NCBI GenBank assembly: GCA_003604985.1
Contig: QZIW01000087.1
Coordinates: 1 to 50,149 of the forward strand
DNA: 50,149 bases
From: Ammonifex sp.
GTDB taxonomy: Bacteria; Bacillota; Desulfotomaculia; Desulfotomaculales; Ammonificaceae
Direction of reading: 5' to 3'
The position numbers and the translations under genes are program-made. Positions 1 to 50,149 of the stretch are shown here, piece after piece (the stretch's first letter is position 1; the number at the start of each line of letters is the position of its first letter). The notes beneath the pieces were generated by a model, which searched no databases, was not told where the DNA came from, and saw nothing but the letters and a program-made list of their open reading frames with translations.

Positions 1-4
1 GTGG

Positions 5-160
5 TAAAATGAATACCGCTTTTAAAGGGAACTCTTATGCGTATGGCGCGCACCGGTGCAGGCCGCCCGGCCGGCGGATGCTTAAGGCCGGAAGCAGGAC
101 CGGTGTTACTCCCTGCCCCACTTCGAAGGGGCCGCTTAAGACCGAAGGGAGGTGTTTTTG
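5..160 (+). promoter_or_regulatory. possible -10 and structured leader of the rpsF operon
   Basis: A TAAAAT hexamer at 5-10 could be a -10 box whose -35 lies outside the window. About 150 nt of leader follow before rpsF. The leader holds a GC hairpin (CCGCC at 63-67 with GGCGG at 73-77) and two CTTAAG blocks (81-86 and 135-140) that could pair with each other. Many bacterial rpsF leaders bind the S6:S18 complex for feedback control. I infer such a leader only from position, length and fold potential; I could not match the motif base by base. Confidence 0.35.
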
Positions 161-445
161 TTGCGGCAGTATGAAACCATGTACATTTTGCGCCCTGGGG
201 CGGAGGAAGAAGCCACCAACGAGATGGTGGAGAAGTTCAAGAACGTTATCGAGACCCAGGGGGGGGCCGTTGACCGTATCGAACGGTGGGGTAAGCGTAA
301 GCTTGCTTACGAGATCGACAAAGAGCGGGAAGGGCATTACGTTTTAATGTACTTTAAAGCAGCCGTGCCGGCGGTCACAGAACTGGACAGGATGTTTAAG
401 ATCTCGGGCGAGGTGCTCCGCCATATTATAATACGGGAAGATTAA
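161..445 (+). CDS. rpsF: 30S ribosomal protein S6
   Basis: Ribosomal protein S6 of the small-subunit platform, where it binds with S18. The protein is 94 aa and opens MRQYETMYILRPG, the family N-terminus, with the usual conserved KLAYEI stretch in the middle. I chose the TTG at 161 because the Shine-Dalgarno GGGAGGTG at 148-155 sits just before it; an upstream GTG at 152 overlaps that site and would add three non-conserved residues. It is first in the conserved order rpsF-ssb-rpsR, with ssb 11 bp downstream, so the genes are surely co-transcribed. Confidence 0.96.
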   Translation: MRQYETMYILRPGAEEEATNEMVEKFKNVIETQGGAVDRIERWGKRKLAYEIDKEREGHYVLMYFKAAVPAVTELDRMFKISGEVLRHIIIRED

Positions 446-456
446 GGAGGCAGGGT

Positions 457-885
457 ATGCTTAACCGGGTGATCCTGATCGGGCGTCTGGTACGTGACCC
501 GGAACTTCGCTATACACCTACCGGCGTAGCTGTGGCCAGCTTCACCGTCGCGGTGGACCGCCCGTTTTTTGGGAAGCAGGGGGAACGGCAGACGGACTTT
601 ATTGACATTGTTGTGTGGCAGAAGCAGGCTGAGATTTGTCATCGAAACCTGGCTAAAGGGCGGCTGGTCGCCGTTGAGGGAAGGCTTCAGATCCGCTCTT
701 ACGACGATAACCAGGGCGTCCGGCGCAAGGCGGCCGAAGTAGTTGCAGACTCGGTGCGGTTCCTGGACAGGCCGCGTGAAGGGGATAAACCGCCGGGGCC
801 CGAACCGCCCAGCAAGTCCAACGAATTCGACCAGGAGCCTTTTGGACAGGCCGTGGATTTTTCTGATGACGACATACCTTTTTAA
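457..885 (+). CDS. ssb: single-stranded DNA-binding protein
   Basis: Single-stranded DNA-binding protein used in replication, repair and recombination. The 142 aa chain has an N-terminal OB fold (about residues 1-108, beginning MLNRVILIGRLVRDPELR) followed by a proline- and acid-rich linker. It ends in DDDIPF, the conserved acidic tip that recruits partner proteins. An AAGGAGG site lies just before the ATG. Its place between rpsF and rpsR is the standard Firmicutes arrangement and makes this the main housekeeping SSB. Confidence 0.97.
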   Translation: MLNRVILIGRLVRDPELRYTPTGVAVASFTVAVDRPFFGKQGERQTDFIDIVVWQKQAEICHRNLAKGRLVAVEGRLQIRSYDDNQGVRRKAAEVVADSVRFLDRPREGDKPPGPEPPSKSNEFDQEPFGQAVDFSDDDIPF

Positions 886-939
886 GCGGGTTCGCTGTAA
901 GCGAGTCACGTTTTAACAAACGTTAAAGGAGGTTGCGGA

Positions 940-1173
940 ATGAAACGGGAACGCAGCCGGGGCCGGCGTAAAAAAAGAATTTGTAGTTTCTGCGTCGAGA
1001 AGTTGCCCGAGGCGGACTATAAAGACATATCACGCCTGAAGAAATACGTCACGGAGCGGGGAAAGGTATTGCCACGGCGGATTTCGGGCAACTGCGCACG
1101 CCACCAGCGGACGCTGACCACGGCCATCAAGAGGGCCCGTATCATGGCCTTGTTGCCTTTTGTGACGGAGTAA
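940..1173 (+). CDS. rpsR: 30S ribosomal protein S18
   Basis: Ribosomal protein S18, partner of S6 on the 30S platform. The 77 aa protein has a basic N-terminus and the conserved core around [15 protein letters not shown]. It carries C15, C18, C52 and H55, which look like an intact zinc-binding set, so this is the cysteine-containing (C+) form. The start ATG follows an AAAGGAGG site. A hairpin terminator about 40 bp downstream probably ends the rpsF-ssb-rpsR transcript. Confidence 0.97.
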
Positions 1174-1210
1174 GCCCTCAACTGACTATGGCCTAAGCAA
1201 TTTAAAAGGG

Positions 1211-1243
1211 CCCGGCAGACAACGATGCCGGGTCTTGTTTTTT
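1211..1243 (+). terminator. terminator after rpsR
   Basis: CCCGGCA (1211-1217) pairs with TGCCGGG (1226-1232) around an 8-nt loop, followed by a T-rich stretch to 1243. The 190 bp from here to rplI hold no convincing gene. Confidence 0.75.
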
Positions 1244-1431
1244 CCGGAGGGCAGGAAAAACAGGCCTTTTGACGAAAAAATAAAGGAGCTTCAATTCCAT
1301 ACCCGGTAAGCCGAACCGCAAGGGGATGCAATGGAAAAGGGCATACCGGCGTTCCAAGCCCGAGCGGTTTTGCTTGCGGAACGGTTTAAGCCGGTTCCTT
1401 GACACAAAAGGGATTCTGTAGGAGTGGGTTT

Positions 1432-1878
1432 ATGAGGGTCGTACTTTTGAAGGACGTACCTCCCCTGGGAAAAGCGGGCGAAGTGGTAAATGTCGCGGAA
1501 GGCTACGCCCGTAACTACCTGATACCCCGGCGGCTGGCCGAGCCGGCTTCGGAAAAAAAACTAGAGGAGCTATCCCGCATCCGCCGGCAACGCGAAAAGA
1601 ATGCCGCGGCGGCTACCACCCGCGCCGAACAAGTGGCGGCGAAGCTTCAAGGGGTAACGGTGTTGGTGCGGGCCAAAGCGGGCGGCGGGGGACGTCTTTT
1701 TGGCGCGGTGACCGCGAAGGACATCGCCGCCGCTTTAGAGAACGAGCTCGGCATTAAACTGGACAAGAAACAGATTTTGCTTGAAGCACCGTTTAAGGAA
1801 ACGGGTTCCTATGTAGTGACGGCAAGAGTCGGACCGGGGCTGACGGCTGCATTCAACGTGGAAGTGGTTTCGGACTGA
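1432..1878 (+). CDS. rplI: 50S ribosomal protein L9
   Basis: Ribosomal protein L9, 148 aa, with the N-terminal RNA-binding domain (MRVVLLKDVPPLGKAGEVV, then GYARNYLIP), a long charged helix at about residues 40-75, and a C-terminal domain with the GRLFGAVT motif. The ATG at 1432 is chosen because AGGAG lies at 1420-1424 and the protein then starts exactly at the family N-terminus; an upstream ATG at 1399 would add 11 unrelated residues. dnaB follows 9 bp later. In many Firmicutes a DUF2232 gene and gdpP lie between rpsR and rplI; neither is here. Confidence 0.96.
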   Translation: MRVVLLKDVPPLGKAGEVVNVAEGYARNYLIPRRLAEPASEKKLEELSRIRRQREKNAAAATTRAEQVAAKLQGVTVLVRAKAGGGGRLFGAVTAKDIAAALENELGIKLDKKQILLEAPFKETGSYVVTARVGPGLTAAFNVEVVSD

Positions 1879-1887
1879 GGTGATCGG

Positions 1888-3225
1888 ATGAGTCTCGCAA
1901 AGGGCGTGACCGAACGTCACCCGCCGCAGGACATCGACGCCGAACAGGCGGTCCTGGGAGCGGTCCTTTTGGACCCGGACGTTGTCCACCGGGTTGCCGA
2001 CCTGGTGCGACCCGAAGACTTTTACCAGGAAGCGCACCGCCTGATTTACGAAACGGTACTGTCCCTCGACGATGCCGGTACCCCCATAGACTTAATCACA
2101 CTGGTGGCCGGCCTGCGCCGGGAGGGACATTTGGACCGGGCCGGCGGCGCGAGTTACGTTGCATCCCTTGTGGACGGGGTTCCCACGACCGCCCACGCGG
2201 AACACTATGCCCGCCTGGTGGCGGAAAAGGCCCTTTTACGCACGCTCATCCGGGTGGCTACCAGGATCCGCGACCTGGGTTATGAAGCCGAGACGGACCC
2301 AAACAACCTTTTGAGCGAAGCGGAACGGCTTGTTCTGGGCCTTGCCCAGGATCGCGGCGCGGCGTCTTTCACCCCGGTCAAAAACATATTGGCGACGGCC
2401 CTCCAGCACATCGAAGAAGTTTATAAGGCGCAGGGCGAAATGCTGGGGCTGCCGACCGGCTTCAAAGAGCTCGACCGGCTTCTCAGCGGTCTATGGCCGC
2501 AAGACCTGATCATCCTTGCGGCCCGCCCCAGTATGGGTAAGACGTCCCTGGCCCTTTCCGTCGCGTTGAACGTGGCGAAAAGCGGCGTCCCGGTAGGGTT
2601 TTTCAGCCTTGAGATGTCCAAGGAGCAGCTTGTTCAGCGCTTGCTCGCAGCGGAGGCAAAGATAGACCAGAAGCGGTTGCGGACGGCGCGCCTGGAAGAC
2701 GAAGACTGGCAAAAACTGATTGATGCGGCCGGTAAGGTATCCGCGGCGCCTATTTTTATCGATGACACACCTGCGCCGAGCGTCCGGGAGATGCGCGCAA
2801 AGGCAAAGCGCCTTAAAGCCGAACGCGGGTTGGGCCTGATCGTCATCGACTACTTGCAGTTGATGCAGTCGACGCGCAAGACCGAGAACCGGCAGCAGGA
2901 GATAGCGGAGATTTCACGGTCCCTTAAAGGGCTGGCAAAAGAACTTGACATCCCGGTGCTGGCGCTGTCGCAGTTGAGCCGGGCGGTGGAACAGCGCCAG
3001 GAGAAAAGGCCGGTGATGTCCGACTTAAGGGAGAGCGGGTCGCTCGAGCAGGACGCCGACGTGATAATGTTCATTTACCGCGAGGAGTATTACCTTAAGG
3101 ACAGCGAAAAAAAGGGCATCGCGGAGATAATCGTTGCCAAACAGCGGAACGGGCCGGTGGGCACGGTAGAGCTTGCTTTCTTAAAAGAATACGCGTGTTT
3201 TGTGAATTTGGCCTGGGAGTTTTAA
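1888..3225 (+). CDS. dnaB: replicative DNA helicase DnaB
   Basis: The hexameric replicative helicase (called DnaC in Bacillus subtilis), which unwinds DNA at the fork and recruits primase. The 445 aa protein has the N-terminal primase-interaction domain (about 12-115), a linker helix region, and a RecA-like C-terminal ATPase. The Walker A ARPSMGKTS is at about 212-220, a Walker B-like LIVIDYLQLM follows near 312-321, and the conserved DLRESGSLEQDADV stretch comes after. No intein or truncation is visible. It starts with ATG 9 bp after rplI behind a GAGGTGAT site, so it belongs to the same transcript. Confidence 0.97.
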   Translation: MSLAKGVTERHPPQDIDAEQAVLGAVLLDPDVVHRVADLVRPEDFYQEAHRLIYETVLSLDDAGTPIDLITLVAGLRREGHLDRAGGASYVASLVDGVPTTAHAEHYARLVAEKALLRTLIRVATRIRDLGYEAETDPNNLLSEAERLVLGLAQDRGAASFTPVKNILATALQHIEEVYKAQGEMLGLPTGFKELDRLLSGLWPQDLIILAARPSMGKTSLALSVALNVAKSGVPVGFFSLEMSKEQLVQRLLAAEAKIDQKRLRTARLEDEDWQKLIDAAGKVSAAPIFIDDTPAPSVREMRAKAKRLKAERGLGLIVIDYLQLMQSTRKTENRQQEIAEISRSLKGLAKELDIPVLALSQLSRAVEQRQEKRPVMSDLRESGSLEQDADVIMFIYREEYYLKDSEKKGIAEIIVAKQRNGPVGTVELAFLKEYACFVNLAWEF

Positions 3226-3271
3226 CCTATCAGAAGGCATCCCGTTGCGGTGCGAGGGGGACTGATTGCGG

Positions 3272-3300
3272 TTGACATATCCCGGGTTTTTTATTATACT
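3272..3300 (+). promoter_or_regulatory. sigma-A promoter before the FAD protein and purA
   Basis: TTGACA at 3272-3277 and TATACT at 3295-3300 are separated by exactly 17 nt, an almost perfect housekeeping promoter. The predicted transcript starts about 50 bp before the ATG at 3356 and probably includes purA. Confidence 0.85.
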
Positions 3301-3355
3301 CTGGTGGGCTTGTTAGCTTTAAGTCAGCGGCAAAGGGGAAAACTTAAGGGCCAAC

Positions 3356-4744
3356 ATGTATGATGTAATTATCGTCGGCGCCGGCCCGGCGGGAATCTTC
3401 GCCGCCATGGAAATCGTGCGCAGGAACCCGGCGCTCAAGGTGGTAATCCTCGATAAAGGGCGGGATATCAAAGACCGCCTTTGCGTGTCAAAGGAGAGCG
3501 GAGGTCTTTGCCGGCATTGCGCACCCTGTGCGACCATGTGCGGGTGGGGCGGGGCCGGTGCGTTCAGCGACGGAAAACTCACCCTTTCTCCCGAAGTGGG
3601 CGGGACCCTCGGCGATTACGTCAGCCACGATAATCTTAAAGAATTAATCAGCTACGTGGACGGGATCTACCGGGAGTTCGGGGCGCCGGAACAGGTTTAC
3701 GGTGCCGGGCGGGAAGAGGAGTTGGAAGAGCTGCAACGGCAGGCGGTTTTGGCGGGCTTGAGAGTTGTTCCGGTGCCGATCAGGCACCTGGGAACGGGCC
3801 GCTGTGCCGAAGTCCTGGCCCAAATGAAAGAGTTCCTCGAACCACGGGTTGAGATTCGGGTGCAGAGTCCGGTTAGTTCGATCCTGTCCGCTAAAGGCCG
3901 GGTACGCGGTGTCCGGACGGTCTCGGGGGAGATTGTCGAAGGACGCTTTTTAGTTGTTGCACCGGGCCGGGAGGGCGCGGACTGGTTGCGCAAGGAAGCC
4001 AAGCGCCTGCGGCTGGAAATGGCGGTCAACCCGGTGGACATCGGTGTCCGCGTAGAGGTTCCGGCGGCGGTGCTGGAGTCCATAACGAAGAACTTTTACG
4101 AGTTCAAATGCATTTATTATTCAAGGACCTTCGAAGATAAGGTCAGGACTTTTTGTATGAATCCCGGCGGCGAAGTCGTGATGGAAAACAGCGACGGCGT
4201 CGTCACGGTCAACGGCCACGCGCACGCTTACCGGAAAACCAACAACACAAACTTTGCCGTGCTGGTAAGCAAGACTTTCACCGAGCCGTTTAAGGAACCT
4301 ATCGCTTACGGACGGCACATCGCCAGCCTGGCGAACCTTCTGAGCAACGGGGTGATCGTCCAGCGCCTCGGAGACTTAATCGCCGGGCACCGGACAAACG
4401 CTGATCGCCTGGCGCGGGGGTTGTTAAAACCGACCCTTGCGGAGGCCACGCCCGGAGACCTGAGTCTTGTCTTTCCATACCGCCACCTGGTGGGTATAGT
4501 AGAAATGCTGCAGGCTTTGGATAAAGTGGCCCCGGGGGTGTATTCACGGCACACGTTGCTTTACGGCGCCGAGGTGAAGTTTTACTCTTCGCGGCTGAAA
4601 CTGAGCCCCGGCCTGGAAAGCCAAGTCCAGAACCTGTTCGCCGCCGGTGACGGCGCAGGCGTTACCCGGGGGCTGGTTCAGGCTTCCGCCTCGGGTGTGG
4701 TTGCGGCGCACGAAATCTTAAAACGACTTGGGGGGGGACGTTAA
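3356..4744 (+). CDS. FAD-dependent dehydrogenase-like protein with a cysteine cluster
   Basis: A 462 aa Rossmann-type flavoprotein resembling the uncharacterised FAD-dependent dehydrogenases of COG2509. The dinucleotide-binding motif is at the N-terminus (VIIVGAGPAGIFAA, about 5-18), GWGGAGAFSDGKL is at about 63-75, and a second FAD motif (LFAAGDGAGVTRGLVQA) lies near the C-terminus. Residues C52, C55, C58 and C62 form CxxCxxCxxxC, which could hold an iron-sulfur cluster; that is inference. The substrate is unknown. The stop codon directly abuts the purA start, so the two are translationally linked. There is no signal peptide, so it is cytoplasmic. Confidence 0.8.
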   Translation: MYDVIIVGAGPAGIFAAMEIVRRNPALKVVILDKGRDIKDRLCVSKESGGLCRHCAPCATMCGWGGAGAFSDGKLTLSPEVGGTLGDYVSHDNLKELISYVDGIYREFGAPEQVYGAGREEELEELQRQAVLAGLRVVPVPIRHLGTGRCAEVLAQMKEFLEPRVEIRVQSPVSSILSAKGRVRGVRTVSGEIVEGRFLVVAPGREGADWLRKEAKRLRLEMAVNPVDIGVRVEVPAAVLESITKNFYEFKCIYYSRTFEDKVRTFCMNPGGEVVMENSDGVVTVNGHAHAYRKTNNTNFAVLVSKTFTEPFKEPIAYGRHIASLANLLSNGVIVQRLGDLIAGHRTNADRLARGLLKPTLAEATPGDLSLVFPYRHLVGIVEMLQALDKVAPGVYSRHTLLYGAEVKFYSSRLKLSPGLESQVQNLFAAGDGAGVTRGLVQASASGVVAAHEILKRLGGGR

Positions 4745-6028
<1,284 letters not shown>

Positions 6029-6136
6029 GGGAGCTTGTGGTTACCGCATTAAAGAAGCGAAAAAAAAGAAAGAAAATATAAATATAGAAGCCAAAAATCC
6101 TTTCCTGGGGGATACACCGGACCAGAGTCTTTCAGG

Positions 6137-6165
6137 TTGACAGTATATCAGGATTTAGGTAAAAT
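6137..6165 (+). promoter_or_regulatory. sigma-A promoter of the tRNA pair
   Basis: TTGACA at 6137-6142 and TAAAAT at 6160-6165 with a 17-nt spacer, about 20 bp upstream of tRNA-Glu. The 110 bp between purA and this promoter show no recognisable element. Confidence 0.88.
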
Positions 6166-6186
6166 AGATGACGTAGCACAACATAC

Positions 6187-6262
6187 GGCCCCATGGTCAA
6201 GTGGACTAAGACACCGGTCTTTCAAGCCGGTAACCCGGGTTCGAATCCCGGTGGGGTCACCA
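6187..6262 (+). tRNA. tRNA-Glu (UUC)
   Basis: A 76-nt cloverleaf. The acceptor stem GGCCCCA (6187-6193) pairs with TGGGGTC (6252-6258), then A73 and an encoded CCA (6260-6262). The anticodon loop CTTTCAA carries anticodon TTC. The T arm CCGGG-TTCGAAT-CCCGG is perfect. It is transcribed from the promoter at 6137. Confidence 0.96.
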
Positions 6263-6266
6263 TTTT

Positions 6267-6366
6267 AGAAGTTAGAGGTTGGAGGTTGGAGGTTGGAATA
6301 AAAGGGACTGACGCAGCGAATCCCTACAAGATTCTAGCTTCTAACTTCCAACATCCTGCATCCAAA
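6267..6366. repeat. heptad-type intergenic inverted repeat (family C)
   Basis: Between the two tRNAs. The left arm (6267-6298) is a run of 7-bp units of the type GTTGGAG; the right arm (about 6334-6366) is a looser complement built on CTAACTTCCAAC. The arms could form a long imperfect hairpin. A related stretch occurs at 47046-47083. Confidence 0.6.
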
Positions 6367-6368
6367 TT

Positions 6369-6443
6369 GCGGGTGTAGCTCAACGGTAGAGCACCAGCTT
6401 CCCAAGCTGGGGGTTGCGAGTTCGAGCCTCGTCGCCCGCTCCA
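6369..6443 (+). tRNA. tRNA-Gly (CCC)
   Basis: A 75-nt cloverleaf. The acceptor stem GCGGGTG (6369-6375) pairs with CGCCCGC (6433-6439), discriminator T, encoded CCA at 6441-6443. The anticodon stem CCAGC/GCTGG encloses TTCCCAA, anticodon CCC. The D arm TAGCTCAACGGTAGAGCA is canonical. Confidence 0.96.
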
Positions 6444-6456
6444 GAAAGGAAAGGCC

Positions 6457-6481
6457 AGGCTTCTTACGGGAAGCCTTTTTG
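6457..6481 (+). terminator. terminator after the tRNA pair
   Basis: AGGCTTC (6457-6463) pairs with GAAGCCT (6470-6476), followed by a T run. Confidence 0.85.
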
Positions 6482-6520
6482 TATTTATATGGGGGAGCTT
6501 TGCGCCGCGGCCGTCATTCG

Positions 6521-6631
6521 GTGGTCAGTGATCAGACGGCAGTCGTCAGAAGTGGGTAAAAAGAGAGGGATTTGTGCGGTAAATTCACGCCAAGAACCCT
6601 AAAGGCCGACGTCCGACGTCAGACGTCGGAC
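6521..6631. repeat. GTC/GAC periodic intergenic repeat (family B, copy 1)
   Basis: A left block of GTC-rich units (6521-6550) and a right block at 6608-6631 built from GACGTC units. The right block contains a perfect 10-bp inverted repeat, GTCCGACGTC (6611-6620) and GACGTCGGAC (6622-6631), around one central base. The same two-block arrangement occurs at 29084-29172. Confidence 0.6.
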
Positions 6632-6656
6632 AACCGATATAGGTGCCGCCGTAGTA

Positions 6657-6686
6657 TTGTTTTCCGGCGGCGCTATCAGCTATAAT
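6657..6686 (+). promoter_or_regulatory. promoter of the CBS-ACT gene
   Basis: TTGTTT at 6657-6662, an 18-nt spacer and a consensus TATAAT at 6681-6686, about 65 bp before the GTG start at 6752. Confidence 0.6.
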
Positions 6687-6751
6687 GATTATTTAAGAGG
6701 TTTTGTGCGCCAGGCGGAACAACGCCAAGGGCTGCCAAGGAGGATAAAGCC

Positions 6752-7384
6752 GTGTTCGTCCGCGATTGCATGACCGCCAACCCGATTACCATCACCAAAG
6801 AAACGCCGCTATTCCAAGCCCTGGAGATTATTCGTTCGCACAAGATCCGCCACCTGCCCGTCGTAAGGGAAGGAAAGCTCATAGGGCTGGTCACCGAGCG
6901 CGGCCTTTTGCGGGTCTCCCCTTCCCCGGCCACGACCCTCAGCGTATACGAACTTAATTACATCCTTACCAAGGTGACGATAGCGGAAGCGATGATCAAA
7001 AACCCCATCGTCGTCGCTCCCGGCCTGCCCATTGAAGAGGCGGCCCTATTGATGCGCGAACATAAGGTGGGGTGCCTGCCGGTGGTCGAAGGTAACCGGT
7101 TAGTCGGGATCATCACCCAAACCGATATGGTGGAAACTTTGGTGCGGCTATTCGGCTTGCGTAAAGCCGGGTCCAGAATCGTAGTTGAGGCTGTTGACCG
7201 GATCGGCGTGCTTTATGAAATCAGCGAGCTGTGCAAAGCGAGAGGAATTAACATCCGGAGCCTGGCAACCTTCGAGCGGGAGCCGGGAGTGTACAACCTG
7301 ACGTTCCGGCTCGGGGTCGCGGAGGCCGCGGAACTCAAAGCGGATTTGGAAAAAGCGGGCTATAAAGTAATCTCCATGAGTTAG
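6752..7384 (+). CDS. CBS-CBS-ACT domain protein (AcuB-like)
   Basis: A 210 aa soluble sensor-type protein. Two CBS domains fill about residues 1-135 (MFVRDCMTANPITI and VTIAEAMIKNPIVV begin them), and an ACT domain follows at about 142-210. CBS pairs usually bind adenine nucleotides and ACT domains bind amino acids, so it probably senses energy or amino-acid state. The architecture matches AcuB-like proteins, but no acetoin genes are nearby, so I do not assign the symbol. GTG start behind an AAGGAGG site. The SCIFF peptide gene begins 10 bp after its stop. Confidence 0.85.
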   Translation: MFVRDCMTANPITITKETPLFQALEIIRSHKIRHLPVVREGKLIGLVTERGLLRVSPSPATTLSVYELNYILTKVTIAEAMIKNPIVVAPGLPIEEAALLMREHKVGCLPVVEGNRLVGIITQTDMVETLVRLFGLRKAGSRIVVEAVDRIGVLYEISELCKARGINIRSLATFEREPGVYNLTFRLGVAEAAELKADLEKAGYKVISMS

Positions 7385-7394
7385 GGGGGAAATT

Positions 7395-7532
7395 ATGGGC
7401 AAGCATATTAAAACCATAATACCCGGAAAAAGCCCCCGCCAGGGGGGCTGCGGGGAGTGCCAGGCCTCCTGCCAATCGGCCTGCAAGACATCCTGCACGG
7501 TAGGGAATCAATCCTGCAAAAAGAACACTTGA
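7395..7532 (+). CDS. scfA: SCIFF ranthipeptide precursor
   Basis: A 45 aa precursor peptide of the SCIFF type (six cysteines in forty-five residues). It opens MGKHIKTI and carries C19, C22, C26, C30, C34 and C41 in a Gly/Ser/Gln-rich core. SCIFF peptides are conserved in Clostridia and are modified by a radical SAM enzyme that makes thioether cross-links from cysteines; that enzyme is encoded 120 bp downstream. The ATG has a GGGGGGA site 5-6 nt upstream. The mature product may be a signal or redox peptide; its role here is not known. Confidence 0.93.
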   Translation: MGKHIKTIIPGKSPRQGGCGECQASCQSACKTSCTVGNQSCKKNT

Positions 7533-7555
7533 AAAGGATTTAACCGGCTAATGAA

Positions 7556-7585
7556 AGGGGCGAGTTACAGTGCGCCCTCTTTTTG
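7556..7585 (+). terminator. hairpin between SCIFF peptide and maturase
   Basis: AGGGGCG (7556-7562) pairs with CGCCCT (7573-7578) with one bulged base, followed by a T-rich run. It probably trims or attenuates transcription so that the peptide is made in excess over the enzyme. Confidence 0.65.
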
Positions 7586-7651
7586 TTTATTCAGAGGCCG
7601 GTGGGGCAATAGGTAAAAGCAGCGTTGTAAAGCGCGGTGGGGGTGGCACAC

Positions 7652-8983
7652 GTGGTCCATTGTTTTGAAATCGGCGGGCGGAAACTGGTGTACGATCCGG
7701 CGAGCGGGGGCTTGCACGCCGTAGACGATTTGGCTTTTGAAGTCCTTTCGTCCCTGGCGCGCGGGGGAGAGGTCCCGGGGTGTGACCCGCCGGTCGAGGT
7801 CGCGGAGGTTTTGGCTGAAATAAAAGAACTTGAGTTGAAGGGGTCGCTTTTCCTTGCGGATTACGGGAGACAGCTTTATTCCCCGCCGGCTTTCGCGCCC
7901 AAAGCTTTATGCTTGATGGTGGCGCAGGAGTGCAACCTGCGTTGCGCGTACTGTTTCGCCGGGCAGGGTGCCTATGGCGGCGGAGGGTTGATGGCGGAAA
8001 ACACGGCCTTCAAGGCTGTGGATTACTTAATGGAGGCTTCCGGCGCGGTCCGGGACGTGGAAGTGGACTTTTTCGGCGGGGAGCCCCTCTTGAACTTCCC
8101 CGTTGTGGCCGCGGTGGTGGAATACGGTATGCAGGCGGCTCAGACCAGAGGTAAAAACATTTCTTTCACGATCACCACCAACGCACTTCTTTTGGATAAA
8201 CGGGCTTCCGACTTCCTTTTGGCAAAAGGAGTGAACGTGGTCTTAAGTATCGACGGGCGCAAGCACGTTCACGACCGTTTCCGCCGGCTGCCGAGTGGCC
8301 GGGGGAGTTACGACTTGGCCTTCGTAAATGCAAAAAGGCATTTCACTTCCTGGGCCGGCAACCCGCGTTCCTCGTATTGCTACATCCGGGGAACGTATAC
8401 CCGGTTGAACCTCGACTTTGCCGAAGACTTTTCCCACCTGGTGGACGAAGGACTCACCGCCGTTTCGCTCGAGCCGGTGGTAGCCGCGCCGGAGGAGCCG
8501 TATGCCGTCAGGGAAGCGGACTTAGCTGCGGCCGCAACGGAATATGAACGCCTGGCCCAACGCTACCTGGATTACCGGCGGCGGGAAAGACCGGTGCGAT
8601 TTTTTCACTTCGAACTGGATCCGGCGGGAGGCCCCTGCCTGACGAAGCGCGTCACCGGGTGCGGCGCCGGATTTTGTTACCTGGCGGTGGCGGCGGACGG
8701 TCGCCTTTACCCCTGCCACCAGTTTGTCGGCGACGAAGCTTTCTGCCTGGGTGATTTAAACGGCGTCCGTTCCGAACACATCGTGGACGCTTTCCTGCAG
8801 GCCCACGTATACAACAAGCCCTGCCGGGCATGCTGGGCGCGGTTTTACTGCGGCGGCGGGTGTCACGCGGCGGCCTACGCCGCAAACGGTACAATATTCG
8901 AGCCGTCCCCGGTTGCGTGCGGTCTCATGCGCAGGCGGCTGGAGTGCGCCCTCTACGTGCTGGCAGCACGGAAAACGGATTAA
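7652..8983 (+). CDS. scfB: radical SAM SCIFF peptide maturase
   Basis: The thioether-forming radical SAM/SPASM enzyme that modifies the SCIFF peptide. Counting from the GTG at 7652 the protein is 443 aa. An N-terminal peptide-recognition region comes first (residues 1 to about 75), then the radical SAM motif CNLRCAYC (C94, C98, C101), and a cysteine-rich SPASM region from about residue 320 with KPCRACWARFYCGGGCH near the end for auxiliary 4Fe-4S clusters. GTG 7652 gives MVHCFEIGG, close to the family N-terminus, and has GGTGGGGG before it; GTGs at 7637 and 7643 are alternatives. Pairing with the peptide makes the call firm. Confidence 0.93.
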   Translation: MVHCFEIGGRKLVYDPASGGLHAVDDLAFEVLSSLARGGEVPGCDPPVEVAEVLAEIKELELKGSLFLADYGRQLYSPPAFAPKALCLMVAQECNLRCAYCFAGQGAYGGGGLMAENTAFKAVDYLMEASGAVRDVEVDFFGGEPLLNFPVVAAVVEYGMQAAQTRGKNISFTITTNALLLDKRASDFLLAKGVNVVLSIDGRKHVHDRFRRLPSGRGSYDLAFVNAKRHFTSWAGNPRSSYCYIRGTYTRLNLDFAEDFSHLVDEGLTAVSLEPVVAAPEEPYAVREADLAAAATEYERLAQRYLDYRRRERPVRFFHFELDPAGGPCLTKRVTGCGAGFCYLAVAADGRLYPCHQFVGDEAFCLGDLNGVRSEHIVDAFLQAHVYNKPCRACWARFYCGGGCHAAAYAANGTIFEPSPVACGLMRRRLECALYVLAARKTD

Positions 8984-8984
8984 A

Positions 8985-9010
8985 CCGGTTCGGAAGCCGG
9001 GGGTCTTTTT
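8985..9010 (+). terminator. weak terminator after the SCIFF maturase
   Basis: CCGGTT (8985-8990) can pair with AGCCGG (8995-9000), followed by GGGTCTTTTT. The stem is short. From here to the promoter at 9179 I see nothing else of note. Confidence 0.4.
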
Positions 9011-9178
9011 GACGGAAACGGTCTACCGGCGTGCCAAGAGCGCCAAACCCGGAGCGACCGCAGGCGCCCGCCCACGGTTCTTGCCCTCTTACCGCACAAA
9101 TCCCGCGAACGGTAGTGGTTGGTAGACTTAGCACAAAAGAAAACAAAGAATACGGCAAAATTCGGGCAGTTTCGGGGC

Positions 9179-9206
9179 TTGCTGGTTCTAAGAAATGTAG
9201 TAGAAT
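9179..9206 (+). promoter_or_regulatory. putative promoter of the M23 peptidase gene
   Basis: TTGCTG at 9179-9184, a 16-nt spacer and TAGAAT at 9201-9206. If used, the transcript starts near 9213, which excludes translation starts farther upstream in the same frame. Confidence 0.5.
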
Positions 9207-9312
9207 ATCCTTGCGCTTCTTTTCTTCTTTTATCACGAAAACGCTTTATCGGAAGAAGAGAAAAATAGAACGGTACGGATACAACGAACCTCGAAGACCA
9301 GAGGTGGGCTTT

Positions 9313-10689
9313 TTGGGAGAACCGCGCTTACAATACAGAAGAAGGCGCTTTTACGGCATAAAGAGCATTTGGTCGCGTGAGTTTAAAGAGCAGCTTTGCG
9401 TGGTGGGAGCTGCTGTTGTTTTTGCGCTGGGCATCCTGTTATTCGCCTCCAGTCGGTGTGTTGTGATGGTCGATGGGGCACCGGTGGGCACCGTCGCGAA
9501 ACGGGGTATAGCCGAAGAGGTGGTTAGGATAATACAGCGCGAACAAGAGGATGCCCTCGGGCAGGCCGTCACGCTGCGGGGAAACGTTACCTATCGGAGT
9601 GTAAGGGGAGCCCGTGACGGGCTTTTAACCGCAGAGGAATTGAAACGGAGGCTGATCAGTGCCCTCCATTTGTATACGCCGGCGGCCGTGGTGCGTGTCG
9701 ACGGTGAGGAGCGGTTTTACTTTAGAAATAAAAAAACCGCGCGCGCTTTTCTTGATTCCGTACGGCGGATGTACACCGTAAAGCCTGATGAGTCGGTGTC
9801 TTTTGACGGAAAGGTTGACGTGGTGGTAAAAAGCATTCCCGTCGACCGGATCACCGGTACGGAGGAGGCTTTGTCCGCCGTCCGTACAGGAATAGAAGAA
9901 AACTGGCGCTATACGGTTAAAGACGGGGACACGTTGTGGGACATCGCGGCCGCGGAGAAAGTAACCCTGGAAGATATTATCGCGGCCAATCCGTCGCTGA
10001 ACCCCGACCGGCTCACGATCGGTCAGGTTATCGCGCTCCGCAGAGAAAAGCCGGTTTTAACCGTGGTTCAGGTGTTTGAAACCGTAAAAGAGGAGCCGAT
10101 TCCTTTTCCCCGGGAAGTGCAATACGACCGTAGCTTGCACCGTGGGCAGGTAAAGGTCGTTAAGGCGGGTAAGCCGGGCACTAAGGAGATAACTTACCGG
10201 GTAACGGTGCATAACGGCGTGGAAGTCAGCCGCGAGTTGCTCCGTACACGCCAGGTGAAAGCGCCCGAAAAGCAAATCGAGCGCCGGGGGAGCCTGTACC
10301 TTTTGGCCTCCCGGGGCGAGGGACGGGCGAGTCTCGGCTGGCCGCTCTCCGGGCCCATCCTTTCGGGTTACGGTATGCGCTGGGGGCGGATGCATACAGG
10401 GTTGGATATCGGCGCCGGATACGGTACTTCGGTGGGAGCCGCCGGCAGCGGTACGGTCGTCCGGGCGGGGTGGAACGGAGGGTATGGGCGTACGGTTGAA
10501 GTGGACCACGGCGACGGCGTGGTTACCCGGTACGCGCACCTTTCCAGCGTCAACGTCGGCACCGGCGAGGTTGTGGGGCGCGGCCAGAACGTCGGCCGGG
10601 TGGGTTCAACCGGGCACTCGACGGGTCCGCACCTGCATTTCGAGGTTCTGGTAAACGACGCACCGCGCAACCCGTTAAATTACCTCTAA
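9313..10689 (+). CDS. M23 family metallopeptidase with LysM and G5 domains
   Basis: A membrane-anchored peptidoglycan hydrolase, about 458 aa. It has a basic N-terminus, one membrane segment (about 25-47), a LysM cell-wall-binding domain (YTVKDGDTLWDIAA onward), a G5 domain (PIPFPREVQY to about KAPEKQI), and a C-terminal M23 domain with HTGLDIGAGYG and a final HLHFEV, the zinc-binding histidines of LytM-type endopeptidases. It likely cuts cross-links during growth or sporulation. The frame is open back to 9031, but GAGGTG at 9301-9306 and the promoter at 9179 favour TTG 9313; GTG 9304 is an alternative. Confidence 0.9.
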   Translation: MGEPRLQYRRRRFYGIKSIWSREFKEQLCVVGAAVVFALGILLFASSRCVVMVDGAPVGTVAKRGIAEEVVRIIQREQEDALGQAVTLRGNVTYRSVRGARDGLLTAEELKRRLISALHLYTPAAVVRVDGEERFYFRNKKTARAFLDSVRRMYTVKPDESVSFDGKVDVVVKSIPVDRITGTEEALSAVRTGIEENWRYTVKDGDTLWDIAAAEKVTLEDIIAANPSLNPDRLTIGQVIALRREKPVLTVVQVFETVKEEPIPFPREVQYDRSLHRGQVKVVKAGKPGTKEITYRVTVHNGVEVSRELLRTRQVKAPEKQIERRGSLYLLASRGEGRASLGWPLSGPILSGYGMRWGRMHTGLDIGAGYGTSVGAAGSGTVVRAGWNGGYGRTVEVDHGDGVVTRYAHLSSVNVGTGEVVGRGQNVGRVGSTGHSTGPHLHFEVLVNDAPRNPLNYL

Positions 10690-10736
10690 ACGAAAAATAA
10701 ACGAAAAATGGACCAAACCAGGAGTCAAAACATCGG

Positions 10737-10761
10737 TCTGGCTGTTCAGCCAGATTTTTTA
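10737..10761 (+). terminator. terminator after the M23 peptidase
   Basis: TCTGGCTG (10737-10744) and CAGCCAGA (10747-10754) form a perfect stem, followed by six T residues. Confidence 0.85.
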
Positions 10762-10827
10762 TTGCGGCAGCGGGCTCCGGCAGCCGGGGGTTGTGGTATA
10801 CTTATTTAGGTTAGCTTGTTTCCTGGT

Positions 10828-10922
10828 CCTTGTTCCAACATTCTGAATTCTGGATTCCGACTTCTGTATTCTTAACCTTAAACGTTGAACGTTGAACCTT
10901 GAACGGACCCTAAAGGTCCATC
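10828..10922. repeat. GTTGAAC-type intergenic repeat (family A, copy 1)
   Basis: A run of ATTCTGAATTC/GGATTC-type units, then 8-bp units of the type GTTGAACG, ending in a small hairpin GGACC-CTAAAG... with GGTCC at 10915-10919 and then ATC. Copy 2 at 39668-39759 follows the same order and ends in the same hairpin. Both copies lie 30 bp before an envelope gene. Confidence 0.75.
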
Positions 10923-10953
10923 AGTTTTATATACTGCCAGGGGGTATAAAAGG

Positions 10954-11517
10954 TTGTTTCTTTCGTTTAAAACGAGAAAGAGGTTTATTAAGGCGGTCTT
11001 TTGGGTTCTGGTCGTTGCTTTAGGCGTCGGGCTCGTAGGGTCTTCCGTGATTTGGACATCCCTCCCGGACGAACCCGTGCAGGAAACACCGGAGAACCAG
11101 GATAACCCGGTTGCTTCTCAAATGGAAAAGGCCGAAAAGCAAAAAGATATTGCAGCCCTTCTTTCCATAGCCGGGCGCTGTGCCGAAAGCGGCGACGTCC
11201 AAAACGCGGTGCGGGCGTATCAAAAGATTTTAAATGTGGCCCCGGAAAATTCAGCGGCACGGTTGGGCCTTGTAGAGCAGTATTTTATGGCGGACAATTA
11301 TCCGGAGGCGCTTTTGCAGGTGGAAGCTATTCTGAAAAAGGCGCCCGACCACCAGAAGGCGCTTTACTACCGCGGACTTATCCGTGCCTACGGTAGCGAG
11401 GATTATCCCGGGGCTGTCGCGGACCTGAAGCGTTTCGTCTCTCTGGCCAAGACCGGCCGGGAGGTGGAAGAGGCCCGGGATCTAATCAGAGAGTGGTCCG
11501 CGAAAACAAAGAATTAG
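10954..11517 (+). CDS. membrane-anchored TPR protein
   Basis: A 187 aa protein with an N-terminal membrane anchor (about 12-35), a charged linker and two to three tetratricopeptide repeats at about residues 65-170 (repeat cores such as GDVQNAVRAYQKIL and DNYPEALLQVEAIL). TPR modules mediate protein contacts, so this is probably a scaffold on the outer face of the membrane. The start is TTG with AGGGGG upstream. It lies between a cell-wall hydrolase and a membrane protease, which fits an envelope role. No enzyme signature is visible. Confidence 0.75.
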   Translation: MFLSFKTRKRFIKAVFWVLVVALGVGLVGSSVIWTSLPDEPVQETPENQDNPVASQMEKAEKQKDIAALLSIAGRCAESGDVQNAVRAYQKILNVAPENSAARLGLVEQYFMADNYPEALLQVEAILKKAPDHQKALYYRGLIRAYGSEDYPGAVADLKRFVSLAKTGREVEEARDLIREWSAKTKN

Positions 11518-11590
11518 CGAGTGAAGTGAAATAAATAAGTGTAAAACTCTTTTCTCATAATTACCACTATTAATGCCAGTCAGTCTTTCT

Positions 11591-11596
11591 TATAAT
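11591..11596 (+). promoter_or_regulatory. possible -10 box before the HExxH protease
   Basis: A consensus TATAAT 28 bp before the TTG start at 11624. No good -35 is visible at the right distance, so this is tentative. Confidence 0.3.
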
Positions 11597-11623
11597 TAAT
11601 TAACAAGAAGGGAAGGGCCTGAC

Positions 11624-12496
11624 TTGGCATTAGACACAGCACCGAAATACCGTAAAAGACCGTTCCGGCCTAAGAACTACCTGGCGTTCTTAATTATCAT
11701 TGTCGGGTGTTTCCTGTTAAGGGTTCCCTCTTTTGCCAGAATGCATATCAATGAGTTCCTGCGGGAGATTAATAGAGGTCTGGTTTCAGTTCAGTATGTC
11801 GGTTCGGAAAGGCTTTACGGCAGGTACAGTATTGTTTATTACCCGGCGGGCGAGGAAGAAGCGGCGAAACTGGTACAGTCGGCGGCGGAAAGATTTTTTC
11901 CCCGTGTGGCGGCGGAATTTGGGCTCAAGTTAACAAGGCGGGTACCGGTGGTCATCTACCGGGAGCAGAGCGAGTTAAACCGGTTTTTTGGTTGGCCTGC
12001 GGACGAAGGTACGATGGGGGTTTACTGGGCCGGGACGCTCCGGGTTTTGAGCCCTGCTTCATGGGTTTTGGAGACGGGCCCGGACTTTCAGGATACGTTT
12101 TTCAGGACCGGGCCGATGGTCCATGAAGCGGCCCACCTGATGGTCGATTACCAAACGCGCAGCAATTATCCGCGGTGGTTTACCGAAGGCCTGGCTCAAG
12201 AAATAGAGCAGCGGCTGACCGGGTTTGTCTTTGAACCCCCGGACAGCTTCACCGGGTGGTATCCCTTTTCCGCGCTGGAAAGGTTTGATTCCTTACCGGA
12301 TCAGCAACTGGCATATTACCAATCCCTCTTGATGGTACGATACCTTTACCAGCAAGGCGGCGAAACAATGATGTCGGAAATACTTTCGGATCTGGCCGGT
12401 GGATTTTCATTCACCCAGGTGGTAAACAGGAACCTCGGTTTTAACAGGTGCGAGTTTGAGGCGAATTGGCGGCAATGGGTGGACAAGGCGGGGTAA
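11624..12496 (+). CDS. membrane-anchored HExxH metalloprotease (peptidase MA-like)
   Basis: A 290 aa protein with an N-terminal membrane segment (about 19-36) and an extracytoplasmic domain. HEAAH at 167-171 supplies the zinc ligands and general base, and E188 in FTEGLAQ is a suitable third ligand, so this is a gluzincin of the peptidase MA-like group. The substrate is unknown; an envelope protein is likely. It starts with TTG 8 nt after AAGGGAAGGG. It stands between a TPR protein and murA, all in one direction. Confidence 0.8.
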   Translation: MALDTAPKYRKRPFRPKNYLAFLIIIVGCFLLRVPSFARMHINEFLREINRGLVSVQYVGSERLYGRYSIVYYPAGEEEAAKLVQSAAERFFPRVAAEFGLKLTRRVPVVIYREQSELNRFFGWPADEGTMGVYWAGTLRVLSPASWVLETGPDFQDTFFRTGPMVHEAAHLMVDYQTRSNYPRWFTEGLAQEIEQRLTGFVFEPPDSFTGWYPFSALERFDSLPDQQLAYYQSLLMVRYLYQQGGETMMSEILSDLAGGFSFTQVVNRNLGFNRCEFEANWRQWVDKAG

Positions 12497-12585
12497 GCCC
12501 GCTACCTGAGACCGTGAAGTTGAAAAGCCGCGGAATTTAAGTGCCGGTAAAAACCGGCGTATCTTGACCGAACGGAGGAAGATAT

Positions 12586-13920
12586 TTGTTTCCCAAAATA
12601 GTTGTTTGCGGCGGCCGACCGCTTAAAGGGCGGGTACGGATAAATGGCGCCAAAAACGCCGCTCTAGCCATGCTCTGCGGCGTGATCCTGGCCAGAGACA
12701 ACGTAGTCATTGATAATGTTCCTGATATAAGCGATGTCCGGCATATCATCCAGGTGATTACCCATCTCGGTGTGCGGGTTTCCTGGCGAAAAGGAGACAC
12801 GCTCTCCATTAATGTTCCCGCACTTAGAATGAGAGAAGCCCCTTATGAACTGGTAAAGAAACTGCGGGCTTCCAACCTTCTTCTTGGCCCCATGCTTGCG
12901 CGGTGCGGTGAAGTACGCATTCCCCTGCCCGGCGGGTGTAACATCGGGGCAAGGCCTATGGACTTGCATTTTAAAGGGCTCAGTGCATTGGGGGCGAGGT
13001 TAAGCCTGGATAAGGGCTATGTTTTCGCACGGGCCTCTCGCTTAAAAGGAGCCCAGGTGTACTTGGATTTTCCGAGCGTAGGCGCCACGGAAAACATCAT
13101 GATGGCTGCTTGCCTTGCAGAAGGACAGACCTTGATCGAAAACGCAGCCAAGGAGCCTGAAGTTGTAGACCTGGCGAATTTCCTCAACGGGCTGGGCGCC
13201 CGGATTTTTGGTGCCGGGACGGACGTGATCCGCATCGAGGGCGTGAAGGAACTTGGCCGCAGCGTCCAGTACAGTGTGATTCCGGACCGTATCGAGGCGG
13301 GCACTTTTATGATGGCTGCCGTAGCCACCGGGGGAAAGGTTGAGATTGAAGGGGTCATTCCGCGGCATATCCAACCACTTACCGCCAAGCTGCGGGAGGT
13401 GGGAGCGGAGATTGTTGAGGGCGAAGACACCCTTCTCGTGCAACGTACAGATGAGCCATTGCACTCCGTTAACGTTAAAACAATGCCTTATCCGGGCTTC
13501 CCGACCGATATGCAATCACAGTTGATGGCCCTGCTCAGCGTCACGCCGGGGACAAGTGTGATTGTGGAAAATATTTACGAGAGCCGCTTCCAGGTAGCGC
13601 AAGAATACCGCCGCATGGGGGCACGGATTAAGGTTGAAGGCCGGGTGGCAATAATCGAGGGGGTTCCCCGGCTTTTTGGCGCGCAAGTACGGGCGACGGA
13701 TTTACGGGCAGGTGCGGGTTTGGTGGTCGCCGGGTTGCTTGCCGAGGGCGAAACGGAGGTAAGCGGCGCCGATCTTATTTACCGTGGTTATAAGGATTTT
13801 GAAGACAGGCTTATCGGTTTGGGTGCGGATATTAGACGCAATAACGCCGTTGGTTCCGGTTTGGCTTTTGGAGAAAAAAGTGACATTGGGAGAAGGAATA
13901 TTACGACACGCCTCGAATAA
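12586..13920 (+). CDS. murA: UDP-N-acetylglucosamine 1-carboxyvinyltransferase
   Basis: Transfers enolpyruvate from PEP to UDP-GlcNAc, the first committed step of peptidoglycan synthesis. The 444 aa chain has K23-N24 of the UDP-GlcNAc site and the catalytic loop GGCNIGARP with C118, the residue modified by fosfomycin; since it is Cys and not Asp, the enzyme should be fosfomycin-sensitive. Starts with TTG after CGGAGGA. A small hairpin (GCCGG/CCGGC, 12543-12557) lies just upstream. Length and motifs are normal, although the last 25 residues are poorly conserved. Confidence 0.96.
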   Translation: MFPKIVVCGGRPLKGRVRINGAKNAALAMLCGVILARDNVVIDNVPDISDVRHIIQVITHLGVRVSWRKGDTLSINVPALRMREAPYELVKKLRASNLLLGPMLARCGEVRIPLPGGCNIGARPMDLHFKGLSALGARLSLDKGYVFARASRLKGAQVYLDFPSVGATENIMMAACLAEGQTLIENAAKEPEVVDLANFLNGLGARIFGAGTDVIRIEGVKELGRSVQYSVIPDRIEAGTFMMAAVATGGKVEIEGVIPRHIQPLTAKLREVGAEIVEGEDTLLVQRTDEPLHSVNVKTMPYPGFPTDMQSQLMALLSVTPGTSVIVENIYESRFQVAQEYRRMGARIKVEGRVAIIEGVPRLFGAQVRATDLRAGAGLVVAGLLAEGETEVSGADLIYRGYKDFEDRLIGLGADIRRNNAVGSGLAFGEKSDIGRRNITTRLE

Positions 13921-13987
13921 TAGCAAAGGGATTTTCATGAAAGCGACGCGGGGAAAGCTGTCTGAATAATTAAAATGTTAAGCGGAG

Positions 13988-14023
13988 ACGGTGTTGAAAA
14001 TGCACCGTTGAGCATATTTTTTG
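13988..14023 (+). terminator. probable terminator after murA
   Basis: ACGGTG (13988-13993) pairs with CACCGT (14003-14008); a T run follows after a short gap (14016-14022). Confidence 0.45.
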
Positions 14024-14149
14024 TCTTAGTTAACCAGTATATACGCTCTTTTAAAAGCTTGAGGGTTGGGAGGTGGAACGTTGCACGCGCCAGGCTCCCT
14101 GGGTCCGTAATCAGATGATTCAAAAACAAACCTAATTTTTAGTCGATTG

Positions 14150-14275
14150 CCTCTTACCATAAGAGGGTGGAGGTACCAAAGATATGCGTTTGGCCTTGCC
14201 GGGCAACCGGCAGATGGGGTGGGTTCAGGACTGAGATTTTTACCGGGCGGGCGCATCTTGAAGGGTACTAAATTT
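14150..14275 (+). ncRNA. candidate structured RNA leader upstream of the ferredoxin-dsr genes
   Basis: A nested fold is visible by eye. There is a hairpin CCTCTTA-CCA-TAAGAGG (14150-14166). It is followed by a closing stem GGTACC (14172-14177) with GGTACT (14264-14269), an inner stem AAGA-TA-TGCG (14179-14188) with CGCATCTT (14252-14259), and inside it a hairpin TGCCGG-GCAA-CCGGCA (14197-14212) with a GNRA-type loop. About 120 nt separate it from the first ferredoxin ATG. This resembles a riboswitch or protein-binding leader, but I could not match it to a known class. The remaining bases between murA and the ferredoxin (14024-14149 and 14276-14393) show no gene. Confidence 0.5.
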
Positions 14276-14393
14276 TTCAAGGGACCCTGGTTTAGGAATC
14301 GCTACCGCGCGTGTTGTCCTGGAAAACGATGGACTAAGGATAATAGGTTCGCTTCCAATTATGAATTATACAATTTTTTGAGGAGGTTTCGAA

Positions 14394-14579
14394 ATGTTCA
14401 TAGTTACGCGTGACGAATCCAAGTGCGATGCATGCGGTGAGTGCGTTGAAAGCTGTCCGGCCGGAATCCTTGTTATGGAAGACGGCAAAGTAAAGATTAC
14501 CGACGAGACGGCGTGCGAAGGTTGTGAAACCTGTATATCCGTCTGCCCGACCGGCGCAATTACCATTGAAGAAAGATAG
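14394..14579 (+). CDS. 2[4Fe-4S] ferredoxin, tandem copy 1
   Basis: A 61 aa bacterial ferredoxin with two complete CxxCxxCxxxCP motifs (CDACGECVESCP and CEGCETCISVCP), each binding one 4Fe-4S cluster. It has an acidic surface and no signal peptide, so it is a cytoplasmic electron carrier. A GAGGAGG site precedes the ATG. The second ferredoxin 200 bp downstream has the same length and about three quarters of the same residues. Position before dsrMK suggests it carries electrons to or from sulfite reduction; that is inferred from context. Confidence 0.92.
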   Translation: MFIVTRDESKCDACGECVESCPAGILVMEDGKVKITDETACEGCETCISVCPTGAITIEER

Positions 14580-14775
14580 TCTTAATACCCGTCACTGAGC
14601 AACTACCAGCCCGGTAGGACTGTAGACGAGCGTATCCTTGCGGGGTGTTCCCCTTCGATATTTAAAGCAGATACCATTTTTTGTTTGTTCGGTGAGTTGC
14701 CCGGAAGGAGGTGCTAAGTGTTAAGTCTTTAGGATGATGTGCTTTCGTTATAGTCAGCGGGAGGTTTTTAGGTGT

Positions 14776-14961
14776 ATGTGGATAGTTTCGCGGGATGAAG
14801 CGAAGTGTGAGGGTTGCGGTGAATGTGTGGAAGCTTGCCCGGCCGGGATCCTCGTGCTGGAAGCCGGGAGAGTCAGGGTTACGGATGAGACGGCCTGCCT
14901 TGGCTGCGAAACCTGTGTCACCGTTTGCCCGACCGGTGCGATTACGATTCAGGAGGTTTAG
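14776..14961 (+). CDS. 2[4Fe-4S] ferredoxin, tandem copy 2
   Basis: Second 61 aa ferredoxin, with motifs CEGCGECVEACP and CLGCETCVTVCP. I chose ATG 14776 since it gives MWIVSRDEAK, parallel to MFIVTRDESK of copy 1; the frame is open upstream to 14734, but those residues are not ferredoxin-like. GGGAGG lies 11 nt upstream, rather far. The 196 bp between the copies hold two small hairpins (CTACC/GGTAG near 14608-14622 and GGGG/CCCC near 14642-14653). dsrM follows 58 bp later. Confidence 0.9.
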   Translation: MWIVSRDEAKCEGCGECVEACPAGILVLEAGRVRVTDETACLGCETCVTVCPTGAITIQEV

Positions 14962-15019
14962 CTTCTTTTAATACCCCGATGATGGTTGGTTAGTAAATCG
15001 TTAAAAGGAGGTGCTGTGG

Positions 15020-15802
15020 TTGGAGCTTTTTGTCGGAAAAATCCTTCCTTATATAACGGTCGCGCTCTTACTCGGGGGGATCACGTGGCGTATCTGGCGC
15101 TGGATGATCGGCCGGATCGTTCACAACATTACGCTTTCACCCTTTCCTTCTTCCTGGGGGGCGGCGGTTGCCTGGATCCTTTGGCAGATCGTTAGTTTCT
15201 GGAACATCTTTAAGTTCGACAAGCCGTTGTGGGTCGGGGCATGGACAATGCACGTGGCGCTGGCATCGATATTCGGAGGACATGTTTTGGGTATCGCTAC
15301 GCTCGGTAATCAGTTCCACCTCTTACTGCCCTGGATAGTCACGGAAGCCCAGAGCGAGGCGGCGTCCAACGCTCTGGGAACGACTTTCGGCCTCATTTTT
15401 TTGGTAGCCCTGCTGTACCTTCTTTACCGGCGCTTCGCGGTGGAAAAGGTGCGGGTTATATCCGCGCCAAGCGATTATTTGCATCTTTTGCTGCTTATCT
15501 TGATCGTCGGTGTTGGCGACTACATGCGGGTCTTCCATGCGGTAGCGGTTGAATATGAGGCCGCCCGGGACTTCATGCTCGGGCTTATTCTTTTTCACCC
15601 GGGGCCGATGCCGGTAATTCACGAGACCGGCCTTATCAACTGGTATTTCTTCGTTCATTTTCTCGCGGTGCAGATCATGCTCATTATCTTCCCCTTCTCC
15701 AAACTGATGCACCCCTTCGGCATACTCTGGAACCGCTGGATTTACAATCGTCCGTACCCGGAACCACCCATGGGCCTGCCGGGCGTTAAGTTGAAGTTAT
15801 AG
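15020..15802 (+). CDS. dsrM: DsrM, membrane cytochrome b subunit of the DsrMK complex
   Basis: A 260 aa integral membrane protein of the NarI / nitrate-reductase-gamma type, with about five to six hydrophobic segments. Histidines in membrane segments (WTMHVALASIFGGH, DYLHLLLL, RVFHAV, FVHFLA) are candidate heme b ligands. DsrM moves electrons between menaquinone and DsrK. The ORF is open to GTG 15011, but AAAGGAGGT (15004-15012) overlaps that codon, so TTG 15020 is the better start. dsrK follows after 17 bp. As in other Gram-positive sulfate reducers, no dsrJOP genes accompany it in this window. Confidence 0.92.
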   Translation: MELFVGKILPYITVALLLGGITWRIWRWMIGRIVHNITLSPFPSSWGAAVAWILWQIVSFWNIFKFDKPLWVGAWTMHVALASIFGGHVLGIATLGNQFHLLLPWIVTEAQSEAASNALGTTFGLIFLVALLYLLYRRFAVEKVRVISAPSDYLHLLLLILIVGVGDYMRVFHAVAVEYEAARDFMLGLILFHPGPMPVIHETGLINWYFFVHFLAVQIMLIIFPFSKLMHPFGILWNRWIYNRPYPEPPMGLPGVKLKL

Positions 15803-15819
15803 GAGGGAGGTGAGCCAAG

Positions 15820-17259
15820 GTGCCTAAGAAAATCGTAAAAGGCCAAGAACTAAGCCAGCCTGCAAGGGCCTCTGCGAGGGTTCTCAAGCGACTTTACGTG
15901 CGGGAGATTCCCGACGAGGAAAAGCCGGCGGAGGCGCTGAAATGGTTGGATTATTACCGGAAAGACCGGCGTTCGCTGGTGATGGCCATGGAGTCGTGCG
16001 TGAAGTGCGGCGTGTGTGCCAACGAATGCCACGCTTACTTGGGTACGAAAGATCCGAACAACATCCCCGCAGGGCGGGCGGACCTGATGCGCAAAGTCTA
16101 CAAGCGGTATTTCACCGTTCAGGGACGTCTTTTTGGGAACCTGGTCGGGGCCGAAGATATTACCATGGATACCCTCGAAAAATGGTTCAGCTATTATTAC
16201 CAGTGCACTGAATGCCGCAGGTGCGGCCACGTATGCCCGTTCGGTATCGATACCTGTGAGGTTACCATGGCCGGCCGGGAAATCCTGTGGGGGATAGGCA
16301 TGATCCCCGACTTACAGGGCGCGGCGTCAGCGGCGGTCTATGAACGCGGCAACCAGGGGAACATGACCAAGCAGGCATTGATAGAAACCCATGACTTTCT
16401 TTCCGATGAAATTGAGGAAGAACGGGGCTTCCGCATGGAGTTTCCGGTTGACAAGCCGAACTCGGACATTCTGTATGTTCCTTCGTCGGCCGACTACCTG
16501 CTAAACCCTGAGACGCTGAAGGGCGCGTGTCAGTTTTTCGAATACGTAGGCGCCAACTGGACCATCTCTTCGCACATGACGGAAGCCGGGAACTTCGGCC
16601 TGTTGACGGAGCAGCATTCGGTCCAGCGTGAACTGGTAGAACGGTTATGGAGAACGGTCGCCGAACTCGGCATCAAGAAAATCGTCTTCGGCGAATGCGG
16701 GCACGGCTGGCGGGCATGGAAGATGTACACACCGACACTTACCGACTATGCCATCGCCGGGTCCGGTTATGACTACCACAACAGGGTGCCTATCGTGCAT
16801 ATCCACGACGAGGTAGCGGCATACGTCAAAATGGGGAAACTCAAACTTAATCCGCGGGACAACCGTCTGGCGCCGGTAGGAAAGTCCATTACACTGCACG
16901 ATCCCTGTAATTATTGCCGGGCCTGCAACCTGATCCAAAACCTTCGCGTGAATCTTTACGCTTCGGTGCCGGAGGTCCGGGAAATGACACCGAACGGGGA
17001 GAAAAACTTCTGCTGCGGTGGTGGTTCGGCGGTTCTTTACGACGACCCGGAAATGTATGAACTCCGGGGCAAGTTTTCCTTGAAGAAAGTGGAGCAGATT
17101 AAAGCTACGGGAGCAGACATCCTCTGTGCCCCTTGCTCTATCTGTAAGGCGCAGTTTTACGGCGTGCTAAAAGAATATCACCACCTGGATATCCCGATAC
17201 AAGGGCTGATTGACTTCGTAGGAGCCGCGTTAGTATTTAAGGGACACAGGCAGATATAG
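15820..17259 (+). CDS. dsrK: DsrK, HdrD-like iron-sulfur subunit
   Basis: The cytoplasmic catalytic partner of DsrM, 479 aa, related to HdrD. Two 4Fe-4S motifs (C60-C63-C66-C70 and C129-C132-C135-C139) are followed by the CCG-type region (HDPCNYCRAC, NFCCGGGSAV and CAPCSIC), which binds the noncubane cluster acting on thiol-disulfides. It is thought to reduce the DsrC trisulfide or disulfide formed in sulfite reduction. GTG start with a strong GGAGGGAGG site. A hairpin terminator follows 27 bp after the stop. Confidence 0.95.
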   Translation: MPKKIVKGQELSQPARASARVLKRLYVREIPDEEKPAEALKWLDYYRKDRRSLVMAMESCVKCGVCANECHAYLGTKDPNNIPAGRADLMRKVYKRYFTVQGRLFGNLVGAEDITMDTLEKWFSYYYQCTECRRCGHVCPFGIDTCEVTMAGREILWGIGMIPDLQGAASAAVYERGNQGNMTKQALIETHDFLSDEIEEERGFRMEFPVDKPNSDILYVPSSADYLLNPETLKGACQFFEYVGANWTISSHMTEAGNFGLLTEQHSVQRELVERLWRTVAELGIKKIVFGECGHGWRAWKMYTPTLTDYAIAGSGYDYHNRVPIVHIHDEVAAYVKMGKLKLNPRDNRLAPVGKSITLHDPCNYCRACNLIQNLRVNLYASVPEVREMTPNGEKNFCCGGGSAVLYDDPEMYELRGKFSLKKVEQIKATGADILCAPCSICKAQFYGVLKEYHHLDIPIQGLIDFVGAALVFKGHRQI

Positions 17260-17285
17260 GGGGGTGATGAGTCGAAGGGCGGTGG

Positions 17286-17318
17286 CCTACCGATTGCATC
17301 AATCGAGGTAGGTTTTTA
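17286..17318 (+). terminator. terminator between dsrK and dsrC
   Basis: CCTACC-GATTG (17286-17296) pairs with CAATC and GGTAGG (17300-17312, a GA bulge between), then five T residues. It implies that dsrC is partly or wholly transcribed on its own. Confidence 0.8.
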
Positions 17319-17383
17319 TGGCGGAGAGGACTTTCTTGGGGGATAAAAATCACATTTAACATTTTACGGAGGTGTTTCAAAGA

Positions 17384-17701
17384 ATGGCGATGATCAATAT
17401 TGGAGGGAAACAGGTTGAGGTCGACGAGGACGGGTTCATCCAGGACCCGGAGATTTGGGATGAGGAACTCGCAAAAGGAATAGCGCCGCTGGAAGAGGTT
17501 AACGAATTGACAGAGGACCACTGGAAGGTCGTACGTTACATCCGTGAATATTACCTGCGCACGGGTGTTGCGCCGATGATCCGGATGCTTTGCAAGAATT
17601 CCGGCTTCACGTTGAAGCAGATCTACGAGCTTTTCCCGACGGGTCCGGCCAAAGGCGCATGTAAAATAGCGGGGCTTCCGAAACCTACCGGCTGCGTGTA
17701 A
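17384..17701 (+). CDS. dsrC: DsrC sulfur-carrier protein
   Basis: The small sulfur carrier and co-substrate of dissimilatory sulfite reductase. From ATG 17384 it is 105 aa and ends in GACKIAGLPKPTGCV. C93 and C104, separated by ten residues, are the two redox cysteines of true DsrC, which separates it from TusE (one cysteine). GGAGGTG lies 9-16 nt upstream; ATG 17390 is an alternative start and GTG 17372 overlaps the Shine-Dalgarno. It is flanked by terminators on both sides, so expression can be set separately from dsrMK, fitting its role as an abundant soluble protein. Confidence 0.96.
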   Translation: MAMINIGGKQVEVDEDGFIQDPEIWDEELAKGIAPLEEVNELTEDHWKVVRYIREYYLRTGVAPMIRMLCKNSGFTLKQIYELFPTGPAKGACKIAGLPKPTGCV

Positions 17702-17727
17702 AGAAGGAATTATTCGGTTAGATTATC

Positions 17728-17765
17728 CTTAACCCGGGGAGATTTCCCGGGTTAAGGGATTTTTA
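17728..17765 (+). terminator. strong terminator after dsrC
   Basis: An 11-bp perfect stem, CTTAACCCGGG (17728-17738) with CCCGGGTTAAG (17746-17756), then GGATTTTT. Confidence 0.92.
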
Positions 17766-17816
17766 TCAGCAAATTATCTTGCTGGACAGATGTGTTATAG
17801 GGGTGTGAATTGCTTT

Positions 17817-19247
17817 TTGGACAGCGTTTTTAACATCCCGCGGATGGTTATTGCCGCCCCGCAGGGCCGGTCCGGTAAGACCACCGTAACCCTCGGGCTG
17901 GTAGCCGCGCTTTCCGCCCGGGGGCTGATCGTCCAACCGTTCAAGAAGGGCCCGGATTTCATCGATCCCGGCTGGCTCAGCCGGGTGGCGGGCCGCCCCT
18001 GCCGGAATCTCGACGCGTTTTTCATGGGCAAAGAAACGCTGCGCCGGAGCCTGTCAAAGGGTGCGGCCGGTGCCGGGGTTGCCGTCATTGAAGGGGCAAT
18101 GGGGCTTTTTGACGGGGTTGATCTTGCCGGCAGCGGGAGCACGGCCGAGATAGCAAAAGCCCTGGCGAGCCCGGTTATTCTTGTGGTCAACGCCGTGCGG
18201 ATGACGAGAAGTATTGCCGCAATCGTGCTTGGCTTCCAGCGGTTTGATCCGGAAGTGGACATCCGGGGAGTGATTCTCAACAACGTTGCCCGGCCGCGCC
18301 ACGAGGGTATGCTCCGGGCAGCGGTGGAAAACTACTGCGGTCTGCCGGTTGTCGGTGCACTCCCCAAAAACAGGGCGTGGGAAATCCCCGACCGGCACCT
18401 CGGTCTGGTACCGGTCGGGGAAGATGAGCAGCTATTTAAGGCTGCTGAAGCGGCGCGTGCCGGCGCGGAAAAATATATTGATCTTGAGGCCGTGGTTGAT
18501 ATTGCTCGCTCAGCGCCGGCGCTTTCCCTGTCGGAAAGCGTGAGCACTTCTGTGGTGGTTGAAAGGGGACAAGTACGGATCGGCGTGTTCCGGGACCGCG
18601 CTTTCAGTTTTTATTACCCGGAAAACTTGGAGGCCCTTGAAGAGGCCGGTGCAAGGTTGATCTTTATAGACTCCTTCCACGACCGGCTCCCGGAGGTGGA
18701 TGCGCTGTATATCGGCGGCGGGTTCCCCGAGGTTTTTGCCGCCGAGTTGGAGGCCAATACGCCGTTGCGCGACGCAGTGCGTGCCGGGATTGAGGAAGGA
18801 CTGCCCGTATACGCGGAGTGCGGGGGGCTGATGTATCTTGCCAGGACCCTGACTTACAAAGACAGGAAGAGCAAGATGGTCGGGGTGTTTCCTTTCGACA
18901 TCGATATGGGCACCGAGCCACGCGGTCACGGATACATGCGCCTGCACGTCCTCGGGGGCAACCCGTATTTTGAAGCGGTGAAAGAGATCAGGGCCCACGA
19001 GTTTCACCATTCAACGGTGCTCAATTTACCTGCCGGGTTGAACTACGGTTTCGCCGTGGAGCGCGGCTACGGGATAGACGGATCGGTGGACGGAGTGTAT
19101 TACAAAAATGCACTGGCATCATACTGCCACCTGCATGCGCTCGCCGTGCCGGAATGGGCTCCTGCACTGGTGACAAAGGCATTGAGCTACCGGCGGACAA
19201 AAAACAGGTCGGGTAAGGTGCATCTCCAAAGAGGGATTAATATCTGA
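17817..19247 (+). CDS. cbiA: cobyrinate a,c-diamide synthase / DsrN-type siroheme amidase
   Basis: A CobB/CbiA family amidotransferase, about 476 aa. The N-terminal half has an ATP-binding P-loop (APQGRSGKTT) and KKGPDFIDP; the C-terminal half is a class I glutaminase with YAECGGLMYL (nucleophile Cys) and EFHHS. CbiA amidates the a and c side chains of cobyrinate. Beside dsr genes the same family is called DsrN and is thought to amidate siroheme for sulfite reductase. With no other cobalamin gene here, I favour the DsrN role. Start uncertain: the frame opens at ATG 17790; TTG 17817 has GGGGTG upstream; ATG 17844 begins the conserved core. Confidence 0.88.
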   Translation: MDSVFNIPRMVIAAPQGRSGKTTVTLGLVAALSARGLIVQPFKKGPDFIDPGWLSRVAGRPCRNLDAFFMGKETLRRSLSKGAAGAGVAVIEGAMGLFDGVDLAGSGSTAEIAKALASPVILVVNAVRMTRSIAAIVLGFQRFDPEVDIRGVILNNVARPRHEGMLRAAVENYCGLPVVGALPKNRAWEIPDRHLGLVPVGEDEQLFKAAEAARAGAEKYIDLEAVVDIARSAPALSLSESVSTSVVVERGQVRIGVFRDRAFSFYYPENLEALEEAGARLIFIDSFHDRLPEVDALYIGGGFPEVFAAELEANTPLRDAVRAGIEEGLPVYAECGGLMYLARTLTYKDRKSKMVGVFPFDIDMGTEPRGHGYMRLHVLGGNPYFEAVKEIRAHEFHHSTVLNLPAGLNYGFAVERGYGIDGSVDGVYYKNALASYCHLHALAVPEWAPALVTKALSYRRTKNRSGKVHLQRGINI

Positions 19248-19276
19248 AGGCTTAATAAGCGGGGTGATTTCAGGTA

Positions 19277-19597
19277 GTGGTACTGGTTTATGTGACGTGC
19301 GCAGACCGGGATGAAGCCCGGCGTATCGGCCGGGAATTGGTTCGAAAGCGTCTTGCAGCCTGTACCAACGTTTTTTCAGGTGTGGAATCTTTTTTTAACT
19401 GGGAAGGGCAATTGGAGCAGGCCGACGAGACAGTGGTGATTGCGAAGACTGTAAGAGCTAAAGTGCCGGCGGTGGTAGAGGCCGTGCGGGCGCTGCACAG
19501 CTATACAGTACCCGCGGTTGTGGTTGTCCCGGTAGAAGGCGGCAATCCCGCGTTTATGGACTGGGTGGTAAGCGAGGTGGGCATTTGCGACCGGTGA
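19277..19597 (+). CDS. cutA: CutA1-like divalent cation tolerance protein
   Basis: A 106 aa trimeric CutA1 family protein, with the typical N-terminus MVLVYVTCADRDEARRIG, then KRLAACTNV and the Trp-containing segment FFNWEGQLEQADE. The family is linked to copper and other divalent metals, though its biochemical role is unsettled. The GTG start follows GGGGTGATTTCAGG. Its last 13 bp overlap the start of nfi, so the two are translationally coupled. Confidence 0.93.
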   Translation: MVLVYVTCADRDEARRIGRELVRKRLAACTNVFSGVESFFNWEGQLEQADETVVIAKTVRAKVPAVVEAVRALHSYTVPAVVVVPVEGGNPAFMDWVVSEVGICDR

Positions 19598-20289
19598 CGG
19601 CCGCGTCGTGGGACCTGACGCCCGTCGCCGCCCGCCGGCTACAGGAAGAACTGCGGGAAAAGGTAATCGTGGCCGGAGGGCCGGCGCCCGAAGCGGTTAG
19701 CTCGGTGGCCGGCCTTGACGTTTCCTTTGACAAGAAAAAAGGGGTTCTCTGCGCGGCGGTGGTGGTGCTGAGGCTGCCGGAGTTCGCCGTGGTGGAAAGA
19801 GGAACCGCGGTTGTGCCCGCGGCATTCCCTTACGTCCCGGGGCTCCTGGCTTTCCGTGAAGGCCCCGCATTGGTCAAAGCGCTTGAAGAGATCCAAACCG
19901 TACCGGATTTACTGGTTTTTGACGGCCAGGGAATTGCTCACCCGCGCGGCCTTGGTATTGCCAGCCATTTGGGCGTACTGTTCCGGCGCCCCTCCATCGG
20001 CATCGCCAAAAGCCTCCTGGTGGGAGAGTATGACTTGCCGCCTCCGGTACGCGGTGGGTACTCGCTTCTTTTTTACCGGGGCAAACCCATCGGTACCGTG
20101 GTACGAACACGTACAGGCGTAAAACCCGTTTTTGTTTCTCCCGGCCACTTGGTCGGCATCGCTGAAGCTACCAGGTTGGCAATTGCCCTGAGCCGCAAAT
20201 TCAGGCTGCCGGAACCAACCCGCATCGCCCATAAGCTGTGTACGGCCCTTCGGCGCCATGGCGGAGGTGGGGATTTAATCGGGCGATAG
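19585..20289 (+). CDS. nfi: endonuclease V
   Basis: Deoxyinosine 3' endonuclease, which nicks DNA next to hypoxanthine and other deaminated bases to start repair. The 234 aa chain has AGLDVSF with the first catalytic Asp, YVPGLLAFREGP, and the core VFDGQGIAHPRGLGIASHLG with the second metal-binding Asp. It starts with TTG inside the cutA 3' end, with GAGGTGGG at 19575-19582. A terminator at 20371 closes the unit. Enzymes against deamination are plausible in a thermophile, but temperature cannot be read here. Confidence 0.94.
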   Translation: MRPVTAASWDLTPVAARRLQEELREKVIVAGGPAPEAVSSVAGLDVSFDKKKGVLCAAVVVLRLPEFAVVERGTAVVPAAFPYVPGLLAFREGPALVKALEEIQTVPDLLVFDGQGIAHPRGLGIASHLGVLFRRPSIGIAKSLLVGEYDLPPPVRGGYSLLFYRGKPIGTVVRTRTGVKPVFVSPGHLVGIAEATRLAIALSRKFRLPEPTRIAHKLCTALRRHGGGGDLIGR

Positions 20290-20370
20290 AGCGCCTGTCC
20301 TACAAAACTGTTAAAAGCCTCCGGCGGTTAGGCGAATGTGGGGCCGGCCGCCCAAGCAATTGTTAAATAA

Positions 20371-20405
20371 GGCGGGATTCCGAGGGGAACCGCCCTTTAT
20401 TTTTT
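20371..20405 (+). terminator. terminator after nfi
   Basis: GGCGG-GA-TTCC (20371-20381) pairs with GGAA-CCGCC (20386-20394), then CTTTATTTTT. Confidence 0.8.
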
Positions 20406-20454
20406 CCCCAACGTTTTTATATTCCTGTTGCATTCGGTAAAACTAAGATCAGGA

Positions 20455-20475
20455 CGGTTGACAAGTTGACAACCG
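20455..20475. promoter_or_regulatory. inverted repeat in the sleB upstream region
   Basis: CGGTTG (20455-20460) and CAACCG (20470-20475) around 9 bp, with TTGAC repeated inside. A second hairpin, GGTGC-GAGA-GCACC, lies at 20512-20525. These could be an operator and a leader hairpin. I did not find a convincing sigma-G promoter. Confidence 0.3.
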
Positions 20476-20570
20476 CTACCTCTGTTTCACGGTCTGGTAC
20501 GAAAGGAATACGGTGCGAGAGCACCGAGCACCGAGCGAGTCATCAGTAGTCTACAAAGGGGGTTCCCTCA

Positions 20571-21263
20571 ATGCGTTTCAGGCGAACGGGGTCGTTGGTT
20601 CTGTTATTATCAGTCCTGGTCCTGGTGCTTGCCCTGGGGTCATGGGCCCAGGCCCAGAACCGGGTGTTGTACTGGGGTACGAGCGGCTGGGAAGTATCCC
20701 AGGTCCAACAGCGGTTGGCTTCGTGGGGGTACTACAACGGGCCTATCGATGGGTACTTCGGGAATGAGACCTCTCAGGCGGTGCGGTCTTTCCAGTGGAA
20801 AAACGGCCTCGTGGTCGACGGTCTGGTAGGCCCTCAGACGTGGGCAGCTTTGGGTTTGCCTGCTGCTGCGGCACCGGCGGCTCCCGCGGTCTCCCGCGGG
20901 GCTGTTTCCAACCGGGATTCAGTAACCTTGCTGGCGCGGGTGATAATGGGAGAAGCAGCGGATGAACCCTTCGAGGGGAAAGTCGCCGTCGGGGCGGTAA
21001 TTCTTAACAGGGTACAAAGCGCTTCTTTTCCGCACTCGGTCGCCGGGGTAATCTTCCAACCAGGGGCGTTCGAGTCGGTAGCGAACGGGCAGATCTGGCG
21101 AGAGCTAACTACGGAGGCCGTCAGAGCTGCAGAAGCGGCGCTTTCCGGTTGGGATCCTTCCGGCGGCGCACTCTTCTTCTGGAATCCTTATAAACCAGTG
21201 TCTGCATGGATATGGTCGCGACAGATTATAACCCAAATCGGCCGACACGTTTTTGCGCGCTAA
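20571..21263 (+). CDS. sleB: spore cortex-lytic enzyme SleB
   Basis: A lytic transglycosylase that degrades spore cortex during germination, 230 aa. It has a signal peptide (about 1-29, ending AQAQ), a peptidoglycan-binding domain with GSWEV-like start and GYFGNETSQAVRSFQ (about 38-95), an Ala/Pro linker, and the SleB hydrolase domain (about 115-230) with the catalytic Glu in RVIMGEAADEP. A GGGGG-type site precedes the ATG. ypeB follows, the universal partner that stabilises and localises SleB. This pair is strong evidence that the organism forms endospores. Confidence 0.94.
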   Translation: MRFRRTGSLVLLLSVLVLVLALGSWAQAQNRVLYWGTSGWEVSQVQQRLASWGYYNGPIDGYFGNETSQAVRSFQWKNGLVVDGLVGPQTWAALGLPAAAAPAAPAVSRGAVSNRDSVTLLARVIMGEAADEPFEGKVAVGAVILNRVQSASFPHSVAGVIFQPGAFESVANGQIWRELTTEAVRAAEAALSGWDPSGGALFFWNPYKPVSAWIWSRQIITQIGRHVFAR

Positions 21264-21299
21264 AGTGTCCATGCTATTGCGAGAATGGAGGGGAAAAGG

Positions 21300-22664
21300 A
21301 TGCGCTTCGGGGCTCTTGCTCTTTTCTTGACGGCACTCGTCGCGGTGGCCTTCGCGGCCTGGGGCTATAACCAGCAACAGATGCGGCGGAGTCTGGAGAT
21401 CGACCTCAATAATCGCTACCAACGGGCGTTCTATGACCTGATCACGGAAACGCAAAACCTGGAGGTCTTGCTTGGTAAGGGCCTGGCGGTGGGTGGGCGC
21501 GAACAGTCCAGCGCCATCTTTGCTTCAATCTGGCAGCAGGCCATGATGGCTCAATCCAATTTGGGTCAACTACCCATCCCCACACAGCTTACGGGACGGA
21601 CCGCTAAATTCCTGTCACAGGTAGCGGATTACTCGAACTCCCTTGTCCGCCGCGCCGGTACGGGCGCAGCGGTGACGCGGGATTTCTGGGAGAGGGAGAA
21701 GGACCTTTACAACCAGGCGGTCGCGTTAAACCGGGAACTCCGCAAGGTTGAAGCGCAGATTGCCGCGAATGGGCCGCGCTTCTGGGAGATACCGCGCGCG
21801 GTGGCCGGTACGCGGGGAGCGGCACAATTGGGGCCGCCGCACCCACAGGCGGATTTTCGCGCGCTCAACCGGGAGATGCAGGTTTATCCCACGCTGATTT
21901 ATGACGGACCTTTTTCGGACCACATGGAACGCCAGAAGCCGCTGGGGCTGACAGGTCCCACAATTTCCCCGGACAAAGCGCGGGACCGTGCGCTCGCCGT
22001 CGTTGACCGTAGCCGCGGGACGACTTATTCCGCAAGTGTTGCCGGCAACGTTAACGGTAAAATTCCCGCTTACCAGGTAAAGGTTGCGGGCCGCCGGGCC
22101 GGGACGGACGAGGCAGTAACGTGCCTGATCAGCAAAAAAGGCGGGCATCCGGTATTAATGATCGTGGGGCGAAAAATAGGAGCGCCCACCCTGGAAATGG
22201 CCGATGCACAAAGGCGTGCCGCAGAGTATCTTTCACGCATAAATCTGGGGGATATGCGCCTCACCCACAGTATCCGTCAAAATGGAGTAGCCACTTGCAC
22301 CTTCGTCGGTCAGGAGCAAGGAGCGGTTATTTACCCGGATATGTTGAAGGTAAACGTGGCGCTTGACGACGGCCAGGTAATCGGATTGGACGCTATGGAT
22401 TACTTTATGGCGCACCACCAGCGGGAGACTTTTAGGCCGAGACTCACACTCGAACAGGCGCGTTCGTTCTTGAACCCGAATCTAAAGGTTCGGAGCGGCC
22501 GTCTTGCGCTGATCCCGACGGATGGCGGGCGTGAACAGTTGACGTATGAATTCCGGAGTACCATCGGCCCCAACACCTTTTTGGTGTATATCGATGCCGA
22601 CAACGGCGAGGAGGCTAAGATACTGAAGCTGGAGCGGACTGCCGCGGGGACCCTGATCATGTAG
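21300..22664 (+). CDS. ypeB: germination protein YpeB
   Basis: Partner of SleB in the spore inner membrane, needed for SleB to reach its site. The 454 aa chain has an N-terminal membrane anchor (MRFGALALFLTALVAVAFAA), a helical domain with FYDLITETQNLEVLLGKGL, and repeated PepSY-like modules in the C-terminal half. ATG 21300 is favoured over ATG 21285 because GGAGGGG lies just before it. It lies 36 bp after sleB, and a strong terminator follows. Confidence 0.93.
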   Translation: MRFGALALFLTALVAVAFAAWGYNQQQMRRSLEIDLNNRYQRAFYDLITETQNLEVLLGKGLAVGGREQSSAIFASIWQQAMMAQSNLGQLPIPTQLTGRTAKFLSQVADYSNSLVRRAGTGAAVTRDFWEREKDLYNQAVALNRELRKVEAQIAANGPRFWEIPRAVAGTRGAAQLGPPHPQADFRALNREMQVYPTLIYDGPFSDHMERQKPLGLTGPTISPDKARDRALAVVDRSRGTTYSASVAGNVNGKIPAYQVKVAGRRAGTDEAVTCLISKKGGHPVLMIVGRKIGAPTLEMADAQRRAAEYLSRINLGDMRLTHSIRQNGVATCTFVGQEQGAVIYPDMLKVNVALDDGQVIGLDAMDYFMAHHQRETFRPRLTLEQARSFLNPNLKVRSGRLALIPTDGGREQLTYEFRSTIGPNTFLVYIDADNGEEAKILKLERTAAGTLIM

Positions 22665-22710
22665 AATGAAAGCCGTTGTTCTCAGCCTGGCTGAAATCTC
22701 CGGGCTTAAG

Positions 22711-22743
22711 AAAACCTGCGCCGGCCTGCCACGCAGGTTTTTT
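22711..22743 (+). terminator. terminator after ypeB
   Basis: AAAACCTGCG (22711-22720) pairs with CGCAGGTTTT (22732-22741), continuing into a T run. Confidence 0.9.
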
Positions 22744-22818
22744 ATCGGTGCCCGTGGCATTAGTATTGCGGAGGGACGAGTCGCCATTTATAATGGAAAA
22801 CATAAAGGAGGGGTGCGG

Positions 22819-23220
22819 GTGCCACTTGGTTGCTTGGCCGTGACGGTACTGCTTTTAAACGTACCCTTCGGCTATTGGCGGGCCAATGTGCCCAAGCGGT
22901 CGGTTTGTTGGTTTCTGGCTGTCCACCTGCCGATTCCTTTAATTATCGTATTTCGATATTCGTTCGGGGTCGGGTTTGTATGGTTTTCCTATCCGGTGGT
23001 GATCGGTACTTTTTTCTTCGGGCAACTTATCGGCGCGCGGCTAAAACTGTGGCTGGCGGATTACGGGCCGGCATGGGACTCTTCGTGTGTCTTCAAGGAC
23101 CTGGCCAAGGCGGGGGTTTTGTTGCTTCGCCCCGTAAAAGCAAACCCGGTTCAAGAGCAGGCGTGTTTATACGCGGTCAAAGACGAAACTGACTTGCGCG
23201 CACCAGGGCATATTCCCTAA
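22819..23220 (+). CDS. small membrane protein of unknown function
   Basis: A 133 aa protein with three to four hydrophobic segments (for example LAVTVLLLNVPFGYW, FLAVHLPIPLIIVF and FSYPVVIGTFFFGQLIGARL) and a soluble C-terminal tail. I do not recognise a family. The frame is open to 22666, but that stretch spans the ypeB terminator; GGAGG at 22807-22811 points to GTG 22819, which begins MPLGCLAVTV. It lies 39 bp before the heme o synthase-like gene and is probably co-transcribed with it, so a role in membrane cofactor work is possible. Confidence 0.7.
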   Translation: MPLGCLAVTVLLLNVPFGYWRANVPKRSVCWFLAVHLPIPLIIVFRYSFGVGFVWFSYPVVIGTFFFGQLIGARLKLWLADYGPAWDSSCVFKDLAKAGVLLLRPVKANPVQEQACLYAVKDETDLRAPGHIP

Positions 23221-23259
23221 AAGACCAAAGAAAATATTTCCCGGGAAGGATGAGGTGTT

Positions 23260-24168
23260 TTGCCGGAAGGGATGGCATCGGTAGCCGAAGAAAGGGCGCT
23301 GAGCCGTTGGGAAAGTGTGAAGGCATACATAGAAGTCACCAAGCCGCGCTCGGTGTTTTTATTGGTTTTCACGGCGGTGGTCCCGCTGGCGGTGGCAAAC
23401 AGGGGGGCTTTTTCGTGGGAACTGTTTACGGTGGCACTTACCGCGGTAGCCCTTGCCTGCGCCGGCGCCAACGCCGCCAGTTGTTACGTTGATCGGGACC
23501 TGGACGCGGCTATGCTCAGGACCTGCCGGCGGCCTATTCCTTCCGGGCGCATCAACCCGCCGGTAAGGGCGCTGTACTGGGGCTTGTTCCTCTTTACGGC
23601 GGCGCTTTTGCTTGGTTGGTCGCTGAACCCGGTAGCTTGCATATGCTTGTGCGGTGGAATGTTGGGTTACGTGGGTATTTATAGTCTATGGTTAAAACGC
23701 AGAAGTGCATGGAACATCATTCTCGGCGGGTTTTCGGGCGGGCTGCCCGCGCTTTTCGGCTGGACGGCGGTGACCGGGAGGCTTGAACTGCTGCCGGTCT
23801 TGATTGCCGGGTTGGTGGTGCTCTGGATCCCGAACCATATCTGGAGCCTGGCGATTTTTTACCGGGATGAGTACGCCCGGGTGCAGGTGCCGATGCTGCC
23901 CGTCGTGACGGACATTAAAAAGGCATTGCACTGCCTGATTTTAACGGTCCTTCTGATGGTGGCGTTATCGCTGTGGATTGGTTACTGCGGCGTTTGGGGC
24001 CCGGTTTACTGGGTTACAGCCCTGGTTTTAGGCGCCGGGGCGGTCGTTTTGAGCGGCTTGATTTACTGTCGTCCCACACAGGCGAATGCTTGGCGACTCT
24101 TCAAATTCTCCAGCCCCTACCTTTTCATACTGTTCTTTGGGATGCTTATTGACGCCTGGCTGCGGTAA
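23260..24168 (+). CDS. ctaB: protoheme IX farnesyltransferase (heme o synthase)-like UbiA protein
   Basis: A UbiA-superfamily polyprenyltransferase of 302 aa with about eight to nine membrane segments. The prenyl-diphosphate-binding region NAASCYVDRDLDAAMLRT followed by RRPIPSGRI is typical of CtaB, which adds a farnesyl group to heme b to make heme o. The second acidic site lies near IFYRDEYARVQVPMLP, also CtaB-like. TTG start with GAGGTG at the right distance. No terminal oxidase gene is in the window, which is odd for an otherwise anaerobic gene set. Confidence 0.87.
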   Translation: MPEGMASVAEERALSRWESVKAYIEVTKPRSVFLLVFTAVVPLAVANRGAFSWELFTVALTAVALACAGANAASCYVDRDLDAAMLRTCRRPIPSGRINPPVRALYWGLFLFTAALLLGWSLNPVACICLCGGMLGYVGIYSLWLKRRSAWNIILGGFSGGLPALFGWTAVTGRLELLPVLIAGLVVLWIPNHIWSLAIFYRDEYARVQVPMLPVVTDIKKALHCLILTVLLMVALSLWIGYCGVWGPVYWVTALVLGAGAVVLSGLIYCRPTQANAWRLFKFSSPYLFILFFGMLIDAWLR

Positions 24169-24216
24169 AGACTGTTTTCGTTTTTATGTAACGGTATTGA
24201 CCCAGCGTTCTTGAAT

Positions 24217-24247
24217 AGCCCTGATCAGTCTGAAAAGGGCTTTTTTA
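24217..24247 (+). terminator. terminator after the ctaB-like gene
   Basis: AGCCCT (24217-24222) pairs with AGGGCT (24236-24241), followed by TTTTTA. Confidence 0.8.
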
Positions 24248-24264
24248 TTTGGCGCGAATGGTAC

Positions 24265-24305
24265 TTGACGCGCCGACAGCGGGAATATATATTCATAAAT
24301 ATATT
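24265..24305 (+). promoter_or_regulatory. efflux operon promoter overlapped by an AT-rich palindrome
   Basis: TTGACG (24265-24270), a 17-nt spacer and TATATT (24288-24293) form a good promoter. An AT-rich inverted repeat (about 24284-24305, AATATAT with ATATATT) overlaps the -10. The layout is that of an autoregulated marR operon; the repressor identity is inferred from the next gene. Confidence 0.7.
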
Positions 24306-24337
24306 TAACTAATTAAAGTTTTATTGTTGGGGGGCAT

Positions 24338-24832
24338 ATGGAAAAGCTCGATTCTTGTCTGGCTAATGTAGAAGAGGTTATGCGCCTTTTCGCCCGCCGC
24401 TTGCGAAAGACCGTCGTGGCGGACACCGGCCCGAAGTGTAAAAAAGCAGGGCCGGGCCTCCCGCGCAGCGTCGTTCTTCCTCTTTCGGCAGCGGTAGGCG
24501 GGGCGCCGTTTTATTTTTTACGTACGCTTGACGAAACCGTTAGGAAGACGGTTTCCGAGGTAGCAGCAGAACTCGGGGTAACGCTGGCAGCGGTTACAGT
24601 GCTGGCGAATAAACTGGCTCGTTCGGGCTGGGTCAACCGCTACCGGGATGAGCGGGACCGCCGCGTGGTATGGCTGGAACTAACTCCTTCCGGAAGAGAG
24701 GTTCTGGCACGTGCGAGGGCGGCCAGAAAAGAAATCTTTGCGCGGTATTTTTCGGGGTTTTCGGCAGAAGAGATTGAAACGTTGGAGCGGATTATGGGAA
24801 CTGTCCTGGCGAAGCTCCGGGAAGAGGAGTAG
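24338..24832 (+). CDS. MarR family transcriptional regulator
   Basis: A 164 aa winged-helix repressor. The DNA-binding segment TVSEVAAELGVTLAAVTVLANKLARSGWVNR and the wing RDERDRRVVWLELT (about residues 70-115) are typical of MarR, flanked by dimerisation helices. MarR proteins release DNA on binding a drug or phenolic ligand or on oxidation; two Cys residues (C7 and C34) are present. Its own promoter carries a palindrome and the adaptor gene starts 18 bp after its stop, so it most likely represses the whole efflux locus. Confidence 0.9.
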   Translation: MEKLDSCLANVEEVMRLFARRLRKTVVADTGPKCKKAGPGLPRSVVLPLSAAVGGAPFYFLRTLDETVRKTVSEVAAELGVTLAAVTVLANKLARSGWVNRYRDERDRRVVWLELTPSGREVLARARAARKEIFARYFSGFSAEEIETLERIMGTVLAKLREEE

Positions 24833-24850
24833 CGAGAGGGAGAATAGAAA

Positions 24851-26146
24851 ATGAACTCACGCAGGGTTTGTATGGAAAGTAAGAGGAACATTCACCTGCC
24901 TTTCCCAAGCACCCATCCACCCGCGCCGAAAGAATGGTTGCGGCGCTCTAGGCGCCGCGGCATTTTTTCACTGCTGGCCCTGCTCGTCCTGGGAGCCGTA
25001 GCGGGGTGCGCCGGCAACAGCAATCCGGCCGGCGGCCAGGCAGGAATCCCCGTAACGGTGGCCAAGGCCGACTTGGGGAGGCTGGGTCATGGAAACCTGC
25101 TTACGGGGAAGATTGCGGCCATTGAAGAGGTAAACCTATCGCCCAAGATCCCCGGGAGGGTGGGGGCAATAACGGTGGATGTCAGCGAGCAAGTGAAGGC
25201 CGGTCAGATACTGCTGTGCCTTGACGCCCCGGAGATCGAGGCGGCGCTCAGGCAAGCGGAAGCGGCGGTGGGAGTTGCGGAAGCCGGGTTGGCACAGGCG
25301 GAACTCGGGGCGCAAAAAGCCGGGGCGGCACTGGACCAGGCACGGGATAGTTTTCGCCTGGCCAAGGCCAATTATGAACGCGGGGAACTGTTGCGTGACG
25401 ATGAAGCCATCTCTCAGGCGGACTTCGAATCGCGGTTCGAACAGCCTTACGTTAACGCCACCGGGGCGCTCAAAACAGCGGAGGCGTCCTACAATCAGGC
25501 GGTCGACCAGAGGGACCACGTCGCGCCGGCACAGCTCAACCAGGCCCGGGCAGCCCTGGCGGTGGCCCGTTCCAACGCTGCAAACACGGTCCTTACTACG
25601 CCCATAAACGGCATTGTTTCCGCGCGGAACGTCGATCCCGGCGAGCTGACCTCCGCGGCGGTACCGGCCATCACCGTTGTGAATATTGACGAGGTAGTGA
25701 CGGAGTGTGGGGTATCGGAGCAGCAAGTGAACCACTTGAAGGCCGGTCAGGAAGTAAAGGTAATGATTCCCGCGCTCGGGGCCGGGCCTTTTCTGGGCCA
25801 AATCCATACGATCAGCCCGGCGGTGGACCCGCGCACGAAAACTTACAGCGTCAAGATCCGGATCGCCAACACCGGTCATTTGTTGAAGCCCGGCATGTTC
25901 GCGGAGATCGACCTGGATGTTGCGGCTGAAGGGCTTCTGGTCCCCTGCAGTGCTGTGGTTACCGAGGATGGGACCACGTCGGTTTTCGTCGTCCGGGAAA
26001 GTAAGGCGGTACTGCACAAGGTCCAAACGGGCCCGTCTGACGGGCGTTACACGATGATCAGGGAAGGGCTTGAACCCGGTGAGAAAGTCGTGGTCTCCGG
26101 GCTGGATAGGATCAAAAACGGTGCGCGGCTGAAAGTCGCGGATTAA
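24851..26146 (+). CDS. efflux adaptor (RND/HlyD-type periplasmic adaptor), lipoprotein
   Basis: A 431 aa membrane-fusion protein. A hydrophobic stretch ending in a lipobox (GAVAGC, Cys at about 55) predicts a lipid anchor. A biotinyl-lipoyl-like half (NLSPKIPGRVGAITV and VKAGQILLCLD), a long Ala/Gln-rich coiled-coil hairpin (about 130-245), the second lipoyl half and beta-barrel domains follow. Partner proteins are the EmrA-like protein and the MFS pump downstream. No RND pump or outer-membrane channel is nearby, as expected for a Gram-positive cell. The first ATG after GAGAGGGAGAATAG is used. Confidence 0.88.
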   Translation: MNSRRVCMESKRNIHLPFPSTHPPAPKEWLRRSRRRGIFSLLALLVLGAVAGCAGNSNPAGGQAGIPVTVAKADLGRLGHGNLLTGKIAAIEEVNLSPKIPGRVGAITVDVSEQVKAGQILLCLDAPEIEAALRQAEAAVGVAEAGLAQAELGAQKAGAALDQARDSFRLAKANYERGELLRDDEAISQADFESRFEQPYVNATGALKTAEASYNQAVDQRDHVAPAQLNQARAALAVARSNAANTVLTTPINGIVSARNVDPGELTSAAVPAITVVNIDEVVTECGVSEQQVNHLKAGQEVKVMIPALGAGPFLGQIHTISPAVDPRTKTYSVKIRIANTGHLLKPGMFAEIDLDVAAEGLLVPCSAVVTEDGTTSVFVVRESKAVLHKVQTGPSDGRYTMIREGLEPGEKVVVSGLDRIKNGARLKVAD

Positions 26147-26266
26147 CTGCGAACGGTTTAACCTGTGATAAAACGCCGGTTTGGTTTTCGGGTCAAGACC
26201 GTATCCACCACCGCGATAGCCGGTGCGAAATGTAGAAGCTAATAAAAGTGGAGGCAGAAGAAAATT

Positions 26267-26929
26267 ATGCCCGGGTCCAAGAGAGTTTTTCTGCTGGTTT
26301 TAATTATAATGTTCGCTACCTTGGCCGCTGTAAGTTTTTATTACTGGTATAACAATGCCCATTACATCAGCACGGAGGACGCTTACCTTGACGGCGCCAT
26401 CTATAAAGCCGGCCCGCAAGTCGGCGGCAGACTTCTGGAAATGCGTGCCGTAGAAGGGAGTAGTGTGGCGGCTGGGGATGTACTTGCCCGCGTCGACGAT
26501 GCATCTCTCCCGTCGGGAGGAAATATCGACCTGACGCTCGTGAAGGCTCCGATAACAGGGGTAGTGCTGAAGGTGCTCAGCCGTCCCGGTGAGGTTGTGG
26601 CGCCGGGCCAGCCGGTGGTAATGCTTGCGGATTTGCGTGACGTTTATCTTACCGTTAACGTTGAGGAAAAGAAAATAAACAGGGTCGAGCTGGGGCAGAG
26701 GGTCACCTTTACCGTGGACGGAATCCCCGGCCGGGAGTTCGCAGGCCGGGTTACTGAGGTTACGGACGCGGTGGCGGCTACGTTTTCGCTCTTGCCCACA
26801 CGGACCACAAGCGGCAGTTTCGTTAAGGTCAGCCAGCGGGTGCCGGTCAAGGTGCACATTGAAAGCGCGAACGGCGCGCCGTTTAGGATCGGGCAGAGCG
26901 CGGTGGTGCGTATTCACCTGCGGAGGTAA
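26267..26929 (+). CDS. EmrA-like adaptor lacking the coiled coil
   Basis: A 220 aa HlyD-family protein with an N-terminal membrane segment (about 6-27), the typical ISTEDAYLDG motif of EmrA-type adaptors, the two lipoyl halves (VGGRLLEMRAVEGSSVAAGDVLARVDD and APITGVVLKV) and a beta-barrel with VRIHL at the end. The alpha-helical hairpin normally placed between the lipoyl halves is missing: they are joined directly by about 15 residues. The family normally bridges the inner-membrane MFS pump to an outer channel, so a short form fits a cell without an outer membrane. Confidence 0.85.
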   Translation: MPGSKRVFLLVLIIMFATLAAVSFYYWYNNAHYISTEDAYLDGAIYKAGPQVGGRLLEMRAVEGSSVAAGDVLARVDDASLPSGGNIDLTLVKAPITGVVLKVLSRPGEVVAPGQPVVMLADLRDVYLTVNVEEKKINRVELGQRVTFTVDGIPGREFAGRVTEVTDAVAATFSLLPTRTTSGSFVKVSQRVPVKVHIESANGAPFRIGQSAVVRIHLRR

Positions 26930-26973
26930 AGGGGGTAGTAAGGAAAGAAGAAGCTCATATCCCGTAGGCGCCT

Positions 26974-27242
26974 TTGCTCGTCCTGCCACTGCGCGGGTTT
27001 GCAGCCATGTTGCAGGCCAGCGCAATGAACGTGGCCATCCCCCGGCTGACGGCGGTTAATCAAAGGGCGCTGAACGGGGTGGGATCTCATGGGATTCATT
27101 CATGAACCAATGACTTGAAGTCCGGCTGTTCACAAACCCGGTTCTATCGGTAAGCACGCTGGCAACCGGCCTTGTTTCCATTGCCCTGTTTGGGGGCGCT
27201 TTTCTCGTCCCGCTTTCCACCCAGGTGGCGCAGGGGTACTAG
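26974..27242 (+). pseudogene. relic of a DHA2-type MFS drug pump
   Basis: Two fragments of an EmrB-like pump remain. The first (26974 to about 27108) reads LLVLPLRGFAAML and then MNVAIPRLTA, matching the first membrane segment of the intact pump (NVALPRMM). The second (27129-27242) reads STLATGLVSIALFGGAFLVPL then STQVAQGY, matching SMASIALFTGIFIVPMFTQ and SVQGY of that pump, and ends at a TAG. The middle is deleted and both parts lack a plausible gene structure. The rest of 26930-27348 holds no gene. Confidence 0.82.
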
Positions 27243-27348
27243 CCGCTACACGCAGGTCGGCATACCGGAGACCCGGTTACGCAGCCCCGGTCTATCCGCC
27301 CTTGTTTCCTAAGGCAAAAGTAAGCACTGTATTGGAGGTCAGGCGGTA

Positions 27349-28980
27349 ATGCGGCACCAACCGGCTGCGGCGGAGTCTACCTCCGCAGAGCGCCTTCCGT
27401 GGGGAGCGCTTTTTGTCCTAATCCTGGGGACGTTCATGGGCGTTTTGGACGGCAGCATCGTCAACGTTGCCCTTCCCCGGATGATGAACATTTTTAACGT
27501 CTCCACCGACCATATTCAATGGGTGCTGACCATTTACATGCTGGTGGGGGGAATGGTTATTCCGGCCTCGGGTTACCTCGCGGACCGGTTCGGGTACAAA
27601 ACGGTTTACTTGGGTTCCTTGGCATTATTTACGGTCACGTCGATGCTATGCGGTATGTCCTGGAGTGCTAATTCGATAATTCTAGCCCGCGGGTTTCAGG
27701 CCATCGGGGGCGGGATGGTGATGCCGATCAGCATGGCGTATGTTTACCGGATCTGGCCCAAAGAAAAGATCGGTATGGCTTTAGGCATTTGGGGCCTGAC
27801 TATGATGGTTGCCCCGACCATTGGACCGACGCTCGGTGGTTATTTGGTTGACTATTTCTCCTGGCGGCTGATTTTTTACATCAACCTTCCGGTTGGTCTT
27901 TTTACTGTCTTGCTTGGTTTGGCTTTATTGAAAGAGACACCCCGGCTTAGCGGGCTCAAGTTGGACTACATCGGACTTGTTCTGGTAAGCGGTGCTTGTT
28001 TTGCGGTTCTGTTTGCGCTGAGCAAAGGACAGGGTTGGGGTTGGACGGCGCAAAGCACGGCAACCCTTTTTGTTTTGGGATTTTTCTGCTTTGTACTTTT
28101 CTTTTTTTGGGAACTGCATGTTCCCCAGCCGGTCATGGATGTTCGACTGCTGCGAAATTCAACATACCTTCTTAGCCTGGCGGCGTCAAGTATGGCTTCG
28201 ATTGCTCTTTTTACCGGGATATTTATCGTTCCCATGTTCACGCAAAGCGTTCAGGGATACTCACCGATGCAGACAGGGCTGATCCTTATGCCCGCCGCCC
28301 TGGTCGCCGGAGGCCTCATGCCTTTAGCCGGAAAGCTATTTGATAAACTGGGTGCAGCGATCTTAGCTTCTTGTGGGTTAGCTCTCGTGGGTGTTATGAC
28401 TTATGTCCTCCATAACATTACGGCAGATATGCCGGTGCGCGACCTACAGTTGTTGTTGTGTTTGCGTAGCGTTGGTTTGGGGTTTTCGATGATGCCGCTG
28501 ATGACAGCCGGAATGAACACCATCCCGGGGCCCATAGTGGCGCAGGCTTCGGCGATGATGAGCGTGGTGCGGCAGGTCGCGGCTTCTTTCGGTATTGCGT
28601 TGGTGACTTACGTTCTCGTTGACCGAACGGCGTTCCATACGGAACGTCTTTCTGAGGCGATAGGGCTGTTGGAACCGCTTGGATACTATCATTATAACCA
28701 AGTTGTGGCAGGTGTATCCGGAATGATAGGACCGACTGCTGCCAATGGGACTACGCCGGGTGTGCTTGCAGGGATGGTCCACAAGCAGGCGGCGGTACTG
28801 GCGGTTGGAGATGCCTTCGTAATAGCCGCTGTGCTGGCGGTGGCGGCTATCCCGCTGGTTTTTGGCCTCACACACGGCAGAATCGAAGCGGCACGCAAGC
28901 GCGAGGAGGAGCGCTTCATTGCCATTCAGCGGGGTGGCGGTTCGATTCATCCGGTGGGTGTTACGGAACAAAGCCACTAG
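27349..28980 (+). CDS. DHA2 family MFS drug efflux transporter (EmrB-like)
   Basis: A 543 aa major-facilitator pump with about 14 membrane segments. It has the N-terminal GTFMGVLDGSIVNVALP motif, GYLADRFGYK (motif A), and the family motif C region GLTMMVAPTIGPTLGGYLVD. It exports lipophilic drugs or other compounds by proton exchange, probably with the upstream adaptors. ATG behind GGAGG. The charged C-terminus ends in the cytoplasm. It is intact, in contrast to the relic just before it. Confidence 0.92.
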   Translation: MRHQPAAAESTSAERLPWGALFVLILGTFMGVLDGSIVNVALPRMMNIFNVSTDHIQWVLTIYMLVGGMVIPASGYLADRFGYKTVYLGSLALFTVTSMLCGMSWSANSIILARGFQAIGGGMVMPISMAYVYRIWPKEKIGMALGIWGLTMMVAPTIGPTLGGYLVDYFSWRLIFYINLPVGLFTVLLGLALLKETPRLSGLKLDYIGLVLVSGACFAVLFALSKGQGWGWTAQSTATLFVLGFFCFVLFFFWELHVPQPVMDVRLLRNSTYLLSLAASSMASIALFTGIFIVPMFTQSVQGYSPMQTGLILMPAALVAGGLMPLAGKLFDKLGAAILASCGLALVGVMTYVLHNITADMPVRDLQLLLCLRSVGLGFSMMPLMTAGMNTIPGPIVAQASAMMSVVRQVAASFGIALVTYVLVDRTAFHTERLSEAIGLLEPLGYYHYNQVVAGVSGMIGPTAANGTTPGVLAGMVHKQAAVLAVGDAFVIAAVLAVAAIPLVFGLTHGRIEAARKREEERFIAIQRGGGSIHPVGVTEQSH

Positions 28981-28981
28981 T

Positions 28982-29001
28982 TAGGAAGAGTGTTTCAAAA
29001 C
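28982..29001. repeat. possible solo end of the MITE family
   Basis: TA followed by GGAAGAGTGTTTCAAAAC, which differs at only one or two positions from the outer end of the 199-bp elements at 29201 and 30433. No opposite end is nearby, so this may be a decayed copy. Confidence 0.35.
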
Positions 29002-29083
29002 TCCAAAACCGTGAGAAACAAGTTCAGTGCTGAAGAAGAGGTAAACAAAAGTTAAAAGGAACTCTCAGAGACCGGCAAAATCA

Positions 29084-29172
29084 GTGGTCGGTCGTCAGTC
29101 GTCTGTCGTAAGAATCCAAAAACTCCCTTCTCTTCTCTCCGACGTCCGACATCCGAATTCTGACGTCTGTTA
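29084..29172. repeat. GTC/GAC periodic intergenic repeat (family B, copy 2)
   Basis: Three tandem 7-bp units GTCGGTC, GTCAGTC and GTCTGTC (29087-29107), then after 35 bp a block GACGTCCGACATCCG and TGACGTCTG (29142-29170). The order and spacing match 6521-6631. Confidence 0.6.
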
Positions 29173-29200
29173 TGTCAGGGTAGTTTGCAGCGGTTTCCTA

Positions 29201-29399
29201 GGAGGCCGTTGCAAAACTGCGCCTGACTTTGTCAGGCTTCCCGTCCGGTGCTCACGTACTACCACGTACGCTCCGCGCCGCCCGGCTTCGCCTTCCGCGT
29301 CATGCTTGTTTTTCGCGGCCTCCAGGGTATCTTCTAAGTTTCACTGTCGAAAACCGTTGGGTATCTTTTTACCGATTAATTTGTTTTGCAACACTCTCC
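29201..29399. mobile_element. MITE-like element, copy 1
   Basis: A 199-bp element with imperfect terminal inverted repeats: GGAGGCCGTTGCAAAAC at the left and, reverse-complemented, GGAGAGTGTTGCAAAAC at the right. It is flanked on both sides by TA, as for IS630/mariner-type targets. It has no coding capacity of its own. The inner part contains CACGTACTACCACGTAC and other small palindromes. Copy 2 at 30433-30631 has exactly the same length, is inverted relative to this one and is about 87% identical by eye. Confidence 0.8.
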
Positions 29400-29436
29400 T
29401 AAAGGTGGGGCGTTGCGTTCTGGAAATAAGTTTTAG

Positions 29437-29465
29437 CCGGCCATGAGAGGAGAGCCGGATTTTTT
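29437..29465 (+). terminator. hairpin with T run just before tagA
   Basis: CCGGC (29437-29441) pairs with GCCGG (29454-29458) around a 12-nt loop, followed by ATTTTTT. It lies 18 bp before the tagA start and could stop read-through from emrB or act as an attenuator. Confidence 0.5.
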
Positions 29466-29482
29466 GGCGAAATTTTAGGCTC

Positions 29483-30220
29483 ATGGATCGCCTCAAGTTC
29501 TTAGGGCTCGACATCGACCCGGTAACTACTCAGGAAGCAACGGTCCGGGTTGCGGCACTGGTTGCCCAAGGAGGAATGCACCAGGTTGTTACGTTAAACC
29601 CGGAATACCTGTACCGTGCCCAGACCGAGCGAGACCTGGGGCAGATTGTGGGGCAAGCGGCGCTGGTTACCGTCGACGGAATAGGCCTTGTGTGGGCTTT
29701 GCGACTAAGCGGTCTTCCGGTTCCCGAAAGGGTAACTGGAATTGATCTTATGTTGGATATCTGCCGCCGGGCCGTCTTTGAGGGATGGCGGGTGTTCTTT
29801 CTGGGGGGCAGGCCGGGCGTCGCCGACGAGGCAGCAGCCCGTCTTTTGCAAGACCTTCCGGGCTTAAGAATTGTTGGCACGCACCATGGTTATTTTTCAC
29901 TGGAAGAGGAACCGGCGGTGCTTGCCAAGGTTAAATCTGCAGCACCGCAGGTCCTTTTTGTCGGACTCGGGGCACCGCGGCAAGAACGATGGATACATGC
30001 AAACCGCCAAACCTTGGCCCCGCTGGTGGCGATAGGTGTAGGCGGCAGCTTTGACGTGGTTTCCGGACGCGTAAAACGGGCACCCGTTTGGATGCGGCGT
30101 CTGGGGCTCGAATGGTTGGGAAGGCTATTACGAGAGCCGTGGCGTTGGCGGCGCATGTTGGTCTTGCCCCTTTTCGCCCTTTACGTTTTGCGGGCAAAGC
30201 TGTTCGGTCCGCCAAAATAG
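29483..30220 (+). CDS. tagA: WecG/TagA/CpsF family N-acetylmannosaminyltransferase
   Basis: A GT26-family glycosyltransferase of 245 aa that adds N-acetylmannosamine to a lipid-linked GlcNAc at the membrane face, the second step of wall teichoic acid or similar polymers. Motifs: TLNPEYLYRA, VDGIGLVWALR (acidic catalytic region), FFLGGRPGVADEAA and FVGLGAPRQERWIHAN with GVGGSFDVVSGRVKRAP. Only the ATG start is supported by homology; the Shine-Dalgarno is weak. It is the sole gene between the two inverted MITE copies. It probably uses the product of the TagO-like enzyme encoded at 39.8 kb. Confidence 0.93.
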   Translation: MDRLKFLGLDIDPVTTQEATVRVAALVAQGGMHQVVTLNPEYLYRAQTERDLGQIVGQAALVTVDGIGLVWALRLSGLPVPERVTGIDLMLDICRRAVFEGWRVFFLGGRPGVADEAAARLLQDLPGLRIVGTHHGYFSLEEEPAVLAKVKSAAPQVLFVGLGAPRQERWIHANRQTLAPLVAIGVGGSFDVVSGRVKRAPVWMRRLGLEWLGRLLREPWRWRRMLVLPLFALYVLRAKLFGPPK

Positions 30221-30432
30221 ACCCGGCGCGGATCGCGCGGGCCCGGCCGGCGGAAGAGATAGGCCGTGATACTATCTGGTAAGGCGCAACTGTAGCCATT
30301 ACTTACGGTTAGCTTTATAGTATTCGAGGAAAGGATAACACCGCGTGAAGGCTTGTGTGCGGGAGTCTGCCGGGACTTAAAACGATTTCCACTGTCCAAA
30401 GAGGCGTGTGGTAAGGGGGAAGACATTGCCCA

Positions 30433-30631
30433 GAAGAGTGTTGCAAAACAAGTTAACCGGTAGAAAGAAACCCATCGGTTTTGGGCAGTCAAACTTAAGA
30501 AAGGCCCCGGAGCCCGCGAAAAACAAGCATGGCGCGGAAGGCGAAGCCGGACGGCGCGGAGCGTACATGGTAGTACGTGAGCACCGGACGGCGAGCCTGA
30601 CAAAGCCAGGCGTAGTTTTGCAGCGGTCTCC
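30433..30631. mobile_element. MITE-like element, copy 2, fused to the csaB 5' end
   Basis: A 199-bp element, the inverted counterpart of copy 1. GAAGAGTGTTGCAAAAC forms the left end and GTTTTGCAGCGGTCTCC the right end. The flanking dinucleotide reads CA on both sides rather than TA, which is a decayed or different target duplication. The right boundary falls within a few bases of the first conserved codons of CsaB. From the bases before it (30221-30432) I see no gene. Confidence 0.78.
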
Positions 30632-31808
30632 CAGGGTAGTCGTTTCGGGGTATTACGGCTTCGGCAATTGCGGCGACGAAGCGATGCTCTTTGCCATCGT
30701 CACCCAGCTCAAAAAAAGGATGCCGGCACTCGAAGTGGTGGTTTTGTCTCGCCGACCGGAGGACACGGCACGGGATTTTGGGGTGGAGGCCATCCCCCGC
30801 CGGGATTTCAGGTTGATCTGGCGGGAACTGAAAAAAGCTGATCTGCTTCTAAGCGGCGGCGGCAGCTTGTTCCAGGATGTGACCAGCCCCCGCAACGTTT
30901 TTTACTACGCTGCAATTATCATCATGGCCAAGCTGCTGGGCAGGAGAATCTGCCTTTACGGCCAGGGTTTGGGCCCTTTAAAACGCCGTATCAGCAGGTA
31001 TCTTGTTCGGCGGGTGGCGAATTGGGCGGACGTTATCACCCTTCGTGACGAAGGTTCGCTGGAAGAGCTGAGGGCGCTTGGGGTTGGGCGGCGGGTTTTT
31101 GTGACAACCGATCCGGTCCTCGGGCTTGAAGCGGAATCGGCCGACCGGGAGCGTGGGCGCGCGCTTCTTGCCGCTGCCGGCATTGAAACAGGGCCTGAAA
31201 GCAGCACGCCGGCACCCGGTGATGAGGCCGGCAGGCGAAGGGAACAGCAACAGGCCACGGCCACTCGCAGCCCTCTGGCCGGGGTGTCGTTAAGACCATG
31301 GCCGCACCTCCGGCAGTCCGTAACCGCGGTGGCACAGACGGCGGATCGAATGAAGGCCCAGGGGTGGCAAGTGGTTCTTATCCCACTCCAGGCAAGCGAT
31401 CTCCAAATTCTGAACCAAGTCCGGGAAACGATGCGGCAGCCGGCCGTGATTCTGGAAAATATCAGGGGTTTTCGCGATCTGATGGCTGTCATGGCCCACC
31501 TGGATTTCGGCTTGGGAATGCGGCTGCACTTTTTGATTTTTGCGGCGTTGTTCGGCGTACCGGCCGTTGGGCTGGGATATGACCCCAAAGTCGGGCGGTT
31601 TATGGACCAGATTGGGTTACCGGCAATTCCCCTGGCCGAGGTGAACGAAGAAGTGTTAAGCCGCACCGCCGGGGGCCTTCTCGACAGTCTCGACGCCACG
31701 CGCGCGCAGGTTGGGGAGCGGGTTCGCCAACTTAAGGCGCGCGCCGAAGCAAATGCTGATTTAGTCGCTGACCTTCTGAGTAAGACAGGAAGGCGCGGTA
31801 TTTCATGA
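30567..31808 (+). CDS. csaB: polysaccharide pyruvyl transferase CsaB
   Basis: Adds pyruvate ketals from PEP to the secondary cell-wall polymer, making the ligand for S-layer homology domains. The conserved protein begins at about 30636 (VVVSGYYGFGNCGDEAML) and includes LLLSGGGSLFQD, YGQGLGPL and a C-terminal FGLGMRLHFLIFA. A low-complexity Pro/Gln/Arg-rich insert sits at about 31190-31260. The reading frame upstream is MITE sequence back to GTG 30408. I place the start at ATG 30567, which has GGAG 5 nt upstream inside the MITE; TTG 30618 is the other option. So the N-terminus is transposon-derived. Confidence 0.88.
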   Translation: MVVREHRTASLTKPGVVLQRSPRVVVSGYYGFGNCGDEAMLFAIVTQLKKRMPALEVVVLSRRPEDTARDFGVEAIPRRDFRLIWRELKKADLLLSGGGSLFQDVTSPRNVFYYAAIIIMAKLLGRRICLYGQGLGPLKRRISRYLVRRVANWADVITLRDEGSLEELRALGVGRRVFVTTDPVLGLEAESADRERGRALLAAAGIETGPESSTPAPGDEAGRRREQQQATATRSPLAGVSLRPWPHLRQSVTAVAQTADRMKAQGWQVVLIPLQASDLQILNQVRETMRQPAVILENIRGFRDLMAVMAHLDFGLGMRLHFLIFAALFGVPAVGLGYDPKVGRFMDQIGLPAIPLAEVNEEVLSRTAGGLLDSLDATRAQVGERVRQLKARAEANADLVADLLSKTGRRGIS

Positions 31809-31823
31809 CCGGTTGCGACAAAG

Positions 31824-31853
31824 GGGTTTCAAAGGCGCCGGCCTTGAAAACCC
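31824..31853. terminator. hairpin between convergent csaB and ligase genes
   Basis: GGGTTTCAAAGG (31824-31835) and CCTTGAAAACCC (31842-31853) form an imperfect stem between the two stop codons. There is no T run on the + strand, so bidirectional termination is only a suggestion. Confidence 0.4.
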
Positions 31854-31883
31854 GTATTCCTTGGCCCCGCCGGTTGCGGCAGG

Positions 31884-33368
31884 CTAAGAACCGGGCTGCT
31901 TGAAAACCTTTTCTTCGCCGTCACGTAGTTTGGGCATTGCCAGCAGGAGACCGAGTAATAACCAGAAGAAGGTGCTCATCAGCGGCGCCTCAAAGACGTT
32001 TTCCACGCAATTGTGGATTAAAACGGCGGTGAGACCGCTTAAAAACGCGGCAGCCAAAGTCTTTTCAGCGCGCTGGGTCAGCAGGGCAAAGGCGCGGTAA
32101 CCTGCCCGCCAGGCCGAAGCTAGAACCCAAATCAGGACCGCAAGGCCAGGTAATCCGCTCTCGGCGGCGGTCTTCAGGTAGAAATTATCGACGTAAAAGC
32201 TGCCGGGGATGGCGCGGGTAGCAACCGCCCCCCCAAAGCGGCCGAAGCCTTCTCCCAACCATGGGTGCTGAGAGACTTTCTCTATCGCTGCCTGCCAGCG
32301 GGCCACCCTCCCGGAACGCTCGCTGGAAACAATGTAGCCGGAGGAAAACATGTAAAGAAGCCGGCCTGCGACGCTTGGCGAAATAAGCGGCGCGGCAACG
32401 GCAACGCCGCCCACGGCCCAGAGTATCCTCGGATTTCTGAGGAAGGCGAACAGCACCAGGCCGGCAAAGGCTGCGAGCCAGGCGCCGCGCGAGAAAGTGA
32501 GAAACAGGCAAAGCCCAAGCACCAGCGTGGCGACCGCATAACCGGTACGCGGGCGCCACGTTCCGGCGTTAGAAAGGCCCGCAATACTCAGCGGGAGGAT
32601 CAGGGCGAGCAGGCTTCCCAGGATGTTCGGGCTGCCGACCACGGAAAAGGCACGGGAGCGGACACCGGCTTCGGCCTGGTCGACCCAGTTTGCAGGGATG
32701 GGTACGTTGGCGACGTACTGACCGATGCCATGGACAGCAAGGATCACGCCTACCAGAATGAGGTGCGCGGTGAACGTTTTTACCTGTCGCTTATTGTCGG
32801 GGAGGTTTAAGCCTACGAAGAACCAGAGGGCGTATTCAAGATAAACCCGGAGCCCTTCAATGCCGACCATGGTTTCGGGTGAGCGCAGAAAAAACATAAA
32901 AATGAACATGCCGAAGTAGATGAAGAGCGGCAATTGCAGGTCGGTGTTCCGGTAGGCCGTTACCCCCCTGACCATGACGCGGACGGCGACGACGGACAGG
33001 CAAAGGAGAAGGAAGAGATCGTCCCAGGTTCCGGCCAGGCCCCCCGCGGGCCTCCCGAGCCGCAGGGCGTAGTCGATCAAGGGGTAAGCGCAGAGCGGCA
33101 ATAATAATAACCAGGCACCGTCGGCGATGGCCGGCAGGCTGCTTCCGTCCAAAATGCCGGGTTTCCCGCCTTCTCCCGGGAGGGTCGGCCGCGGCCATAG
33201 GGGGAGTACTCGCCGCCAGAATTTCGGGATAACCATAGATGGACCGGCCACCCAGGCGGGGTCCTTGCGCAGCCAGTCGGCAAAAAGGCTGTGTGACCAT
33301 GCTCCCCGGATTACCTGGATCAGCCGGCAAGAAAGACTGGTACTTGTTATTTCTGTCAGCCCTGGCAG
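31884..33368 (-). CDS. O-antigen ligase / polymerase-like membrane protein
   Basis: A membrane protein of about 494 aa with 10-12 hydrophobic segments, of the O-antigen ligase (Wzy_C) type. The signature lies in the large loop: SRAFSVVGSPNILGSLLALILPLSI, FSRGAWLAAFAGL and HPWLGEGFGRFGGAV. Such proteins polymerise or transfer lipid-linked glycans on the outer side. The frame is open to 33449, but a TATAAT box at 33403-33408 and the site GGAGGT at 33376-33381 (both on the minus strand) suggest a start near 33368, perhaps at CTG; the next ATG is at 33230. It is one of only two genes on the minus strand. Confidence 0.82.
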   Translation of the reverse strand: MPGLTEITSTSLSCRLIQVIRGAWSHSLFADWLRKDPAWVAGPSMVIPKFWRRVLPLWPRPTLPGEGGKPGILDGSSLPAIADGAWLLLLPLCAYPLIDYALRLGRPAGGLAGTWDDLFLLLCLSVVAVRVMVRGVTAYRNTDLQLPLFIYFGMFIFMFFLRSPETMVGIEGLRVYLEYALWFFVGLNLPDNKRQVKTFTAHLILVGVILAVHGIGQYVANVPIPANWVDQAEAGVRSRAFSVVGSPNILGSLLALILPLSIAGLSNAGTWRPRTGYAVATLVLGLCLFLTFSRGAWLAAFAGLVLFAFLRNPRILWAVGGVAVAAPLISPSVAGRLLYMFSSGYIVSSERSGRVARWQAAIEKVSQHPWLGEGFGRFGGAVATRAIPGSFYVDNFYLKTAAESGLPGLAVLIWVLASAWRAGYRAFALLTQRAEKTLAAAFLSGLTAVLIHNCVENVFEAPLMSTFFWLLLGLLLAMPKLRDGEEKVFKQPGS

Positions 33369-33402
33369 AAATAAAACCTCCAGCAATGTTTTGTTCAGTG
33401 AT

Positions 33403-33408
33403 ATTATA
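33403..33408 (-). promoter_or_regulatory. -10 box of the minus-strand ligase gene
   Basis: TATAAT on the minus strand (ATTATA on the plus strand), 22 bp before a GGAGGT site. The -35 is weak. Confidence 0.4.
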
Positions 33409-33474
33409 AAGCTTGTGGGTTGTTGACACCATACGGTTATTGATGCCAACCTCCAGTTTTAGGAGGCAGAAGGT

Positions 33475-34596
33475 TTGCGGCGTATAAGAGTGCTTCACGT
33501 CATCGGGGGCGGCGAATTCGGCGGTGCGGAACGGCATATTTTAACCCTTTTTCGGACGATAGACCCCGAAGAGGCAGTTTTAGAGGCTGTTTCGCTTTTT
33601 GAAGTGCCTTTTGCCCCTATTGCCCGGGAGGCCGGCATGAGAGTGACCGTGATTCCCATGGGGAACAAACTCGACCTTAGGGTGATCTTCCGGTTACGGC
33701 ATTTACTCAGGACCAATGAATATGGTCTTGTTCATACGCACGGCGTCCGCGCGAACCTCCTGGGGCGTCTGGCGGTACAAGGGCTCGGTCTGCCGGTCGT
33801 TACCACTGTCCACAGCTTAATTTTTCAGGATTACCCGCACCCTGTGAGCCGGGCGCTTAACGTGCTGAGTGAGCGGCTGACGAGCCCGTTGACCGCCCAC
33901 TTCATAACCGTCTCCAACTATCTGGCGGCTTCCCTGATTAAAAGCGGCGTGCCGCGACAAAAAATAACCGTGGTTTACAACGGGATGGACCTCCGTCCCG
34001 GCACCGCAAAACCACAAACGCTACGGGAGCGATATTCAGTACCAGAGGGAGCCCCGTTGATTGCAACGGTGGGGCGGCTCCACCGGGTTAAAGGACACCG
34101 TTATTTCGTCGAGGCGGCTGCCCTGGTGTTAGAGAGGTACCCGGAGGCTTGCTTCCTGATCATCGGTTCGGGGCCGGAACGCGCCCTGCTCGAGGATAAG
34201 GTGGACCGTCTCGGGCTTCGGGGAAGCGTTTTTTTCACAGGCTTTATCAAAGACGTAGAACGGTATTACCCCGAATTTCAAGCATTGGTGTTGGCTTCCC
34301 TATCGGAGGGGCTTCCGCTTACGGTCCTCGAGGCGCTTGCGGGTGGTGTGCCCGTTGTTGCCACCCGGGCCGGGGGGCTGCCGGAAGTCATTCAGGACCG
34401 GGAAACCGGTCTGCTGGTCCCGCCGGTGGATGTCACCGCCCTGGCGGAAGCCATCATGCGGATACTGGAAAACCCCGCAGAAGCGCAGGAAATGGTGCGC
34501 AAGGGAAGGGATTTCGTGGGGGGCAATTTCTCCGCCGCCCGTATGGCGGCGGGGACCATGGCGGTGTACCGGCGGGTTCTGGGAATAAACGCTTGA
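33475..34596 (+). CDS. glycosyltransferase family 4 protein
   Basis: A GT-B retaining glycosyltransferase of 373 aa. The N-terminal domain has VIGGGEFGGAERHI and VHTHGVRANLLGRL; the C-terminal domain has the GT4 signatures TVGRLHRVKGHRYFVEA, IIGSGPERALLE and the sugar-nucleotide site SLSEGLPLTVLEALAGGVPVV. It adds a sugar to the growing wall polymer; donor and acceptor cannot be read from sequence. TTG start with AGGAGG at 33461-33466. It is transcribed away from the ligase gene. Confidence 0.92.
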   Translation: MRRIRVLHVIGGGEFGGAERHILTLFRTIDPEEAVLEAVSLFEVPFAPIAREAGMRVTVIPMGNKLDLRVIFRLRHLLRTNEYGLVHTHGVRANLLGRLAVQGLGLPVVTTVHSLIFQDYPHPVSRALNVLSERLTSPLTAHFITVSNYLAASLIKSGVPRQKITVVYNGMDLRPGTAKPQTLRERYSVPEGAPLIATVGRLHRVKGHRYFVEAAALVLERYPEACFLIIGSGPERALLEDKVDRLGLRGSVFFTGFIKDVERYYPEFQALVLASLSEGLPLTVLEALAGGVPVVATRAGGLPEVIQDRETGLLVPPVDVTALAEAIMRILENPAEAQEMVRKGRDFVGGNFSAARMAAGTMAVYRRVLGINA

Positions 34597-34685
34597 ACGT
34601 CTTCCCACCCTTGCGCAGCGCTCACTGAGTGCCGGGCTCCCCGGGGACAAGCGGCCGCCCCGAAAGGTTAATTAAGATCGCTGCT

Positions 34686-34715
34686 GAGAACGTTGAACGC
34701 TGAACATTTAGCGTT
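34686..34715. repeat. GTTGAAC-type intergenic repeat (family A, short copy)
   Basis: GAACGTTGAACGCTGAAC units followed by a perfect 6-bp inverted repeat, AACGCT (34696-34701) and AGCGTT (34710-34715), 12 bp before the next gene. It resembles the octad part of 10828-10922 and 39608-39663. Confidence 0.5.
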
Positions 34716-34727
34716 ATGAGGGTTAAA

Positions 34728-35900
34728 ATGTCTAAGCTTCAGAACCAGGACATCGTCTGCCTTTCTTCGGTTGACTGGGATCCGATCTGGACGCGAAAGC
34801 AGCAGGTACTGTCCCGGCTTGATCCCTCCAACCGTATTCTGTACGTTGAGCCGCCGGGCACGCTTCTTTCTCCCTTTAAGGATCCTGCATTCCGGCGCAA
34901 GTGGCGTCCGTGGGGGCGGTGGGGTGGCCGGCCCCAACCGAATATAATTGTTTTTCAACCGCCGTTTGTGTTGCCTTTCGGCAACCTTTACGCGCTGGTG
35001 GGGAGGCTCAACCAATACTGGGTGGGTTTCTGGGTCCGCCGGGCCCAGCGAAAACTTGGGATGAACCGGCCGATACTCTGGACGTATCTACCAGGCACGG
35101 CGGTCACGGCCCGGCTGGTAAGGCATAAACTTCTTATTTACGACTGTGTAGACGAGCACGGGGCGTATAAGGGACTCGTAAACAGCCGGGTGGTCTGGGA
35201 TGCCGAACGGCAACTGCTGGCCTTCACCGACGTTGCCTTCGTTACGGCACCAGGTCTTTACGAGCGGCGCAAACAATACGCGCGGCGGATCTACTATCTT
35301 CCAAACGCGGCAGATGTGACGCATTTCGCCAAGGCCTGCGATCCCAACACCTCGGTGCCGGAGGAGGTGGAGCGCCTGCCCCGCCCGCGCCTCTGCTTTG
35401 TCGGCGTGATTCAGGAGTGGGTTGATACGGAACTCCTGGCTTACCTGGCCTCCAGCCGGCCGGACTGGACGCTGGTGATGGTCGGACCGGTTGCCCCCGG
35501 CGTGAACCTTCACGGTCTGGACCGGATGCCGAACGTATTTTTTACGGGAGGGAAACCAAAAGAGGTGCTGCCGCACTACCTCCGGGGGTGTGACGTTTGT
35601 GTAAACCCGTTCCGCGCCAGCGCTTTGACGGACAACGTCAGTCCTTTGAAGTTTTACGAGTACCTTGCTTCGGGGAGGCCGGTGGTCAGCACGGCCATGC
35701 CTGCGGTGGAGGAGTTTGCGGACATCGTGGGCATTGCTCAAGACCCGCCGGGTTTTGTGGCGGCCGTGGAGCAAGCACTTGCCGGGGAAAACCCAAAGGC
35801 GCGGGAAAAAAGACTCGCGCGGGCCAGTGAGCACTCCTGGGACGCACGTGTTGCCTTTATCGAGGAAAAAATCGCGTCCGTATTGCGGGAAAGGGAGTAG
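34728..35900 (+). CDS. glycosyltransferase, GT-B fold (TuaH-like)
   Basis: A 390 aa protein similar to family 1/4 glycosyltransferases used in teichuronic acid and exopolysaccharide pathways. Signals include the N-terminal VCLSSVDWDPIWTRKQQ, the middle IYDCVDEH, and the C-terminal RLCFVGVIQEWVD and PLKFYEYLASGRPVVST motif. ATG 34728 is favoured because GAGGG lies 5 nt upstream; ATG 34716 has no site. The stop is one base before the TTG of the dehydrogenase, so both are co-translated. Confidence 0.82.
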   Translation: MSKLQNQDIVCLSSVDWDPIWTRKQQVLSRLDPSNRILYVEPPGTLLSPFKDPAFRRKWRPWGRWGGRPQPNIIVFQPPFVLPFGNLYALVGRLNQYWVGFWVRRAQRKLGMNRPILWTYLPGTAVTARLVRHKLLIYDCVDEHGAYKGLVNSRVVWDAERQLLAFTDVAFVTAPGLYERRKQYARRIYYLPNAADVTHFAKACDPNTSVPEEVERLPRPRLCFVGVIQEWVDTELLAYLASSRPDWTLVMVGPVAPGVNLHGLDRMPNVFFTGGKPKEVLPHYLRGCDVCVNPFRASALTDNVSPLKFYEYLASGRPVVSTAMPAVEEFADIVGIAQDPPGFVAAVEQALAGENPKAREKRLARASEHSWDARVAFIEEKIASVLRERE

Positions 35901-35901
35901 A

Positions 35902-37212
35902 TTGAAAGTGGCGGAGGGTTATTTTAATGAGGTAGCCGTTTTCGGCCTTGGTTTTGTAGGGCTGCCGCTCTCGCTGTGTTTTACCCTTGCGAACTGCAGG
36001 GTGGTCGGGGTTGATGTGGACGCCGGACTGGTACAGGAGATCAACAACGGCGTAACCTACCACCACGAGCAGTACCGCGGGTTTCCGATCCAGGAAATCC
36101 TCCGGCAGGAGTTGGCACGTGGGTCTTTCAGGGCGACCACCGATGCTCGTGAGGCCTTGGGCCGGGCACAGGATATCGTGGTTACGGTGGGGTTGCCGGT
36201 AATAGGGGGAGAGCCGGACACCGGGCCCCTGACCGGTTGCCTTAGAAGCATTGCCGCGGGACTCAAGCCCGGCGACCTGGTCCTTGTCCGCAGCACGCTG
36301 GTGCCTGGAATGATGCGCCGCCTGGTGAAGCCGCTGCTTGAAGAAAGTGGGCTGACGGCCGGGCGCGACTTTTACCTGGGTTACGCTCCCGAAAGGATCG
36401 CCGAAGGACGCGCCTTTGAAGAATTCGTTACCATGCCCGTGGTCGTGAGCGGTATCGACGAACTGAGCAGGAACGAGGCTGCCGCTCTTTTGCGGATAAT
36501 CACCCGTGCCGAGACGCTGCCGGCGTCTTCTTTCGAGGCGGCGGAGGTGGCAAAACTCATCGAAAACATTTCCCGCGACGTCGGTATCGCCCTGGTCAAC
36601 GAGTTGAGCGCCTTAACCGGCACCATGGGAATAAACACTTTCGAGGTGGTACGGCTCGCCAACTCGCATAAAAGGGTAAAACTCCTGCAGCCCGGACCGG
36701 GGGTGGGGGGTTACTGTCTGCCGAACGCGTTTCATTACCTTGCCCCGGTAGCACGGGAAGCAGGGATAGACCTCGAACTAATGGCGGCCGCCCGCCGGGT
36801 GAACGATGCGATGCCCCGCAGGGTCGCCGATGCGGTGCTTCGGCTTTTACCCGTACCGCCGGCCGCAGCACGGGTCGCGGTGTTGGGTCTGGCGATGAAG
36901 GATTTTTCAAGCGACAGCCGCCAGAGCCCGGCGCTAAAGGTGGTGGCGCACCTCCAGGAAGCCGGGTTGGCGATACGGGCTTTTGACCCGCTGGTCCCGG
37001 ACGTATATCCTTTTCAGGTCGGGTCCCTGGAGAAAGCGCTCGATGGCGCCCACGGCGCGGTGGTCCTGGCGCGGCAACAGGGTTTCGAACCGGAAAACGT
37101 AGAGGCTTTTGCGCGGTTCCTTGACCCGTCTGCGCCGTTTATTGTAGATACGAAGAATATATATGCAAATTTGAAAATCGTACCTGCCGGTCTGCGGGTC
37201 GTGTTTATTTAG
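35902..37212 (+). CDS. nucleotide-sugar dehydrogenase (UDP-glucose/UDP-ManNAc type)
   Basis: Oxidises the C6 alcohol of a UDP-sugar to the carboxylate with two NAD. The 436 aa enzyme starts MKVAEGYFNEVAVFGLGFVG with the NAD motif GLGFVG. The substrate loop APERIAEGRA and the catalytic Cys in GPGVGGYCLPNAF are present, and the C-terminal domain binds UDP. RIAEGRA resembles WecC/CapL-type UDP-N-acetylhexosamine dehydrogenases more than UDP-glucose 6-dehydrogenase, but I leave the substrate open. The frame extends upstream to 35665 inside the previous gene; TTG 35902 with GGGAG is the likely start. Confidence 0.9.
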   Translation: MKVAEGYFNEVAVFGLGFVGLPLSLCFTLANCRVVGVDVDAGLVQEINNGVTYHHEQYRGFPIQEILRQELARGSFRATTDAREALGRAQDIVVTVGLPVIGGEPDTGPLTGCLRSIAAGLKPGDLVLVRSTLVPGMMRRLVKPLLEESGLTAGRDFYLGYAPERIAEGRAFEEFVTMPVVVSGIDELSRNEAAALLRIITRAETLPASSFEAAEVAKLIENISRDVGIALVNELSALTGTMGINTFEVVRLANSHKRVKLLQPGPGVGGYCLPNAFHYLAPVAREAGIDLELMAAARRVNDAMPRRVADAVLRLLPVPPAAARVAVLGLAMKDFSSDSRQSPALKVVAHLQEAGLAIRAFDPLVPDVYPFQVGSLEKALDGAHGAVVLARQQGFEPENVEAFARFLDPSAPFIVDTKNIYANLKIVPAGLRVVFI

Positions 37213-37255
37213 CTAACGACAAAAAATTCCTAAAACCGGCGAAAACGTAAAAAAT

Positions 37256-37759
37256 TTACCGCCCGGTCTTGTCCGTCCGGGGATTTAATGTTACTTTAAT
37301 GATAGTACCTCTAAACTCATAGGTCAGTGACTTAACGAAGTAGTCACGCCCTACGCGGACTTCCTGAGTGCTTATCTTGATCTGGGCCGTGGGGATGGGG
37401 ACCTTCCCCTCCAGGGTAACCAAAAGGTCTTTAAAATACGGGTCCCGGGCTAAAACCTTTTGGCCGGCGGCGTCGGGTTCAGTAGTCAACGCGGGTTCCA
37501 CGGTCACGTCTTTTACGGTTAAACCGATGTAGCTGGCGCCGGCAACCATACGGTCGCCGACCTTGACCACGGATGCGGATTCCGGGGGCAAGGCCGGTAT
37601 GCGGACGGTGAACTCGATGCCGGTCGGCGGTGTTACCGCTGCTGGGCGGAGAAACTTATAGGCGGCTCCCCCGGCAAGCATTAAGATTACGAGTAAGATA
37701 ACGGCGTCGATGACATTGATTAAGCCAAAGATTTTGCCTTTTTCGTCAAGCAAACGCAT
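37256..37759 (-). CDS. DUF4330 family protein
   Basis: A 167 aa protein with a single N-terminal membrane segment (about 15-38) and an extracytoplasmic domain rich in beta strands. It opens MRLLDEKGKIFGLINVIDAVILL, the hallmark of DUF4330. The function is unknown; family members are often found near polysaccharide and cell-wall genes, as here. ATG start behind AAAGGAGG (minus strand). It is read divergently from the LCP gene, with about 66 bp between them. Confidence 0.83.
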   Translation of the reverse strand: MRLLDEKGKIFGLINVIDAVILLVILMLAGGAAYKFLRPAAVTPPTGIEFTVRIPALPPESASVVKVGDRMVAGASYIGLTVKDVTVEPALTTEPDAAGQKVLARDPYFKDLLVTLEGKVPIPTAQIKISTQEVRVGRDYFVKSLTYEFRGTIIKVTLNPRTDKTGR

Positions 37760-37792
37760 TCAACGGCCTCCTTTTGGCGCTTTTCATCTTTT

Positions 37793-37798
37793 TATAAT
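37793..37798 (+). promoter_or_regulatory. possible -10 box of the LCP gene
   Basis: A consensus TATAAT 27 bp before the GTG at 37826 in the divergent DUF4330/LCP gap. A matching -35 is not clear. Confidence 0.35.
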
Positions 37799-37825
37799 TT
37801 AAATCAAACCGAAGAGGGCGTCAAT

Positions 37826-39088
37826 GTGGTCGACGGGGGAAAAGCAGTGGCTGAGAAAAACAGAGGATTCAGGAACTGGGTAAAAGCCCGGCCGGTTTTA
37901 GCAATCGGTCTCATGCTGTGCCTGTTGGCGGCAGTCGGTTACGGAGCGGCGGGTTTCCTTCTCAGTACACGGAATTCGCCGGATAATAACCCCGGGCATG
38001 CGATTGCCGCAGATGACGGAAAGCGGTTCAATTTCCTGCTTCTCGGCTCCGATGCCCGTTATGACGAAGAACGGTCGCGCAGCGATTCCGTCATTTTTGT
38101 CAGCGCCGAGACGCAAAGTAAAAGGTTGGTCTTCCTTTCCATACCGCGCGACACGATGGTGGACATTCCGGGTTACGGACGCGACCGGATTAATGCGGCA
38201 ATGGCATACGGCGGGCCGGAGCTTTCTGTAAAGGTGGTTTCCCGGCTTATCGAGCAGCCCATCGACTATTACGTGGTCACAAACTACGAGGGTTTTATCA
38301 GGCTCGTTGACGCCCTGGGTGGAATAACTATCGATGTAGATAAGAACATGTATCATTACGACCCGGAAAGAGGAGGCCGTTTTTCCATCAACCTGAAGAA
38401 AGGGCTGCACCACCTTGACGGGGAACAGGCGCTGATGTACGTGCGTTACCGCGGGGATCCCCTGGGCGACATCAACAGGGTTGACCGGCAGCAGAAATTT
38501 TTGCGCGCGGTTGTCAAAGAGATGTTGAAACCGCGGAACATTGTCAGGGCGCCGTTACTTGCGCCAAAGATAAAAGACTGTATTTATACCAATCTACCCC
38601 TGAAAGAAATGCTCGTTCTGGCCCGTATGGCGCAAAAATTCGAAGATGTGGAAATGGCGAACAGTACCCTGCCGGGTTATTTTGTCGGTCCGTACTGGCA
38701 CGTTGACCCTGACGAGGCAAAAAGGGTTGCGGCCGCGTTGTTGAAGGGGGAATCGATTAAACAGGTCGTCAAGGATACGCCGGCCGGCGTGGTGGTCGAG
38801 ATTGCGGAGGAGGAGAATCCACCCGTTACGGTCGTGTACCACAGCTATGGTACGGTTGCCGGAAAGAACTACGGGTTGACTGTGGATATAACGGAAAACC
38901 CCCCGCCGCTGATCGATCTGGAAATCGTTTCCGGTAATAACACGCCGAGCGTGCCGGCGGGGGCCGATGGGCAGCCTGTGCCGGGGGACAATCAAGAAGA
39001 ATTACCACCAAGGACGGTGCCGGAGACCTTACAGCCTGAAACACCGCCACCCGCCGGAGTTCCCGGCGGTGTGTACAACCCGGTTTAA
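37826..39088 (+). CDS. LytR-CpsA-Psr (LCP) family cell-wall polymer transferase
   Basis: Transfers undecaprenyl-linked glycopolymers onto peptidoglycan. The 420 aa protein has a cytoplasmic N-terminus, one membrane segment (about 24-46) and the LCP domain (about 68-235): FLLLGSDARYDEERSRSDSVI, SIPRDTMVDIPGYGRDRINAAM and QALMYVRYRGDPLGDINRVDRQQ with the Asp and Arg residues that hold the diphosphate lipid. A C-terminal extension ends in a Pro-rich tail. Start GTG 37826 (GAGGG upstream) or GTG 37847 (GGGGGA upstream). fabZ follows after 13 bp. Confidence 0.92.
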   Translation: MVDGGKAVAEKNRGFRNWVKARPVLAIGLMLCLLAAVGYGAAGFLLSTRNSPDNNPGHAIAADDGKRFNFLLLGSDARYDEERSRSDSVIFVSAETQSKRLVFLSIPRDTMVDIPGYGRDRINAAMAYGGPELSVKVVSRLIEQPIDYYVVTNYEGFIRLVDALGGITIDVDKNMYHYDPERGGRFSINLKKGLHHLDGEQALMYVRYRGDPLGDINRVDRQQKFLRAVVKEMLKPRNIVRAPLLAPKIKDCIYTNLPLKEMLVLARMAQKFEDVEMANSTLPGYFVGPYWHVDPDEAKRVAAALLKGESIKQVVKDTPAGVVVEIAEEENPPVTVVYHSYGTVAGKNYGLTVDITENPPPLIDLEIVSGNNTPSVPAGADGQPVPGDNQEELPPRTVPETLQPETPPPAGVPGGVYNPV

Positions 39089-39101
39089 AGGAGCGCGAGA
39101 C

Positions 39102-39566
39102 GTGCTGGGTATTGAGGAGATTAAAAGCCTTTTACCGCACCGTTACCCATTCTTGCTCGTGGACCGCATTCTGGATTTGGAACCCGGGCGGCGGGCCATC
39201 GGGATTAAGAACGTGACCGTAAATGAATTCTTTTTCCCGGGCCATTTCCCCGGTTACCCGGTGATGCCCGGGGTTTTAATTTTGGAAGCCATGGCGCAGG
39301 TGGCAGCGGTGGCCGTGCTGAGTTTGGAAACTTATAAAGGCAAGGTGCCGCTTTTTGCCGGCGTAAGTGAGGCGCGTTTCCGCAAGCCGGTGGTGCCCGG
39401 TGATACGCTGAAACTTGATGCGGAAATCACCAAGCTGAGGTCGATGGTTGGTAAAGCCGGGTGCAAAGCGTGGGTCGGTGAAGATCTGGTTGCGGAAGCG
39501 GAGTTGATTTTCGCCGCTGGAGAAAAGCCATCGTCCGCACCGGCGGACGAAGAGAGCCAAGCTTGA
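39102..39566 (+). CDS. fabZ: (3R)-hydroxyacyl-ACP dehydratase FabZ
   Basis: Removes water from beta-hydroxyacyl-ACP in fatty-acid elongation. The 154 aa enzyme has LLPHRYPFLLVDRI, the catalytic His in FFPGHFPGYPVMPGV and the Glu in LILEAMAQ. The ORF is open to 38967, but AAAGGAG at 39087-39093 and homology place the start at GTG 39102. It lies 13 bp after the LCP gene with no other fatty-acid gene nearby, an unusual location that may link lipid supply to lipid-carrier glycan synthesis. The C-terminal 15 residues are not conserved. Confidence 0.95.
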   Translation: MLGIEEIKSLLPHRYPFLLVDRILDLEPGRRAIGIKNVTVNEFFFPGHFPGYPVMPGVLILEAMAQVAAVAVLSLETYKGKVPLFAGVSEARFRKPVVPGDTLKLDAEITKLRSMVGKAGCKAWVGEDLVAEAELIFAAGEKPSSAPADEESQA

Positions 39567-39607
39567 GGTTTTGGATCCCAAAGGTCTATCAGCCTGGGCC
39601 CATAGAT

Positions 39608-39663
39608 GTGTAACGGTGCGACGGTGTAACGGTGTGACAGTGTGACGGTTGAACGGTTGAACG
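39608..39663. repeat. octamer tandem array
   Basis: Seven consecutive 8-bp units: GTGTAACG, GTGCGACG, GTGTAACG, GTGTGACA, GTGTGACG, GTTGAACG and GTTGAACG. The final units are the GTTGAACG of family A, so the array grades into the longer repeat at 39668. Confidence 0.85.
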
Positions 39664-39667
39664 TAGA

Positions 39668-39759
39668 ACCTTGTTCCAAATTTATTCTGGATTCTGACTT
39701 CTGTATTCTAAATTCTTAACGTCGAACTTAGAACTTAGAACGGACCCCAAAGGTCCATC
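39668..39759. repeat. GTTGAAC-type intergenic repeat (family A, copy 2)
   Basis: Same order as 10828-10922: CCTTGTTCCAA, a stretch of ATTCTGGATTCTGACTTCTG units, AACTTAGAAC units, then the hairpin GGACC (39742-39746) with GGTCC (39752-39756) and ATC. It ends 30 bp before the TagO-like gene. Confidence 0.75.
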
Positions 39760-39788
39760 TTATTAGCTTTTATCGGGGAGCGGAGAGT

Positions 39789-40871
39789 TTGAGTTCTTTA
39801 TTTCTGGCCCCGGCGGTGGCCGTAATGGTTACTCTGGTTGCGGTGCCCCTGGCGGTGCGGTTGGCGCGGCGGGTTGGCGCCATTGACGAACCTGACCCAC
39901 GGAAAGTACATACACGGCCCATGCCGCGGCTCGGCGGGTTATCCGTCTATCTCGGTTTGGTGGCCGGCTTTATTGTCGTGGCCCTGTTTGACGGTTTGGC
40001 GCGGCAGTATATGGGCTTACTGGCCGGCGGAACTTTAATCTTTGCCATCGGGGTCCTTGATGACACCCGGGGCCTGAGCCCGAGGTTGAAGCTGCTCGGC
40101 CAGATCCTCGCGGCAACAGTGGTCATCCCCTTTGGGATTGATATTCCCTTTATCACCCACCCTTTAAAGGAGGGGTTTTTATTACACCTGGGTTTTTGGG
40201 GCATCCCGGTAACAATTTTTTGGATTGTTGCGGTAACCAATGCGGTTAATCTCATCGACGGGCTCGACGGCCTGGCTGCAGGGGTAAGCTGTATCGGGGC
40301 CTTCACCCTTGCAACGTTGGCTGCCGTGGTCGGTGATCACAACGGCGTCCTGCCGGCTTTAATTTTGGGCGCCGCCCTTTTCGCTTTCCTTCCCTACAAC
40401 TTCTTTCCGGCCCGTGTCTTTCTCGGCGATTGCGGGGCGATGCTCATCGGTTTTATCCTGGCGTGCGGCGCAGTGGTGGGGGTAGCGAAAACAGCCACTG
40501 CGGTTACTCTTCTGACGCCGGCGATTATCCTCGGGATTCCCCTTTTCGACACTTTTTTTGCAATCCTGCGGCGTTACAAAAACGGCCGGCGAATCTTCCG
40601 CGCCGACCGTGAACACCTTCACCACCGGTTGCTGGCAATCGGCTTGACTCACCGCGCGGCAGTGCTTGTGGTTTACGGTATCAGCGCCGTTTTGGGCCTT
40701 AGTGCGATCATTCTTACCCGCCTTACTACGGCCCAGGCGGGGCTTCTTCTTTTCGTAGTGGCTTCTTGCCTGCTTATTCTTGCCAATAGGTTCGGGGTAA
40801 TCGGTTTCCGCTGGCGCAGGCGGTTTATCAGTGCGGAGGAAAAAGCTAAAGGCCAAAGCGCCAGTCTTTGA
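39789..40871 (+). CDS. tagO: UDP-GlcNAc:undecaprenyl-phosphate GlcNAc-1-phosphate transferase (TagO/WecA)
   Basis: The initiating enzyme of the wall polymer, which puts GlcNAc-1-P on undecaprenyl phosphate. The 360 aa MraY/WecA family protein has about ten to eleven membrane segments, the DEPDPRKVHTRPMPRLGG opening loop, the acidic VLDDTRGLSPRLKL, the catalytic NAVNLIDGLDGLAAG, FLGDCGAMLIGF and the sugar-recognition loop RADREHLHHRLL. TTG start with GGGGAG upstream. galU follows 29 bp later. Confidence 0.94.
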   Translation: MSSLFLAPAVAVMVTLVAVPLAVRLARRVGAIDEPDPRKVHTRPMPRLGGLSVYLGLVAGFIVVALFDGLARQYMGLLAGGTLIFAIGVLDDTRGLSPRLKLLGQILAATVVIPFGIDIPFITHPLKEGFLLHLGFWGIPVTIFWIVAVTNAVNLIDGLDGLAAGVSCIGAFTLATLAAVVGDHNGVLPALILGAALFAFLPYNFFPARVFLGDCGAMLIGFILACGAVVGVAKTATAVTLLTPAIILGIPLFDTFFAILRRYKNGRRIFRADREHLHHRLLAIGLTHRAAVLVVYGISAVLGLSAIILTRLTTAQAGLLLFVVASCLLILANRFGVIGFRWRRRFISAEEKAKGQSASL

Positions 40872-40900
40872 ATGTTAGGACTTGATGAGGGGAGGATAAT

Positions 40901-41773
40901 ATGAGGGTAAAAAAGGCGGTGATTCCGGCAGCGGGACTTGGCACCCGTTTTCTCCCGGCCACAAAGGCGCAGCCGAAGGAGATGCTTCCTCTTATCGACC
41001 GGCCGATTATTCAATACATCGTCGAAGAAGTTGTTGCTTGCGGGATAGAAGACATCCTGATCATTACCGGCCGCGGCAAACGCGCAATCGAAGACCATTT
41101 CGACCGGTGCCTGGAACTCGAATACTACCTGCGGGCAAAGGATAAAGAGGAATGGCTGACCGAAATACAGCAGATCGCCACGATGGCTAACATCCACTAT
41201 GTACGCCAGCGTGAGCCGAGGGGACTGGGGCACGCGGTATTATGCGCCCGCAGTTTCATCGGCGAAGAGCCCTTCGCCGTCCTCCTGGGAGATGACATTG
41301 TTAAGGGGGACAGATTGTGTTTAGCGCAAATGTTGGAGGTGTTTGCGGAAGTCAAAGCTACGGTAATCGCCGTACAAAAGGTGCCGCTCGCGGAAGTGTC
41401 CAAGTACGGGATTATCAGCGGCCAGGAGATAAGACCCCGCGTTTTTGCCGTGCAGGATCTTGTAGAGAAGCCAAAACCGGAAGAGGCACCGTCCCGGTGG
41501 GGTGTTACCGGCAGGTACATTCTCACCCCCCGGGTTTTTGGCTTCCTGGAGCAGACCAGTCCGGGTGCGGGCGGTGAGATCCAACTCACCGACGCCCTCA
41601 AGGTGCTGGCCAAGGAGGAGCAGGTCTTTGGCTACGCTTTTACCGGCAGGCGCTACGATGCAGGAGATAAACTGGGGTATCTTAAAGCAACGGTGGAGTT
41701 GGCCTTGGAACGCGAGGACCTGGGGCCTCCATTCTTCGAATACCTCAAGAACTTGTTAGTGGGCCGGGAATAA
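40901..41773 (+). CDS. galU: UTP-glucose-1-phosphate uridylyltransferase
   Basis: Makes UDP-glucose from UTP and glucose-1-phosphate. The 290 aa enzyme has the signature AAGLGTRFLPATKAQPKEMLP (residues about 10-30), VRQREPRGLGHAVLCA, the Asp-containing VLLGDDIV, and VEKPKPEEAPS. It is normal in length. It supplies UDP-glucose to the epimerase encoded next and to the polymer pathway. The last base of its stop is the first base of the next ATG (TAATG), so the two are translationally coupled. Confidence 0.96.
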   Translation: MRVKKAVIPAAGLGTRFLPATKAQPKEMLPLIDRPIIQYIVEEVVACGIEDILIITGRGKRAIEDHFDRCLELEYYLRAKDKEEWLTEIQQIATMANIHYVRQREPRGLGHAVLCARSFIGEEPFAVLLGDDIVKGDRLCLAQMLEVFAEVKATVIAVQKVPLAEVSKYGIISGQEIRPRVFAVQDLVEKPKPEEAPSRWGVTGRYILTPRVFGFLEQTSPGAGGEIQLTDALKVLAKEEQVFGYAFTGRRYDAGDKLGYLKATVELALEREDLGPPFFEYLKNLLVGRE

Positions 41774-42699
41774 TGCGGGTTCTGGTCACCGGAGGTGCCG
41801 GGTTCATTGGGTCGCACGTTACGGAGGCGCTGCTTGAGGCCGGCGCCCGGGTTGCCGTCGTAGACAATCTGAGTACCGGTTGCCGGCAAAACGTATCCGC
41901 CGAAGCCGTGTTTTACGAGGCGGATATCACGGCACCCGACCTCGGCGACATATTCACCTTCGAGAAACCGGAAGTGGTAGTGCATTTAGCCGCCCAGGCG
42001 GTTGCGCCCGTTTCCCTTGCTCGCCCCTGCTTTGACGCGTCGGTAAATATCACCGGGACCATAAACCTGCTCGAAGCCTCGAGGCGCGCGGGTGTGCGGC
42101 GCGTTGTCTATAGTTCATCCGCCGCCGTCTACGGCGCCCCTGTTTATCTGCCGGTCGATGAGGCTCATCCGGTACAACCGATTTCACCTTACGGCGCCTC
42201 CAAATACGCTGCCGAGGTTTACCTCGCCGCCTACCGGCGGCTATATGGTATTGAGTGGGCTGCCCTCCGACTCGCCAACGTTTACGGGCCGCGCCAGGAT
42301 GCCGCAGGGGAGGGCGGAGTGGTGGCCGTCTTCTGCCGCAGGTTGCGCGAGGGTGCACCGCCGGGAGTATTCGGAGACGGTGAACAGACCCGCGATTTCA
42401 TCTACGTAAAAGATGTGGCCGCAGCCGTCCTCGCCGCCCTGAAAAGCGGCGGCGGAGAGGCGCTTAACATCGGCACCGGCAAGGGTACCAGCGTAAAAGA
42501 ACTGCTTCAGGTGCTGGAAAGAATCAGCGAGCAAAAAGTATTGCCCCGCTACGGGCCGCCGCGGCCCGGCGACATCCGCCACAGTGTTTTGGACCCCGCA
42601 AGGGCGCGGGCGGTACTAACCTGGCAAAGTCGCTACAGCCTGGTGGAAGGCCTCAAACAGACTTACTACGCTGCGGAAGAAACCCCAAACGCGAAATAG
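41773..42699 (+). CDS. NAD-dependent sugar-nucleotide 4-epimerase (GalE-like)
   Basis: A 308 aa extended short-chain dehydrogenase/reductase. The NAD motif GGAGFIGSHV begins it, followed by SSSAAVYG (catalytic Ser) and the YGASKYAAE active-site Tyr-Lys pair. Placed directly after galU it most likely epimerises UDP-glucose to UDP-galactose or UDP-GlcNAc to UDP-GalNAc. The precise substrate cannot be read, so I give no symbol. The overlap with galU by one base confirms co-expression. Confidence 0.9.
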   Translation: MRVLVTGGAGFIGSHVTEALLEAGARVAVVDNLSTGCRQNVSAEAVFYEADITAPDLGDIFTFEKPEVVVHLAAQAVAPVSLARPCFDASVNITGTINLLEASRRAGVRRVVYSSSAAVYGAPVYLPVDEAHPVQPISPYGASKYAAEVYLAAYRRLYGIEWAALRLANVYGPRQDAAGEGGVVAVFCRRLREGAPPGVFGDGEQTRDFIYVKDVAAAVLAALKSGGGEALNIGTGKGTSVKELLQVLERISEQKVLPRYGPPRPGDIRHSVLDPARARAVLTWQSRYSLVEGLKQTYYAAEETPNAK

Positions 42700-42859
42700 C
42701 ACTTGCAAATGAAGCGCCTGTTTTGGACCTCTCGCCCTTCCTCCCGTTAATCAACACCCTGGTAAAACCATTGACTGGTTACGCTGGTTGCCGCCGGTGC
42801 ATAACCGCTTGGGCGAGTGTAAATTTTATAAGTGTTACGCGTGAGAACTGAGGTGCGGC

Positions 42860-43597
42860 ATGAATCCTTACCTTGAAATTGTCATCCGGGCCGCGGGAGC
42901 GTTTGCCGGGGTTGTTTTCATTACCAGAATGATCGGGAAGTCGCAGGTAGGGCAACTTACGATTTCGGACTTTGTAAACGGTATCGTTATCGGTTCCATC
43001 GCGGCGTCCATGGTCACGGAAGTTGACTTAAGTCCGTGGTACTACGTCACAGGGCTGGCGGTCTTTACGGGACTCACCGTTTTGGTGCAGTACACCGGCC
43101 TTAAGTACCGCCCCGCCCGCAAGTTTTTCGGTGACGAACCTACGGTCGTAGTTCACAATGGCAAGATCCTGGAGCGGAATATGACCCGGATGCGTTACAA
43201 CGTGGACGATTTAACGATGCAACTCAGGGAAAAAGGGTACTTCAACATCGCCGACGTCGAATTTGCCATCGCCGAGCCTAACGGTGAACTCAGCGTACTG
43301 CCGAAATCACAAAAGCGCCCCCTGACACCCCAAGACCTCAACCTTCCCACCAGTTACGAGGGAGTGCCTTCCGAACTGATCGTCGACGGGGTTATTATTC
43401 AGCAAAACCTGCAGCAGAATCATCTGACCGAGGAGTGGCTGTTAAAAGAACTTGAAAGACAGGGGATCTATTCACTCCAGGAAGTTCTTTATGCCAGCCT
43501 GAGTTCCGACGGCAAACTTTACATCGATAAGAAACAGGATACCATGGACCACCTTACGGACGTTACAGACAAACTTCCAGAGCAAACAGGCCAGTAA
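42860..43597 (+). CDS. DUF421 (YetF-type) membrane protein
   Basis: A 245 aa protein with three N-terminal membrane segments (about 5-80) and a soluble DUF421 domain: RMIGKSQVGQLTISDFVNGIVIGSIAA, then KILERNMTRMRYNVDDLTMQLREKGY, the conserved core of the YetF family. In spore formers such proteins are frequent and several are expressed during sporulation, but their biochemical role is unknown. ATG start after GAGGTGCGGC. It stands alone between the polymer cluster and the phosphohexomutase gene. Confidence 0.9.
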   Translation: MNPYLEIVIRAAGAFAGVVFITRMIGKSQVGQLTISDFVNGIVIGSIAASMVTEVDLSPWYYVTGLAVFTGLTVLVQYTGLKYRPARKFFGDEPTVVVHNGKILERNMTRMRYNVDDLTMQLREKGYFNIADVEFAIAEPNGELSVLPKSQKRPLTPQDLNLPTSYEGVPSELIVDGVIIQQNLQQNHLTEEWLLKELERQGIYSLQEVLYASLSSDGKLYIDKKQDTMDHLTDVTDKLPEQTGQ

Positions 43598-43603
43598 TCA
43601 ACC

Positions 43604-43615
43604 TGCCGCGCGGCA
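43604..43615. repeat. 12-bp perfect palindrome after the DUF421 gene
   Basis: TGCCGCGCGGCA just after the stop codon. It may act as a weak terminator or protein site; no T run follows. The remaining 230 bp up to the phosphohexomutase gene hold no gene that I can recognise. Confidence 0.35.
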
Positions 43616-43845
43616 TTATCGACGAAAGACGGATTTAAACGGCAATCCGGTTGCGGGGTTTAGCAGGATATTAGACGCCGGTGTTGAAACCCTGGCATCA
43701 TAGTCCGGTAAAAGCGTAAAGCCGACGAGCTTAGGAAACGTTTCAAAGCAAGTTCAGATGGCAAAGGGTTCTTAAATCGCCATAGCCTTAAACACGAAAG
43801 CGTAAAATACCACTACAACACCTTTAAACCCTGGGAGGGAGCCGT

Positions 43846-45246
43846 TTGGTAGGCATTAAATTCGGCACTGATGGCTGGCGCGGGATAATCGCCCGTGATT
43901 TTACGTTTGCGAACCTGGAGTTAGTGGCAGAAGCAATTGCGGCGTATCTTAAAGCCGAAGGGTTGGCGGACCGGGGGGTGGTGGCTGCATACGACAACCG
44001 GTTCCTCGCGGATCAGTTCGCGGCTGCGGCTGCGGCGGTACTGCAGCGTTGGGGTATAACGGTCCATTTCCCCGGGCGCTCTCTACCCACGCCCGTGGCT
44101 GCTTATGCCATCAAGCGGCTCAACGCAGGCGGCGCCGTGGTGCTTACTGCGAGCCACAACCCGCCGGAATATTGCGGGATCAAGTTCATCCCCGAGTATG
44201 CCGGCCCGGCTCTTCCCGACGTAACCCGGAAGATCGAAGCACTCCTCGGGGGGGGGGCCGCCGCACCTGACGGGATGCCGGCGCCGTTAACGGAACTCGA
44301 TATCTGGGAGGACTATTACGCGCATGTTTCGGGGCTTATTGAGGCAAAGGAGATCAGCCGGGCGGGACTAAAAATAGTCGTCGATCCAATGTATGGTGCC
44401 GGCATCGGCTACCTTGATTCCATCCTCGCCCGGTTGGGGGTGGAAGTGACGAGCATAAACAACCACCGGGATCCTCTCTTTGGCGGCGGACTCCCGGACC
44501 CGACGGAGGCCAGACTTGGTAAGCTGCGCGAGGTTGTGTCGGCTACCGGCGCTCACCTTGGGCTTGCTTTGGACGGTGACGCCGACCGTTTAGGAATCAT
44601 AGACGCCGACGGGAGTTATATTTCACCAAACCAAATGCTGGCCCTCACATGTCACCATCTGCTGGAGCGCCGTGGTTGGCGCGGTACGATTGCCCGCACG
44701 GTGGCGACCACGCACCTGGTAGACCGCATCGCCAAGGGCTACGGTGTACAAATCCGTGAAACACCGGTGGGGTTCAAATACGTTGGTGAGTGCCTGAGGG
44801 AAGCCGGCTGTATCTGCGGGGGAGAAGAAAGCGGCGGACTCTCCATTAAGGGACATGTTCCCGAAAAAGACGGGATCCTGGCGGGTCTTTTGGCAAGCGA
44901 AATCGTTGCCGCGAGCGGAAAGCCGCTCAAAAAGATACTTCAGGAAATCTTCGAACGCTTTGACCGGGTGGTGAGCGTTCGGGTGGACCGCCGGACCACG
45001 CCGGCGGAGAAAAACCGCATTTTGCAGCATCTAAACGATTTTCAACCCCAAATGATTGCCGGCGAAAAAGTCCAGTCGCTTAACCCAATCGATGGGCTGA
45101 AGATAGAACTCTCCAGCGGCAACTGGGTGCTGGTGCGAGCTTCCGGTACGGAACCCGTCTTTCGGGTATATACGGAAGCGACAACGCACGAAAGGGCGGC
45201 CGCTATTCAGGAATCTATATGCCGGGAGCTACAGCTCGGTTGTTAA
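43846..45246 (+). CDS. phosphoglucomutase / phosphomannomutase
   Basis: An alpha-D-phosphohexomutase of 466 aa that interconverts sugar 1- and 6-phosphates. All four active-site elements are present: the phosphoserine loop TASHNPPEYCG, the metal loop DGDADR, the sugar loop GEESGGLS and the phosphate-binding RASGTEPVFR. It could supply glucose-1-phosphate to GalU or GlcN-1-P for GlcNAc; its substrate is not clear. GlmM proper usually has a different opening (KLFGTDGIRG), whereas this starts IKFGTDGWRG, so PGM/PMM is preferred. TTG start with GGGAGGGAG upstream. Confidence 0.92.
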   Translation: MVGIKFGTDGWRGIIARDFTFANLELVAEAIAAYLKAEGLADRGVVAAYDNRFLADQFAAAAAAVLQRWGITVHFPGRSLPTPVAAYAIKRLNAGGAVVLTASHNPPEYCGIKFIPEYAGPALPDVTRKIEALLGGGAAAPDGMPAPLTELDIWEDYYAHVSGLIEAKEISRAGLKIVVDPMYGAGIGYLDSILARLGVEVTSINNHRDPLFGGGLPDPTEARLGKLREVVSATGAHLGLALDGDADRLGIIDADGSYISPNQMLALTCHHLLERRGWRGTIARTVATTHLVDRIAKGYGVQIRETPVGFKYVGECLREAGCICGGEESGGLSIKGHVPEKDGILAGLLASEIVAASGKPLKKILQEIFERFDRVVSVRVDRRTTPAEKNRILQHLNDFQPQMIAGEKVQSLNPIDGLKIELSSGNWVLVRASGTEPVFRVYTEATTHERAAAIQESICRELQLGC

Positions 45247-45307
45247 ACGCGTGACCTTTTTGCACCTGCCTGCATACCATAGGCGGGGAAAGCAGGAGGT
45301 GAAAGGT

Positions 45308-45577
45308 TTGTTCAAGGTTTCCGAATTGGCCAGGCGGGACTTCATTAACGTGCTTGACGGGCGGCGTCTTGGCCCGGTTAAAGACATGCACATCGACCGG
45401 AGGGGTAGGGTAAGAGCACTTGTTCTCCGCAACGGCAAGAAGTACTTCGGGCTTTTTCGTGCGGGCCGGGACGTGGTAGTACCATGGGACCAGATAAAAA
45501 TCATCGGCGTGCACGCGGTACTTGTCGAAGTCGGAGAACAGGCGGCGGTTGACGGTATTTACTTACAAGAACGGTGA
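45308..45577 (+). CDS. YlmC/YmxH family PRC-barrel protein
   Basis: An 89 aa PRC-barrel protein: FKVSELARRDFINVLDGRRLGPVKDMHIDRRG is the conserved core of the YlmC/YmxH family found in spore formers and associated with sporulation. The frame is open to 45251, but AGGAGGTG at 45295-45302 points to TTG 45308. It is probably cytoplasmic. The function is not known in detail. Confidence 0.85.
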   Translation: MFKVSELARRDFINVLDGRRLGPVKDMHIDRRGRVRALVLRNGKKYFGLFRAGRDVVVPWDQIKIIGVHAVLVEVGEQAAVDGIYLQER

Positions 45578-45669
45578 AGAGTTGACTCAATAAGTCCGGC
45601 AAGCCTTACTCTTGATTTTCATAGAAACCGGTTATCCTCCACTTCGCCGCAGCCCCCTTTGGTCGTTTG

Positions 45670-45698
45670 TTGACAGGCTTGGCGGGGCTTGTTAAAAT
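45670..45698 (+). promoter_or_regulatory. sigma-A promoter of metK
   Basis: TTGACA at 45670-45675, a 17-nt spacer and TAAAAT at 45693-45698. It leaves an untranslated leader of about 90 nt before metK. I looked for an S-box SAM riboswitch there and did not see one. Confidence 0.88.
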
Positions 45699-45793
45699 TA
45701 ACGTAATTTTTTTCAAGATTTTAACCTTCCCACCTATAAACAATCAAAGCGGAGCGACGATTGATATATAGTTAAATTTTAGGAGAGAGCGAT

Positions 45794-46975
45794 ATGCCGA
45801 AACGTCTTTTTACTTCCGAATCCGTCACTGAGGGACATCCAGACAAGGTTGCCGACCAAATATCCGATTCGATCCTGGACGCCATGCTGGCCAAAGACCC
45901 GGAAGCACGAGTGGCCCTGGAAACCCTGGTGACTACGGGGCTTGCTTTCGTGGCGGGAGAAGTTACGACTAAGTGCTACGTGGACATACCTACGATTGTC
46001 CGCGAGACAATAAAGGAGATAGGTTACACACGCGCAAAATTCGGTTTTGACAGCGAAACCTGCGCCGTGATAACAAGCATTCAAGAACAATCACCGGACA
46101 TAGCCCAGGGGGTGGGTGATGCGCTGGAGGCTCGTTCCGGGCAAGAGCGCGATCCTTACAGCGCTATCGGCGCCGGCGACCAGGGGTTGATGTTCGGCTA
46201 CGCGACCAATGAGACGCCGGAATTCATGCCGCTCCCAATTGTTCTGGCACACAAACTCGCACGCCGGTTAGCTTCAACAAGGAGAACAGGGGAAATCCCG
46301 TACCTTCGGCCGGACGGTAAGACCCAGGTTACGGTCGAATATGAGCAAGATCAACCGGTCCGGGTCCGGACGGTATTGGTATCCGCCCAGCACCACCCAG
46401 ACATTGAACCGCCGGCCGTCAGGGAAGACATACTGACGAAAGTAATCCGCCACGTTATCCCCGCACATTTACTGGATGGAGAAACCCGCTTTCTGGTGAA
46501 TCCCACCGGCCGCTTCGTCATCGGCGGCCCCCAGGGGGATACCGGCCTTACCGGCCGGAAAATTATCGTAGACACGTACGGTGGCATGGCCCGCCACGGC
46601 GGCGGTTGTTTCTCCGGTAAAGACCCGACGAAGGTTGACCGTTCCGGGAGTTACGCTGCGCGCTATGTCGCCAAAAACATAGTTGCAGCGGGGTTAGCCG
46701 ACCGGTGCGAGGTTCAGATTTCTTACGCTATCGGCGTAGCCCGGCCGTTGTCCGTGAGCGTTGATACCTTCGGGACCGGGAAGGTTTCGGCAGAAAAGCT
46801 GGTTGAGTTGATATCCGGCAACTTTGATCTTCGGCCGGCGGCGATCATTGCCGGCTTCGACCTGCGCCGGCCGATCTATAAACAGACGGCCGCCTACGGG
46901 CATTTCGGCAGGACCGACGTGGACCTCCCGTGGGAACGAACGGATAAAGCCGAAGCCTTACGGGACGGCGCCTGA
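45794..46975 (+). CDS. metK: S-adenosylmethionine synthetase
   Basis: Makes S-adenosylmethionine from methionine and ATP. The 393 aa enzyme has [20 protein letters not shown], the ATP motif [12 protein letters not shown] and the signature [15 protein letters not shown]. The Cys in GGCFSG replaces the more usual Ala. SAM made here feeds the radical SAM maturase among others. AGGAGAGAG precedes the ATG. A terminator at 47084 ends the unit. Confidence 0.97.
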
Positions 46976-47045
46976 AAACAGATGTTGCACTCCGGAAACC
47001 AGAGACCGGATCTAGGAAGGAATTCGCACCGCTAATTCTTTCTTT

Positions 47046-47083
47046 AATTCTTCCAACCTCTAACCTCTTGCCTCTAACTTCCT
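47046..47083. repeat. heptad-type intergenic repeat (family C)
   Basis: Run of CTTCCAACCTCTAACCTC and GCCTCTAACTTCC, the complement of the G-rich arm at 6267-6298. It directly precedes the metK terminator. Confidence 0.5.
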
Positions 47084-47117
47084 AAAATAGCGCACGAAGT
47101 GCGTCTATTTTATTTTT
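47084..47117 (+). terminator. terminator after metK
   Basis: AAAATAG-CGCAC (47084-47095) pairs with GTGCG-T-CTATTTT (47099-47111), then ATTTTT. Confidence 0.9.
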
Positions 47118-47168
47118 ACCGGCAGGGGCGGGGAAGACTGCTGTCGAATTTTATCGTGGAGGGATAAG

Positions 47169-48875
47169 GTGCGTCCAAAGGGTATTTTATATATCCTTTT
47201 CACCTGGTCTGTGATTTTCACCGCCGTGCTTATTTTAGCCGCCACAGCGGGTGAACTGGACCTGGATGTCAGCCTCGAGCTGCTGGTAATGGCCTCTCTC
47301 TGGCTGGCCGCGGAAGGGCTTGCCGTGTCTTTGCCCCAGAGCCAATTGTCCGCGGGGTGGGCGGTTGCGCTCACGATTTTTTTTACGCACGGCCTACCGG
47401 CGCTGGTCTGGACGGGCGGGATTACCACCATGCTCGGCCAGCGCCTCTTTGGGCGCGGAGATCCCTGGCGGACTACCCTTTTTAACGCCGGGCAGTGCGT
47501 TTTGGCCTTTTGGTTTGCGAATTTAATCTACCTCCGGGCCGGGGGATCAAGTGTTGAGAAGGCGGCCCTGGCGAACATTCTACCGATTTTGGCCTTTACG
47601 GCCACCTACTTTCTCGTTAATCACGTGCTGGTTTATTTATACCTGTTGCCGCGGCGGCGATATCACCCGCTGGTACTATGGCATGAAGCCTTAAAGTGGG
47701 ATGCGATCACGTACCTTTTCGGTCTTCCCCTGGGTTATGTCATGCTCTTCCTCTGGCAGGAGATGGCCTTTTTAGCCGCCGTCTTGTTGTTTGTACCTGT
47801 GCTCATTCTCCAGTTCGTGCTGCGTCTCTACGTCGTCCTTACCCTTACCAACCGCGAATTGTACGCCCTTTATCATGTCGCCCGCCGGCTCGGCGAGAAT
47901 ATTTCCCTGGAAAAAACACTGGAGTTCATCCTCGGAACGGTCAAACAGGTAATATCATTCCGTACCGGAGTCATATACATCTGGTCCGACGTGCGCCGGG
48001 CTTTTTTGCCCGCGGCGGTCAGAGGCCCTTTTGCTAAAACCGTCAAGGAAAGCATAATAGGAAAAGGCGAGGGGTTTATCGGTTGGATCGCCGAGACCGG
48101 GGAATCGGAAATAGTATACGATACCCGGCAAGAGCCCCGGTTCAAAAACGAGTCCAGTTTTATAATCGCCGAACGCTCCCTGATTGCCATCCCGCTTGTC
48201 GCCGAAGACGAGGTTTTTGGCATCTTCCTCCTCGGCGAGCGACGGCCCTATGCTTTTGACGAGCGCCGTCTTTCAATTCTGACTATTATCGCCGGTCAGG
48301 CAGCGGTTGCGATCAGAAACGCCCGCCTTTTTGCCCAAATCGAAGACCTGGCCCGGACCGACACGATCACGGGGTTGTTGAACCGCCGTTACTTTCTGCT
48401 TCGCCTGCAGGCCGAGTGCGAGCGGGCGTTGAACCGGGATGAGCCGTTGTCCGTCATTCTGGCGGACATCGATAGTTTTAAAAAGTTCAATGAAACCTAC
48501 GGACCTCTCGTCGGTGATGCCGCTTTGCGCGAAGTGGCACGAGTCCTTCAAAACGCCGCCAGGGGGCACGACCTTTTAGCCAGGTTCGGCGGCGATGAGT
48601 TTGCTGTGGTGTTGCCCGGGGCTGCCGAAACGATCGCCAGGGAAACCGCGACGCGTTTTCGCGAGGCGGTTGAGCGGCATATTTTTGGCGTCGAAGGAGT
48701 AGTTGAACCGCTGAAGTTAAGAATCAGTGCGGGATTGGCCGTTTTCCCGTCGGACGGTGCGACGCTTACGGACGTCCTCCAAAAAGCCGAGCGCGCACTG
48801 GATGCGGCCAGGGCCGCGGGGGGAAACACCGTGGTTGCGGCGGCGGGCGTCAGAAATATTACTTATTTCCGCTAA
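47169..48875 (+). CDS. diguanylate cyclase with membrane and GAF domains
   Basis: Makes cyclic di-GMP from two GTP. The 568 aa protein has about seven N-terminal membrane segments (1 to about 220), a GAF sensor domain (about 240-390) and a C-terminal GGDEF domain (about 395-560). TITGLLNRRYF and the intact active site RFGGDEFAVVLPG are present. RGHD five residues before GGDEF forms the inhibitory RxxD site, so feedback control by c-di-GMP is expected. No EAL domain. The GAF ligand is unknown. GTG start with GGAGG upstream. Confidence 0.92.
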   Translation: MRPKGILYILFTWSVIFTAVLILAATAGELDLDVSLELLVMASLWLAAEGLAVSLPQSQLSAGWAVALTIFFTHGLPALVWTGGITTMLGQRLFGRGDPWRTTLFNAGQCVLAFWFANLIYLRAGGSSVEKAALANILPILAFTATYFLVNHVLVYLYLLPRRRYHPLVLWHEALKWDAITYLFGLPLGYVMLFLWQEMAFLAAVLLFVPVLILQFVLRLYVVLTLTNRELYALYHVARRLGENISLEKTLEFILGTVKQVISFRTGVIYIWSDVRRAFLPAAVRGPFAKTVKESIIGKGEGFIGWIAETGESEIVYDTRQEPRFKNESSFIIAERSLIAIPLVAEDEVFGIFLLGERRPYAFDERRLSILTIIAGQAAVAIRNARLFAQIEDLARTDTITGLLNRRYFLLRLQAECERALNRDEPLSVILADIDSFKKFNETYGPLVGDAALREVARVLQNAARGHDLLARFGGDEFAVVLPGAAETIARETATRFREAVERHIFGVEGVVEPLKLRISAGLAVFPSDGATLTDVLQKAERALDAARAAGGNTVVAAAGVRNITYFR

Positions 48876-48972
48876 GCTTTTCATTAAAGCGGTTGCGGGA
48901 TTTCCCGCTTTGGGTTTAATCTTGTTACCCCTTCTTTTAGCGCCATTAAGCGAAAGGATACTTTGCCGAACT

Positions 48973-49695
48973 GTGAACGTACGGTGGCTGTATAGGGGTT
49001 TTTTAAACCTTCTCTTTCCGGTACGCGGTTGCCCGCTTTGTTTTCGCGGGGTTGAAACCGTGCTTTGCGAGCGGTGCCGCCTTTTTCTCCAACGTACCTC
49101 ACAGGAGCCTTACTGCCAAGTTTGCGGCCGGTTTTTTAGCGTGCCGGGTGCGGGGTTTTGTCTGGAGTGCGGGTCGAGGACATGGCCTTTTGTCCTTGTC
49201 CGTGCTGCGGCCCCTTATGAAGGCGTCCTAAGATCGGCGGTCCACCGCTTAAAATTCGGCGGCAAGCAGGCAGTGGTTGATTTCTTGGGTGGGTTGATGG
49301 CCGACGTTTTGAGGCGCGAAGCGGCGTACCGGGGAGTGAACGTCATAGTACCGGTCCCTTTGAGTGCCAACCGGCTCCGGGAACGCGGTTTCAACCAGGC
49401 CGAACTACTGGCCGGGGTAGTTGCGGAAGCCTGTGAGCTTGGTTTGAAACCGGCGCTCAAGAGACTGTCCGATAGACCACCGCAGGCACAGCTCCACAGA
49501 CTGGCAAGGCGGGAAAATATAAAGGGGACGTTTTCGCTGGCGGACGATTCCATAAAAGGAAAGGCGGTAATTCTGGTGGACGATGTTTTTACGACAGGCA
49601 GCACCATGTCGGCGGCAGCAGAGGTACTTCTTGAAGGAGGTGCTACGGGAGTTTTGGGACTTACACTCGCTTCGGGGCGAACCTTGCCGAAATGA
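48973..49695 (+). CDS. comF: ComF family phosphoribosyltransferase-like protein
   Basis: A ComF-type protein of about 240 aa. Zinc-binding pairs CPLC...CERC and CQVCG...CLECG lie in the first 65 residues, and the C-terminal PRPP-binding motif VILVDDVFTTGSTM is intact. ComF helps DNA uptake in naturally competent bacteria; the homologue GntX is used otherwise. The frame is open to 48727, overlapping the cyclase gene, but GTG 48973 gives the family N-terminus (MNVRWLYRGFLNLLFPVRGCPLC). GCGGGA/TCCCGC (48896-48909) forms a hairpin upstream. Confidence 0.9.
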   Translation: MNVRWLYRGFLNLLFPVRGCPLCFRGVETVLCERCRLFLQRTSQEPYCQVCGRFFSVPGAGFCLECGSRTWPFVLVRAAAPYEGVLRSAVHRLKFGGKQAVVDFLGGLMADVLRREAAYRGVNVIVPVPLSANRLRERGFNQAELLAGVVAEACELGLKPALKRLSDRPPQAQLHRLARRENIKGTFSLADDSIKGKAVILVDDVFTTGSTMSAAAEVLLEGGATGVLGLTLASGRTLPK

Positions 49696-49731
49696 CGGTG
49701 TGTTCGACAAGCCGCAAGACAAATTCGGCTC

Positions 49732-49970
49732 ATTTCCACAGGTGAATCCCTTAGAACGCAAGTTATGCACAGATTTATCCACACTATCCACAGGTTTTTA
49801 TTAAGAATGGCCGCTGAAATTATCCGCATATTGGTAAATAATTTCCCCAGTTAAGGCTTAATATTGGGGGCGTTTCAGCAAGTTTTCGACATCGGTCAAA
49901 TTTCTTGAAGACCGCAATTCCGGCACAGCGGTAAGGTTTTGGCAGGGTACTTTAAACTTGCTGTGGGTAA
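49732..49970. other. DnaA-box cluster
   Basis: Perfect and near-perfect DnaA boxes: TTATGCACA (49763-49771), TTATCCACA (49775-49783), CTATCCACA (49784-49792) and TTATCCGCA (49820-49828), all on the plus strand, and TGTGGGTAA (49962-49970) on the minus strand. A weaker ATTTCCACA lies at 49732-49740. The bases between (49793-49960) are AT-rich in part. Three boxes in 30 bp are very unlikely by chance. The DnaA gene is not in the window. Confidence 0.75.
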
Positions 49971-50002
49971 ACCACAGCGTCCTCTCCTGACAGGAAATGC
50001 GC

Positions 50003-50031
50003 TTGACAATGCTGTGCGGGTATGCTAACAT
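50003..50031 (+). promoter_or_regulatory. rRNA operon promoter
   Basis: TTGACA (50003-50008), a 17-nt spacer and TAACAT (50026-50031). It lies directly before the rRNA leader. Confidence 0.75.
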
Positions 50032-50149
50032 AAAAATCCGAAGTCTTTGACGGTCTTTGAAAACTGAACAGTGGCGAGAGATTTGTGCGAGGTCAAGAAT
50101 CCTTGAGTAAAGCCAGTAATAAGGTTAAGTAAGCAAGGAAAGACCCGAA
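50032..50149 (+). other. leader of an rRNA operon, cut by the window edge
   Basis: GGTCTTTGAAAACTGAACA (50052-50070) is a typical processing-leader sequence just before 16S rRNA in Firmicutes. The 16S gene itself begins outside the window. Confidence 0.7.

Follow-up and report, generated by a model that had tools for sequence, protein, structure and literature searches.

Background

The closest described counterparts of the repeats studied here are the miniature inverted-repeat elements (MITEs) of IS1182-family IS, with which they share terminal repeats, a CTAG-like 4-bp target and, within the genus, an IS1182 transposase gene bearing the same ends. They differ in that the ends alone match; the interior of our elements, a conserved rod-like hairpin, bears no relation to the IS. 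The BOX/RUP-type elements of pneumococcus, which are moved in trans by an IS, offer a second parallel. Like ours, they are short, modular and non-autonomous repeats, clustered and nested in one another (PMC10969869), but with a different sequence, different ends and a different transposase family. The same review of prokaryotic MITEs leaves IS1182 unmentioned (PMC10969869). In Paracoccus, the functional IS1182 member ISPse1 is bounded by ends of 16 bp and duplicates 4 bp (PMC3281130). Rickettsia palindromic elements (RPE), of ~150-200 bp, lie in frame within protein-coding genes (PMC10969869), as does one copy described below (copy 2), this likeness to RPE being drawn by description alone and from a single in-frame case. 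Bru-RS1 and Bru-RS2 of Brucella are 103-106 bp palindromic repeats (PMC10800456, PMC3163539), and the hairpin tip of our elements occurs in repeats of the sister genus Ochrobactrum (L134, L189); by description, which is the sole basis of this comparison, Bru-RS are nevertheless IS711 insertion targets and not IS1182-ended elements. RIME1 of Sinorhizobium was set aside, as no S. meliloti megaplasmid matched.

Here, we analysed a stretch of 50,149 nucleotides (hereafter the window) from the genome of Ammonifex sp. (G000), a 1.82-Mb draft in 89 contigs estimated to be 73% complete, in which a pair of inverted repeats surrounds a tagA-like gene. An orphan repeat family gains with this analysis a likely engine (IS1182), a measured 4-bp CTAG-like target and an in-gene insertion recent at the scale of the genus. 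Should the sharing of its hairpin tip with distant bacteria stand, one conserved structural motif, whose partner would be open to experimental search, would connect several palindromic repeat families that have been described separately in distant phyla.

Three copies around tagA in the window

The inverted pair at 29201-29399 and 30433-30631 is real, with arms 87% complementary in an inverted-repeat search that extended them to 204 nt, 1031 nt apart. The original prediction had described two elements of exactly equal length, with imperfect terminal inverted repeats and TA on either side of copy 1, and these observations held: both copies count 199 nt between their GGAG..CTCC ends, 29199-29217 pairs with 29383-29401 at 84%, and copy 1 is flanked by TA. 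The flanks of copy 2, on which it was silent, are CA/CA or, taken over 4 bp, CCAG/CCAG.

Counted between its 4-bp target copies, copy 1 spans 197 bp (29202-29398, minus strand; 199 bp in the earlier count), from a CTAG at 29198-29201 to a CTAA at 29399-29402, one change away from CTAG. Its R-type terminal repeat GAGGCCGTTGCAAAAC lies at 29202-29217 (plus strand) and its L-type terminal repeat GAGAGTGTTGCAAAAC at 29383-29398 (minus strand), while the rod-like hairpin module occupies 29202-29323 and the conserved hairpin tip GGAGCGTAC-loop-GTACGTGAGCAC 29248-29274, both on the minus strand. Copy 2 (30434-30630, plus strand), also of 197 bp, is enclosed by CCAG at 30430-30433 and 30631-30634, with its hairpin module at 30509-30630 and its tip at 30558-30584, both on the plus strand. 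Between the two copies lies the tagA-like glycosyltransferase gene (WecG/TagA/CpsF; 29483-30220, plus strand). Copy 2 itself sits at codon 3 of a csaB-like polysaccharide pyruvyl transferase gene (30426-31808, plus strand), predicted to carry an element-encoded N-terminal insertion; this position inside csaB, as opposed to intergenic DNA, had been overlooked.

A third element of the family, copy 0 (~28985-29197, plus strand), adjoins copy 1 and had likewise gone unnoticed. It was delimited from the sequence, the repeats D1-D3 and the end scan, and carries an L-type end GAAGAGTGTTTCAAAAC and an R-type end GTTTGCAGCGGTTTC, its hairpin middle being swapped for another repeat. The CTAG at 29198-29201 is common to its right end and to the start of copy 1, and a TTAG at 28981-28984 is its likely left target copy according to the 4-bp rule established below.

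A dispersed multi-copy family with shared ends

Used as a query, copy 1 gave 19 matches in G000 and was matched in 14 of 60 relatives. The end pattern TAGGAGNNNGNTGCAAAAC, with at most one mismatch, was found 15 times in G000 against none for the reversed control, and 24-39 times in each of G001, G002, G005 and G045 (reversed controls 0-1), placing the element ends far above chance. L and R ends were paired at distances of 117-281 nt in 37 end-to-end copies. From left to right, the L end GAGAGTGTTGCAAAAC of an element is followed by a variable linker and then by a hairpin module of ~125 nt, in which the R end GAGACCGCTGCAAAAC forms the 3' strand of the base. The elements thus have the attributes of MITEs, being short, devoid of a transposase gene, bounded by terminal inverted repeats, multi-copy and dispersed, with a target-site duplication and an empty site. 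The view of a mobile, multi-copy and non-autonomous family with shared ends was confirmed by the copies, the end scan and the empty site.

In several copies the upper hairpin is swapped for other hairpins, such as GGAATTCGC..GCGAATTCC modules, as though hairpins were preferentially acquired at the tip. Purine-rich and pyrimidine-rich arms surround GGAATTCGC..GCGAATTCC in G000:C1:44598-44840, in the copies of G000:C36 and C40, and in L347 (G001:C17). Elsewhere the upper hairpin is swapped for degenerate runs like GTCGGTCGTCAGTCGTC / GACGTCCGACATCCG (copy 0, G000:C4:28968-29173 and G000:C21 near 7320), and an insert of this kind turns up again in several copies. An end pair 1.24 kb apart in G001:C17 was rejected as an autonomous element, as what lies inside it is a LysM-type gene bordered by two unrelated fragments.

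A 4-bp target-site duplication

Identical 4-mers flank 18 of the 37 end-to-end copies, and eight of these pairs are other than CTAG (CTAT and CTAA twice each; TTAG, CCAG, CGAG and CCGG once each). In a permutation test, 18 identical pairs were reached in none of 100,000 permutations, and the eight non-CTAG pairs gave p = 3e-5. The target duplication is 4 bp long with the consensus CTAG, and the TA seen at copy 1 is its core. A first reading as a 2-bp TA duplication gave way to 4 bp once the neighbouring bases matched, since the bases beside TA also agree on both sides. The 4-mers are unequal in the other 19 copies, partly owing to decay: many of these pairs differ by one change, as expected from that process. 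Of the 37 copies, 22 have TA on either side. The targets contain TA as originally proposed, but a strict TA duplication does not stand, since CCAG, CGAG and CCGG are duplicated too.

A rod-like hairpin whose tip is found in distant bacteria

Thirty-four modules from the order yielded a consensus rod of 28 pairs, 13 of which show changes on both sides. The covariation of this hairpin was not equalled in any of 500 shuffles, whichever of five measures was used, and slid structures scored far below it. Such covariation is no proof of an RNA role, because template switching in DNA can symmetrise palindromes. Neither the hairpin nor the element had an Rfam match above the gathering score.

The tip, searched as GGAGCGTAC-N3-8-GTACGTGAGCAC in ~85,000 species genomes, was recovered in at least 119 stretches, with ~1 estimated by chance. 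Among the matches listed, its carriers were Mesorhizobium and other Alphaproteobacteria, Rhizobiales among them, Nitrospirota, Nitrospinota, Paenibacillus, Listeria and other Bacillota; the flanks differ between these groups, and the long hairpins are otherwise unrelated. We folded 82 of the listed stretches together with 45 nt of flank at either end. Of these, 80 formed the apical stem, the median number of pairs between arms was 27-31 in all groups but Paenibacillus (12), and the mean z ranged from -1.9 (Paenibacillus) to -6.5 (Alphaproteobacteria). The GC ahead of the searched motif, which the search had not imposed, is invariant in an alignment of 26 sequences. Against plasmids, the window element matched by its tip only, in alphaproteobacterial plasmids, where convergent genes closely flank the hairpins; against phages it had no match, and full-text literature containing the tip sequence amounted to primer coincidences.

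The conserved tip is the surprising part of these elements, and its distribution is wide among the matches listed. We tentatively propose, as a reading that may well prove wrong, that palindromic mobile elements bearing the tip GCGGAGCGTAC-loop-GTACGTGAGCAC, with its GGA/GA internal loop, form a pan-bacterial superfamily as yet unnamed, the tip being fixed and the stems and ends free to change. This would imply one conserved partner across Pseudomonadota, Nitrospirota and Bacillota, be it a protein of the host, a contact for the transposase or a function at the RNA level.

In ~20 of 61 alphaproteobacterial and other loci (e.g. L119, L121, L141, L162, L185 and L190), the stop codon of an ORF falls exactly at the outer end of the hairpin, which points to insertion at the TAA/TAG of stop codons or to selection for such placement.

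The main rival to a mobile element is that the hairpin module serves mainly as a functional RNA or a terminator, its mobility being incidental. The covariation, the rod fold in several phyla (mean z of ~-4 to -6.5 outside Paenibacillus, among the matches listed) and the module at stop codons in many alphaproteobacterial loci speak for this explanation, which we nonetheless consider unlikely: Rfam holds no match, copies 1 and 2 are oppositely oriented among same-strand genes, and no clear strand preference emerged among same-strand neighbours (8 sense vs 17 antisense, from crude ORF calls), while palindrome correction by template switching can mimic the covariation.

IS1182-type ends and the probable transposase

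We searched eight element-bearing genomes for the Pfam domain DUF772, and one locus, C31 of the congener G001, had element ends on either side of a transposase (530 aa). This IS is intact and 1842 bp long, with ends GAAGAGTGTTGCAAAAG / GGAGAGTGTTGCAAAAG and CTAG on both flanks, and its transposase is an IS1182 equivalog (NCBIfam NF033551, 328.7 bits vs a cut-off of 270). Its right end GGAGAGTGTTGCAAAAG is identical to the element L end at 16 of 17 positions; the element R end is of the same type as the IS end, with four bases different (GACCGC vs GAGTGT). In the genome of the window, contig C84 closes with 96 nt of the left end of this IS, starting at 10993, a position at which a repeat that interrupts assemblies would be expected. 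Four species of the order (G047, G055, G019 and G031) contribute five more IS1182 copies, flanked by CTAG and with ends resembling GGAG(C/A)C(T/C)GTTGCAAAA, and the 4-bp duplication of the element agrees with that published for ISPse1.

Based on the matching IS ends, the CTAG flanks and the likeness to ISPse1, the family was assigned to IS1182 and not to IS630/mariner. It is a real and recently mobile MITE family with IS1182 ends, hence of a known kind. With good confidence, we regard the repeats as IS1182-family miniature inverted-repeat elements with IS1182-type ends, CTAG-like targets and a 4-bp duplication, probably moved in trans. Above chance, element and G001 IS have no internal sequence in common, only their ends, so that the former has IS1182 ends but did not arise from this IS by deletion. 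G002, G005, G026 and G045, all copy-rich, yielded no intact IS1182 relative at E <= 1e-20; it may have been lost from these assemblies, or another transposase may have acted. Judging from sequence, we infer that the elements were moved by the G001-type IS1182 transposase or by a relative since lost. This transposase would probably recognise in trans the ~17-bp L GAGAGTGTTGCAAAAC and R GAGACCGCTGCAAAAC ends, and the elements insert at CTAG-like sites, duplicating 4 bp. Half of each element is the conserved rod-like hairpin, whose right base strand doubles as the right terminal repeat; selection may act on this hairpin as a structure, or strand templating may keep it palindromic.

Two other engines were weighed against an IS1182 transposase. 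A RAYT (Y1) transposase acting on REP-like palindromes could be suspected because the hairpins are long and sit at gene ends, in alphaproteobacteria often between convergent genes, and because Y1 transposases are present in 51 of the 60 relatives. We hold this to be very unlikely, as the hairpin tip was absent from 20 RAYT/Y1 regions of element-bearing genomes, and as Y1 transposition is not expected to involve target duplications or terminal inverted repeats. Slightly less probable still is the IS630/Tc1-mariner transposase duplicating TA of the original prediction, to which TA around copy 1 and around 22 of the 37 copies had lent some appeal: CCAG, CGAG and CCGG are duplications without TA, the bases on either side of TA agree as well in CTAT, CTAA and TTAG and make the duplication 4 bp, and the IS sharing the element ends belongs to IS1182. 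Its expectation of a parent transposase elsewhere was sound in that an IS with the same ends exists, in G001. The search of this genome and its relatives that it had recommended did return further copies, TA-containing targets and such an IS, the departure being a duplication of 4 bp. IS5/IS427 (DUF4096) was also rejected as a partner, being absent from the sampled order save for one sub-threshold match.

Outside the order, IS1182 relatives were present in 16 of 28 tip-bearing genomes, some of them with CTGTT(G)AAAAA-like ends. No match between IS1182 ends and hairpin ends was demonstrated within one tip-bearing genome there, so that the link between IS1182 and the hairpin outside the order is only suggested. 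IS1182 relatives in Nitrospirota and Asticcacaulis (L433, L409 and L410) have flanks complementary to each other (e.g. ggtagggc..gccctact), a hint that their targets are palindromic.

Empty sites and the insertion into csaB

The congener G002 keeps the MFS-tagA-csaB order and has none of the three copies. Its empty site for copy 2 reads TTGCCCAGGATAGTC, vs TTGC-CCAG-[197]-CCAG-GGTAGTC in the window, and the insertion of copy 2 is recent on the scale of the genus. TagA is not the cargo of the inverted pair, because G002 has the gene in place without any copy; that the pair forms a composite element carrying tagA, as two inverted copies around the gene might have indicated, is hardly credible given this same gene order without copies and the target duplication proper to each copy. 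A second probable empty site is GCTCCTAGCC in G027 (C1 ~1162940), vs GCTCCTG[element]TAGCC in G045 (C12:6405-6565); the empty-site alignment of a second G045 copy with G027 was not clean.

Together with its duplication, copy 2 adds 201 bp to csaB, i.e. 67 codons without an in-frame stop, a length divisible by three that kept the gene open. Three of the six frames of copy 2 are open, so an open frame in csaB is unremarkable in itself. In G002, csaB starts at the same TTG (LPRIVISGYYGF); the window gene has this start, then the 67 inserted in-frame residues, then the protein as in G002. From the reading frame, copy 2 most likely adds a 67-residue N-terminal extension to CsaB, or lets translation restart within the element. 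The tip of copy 2 reads GGAGCGTACATG at 30558-30569, a Shine-Dalgarno-like GGAG followed after five nucleotides by an ATG in frame with csaB, which is a possible candidate for an internal start of this gene.
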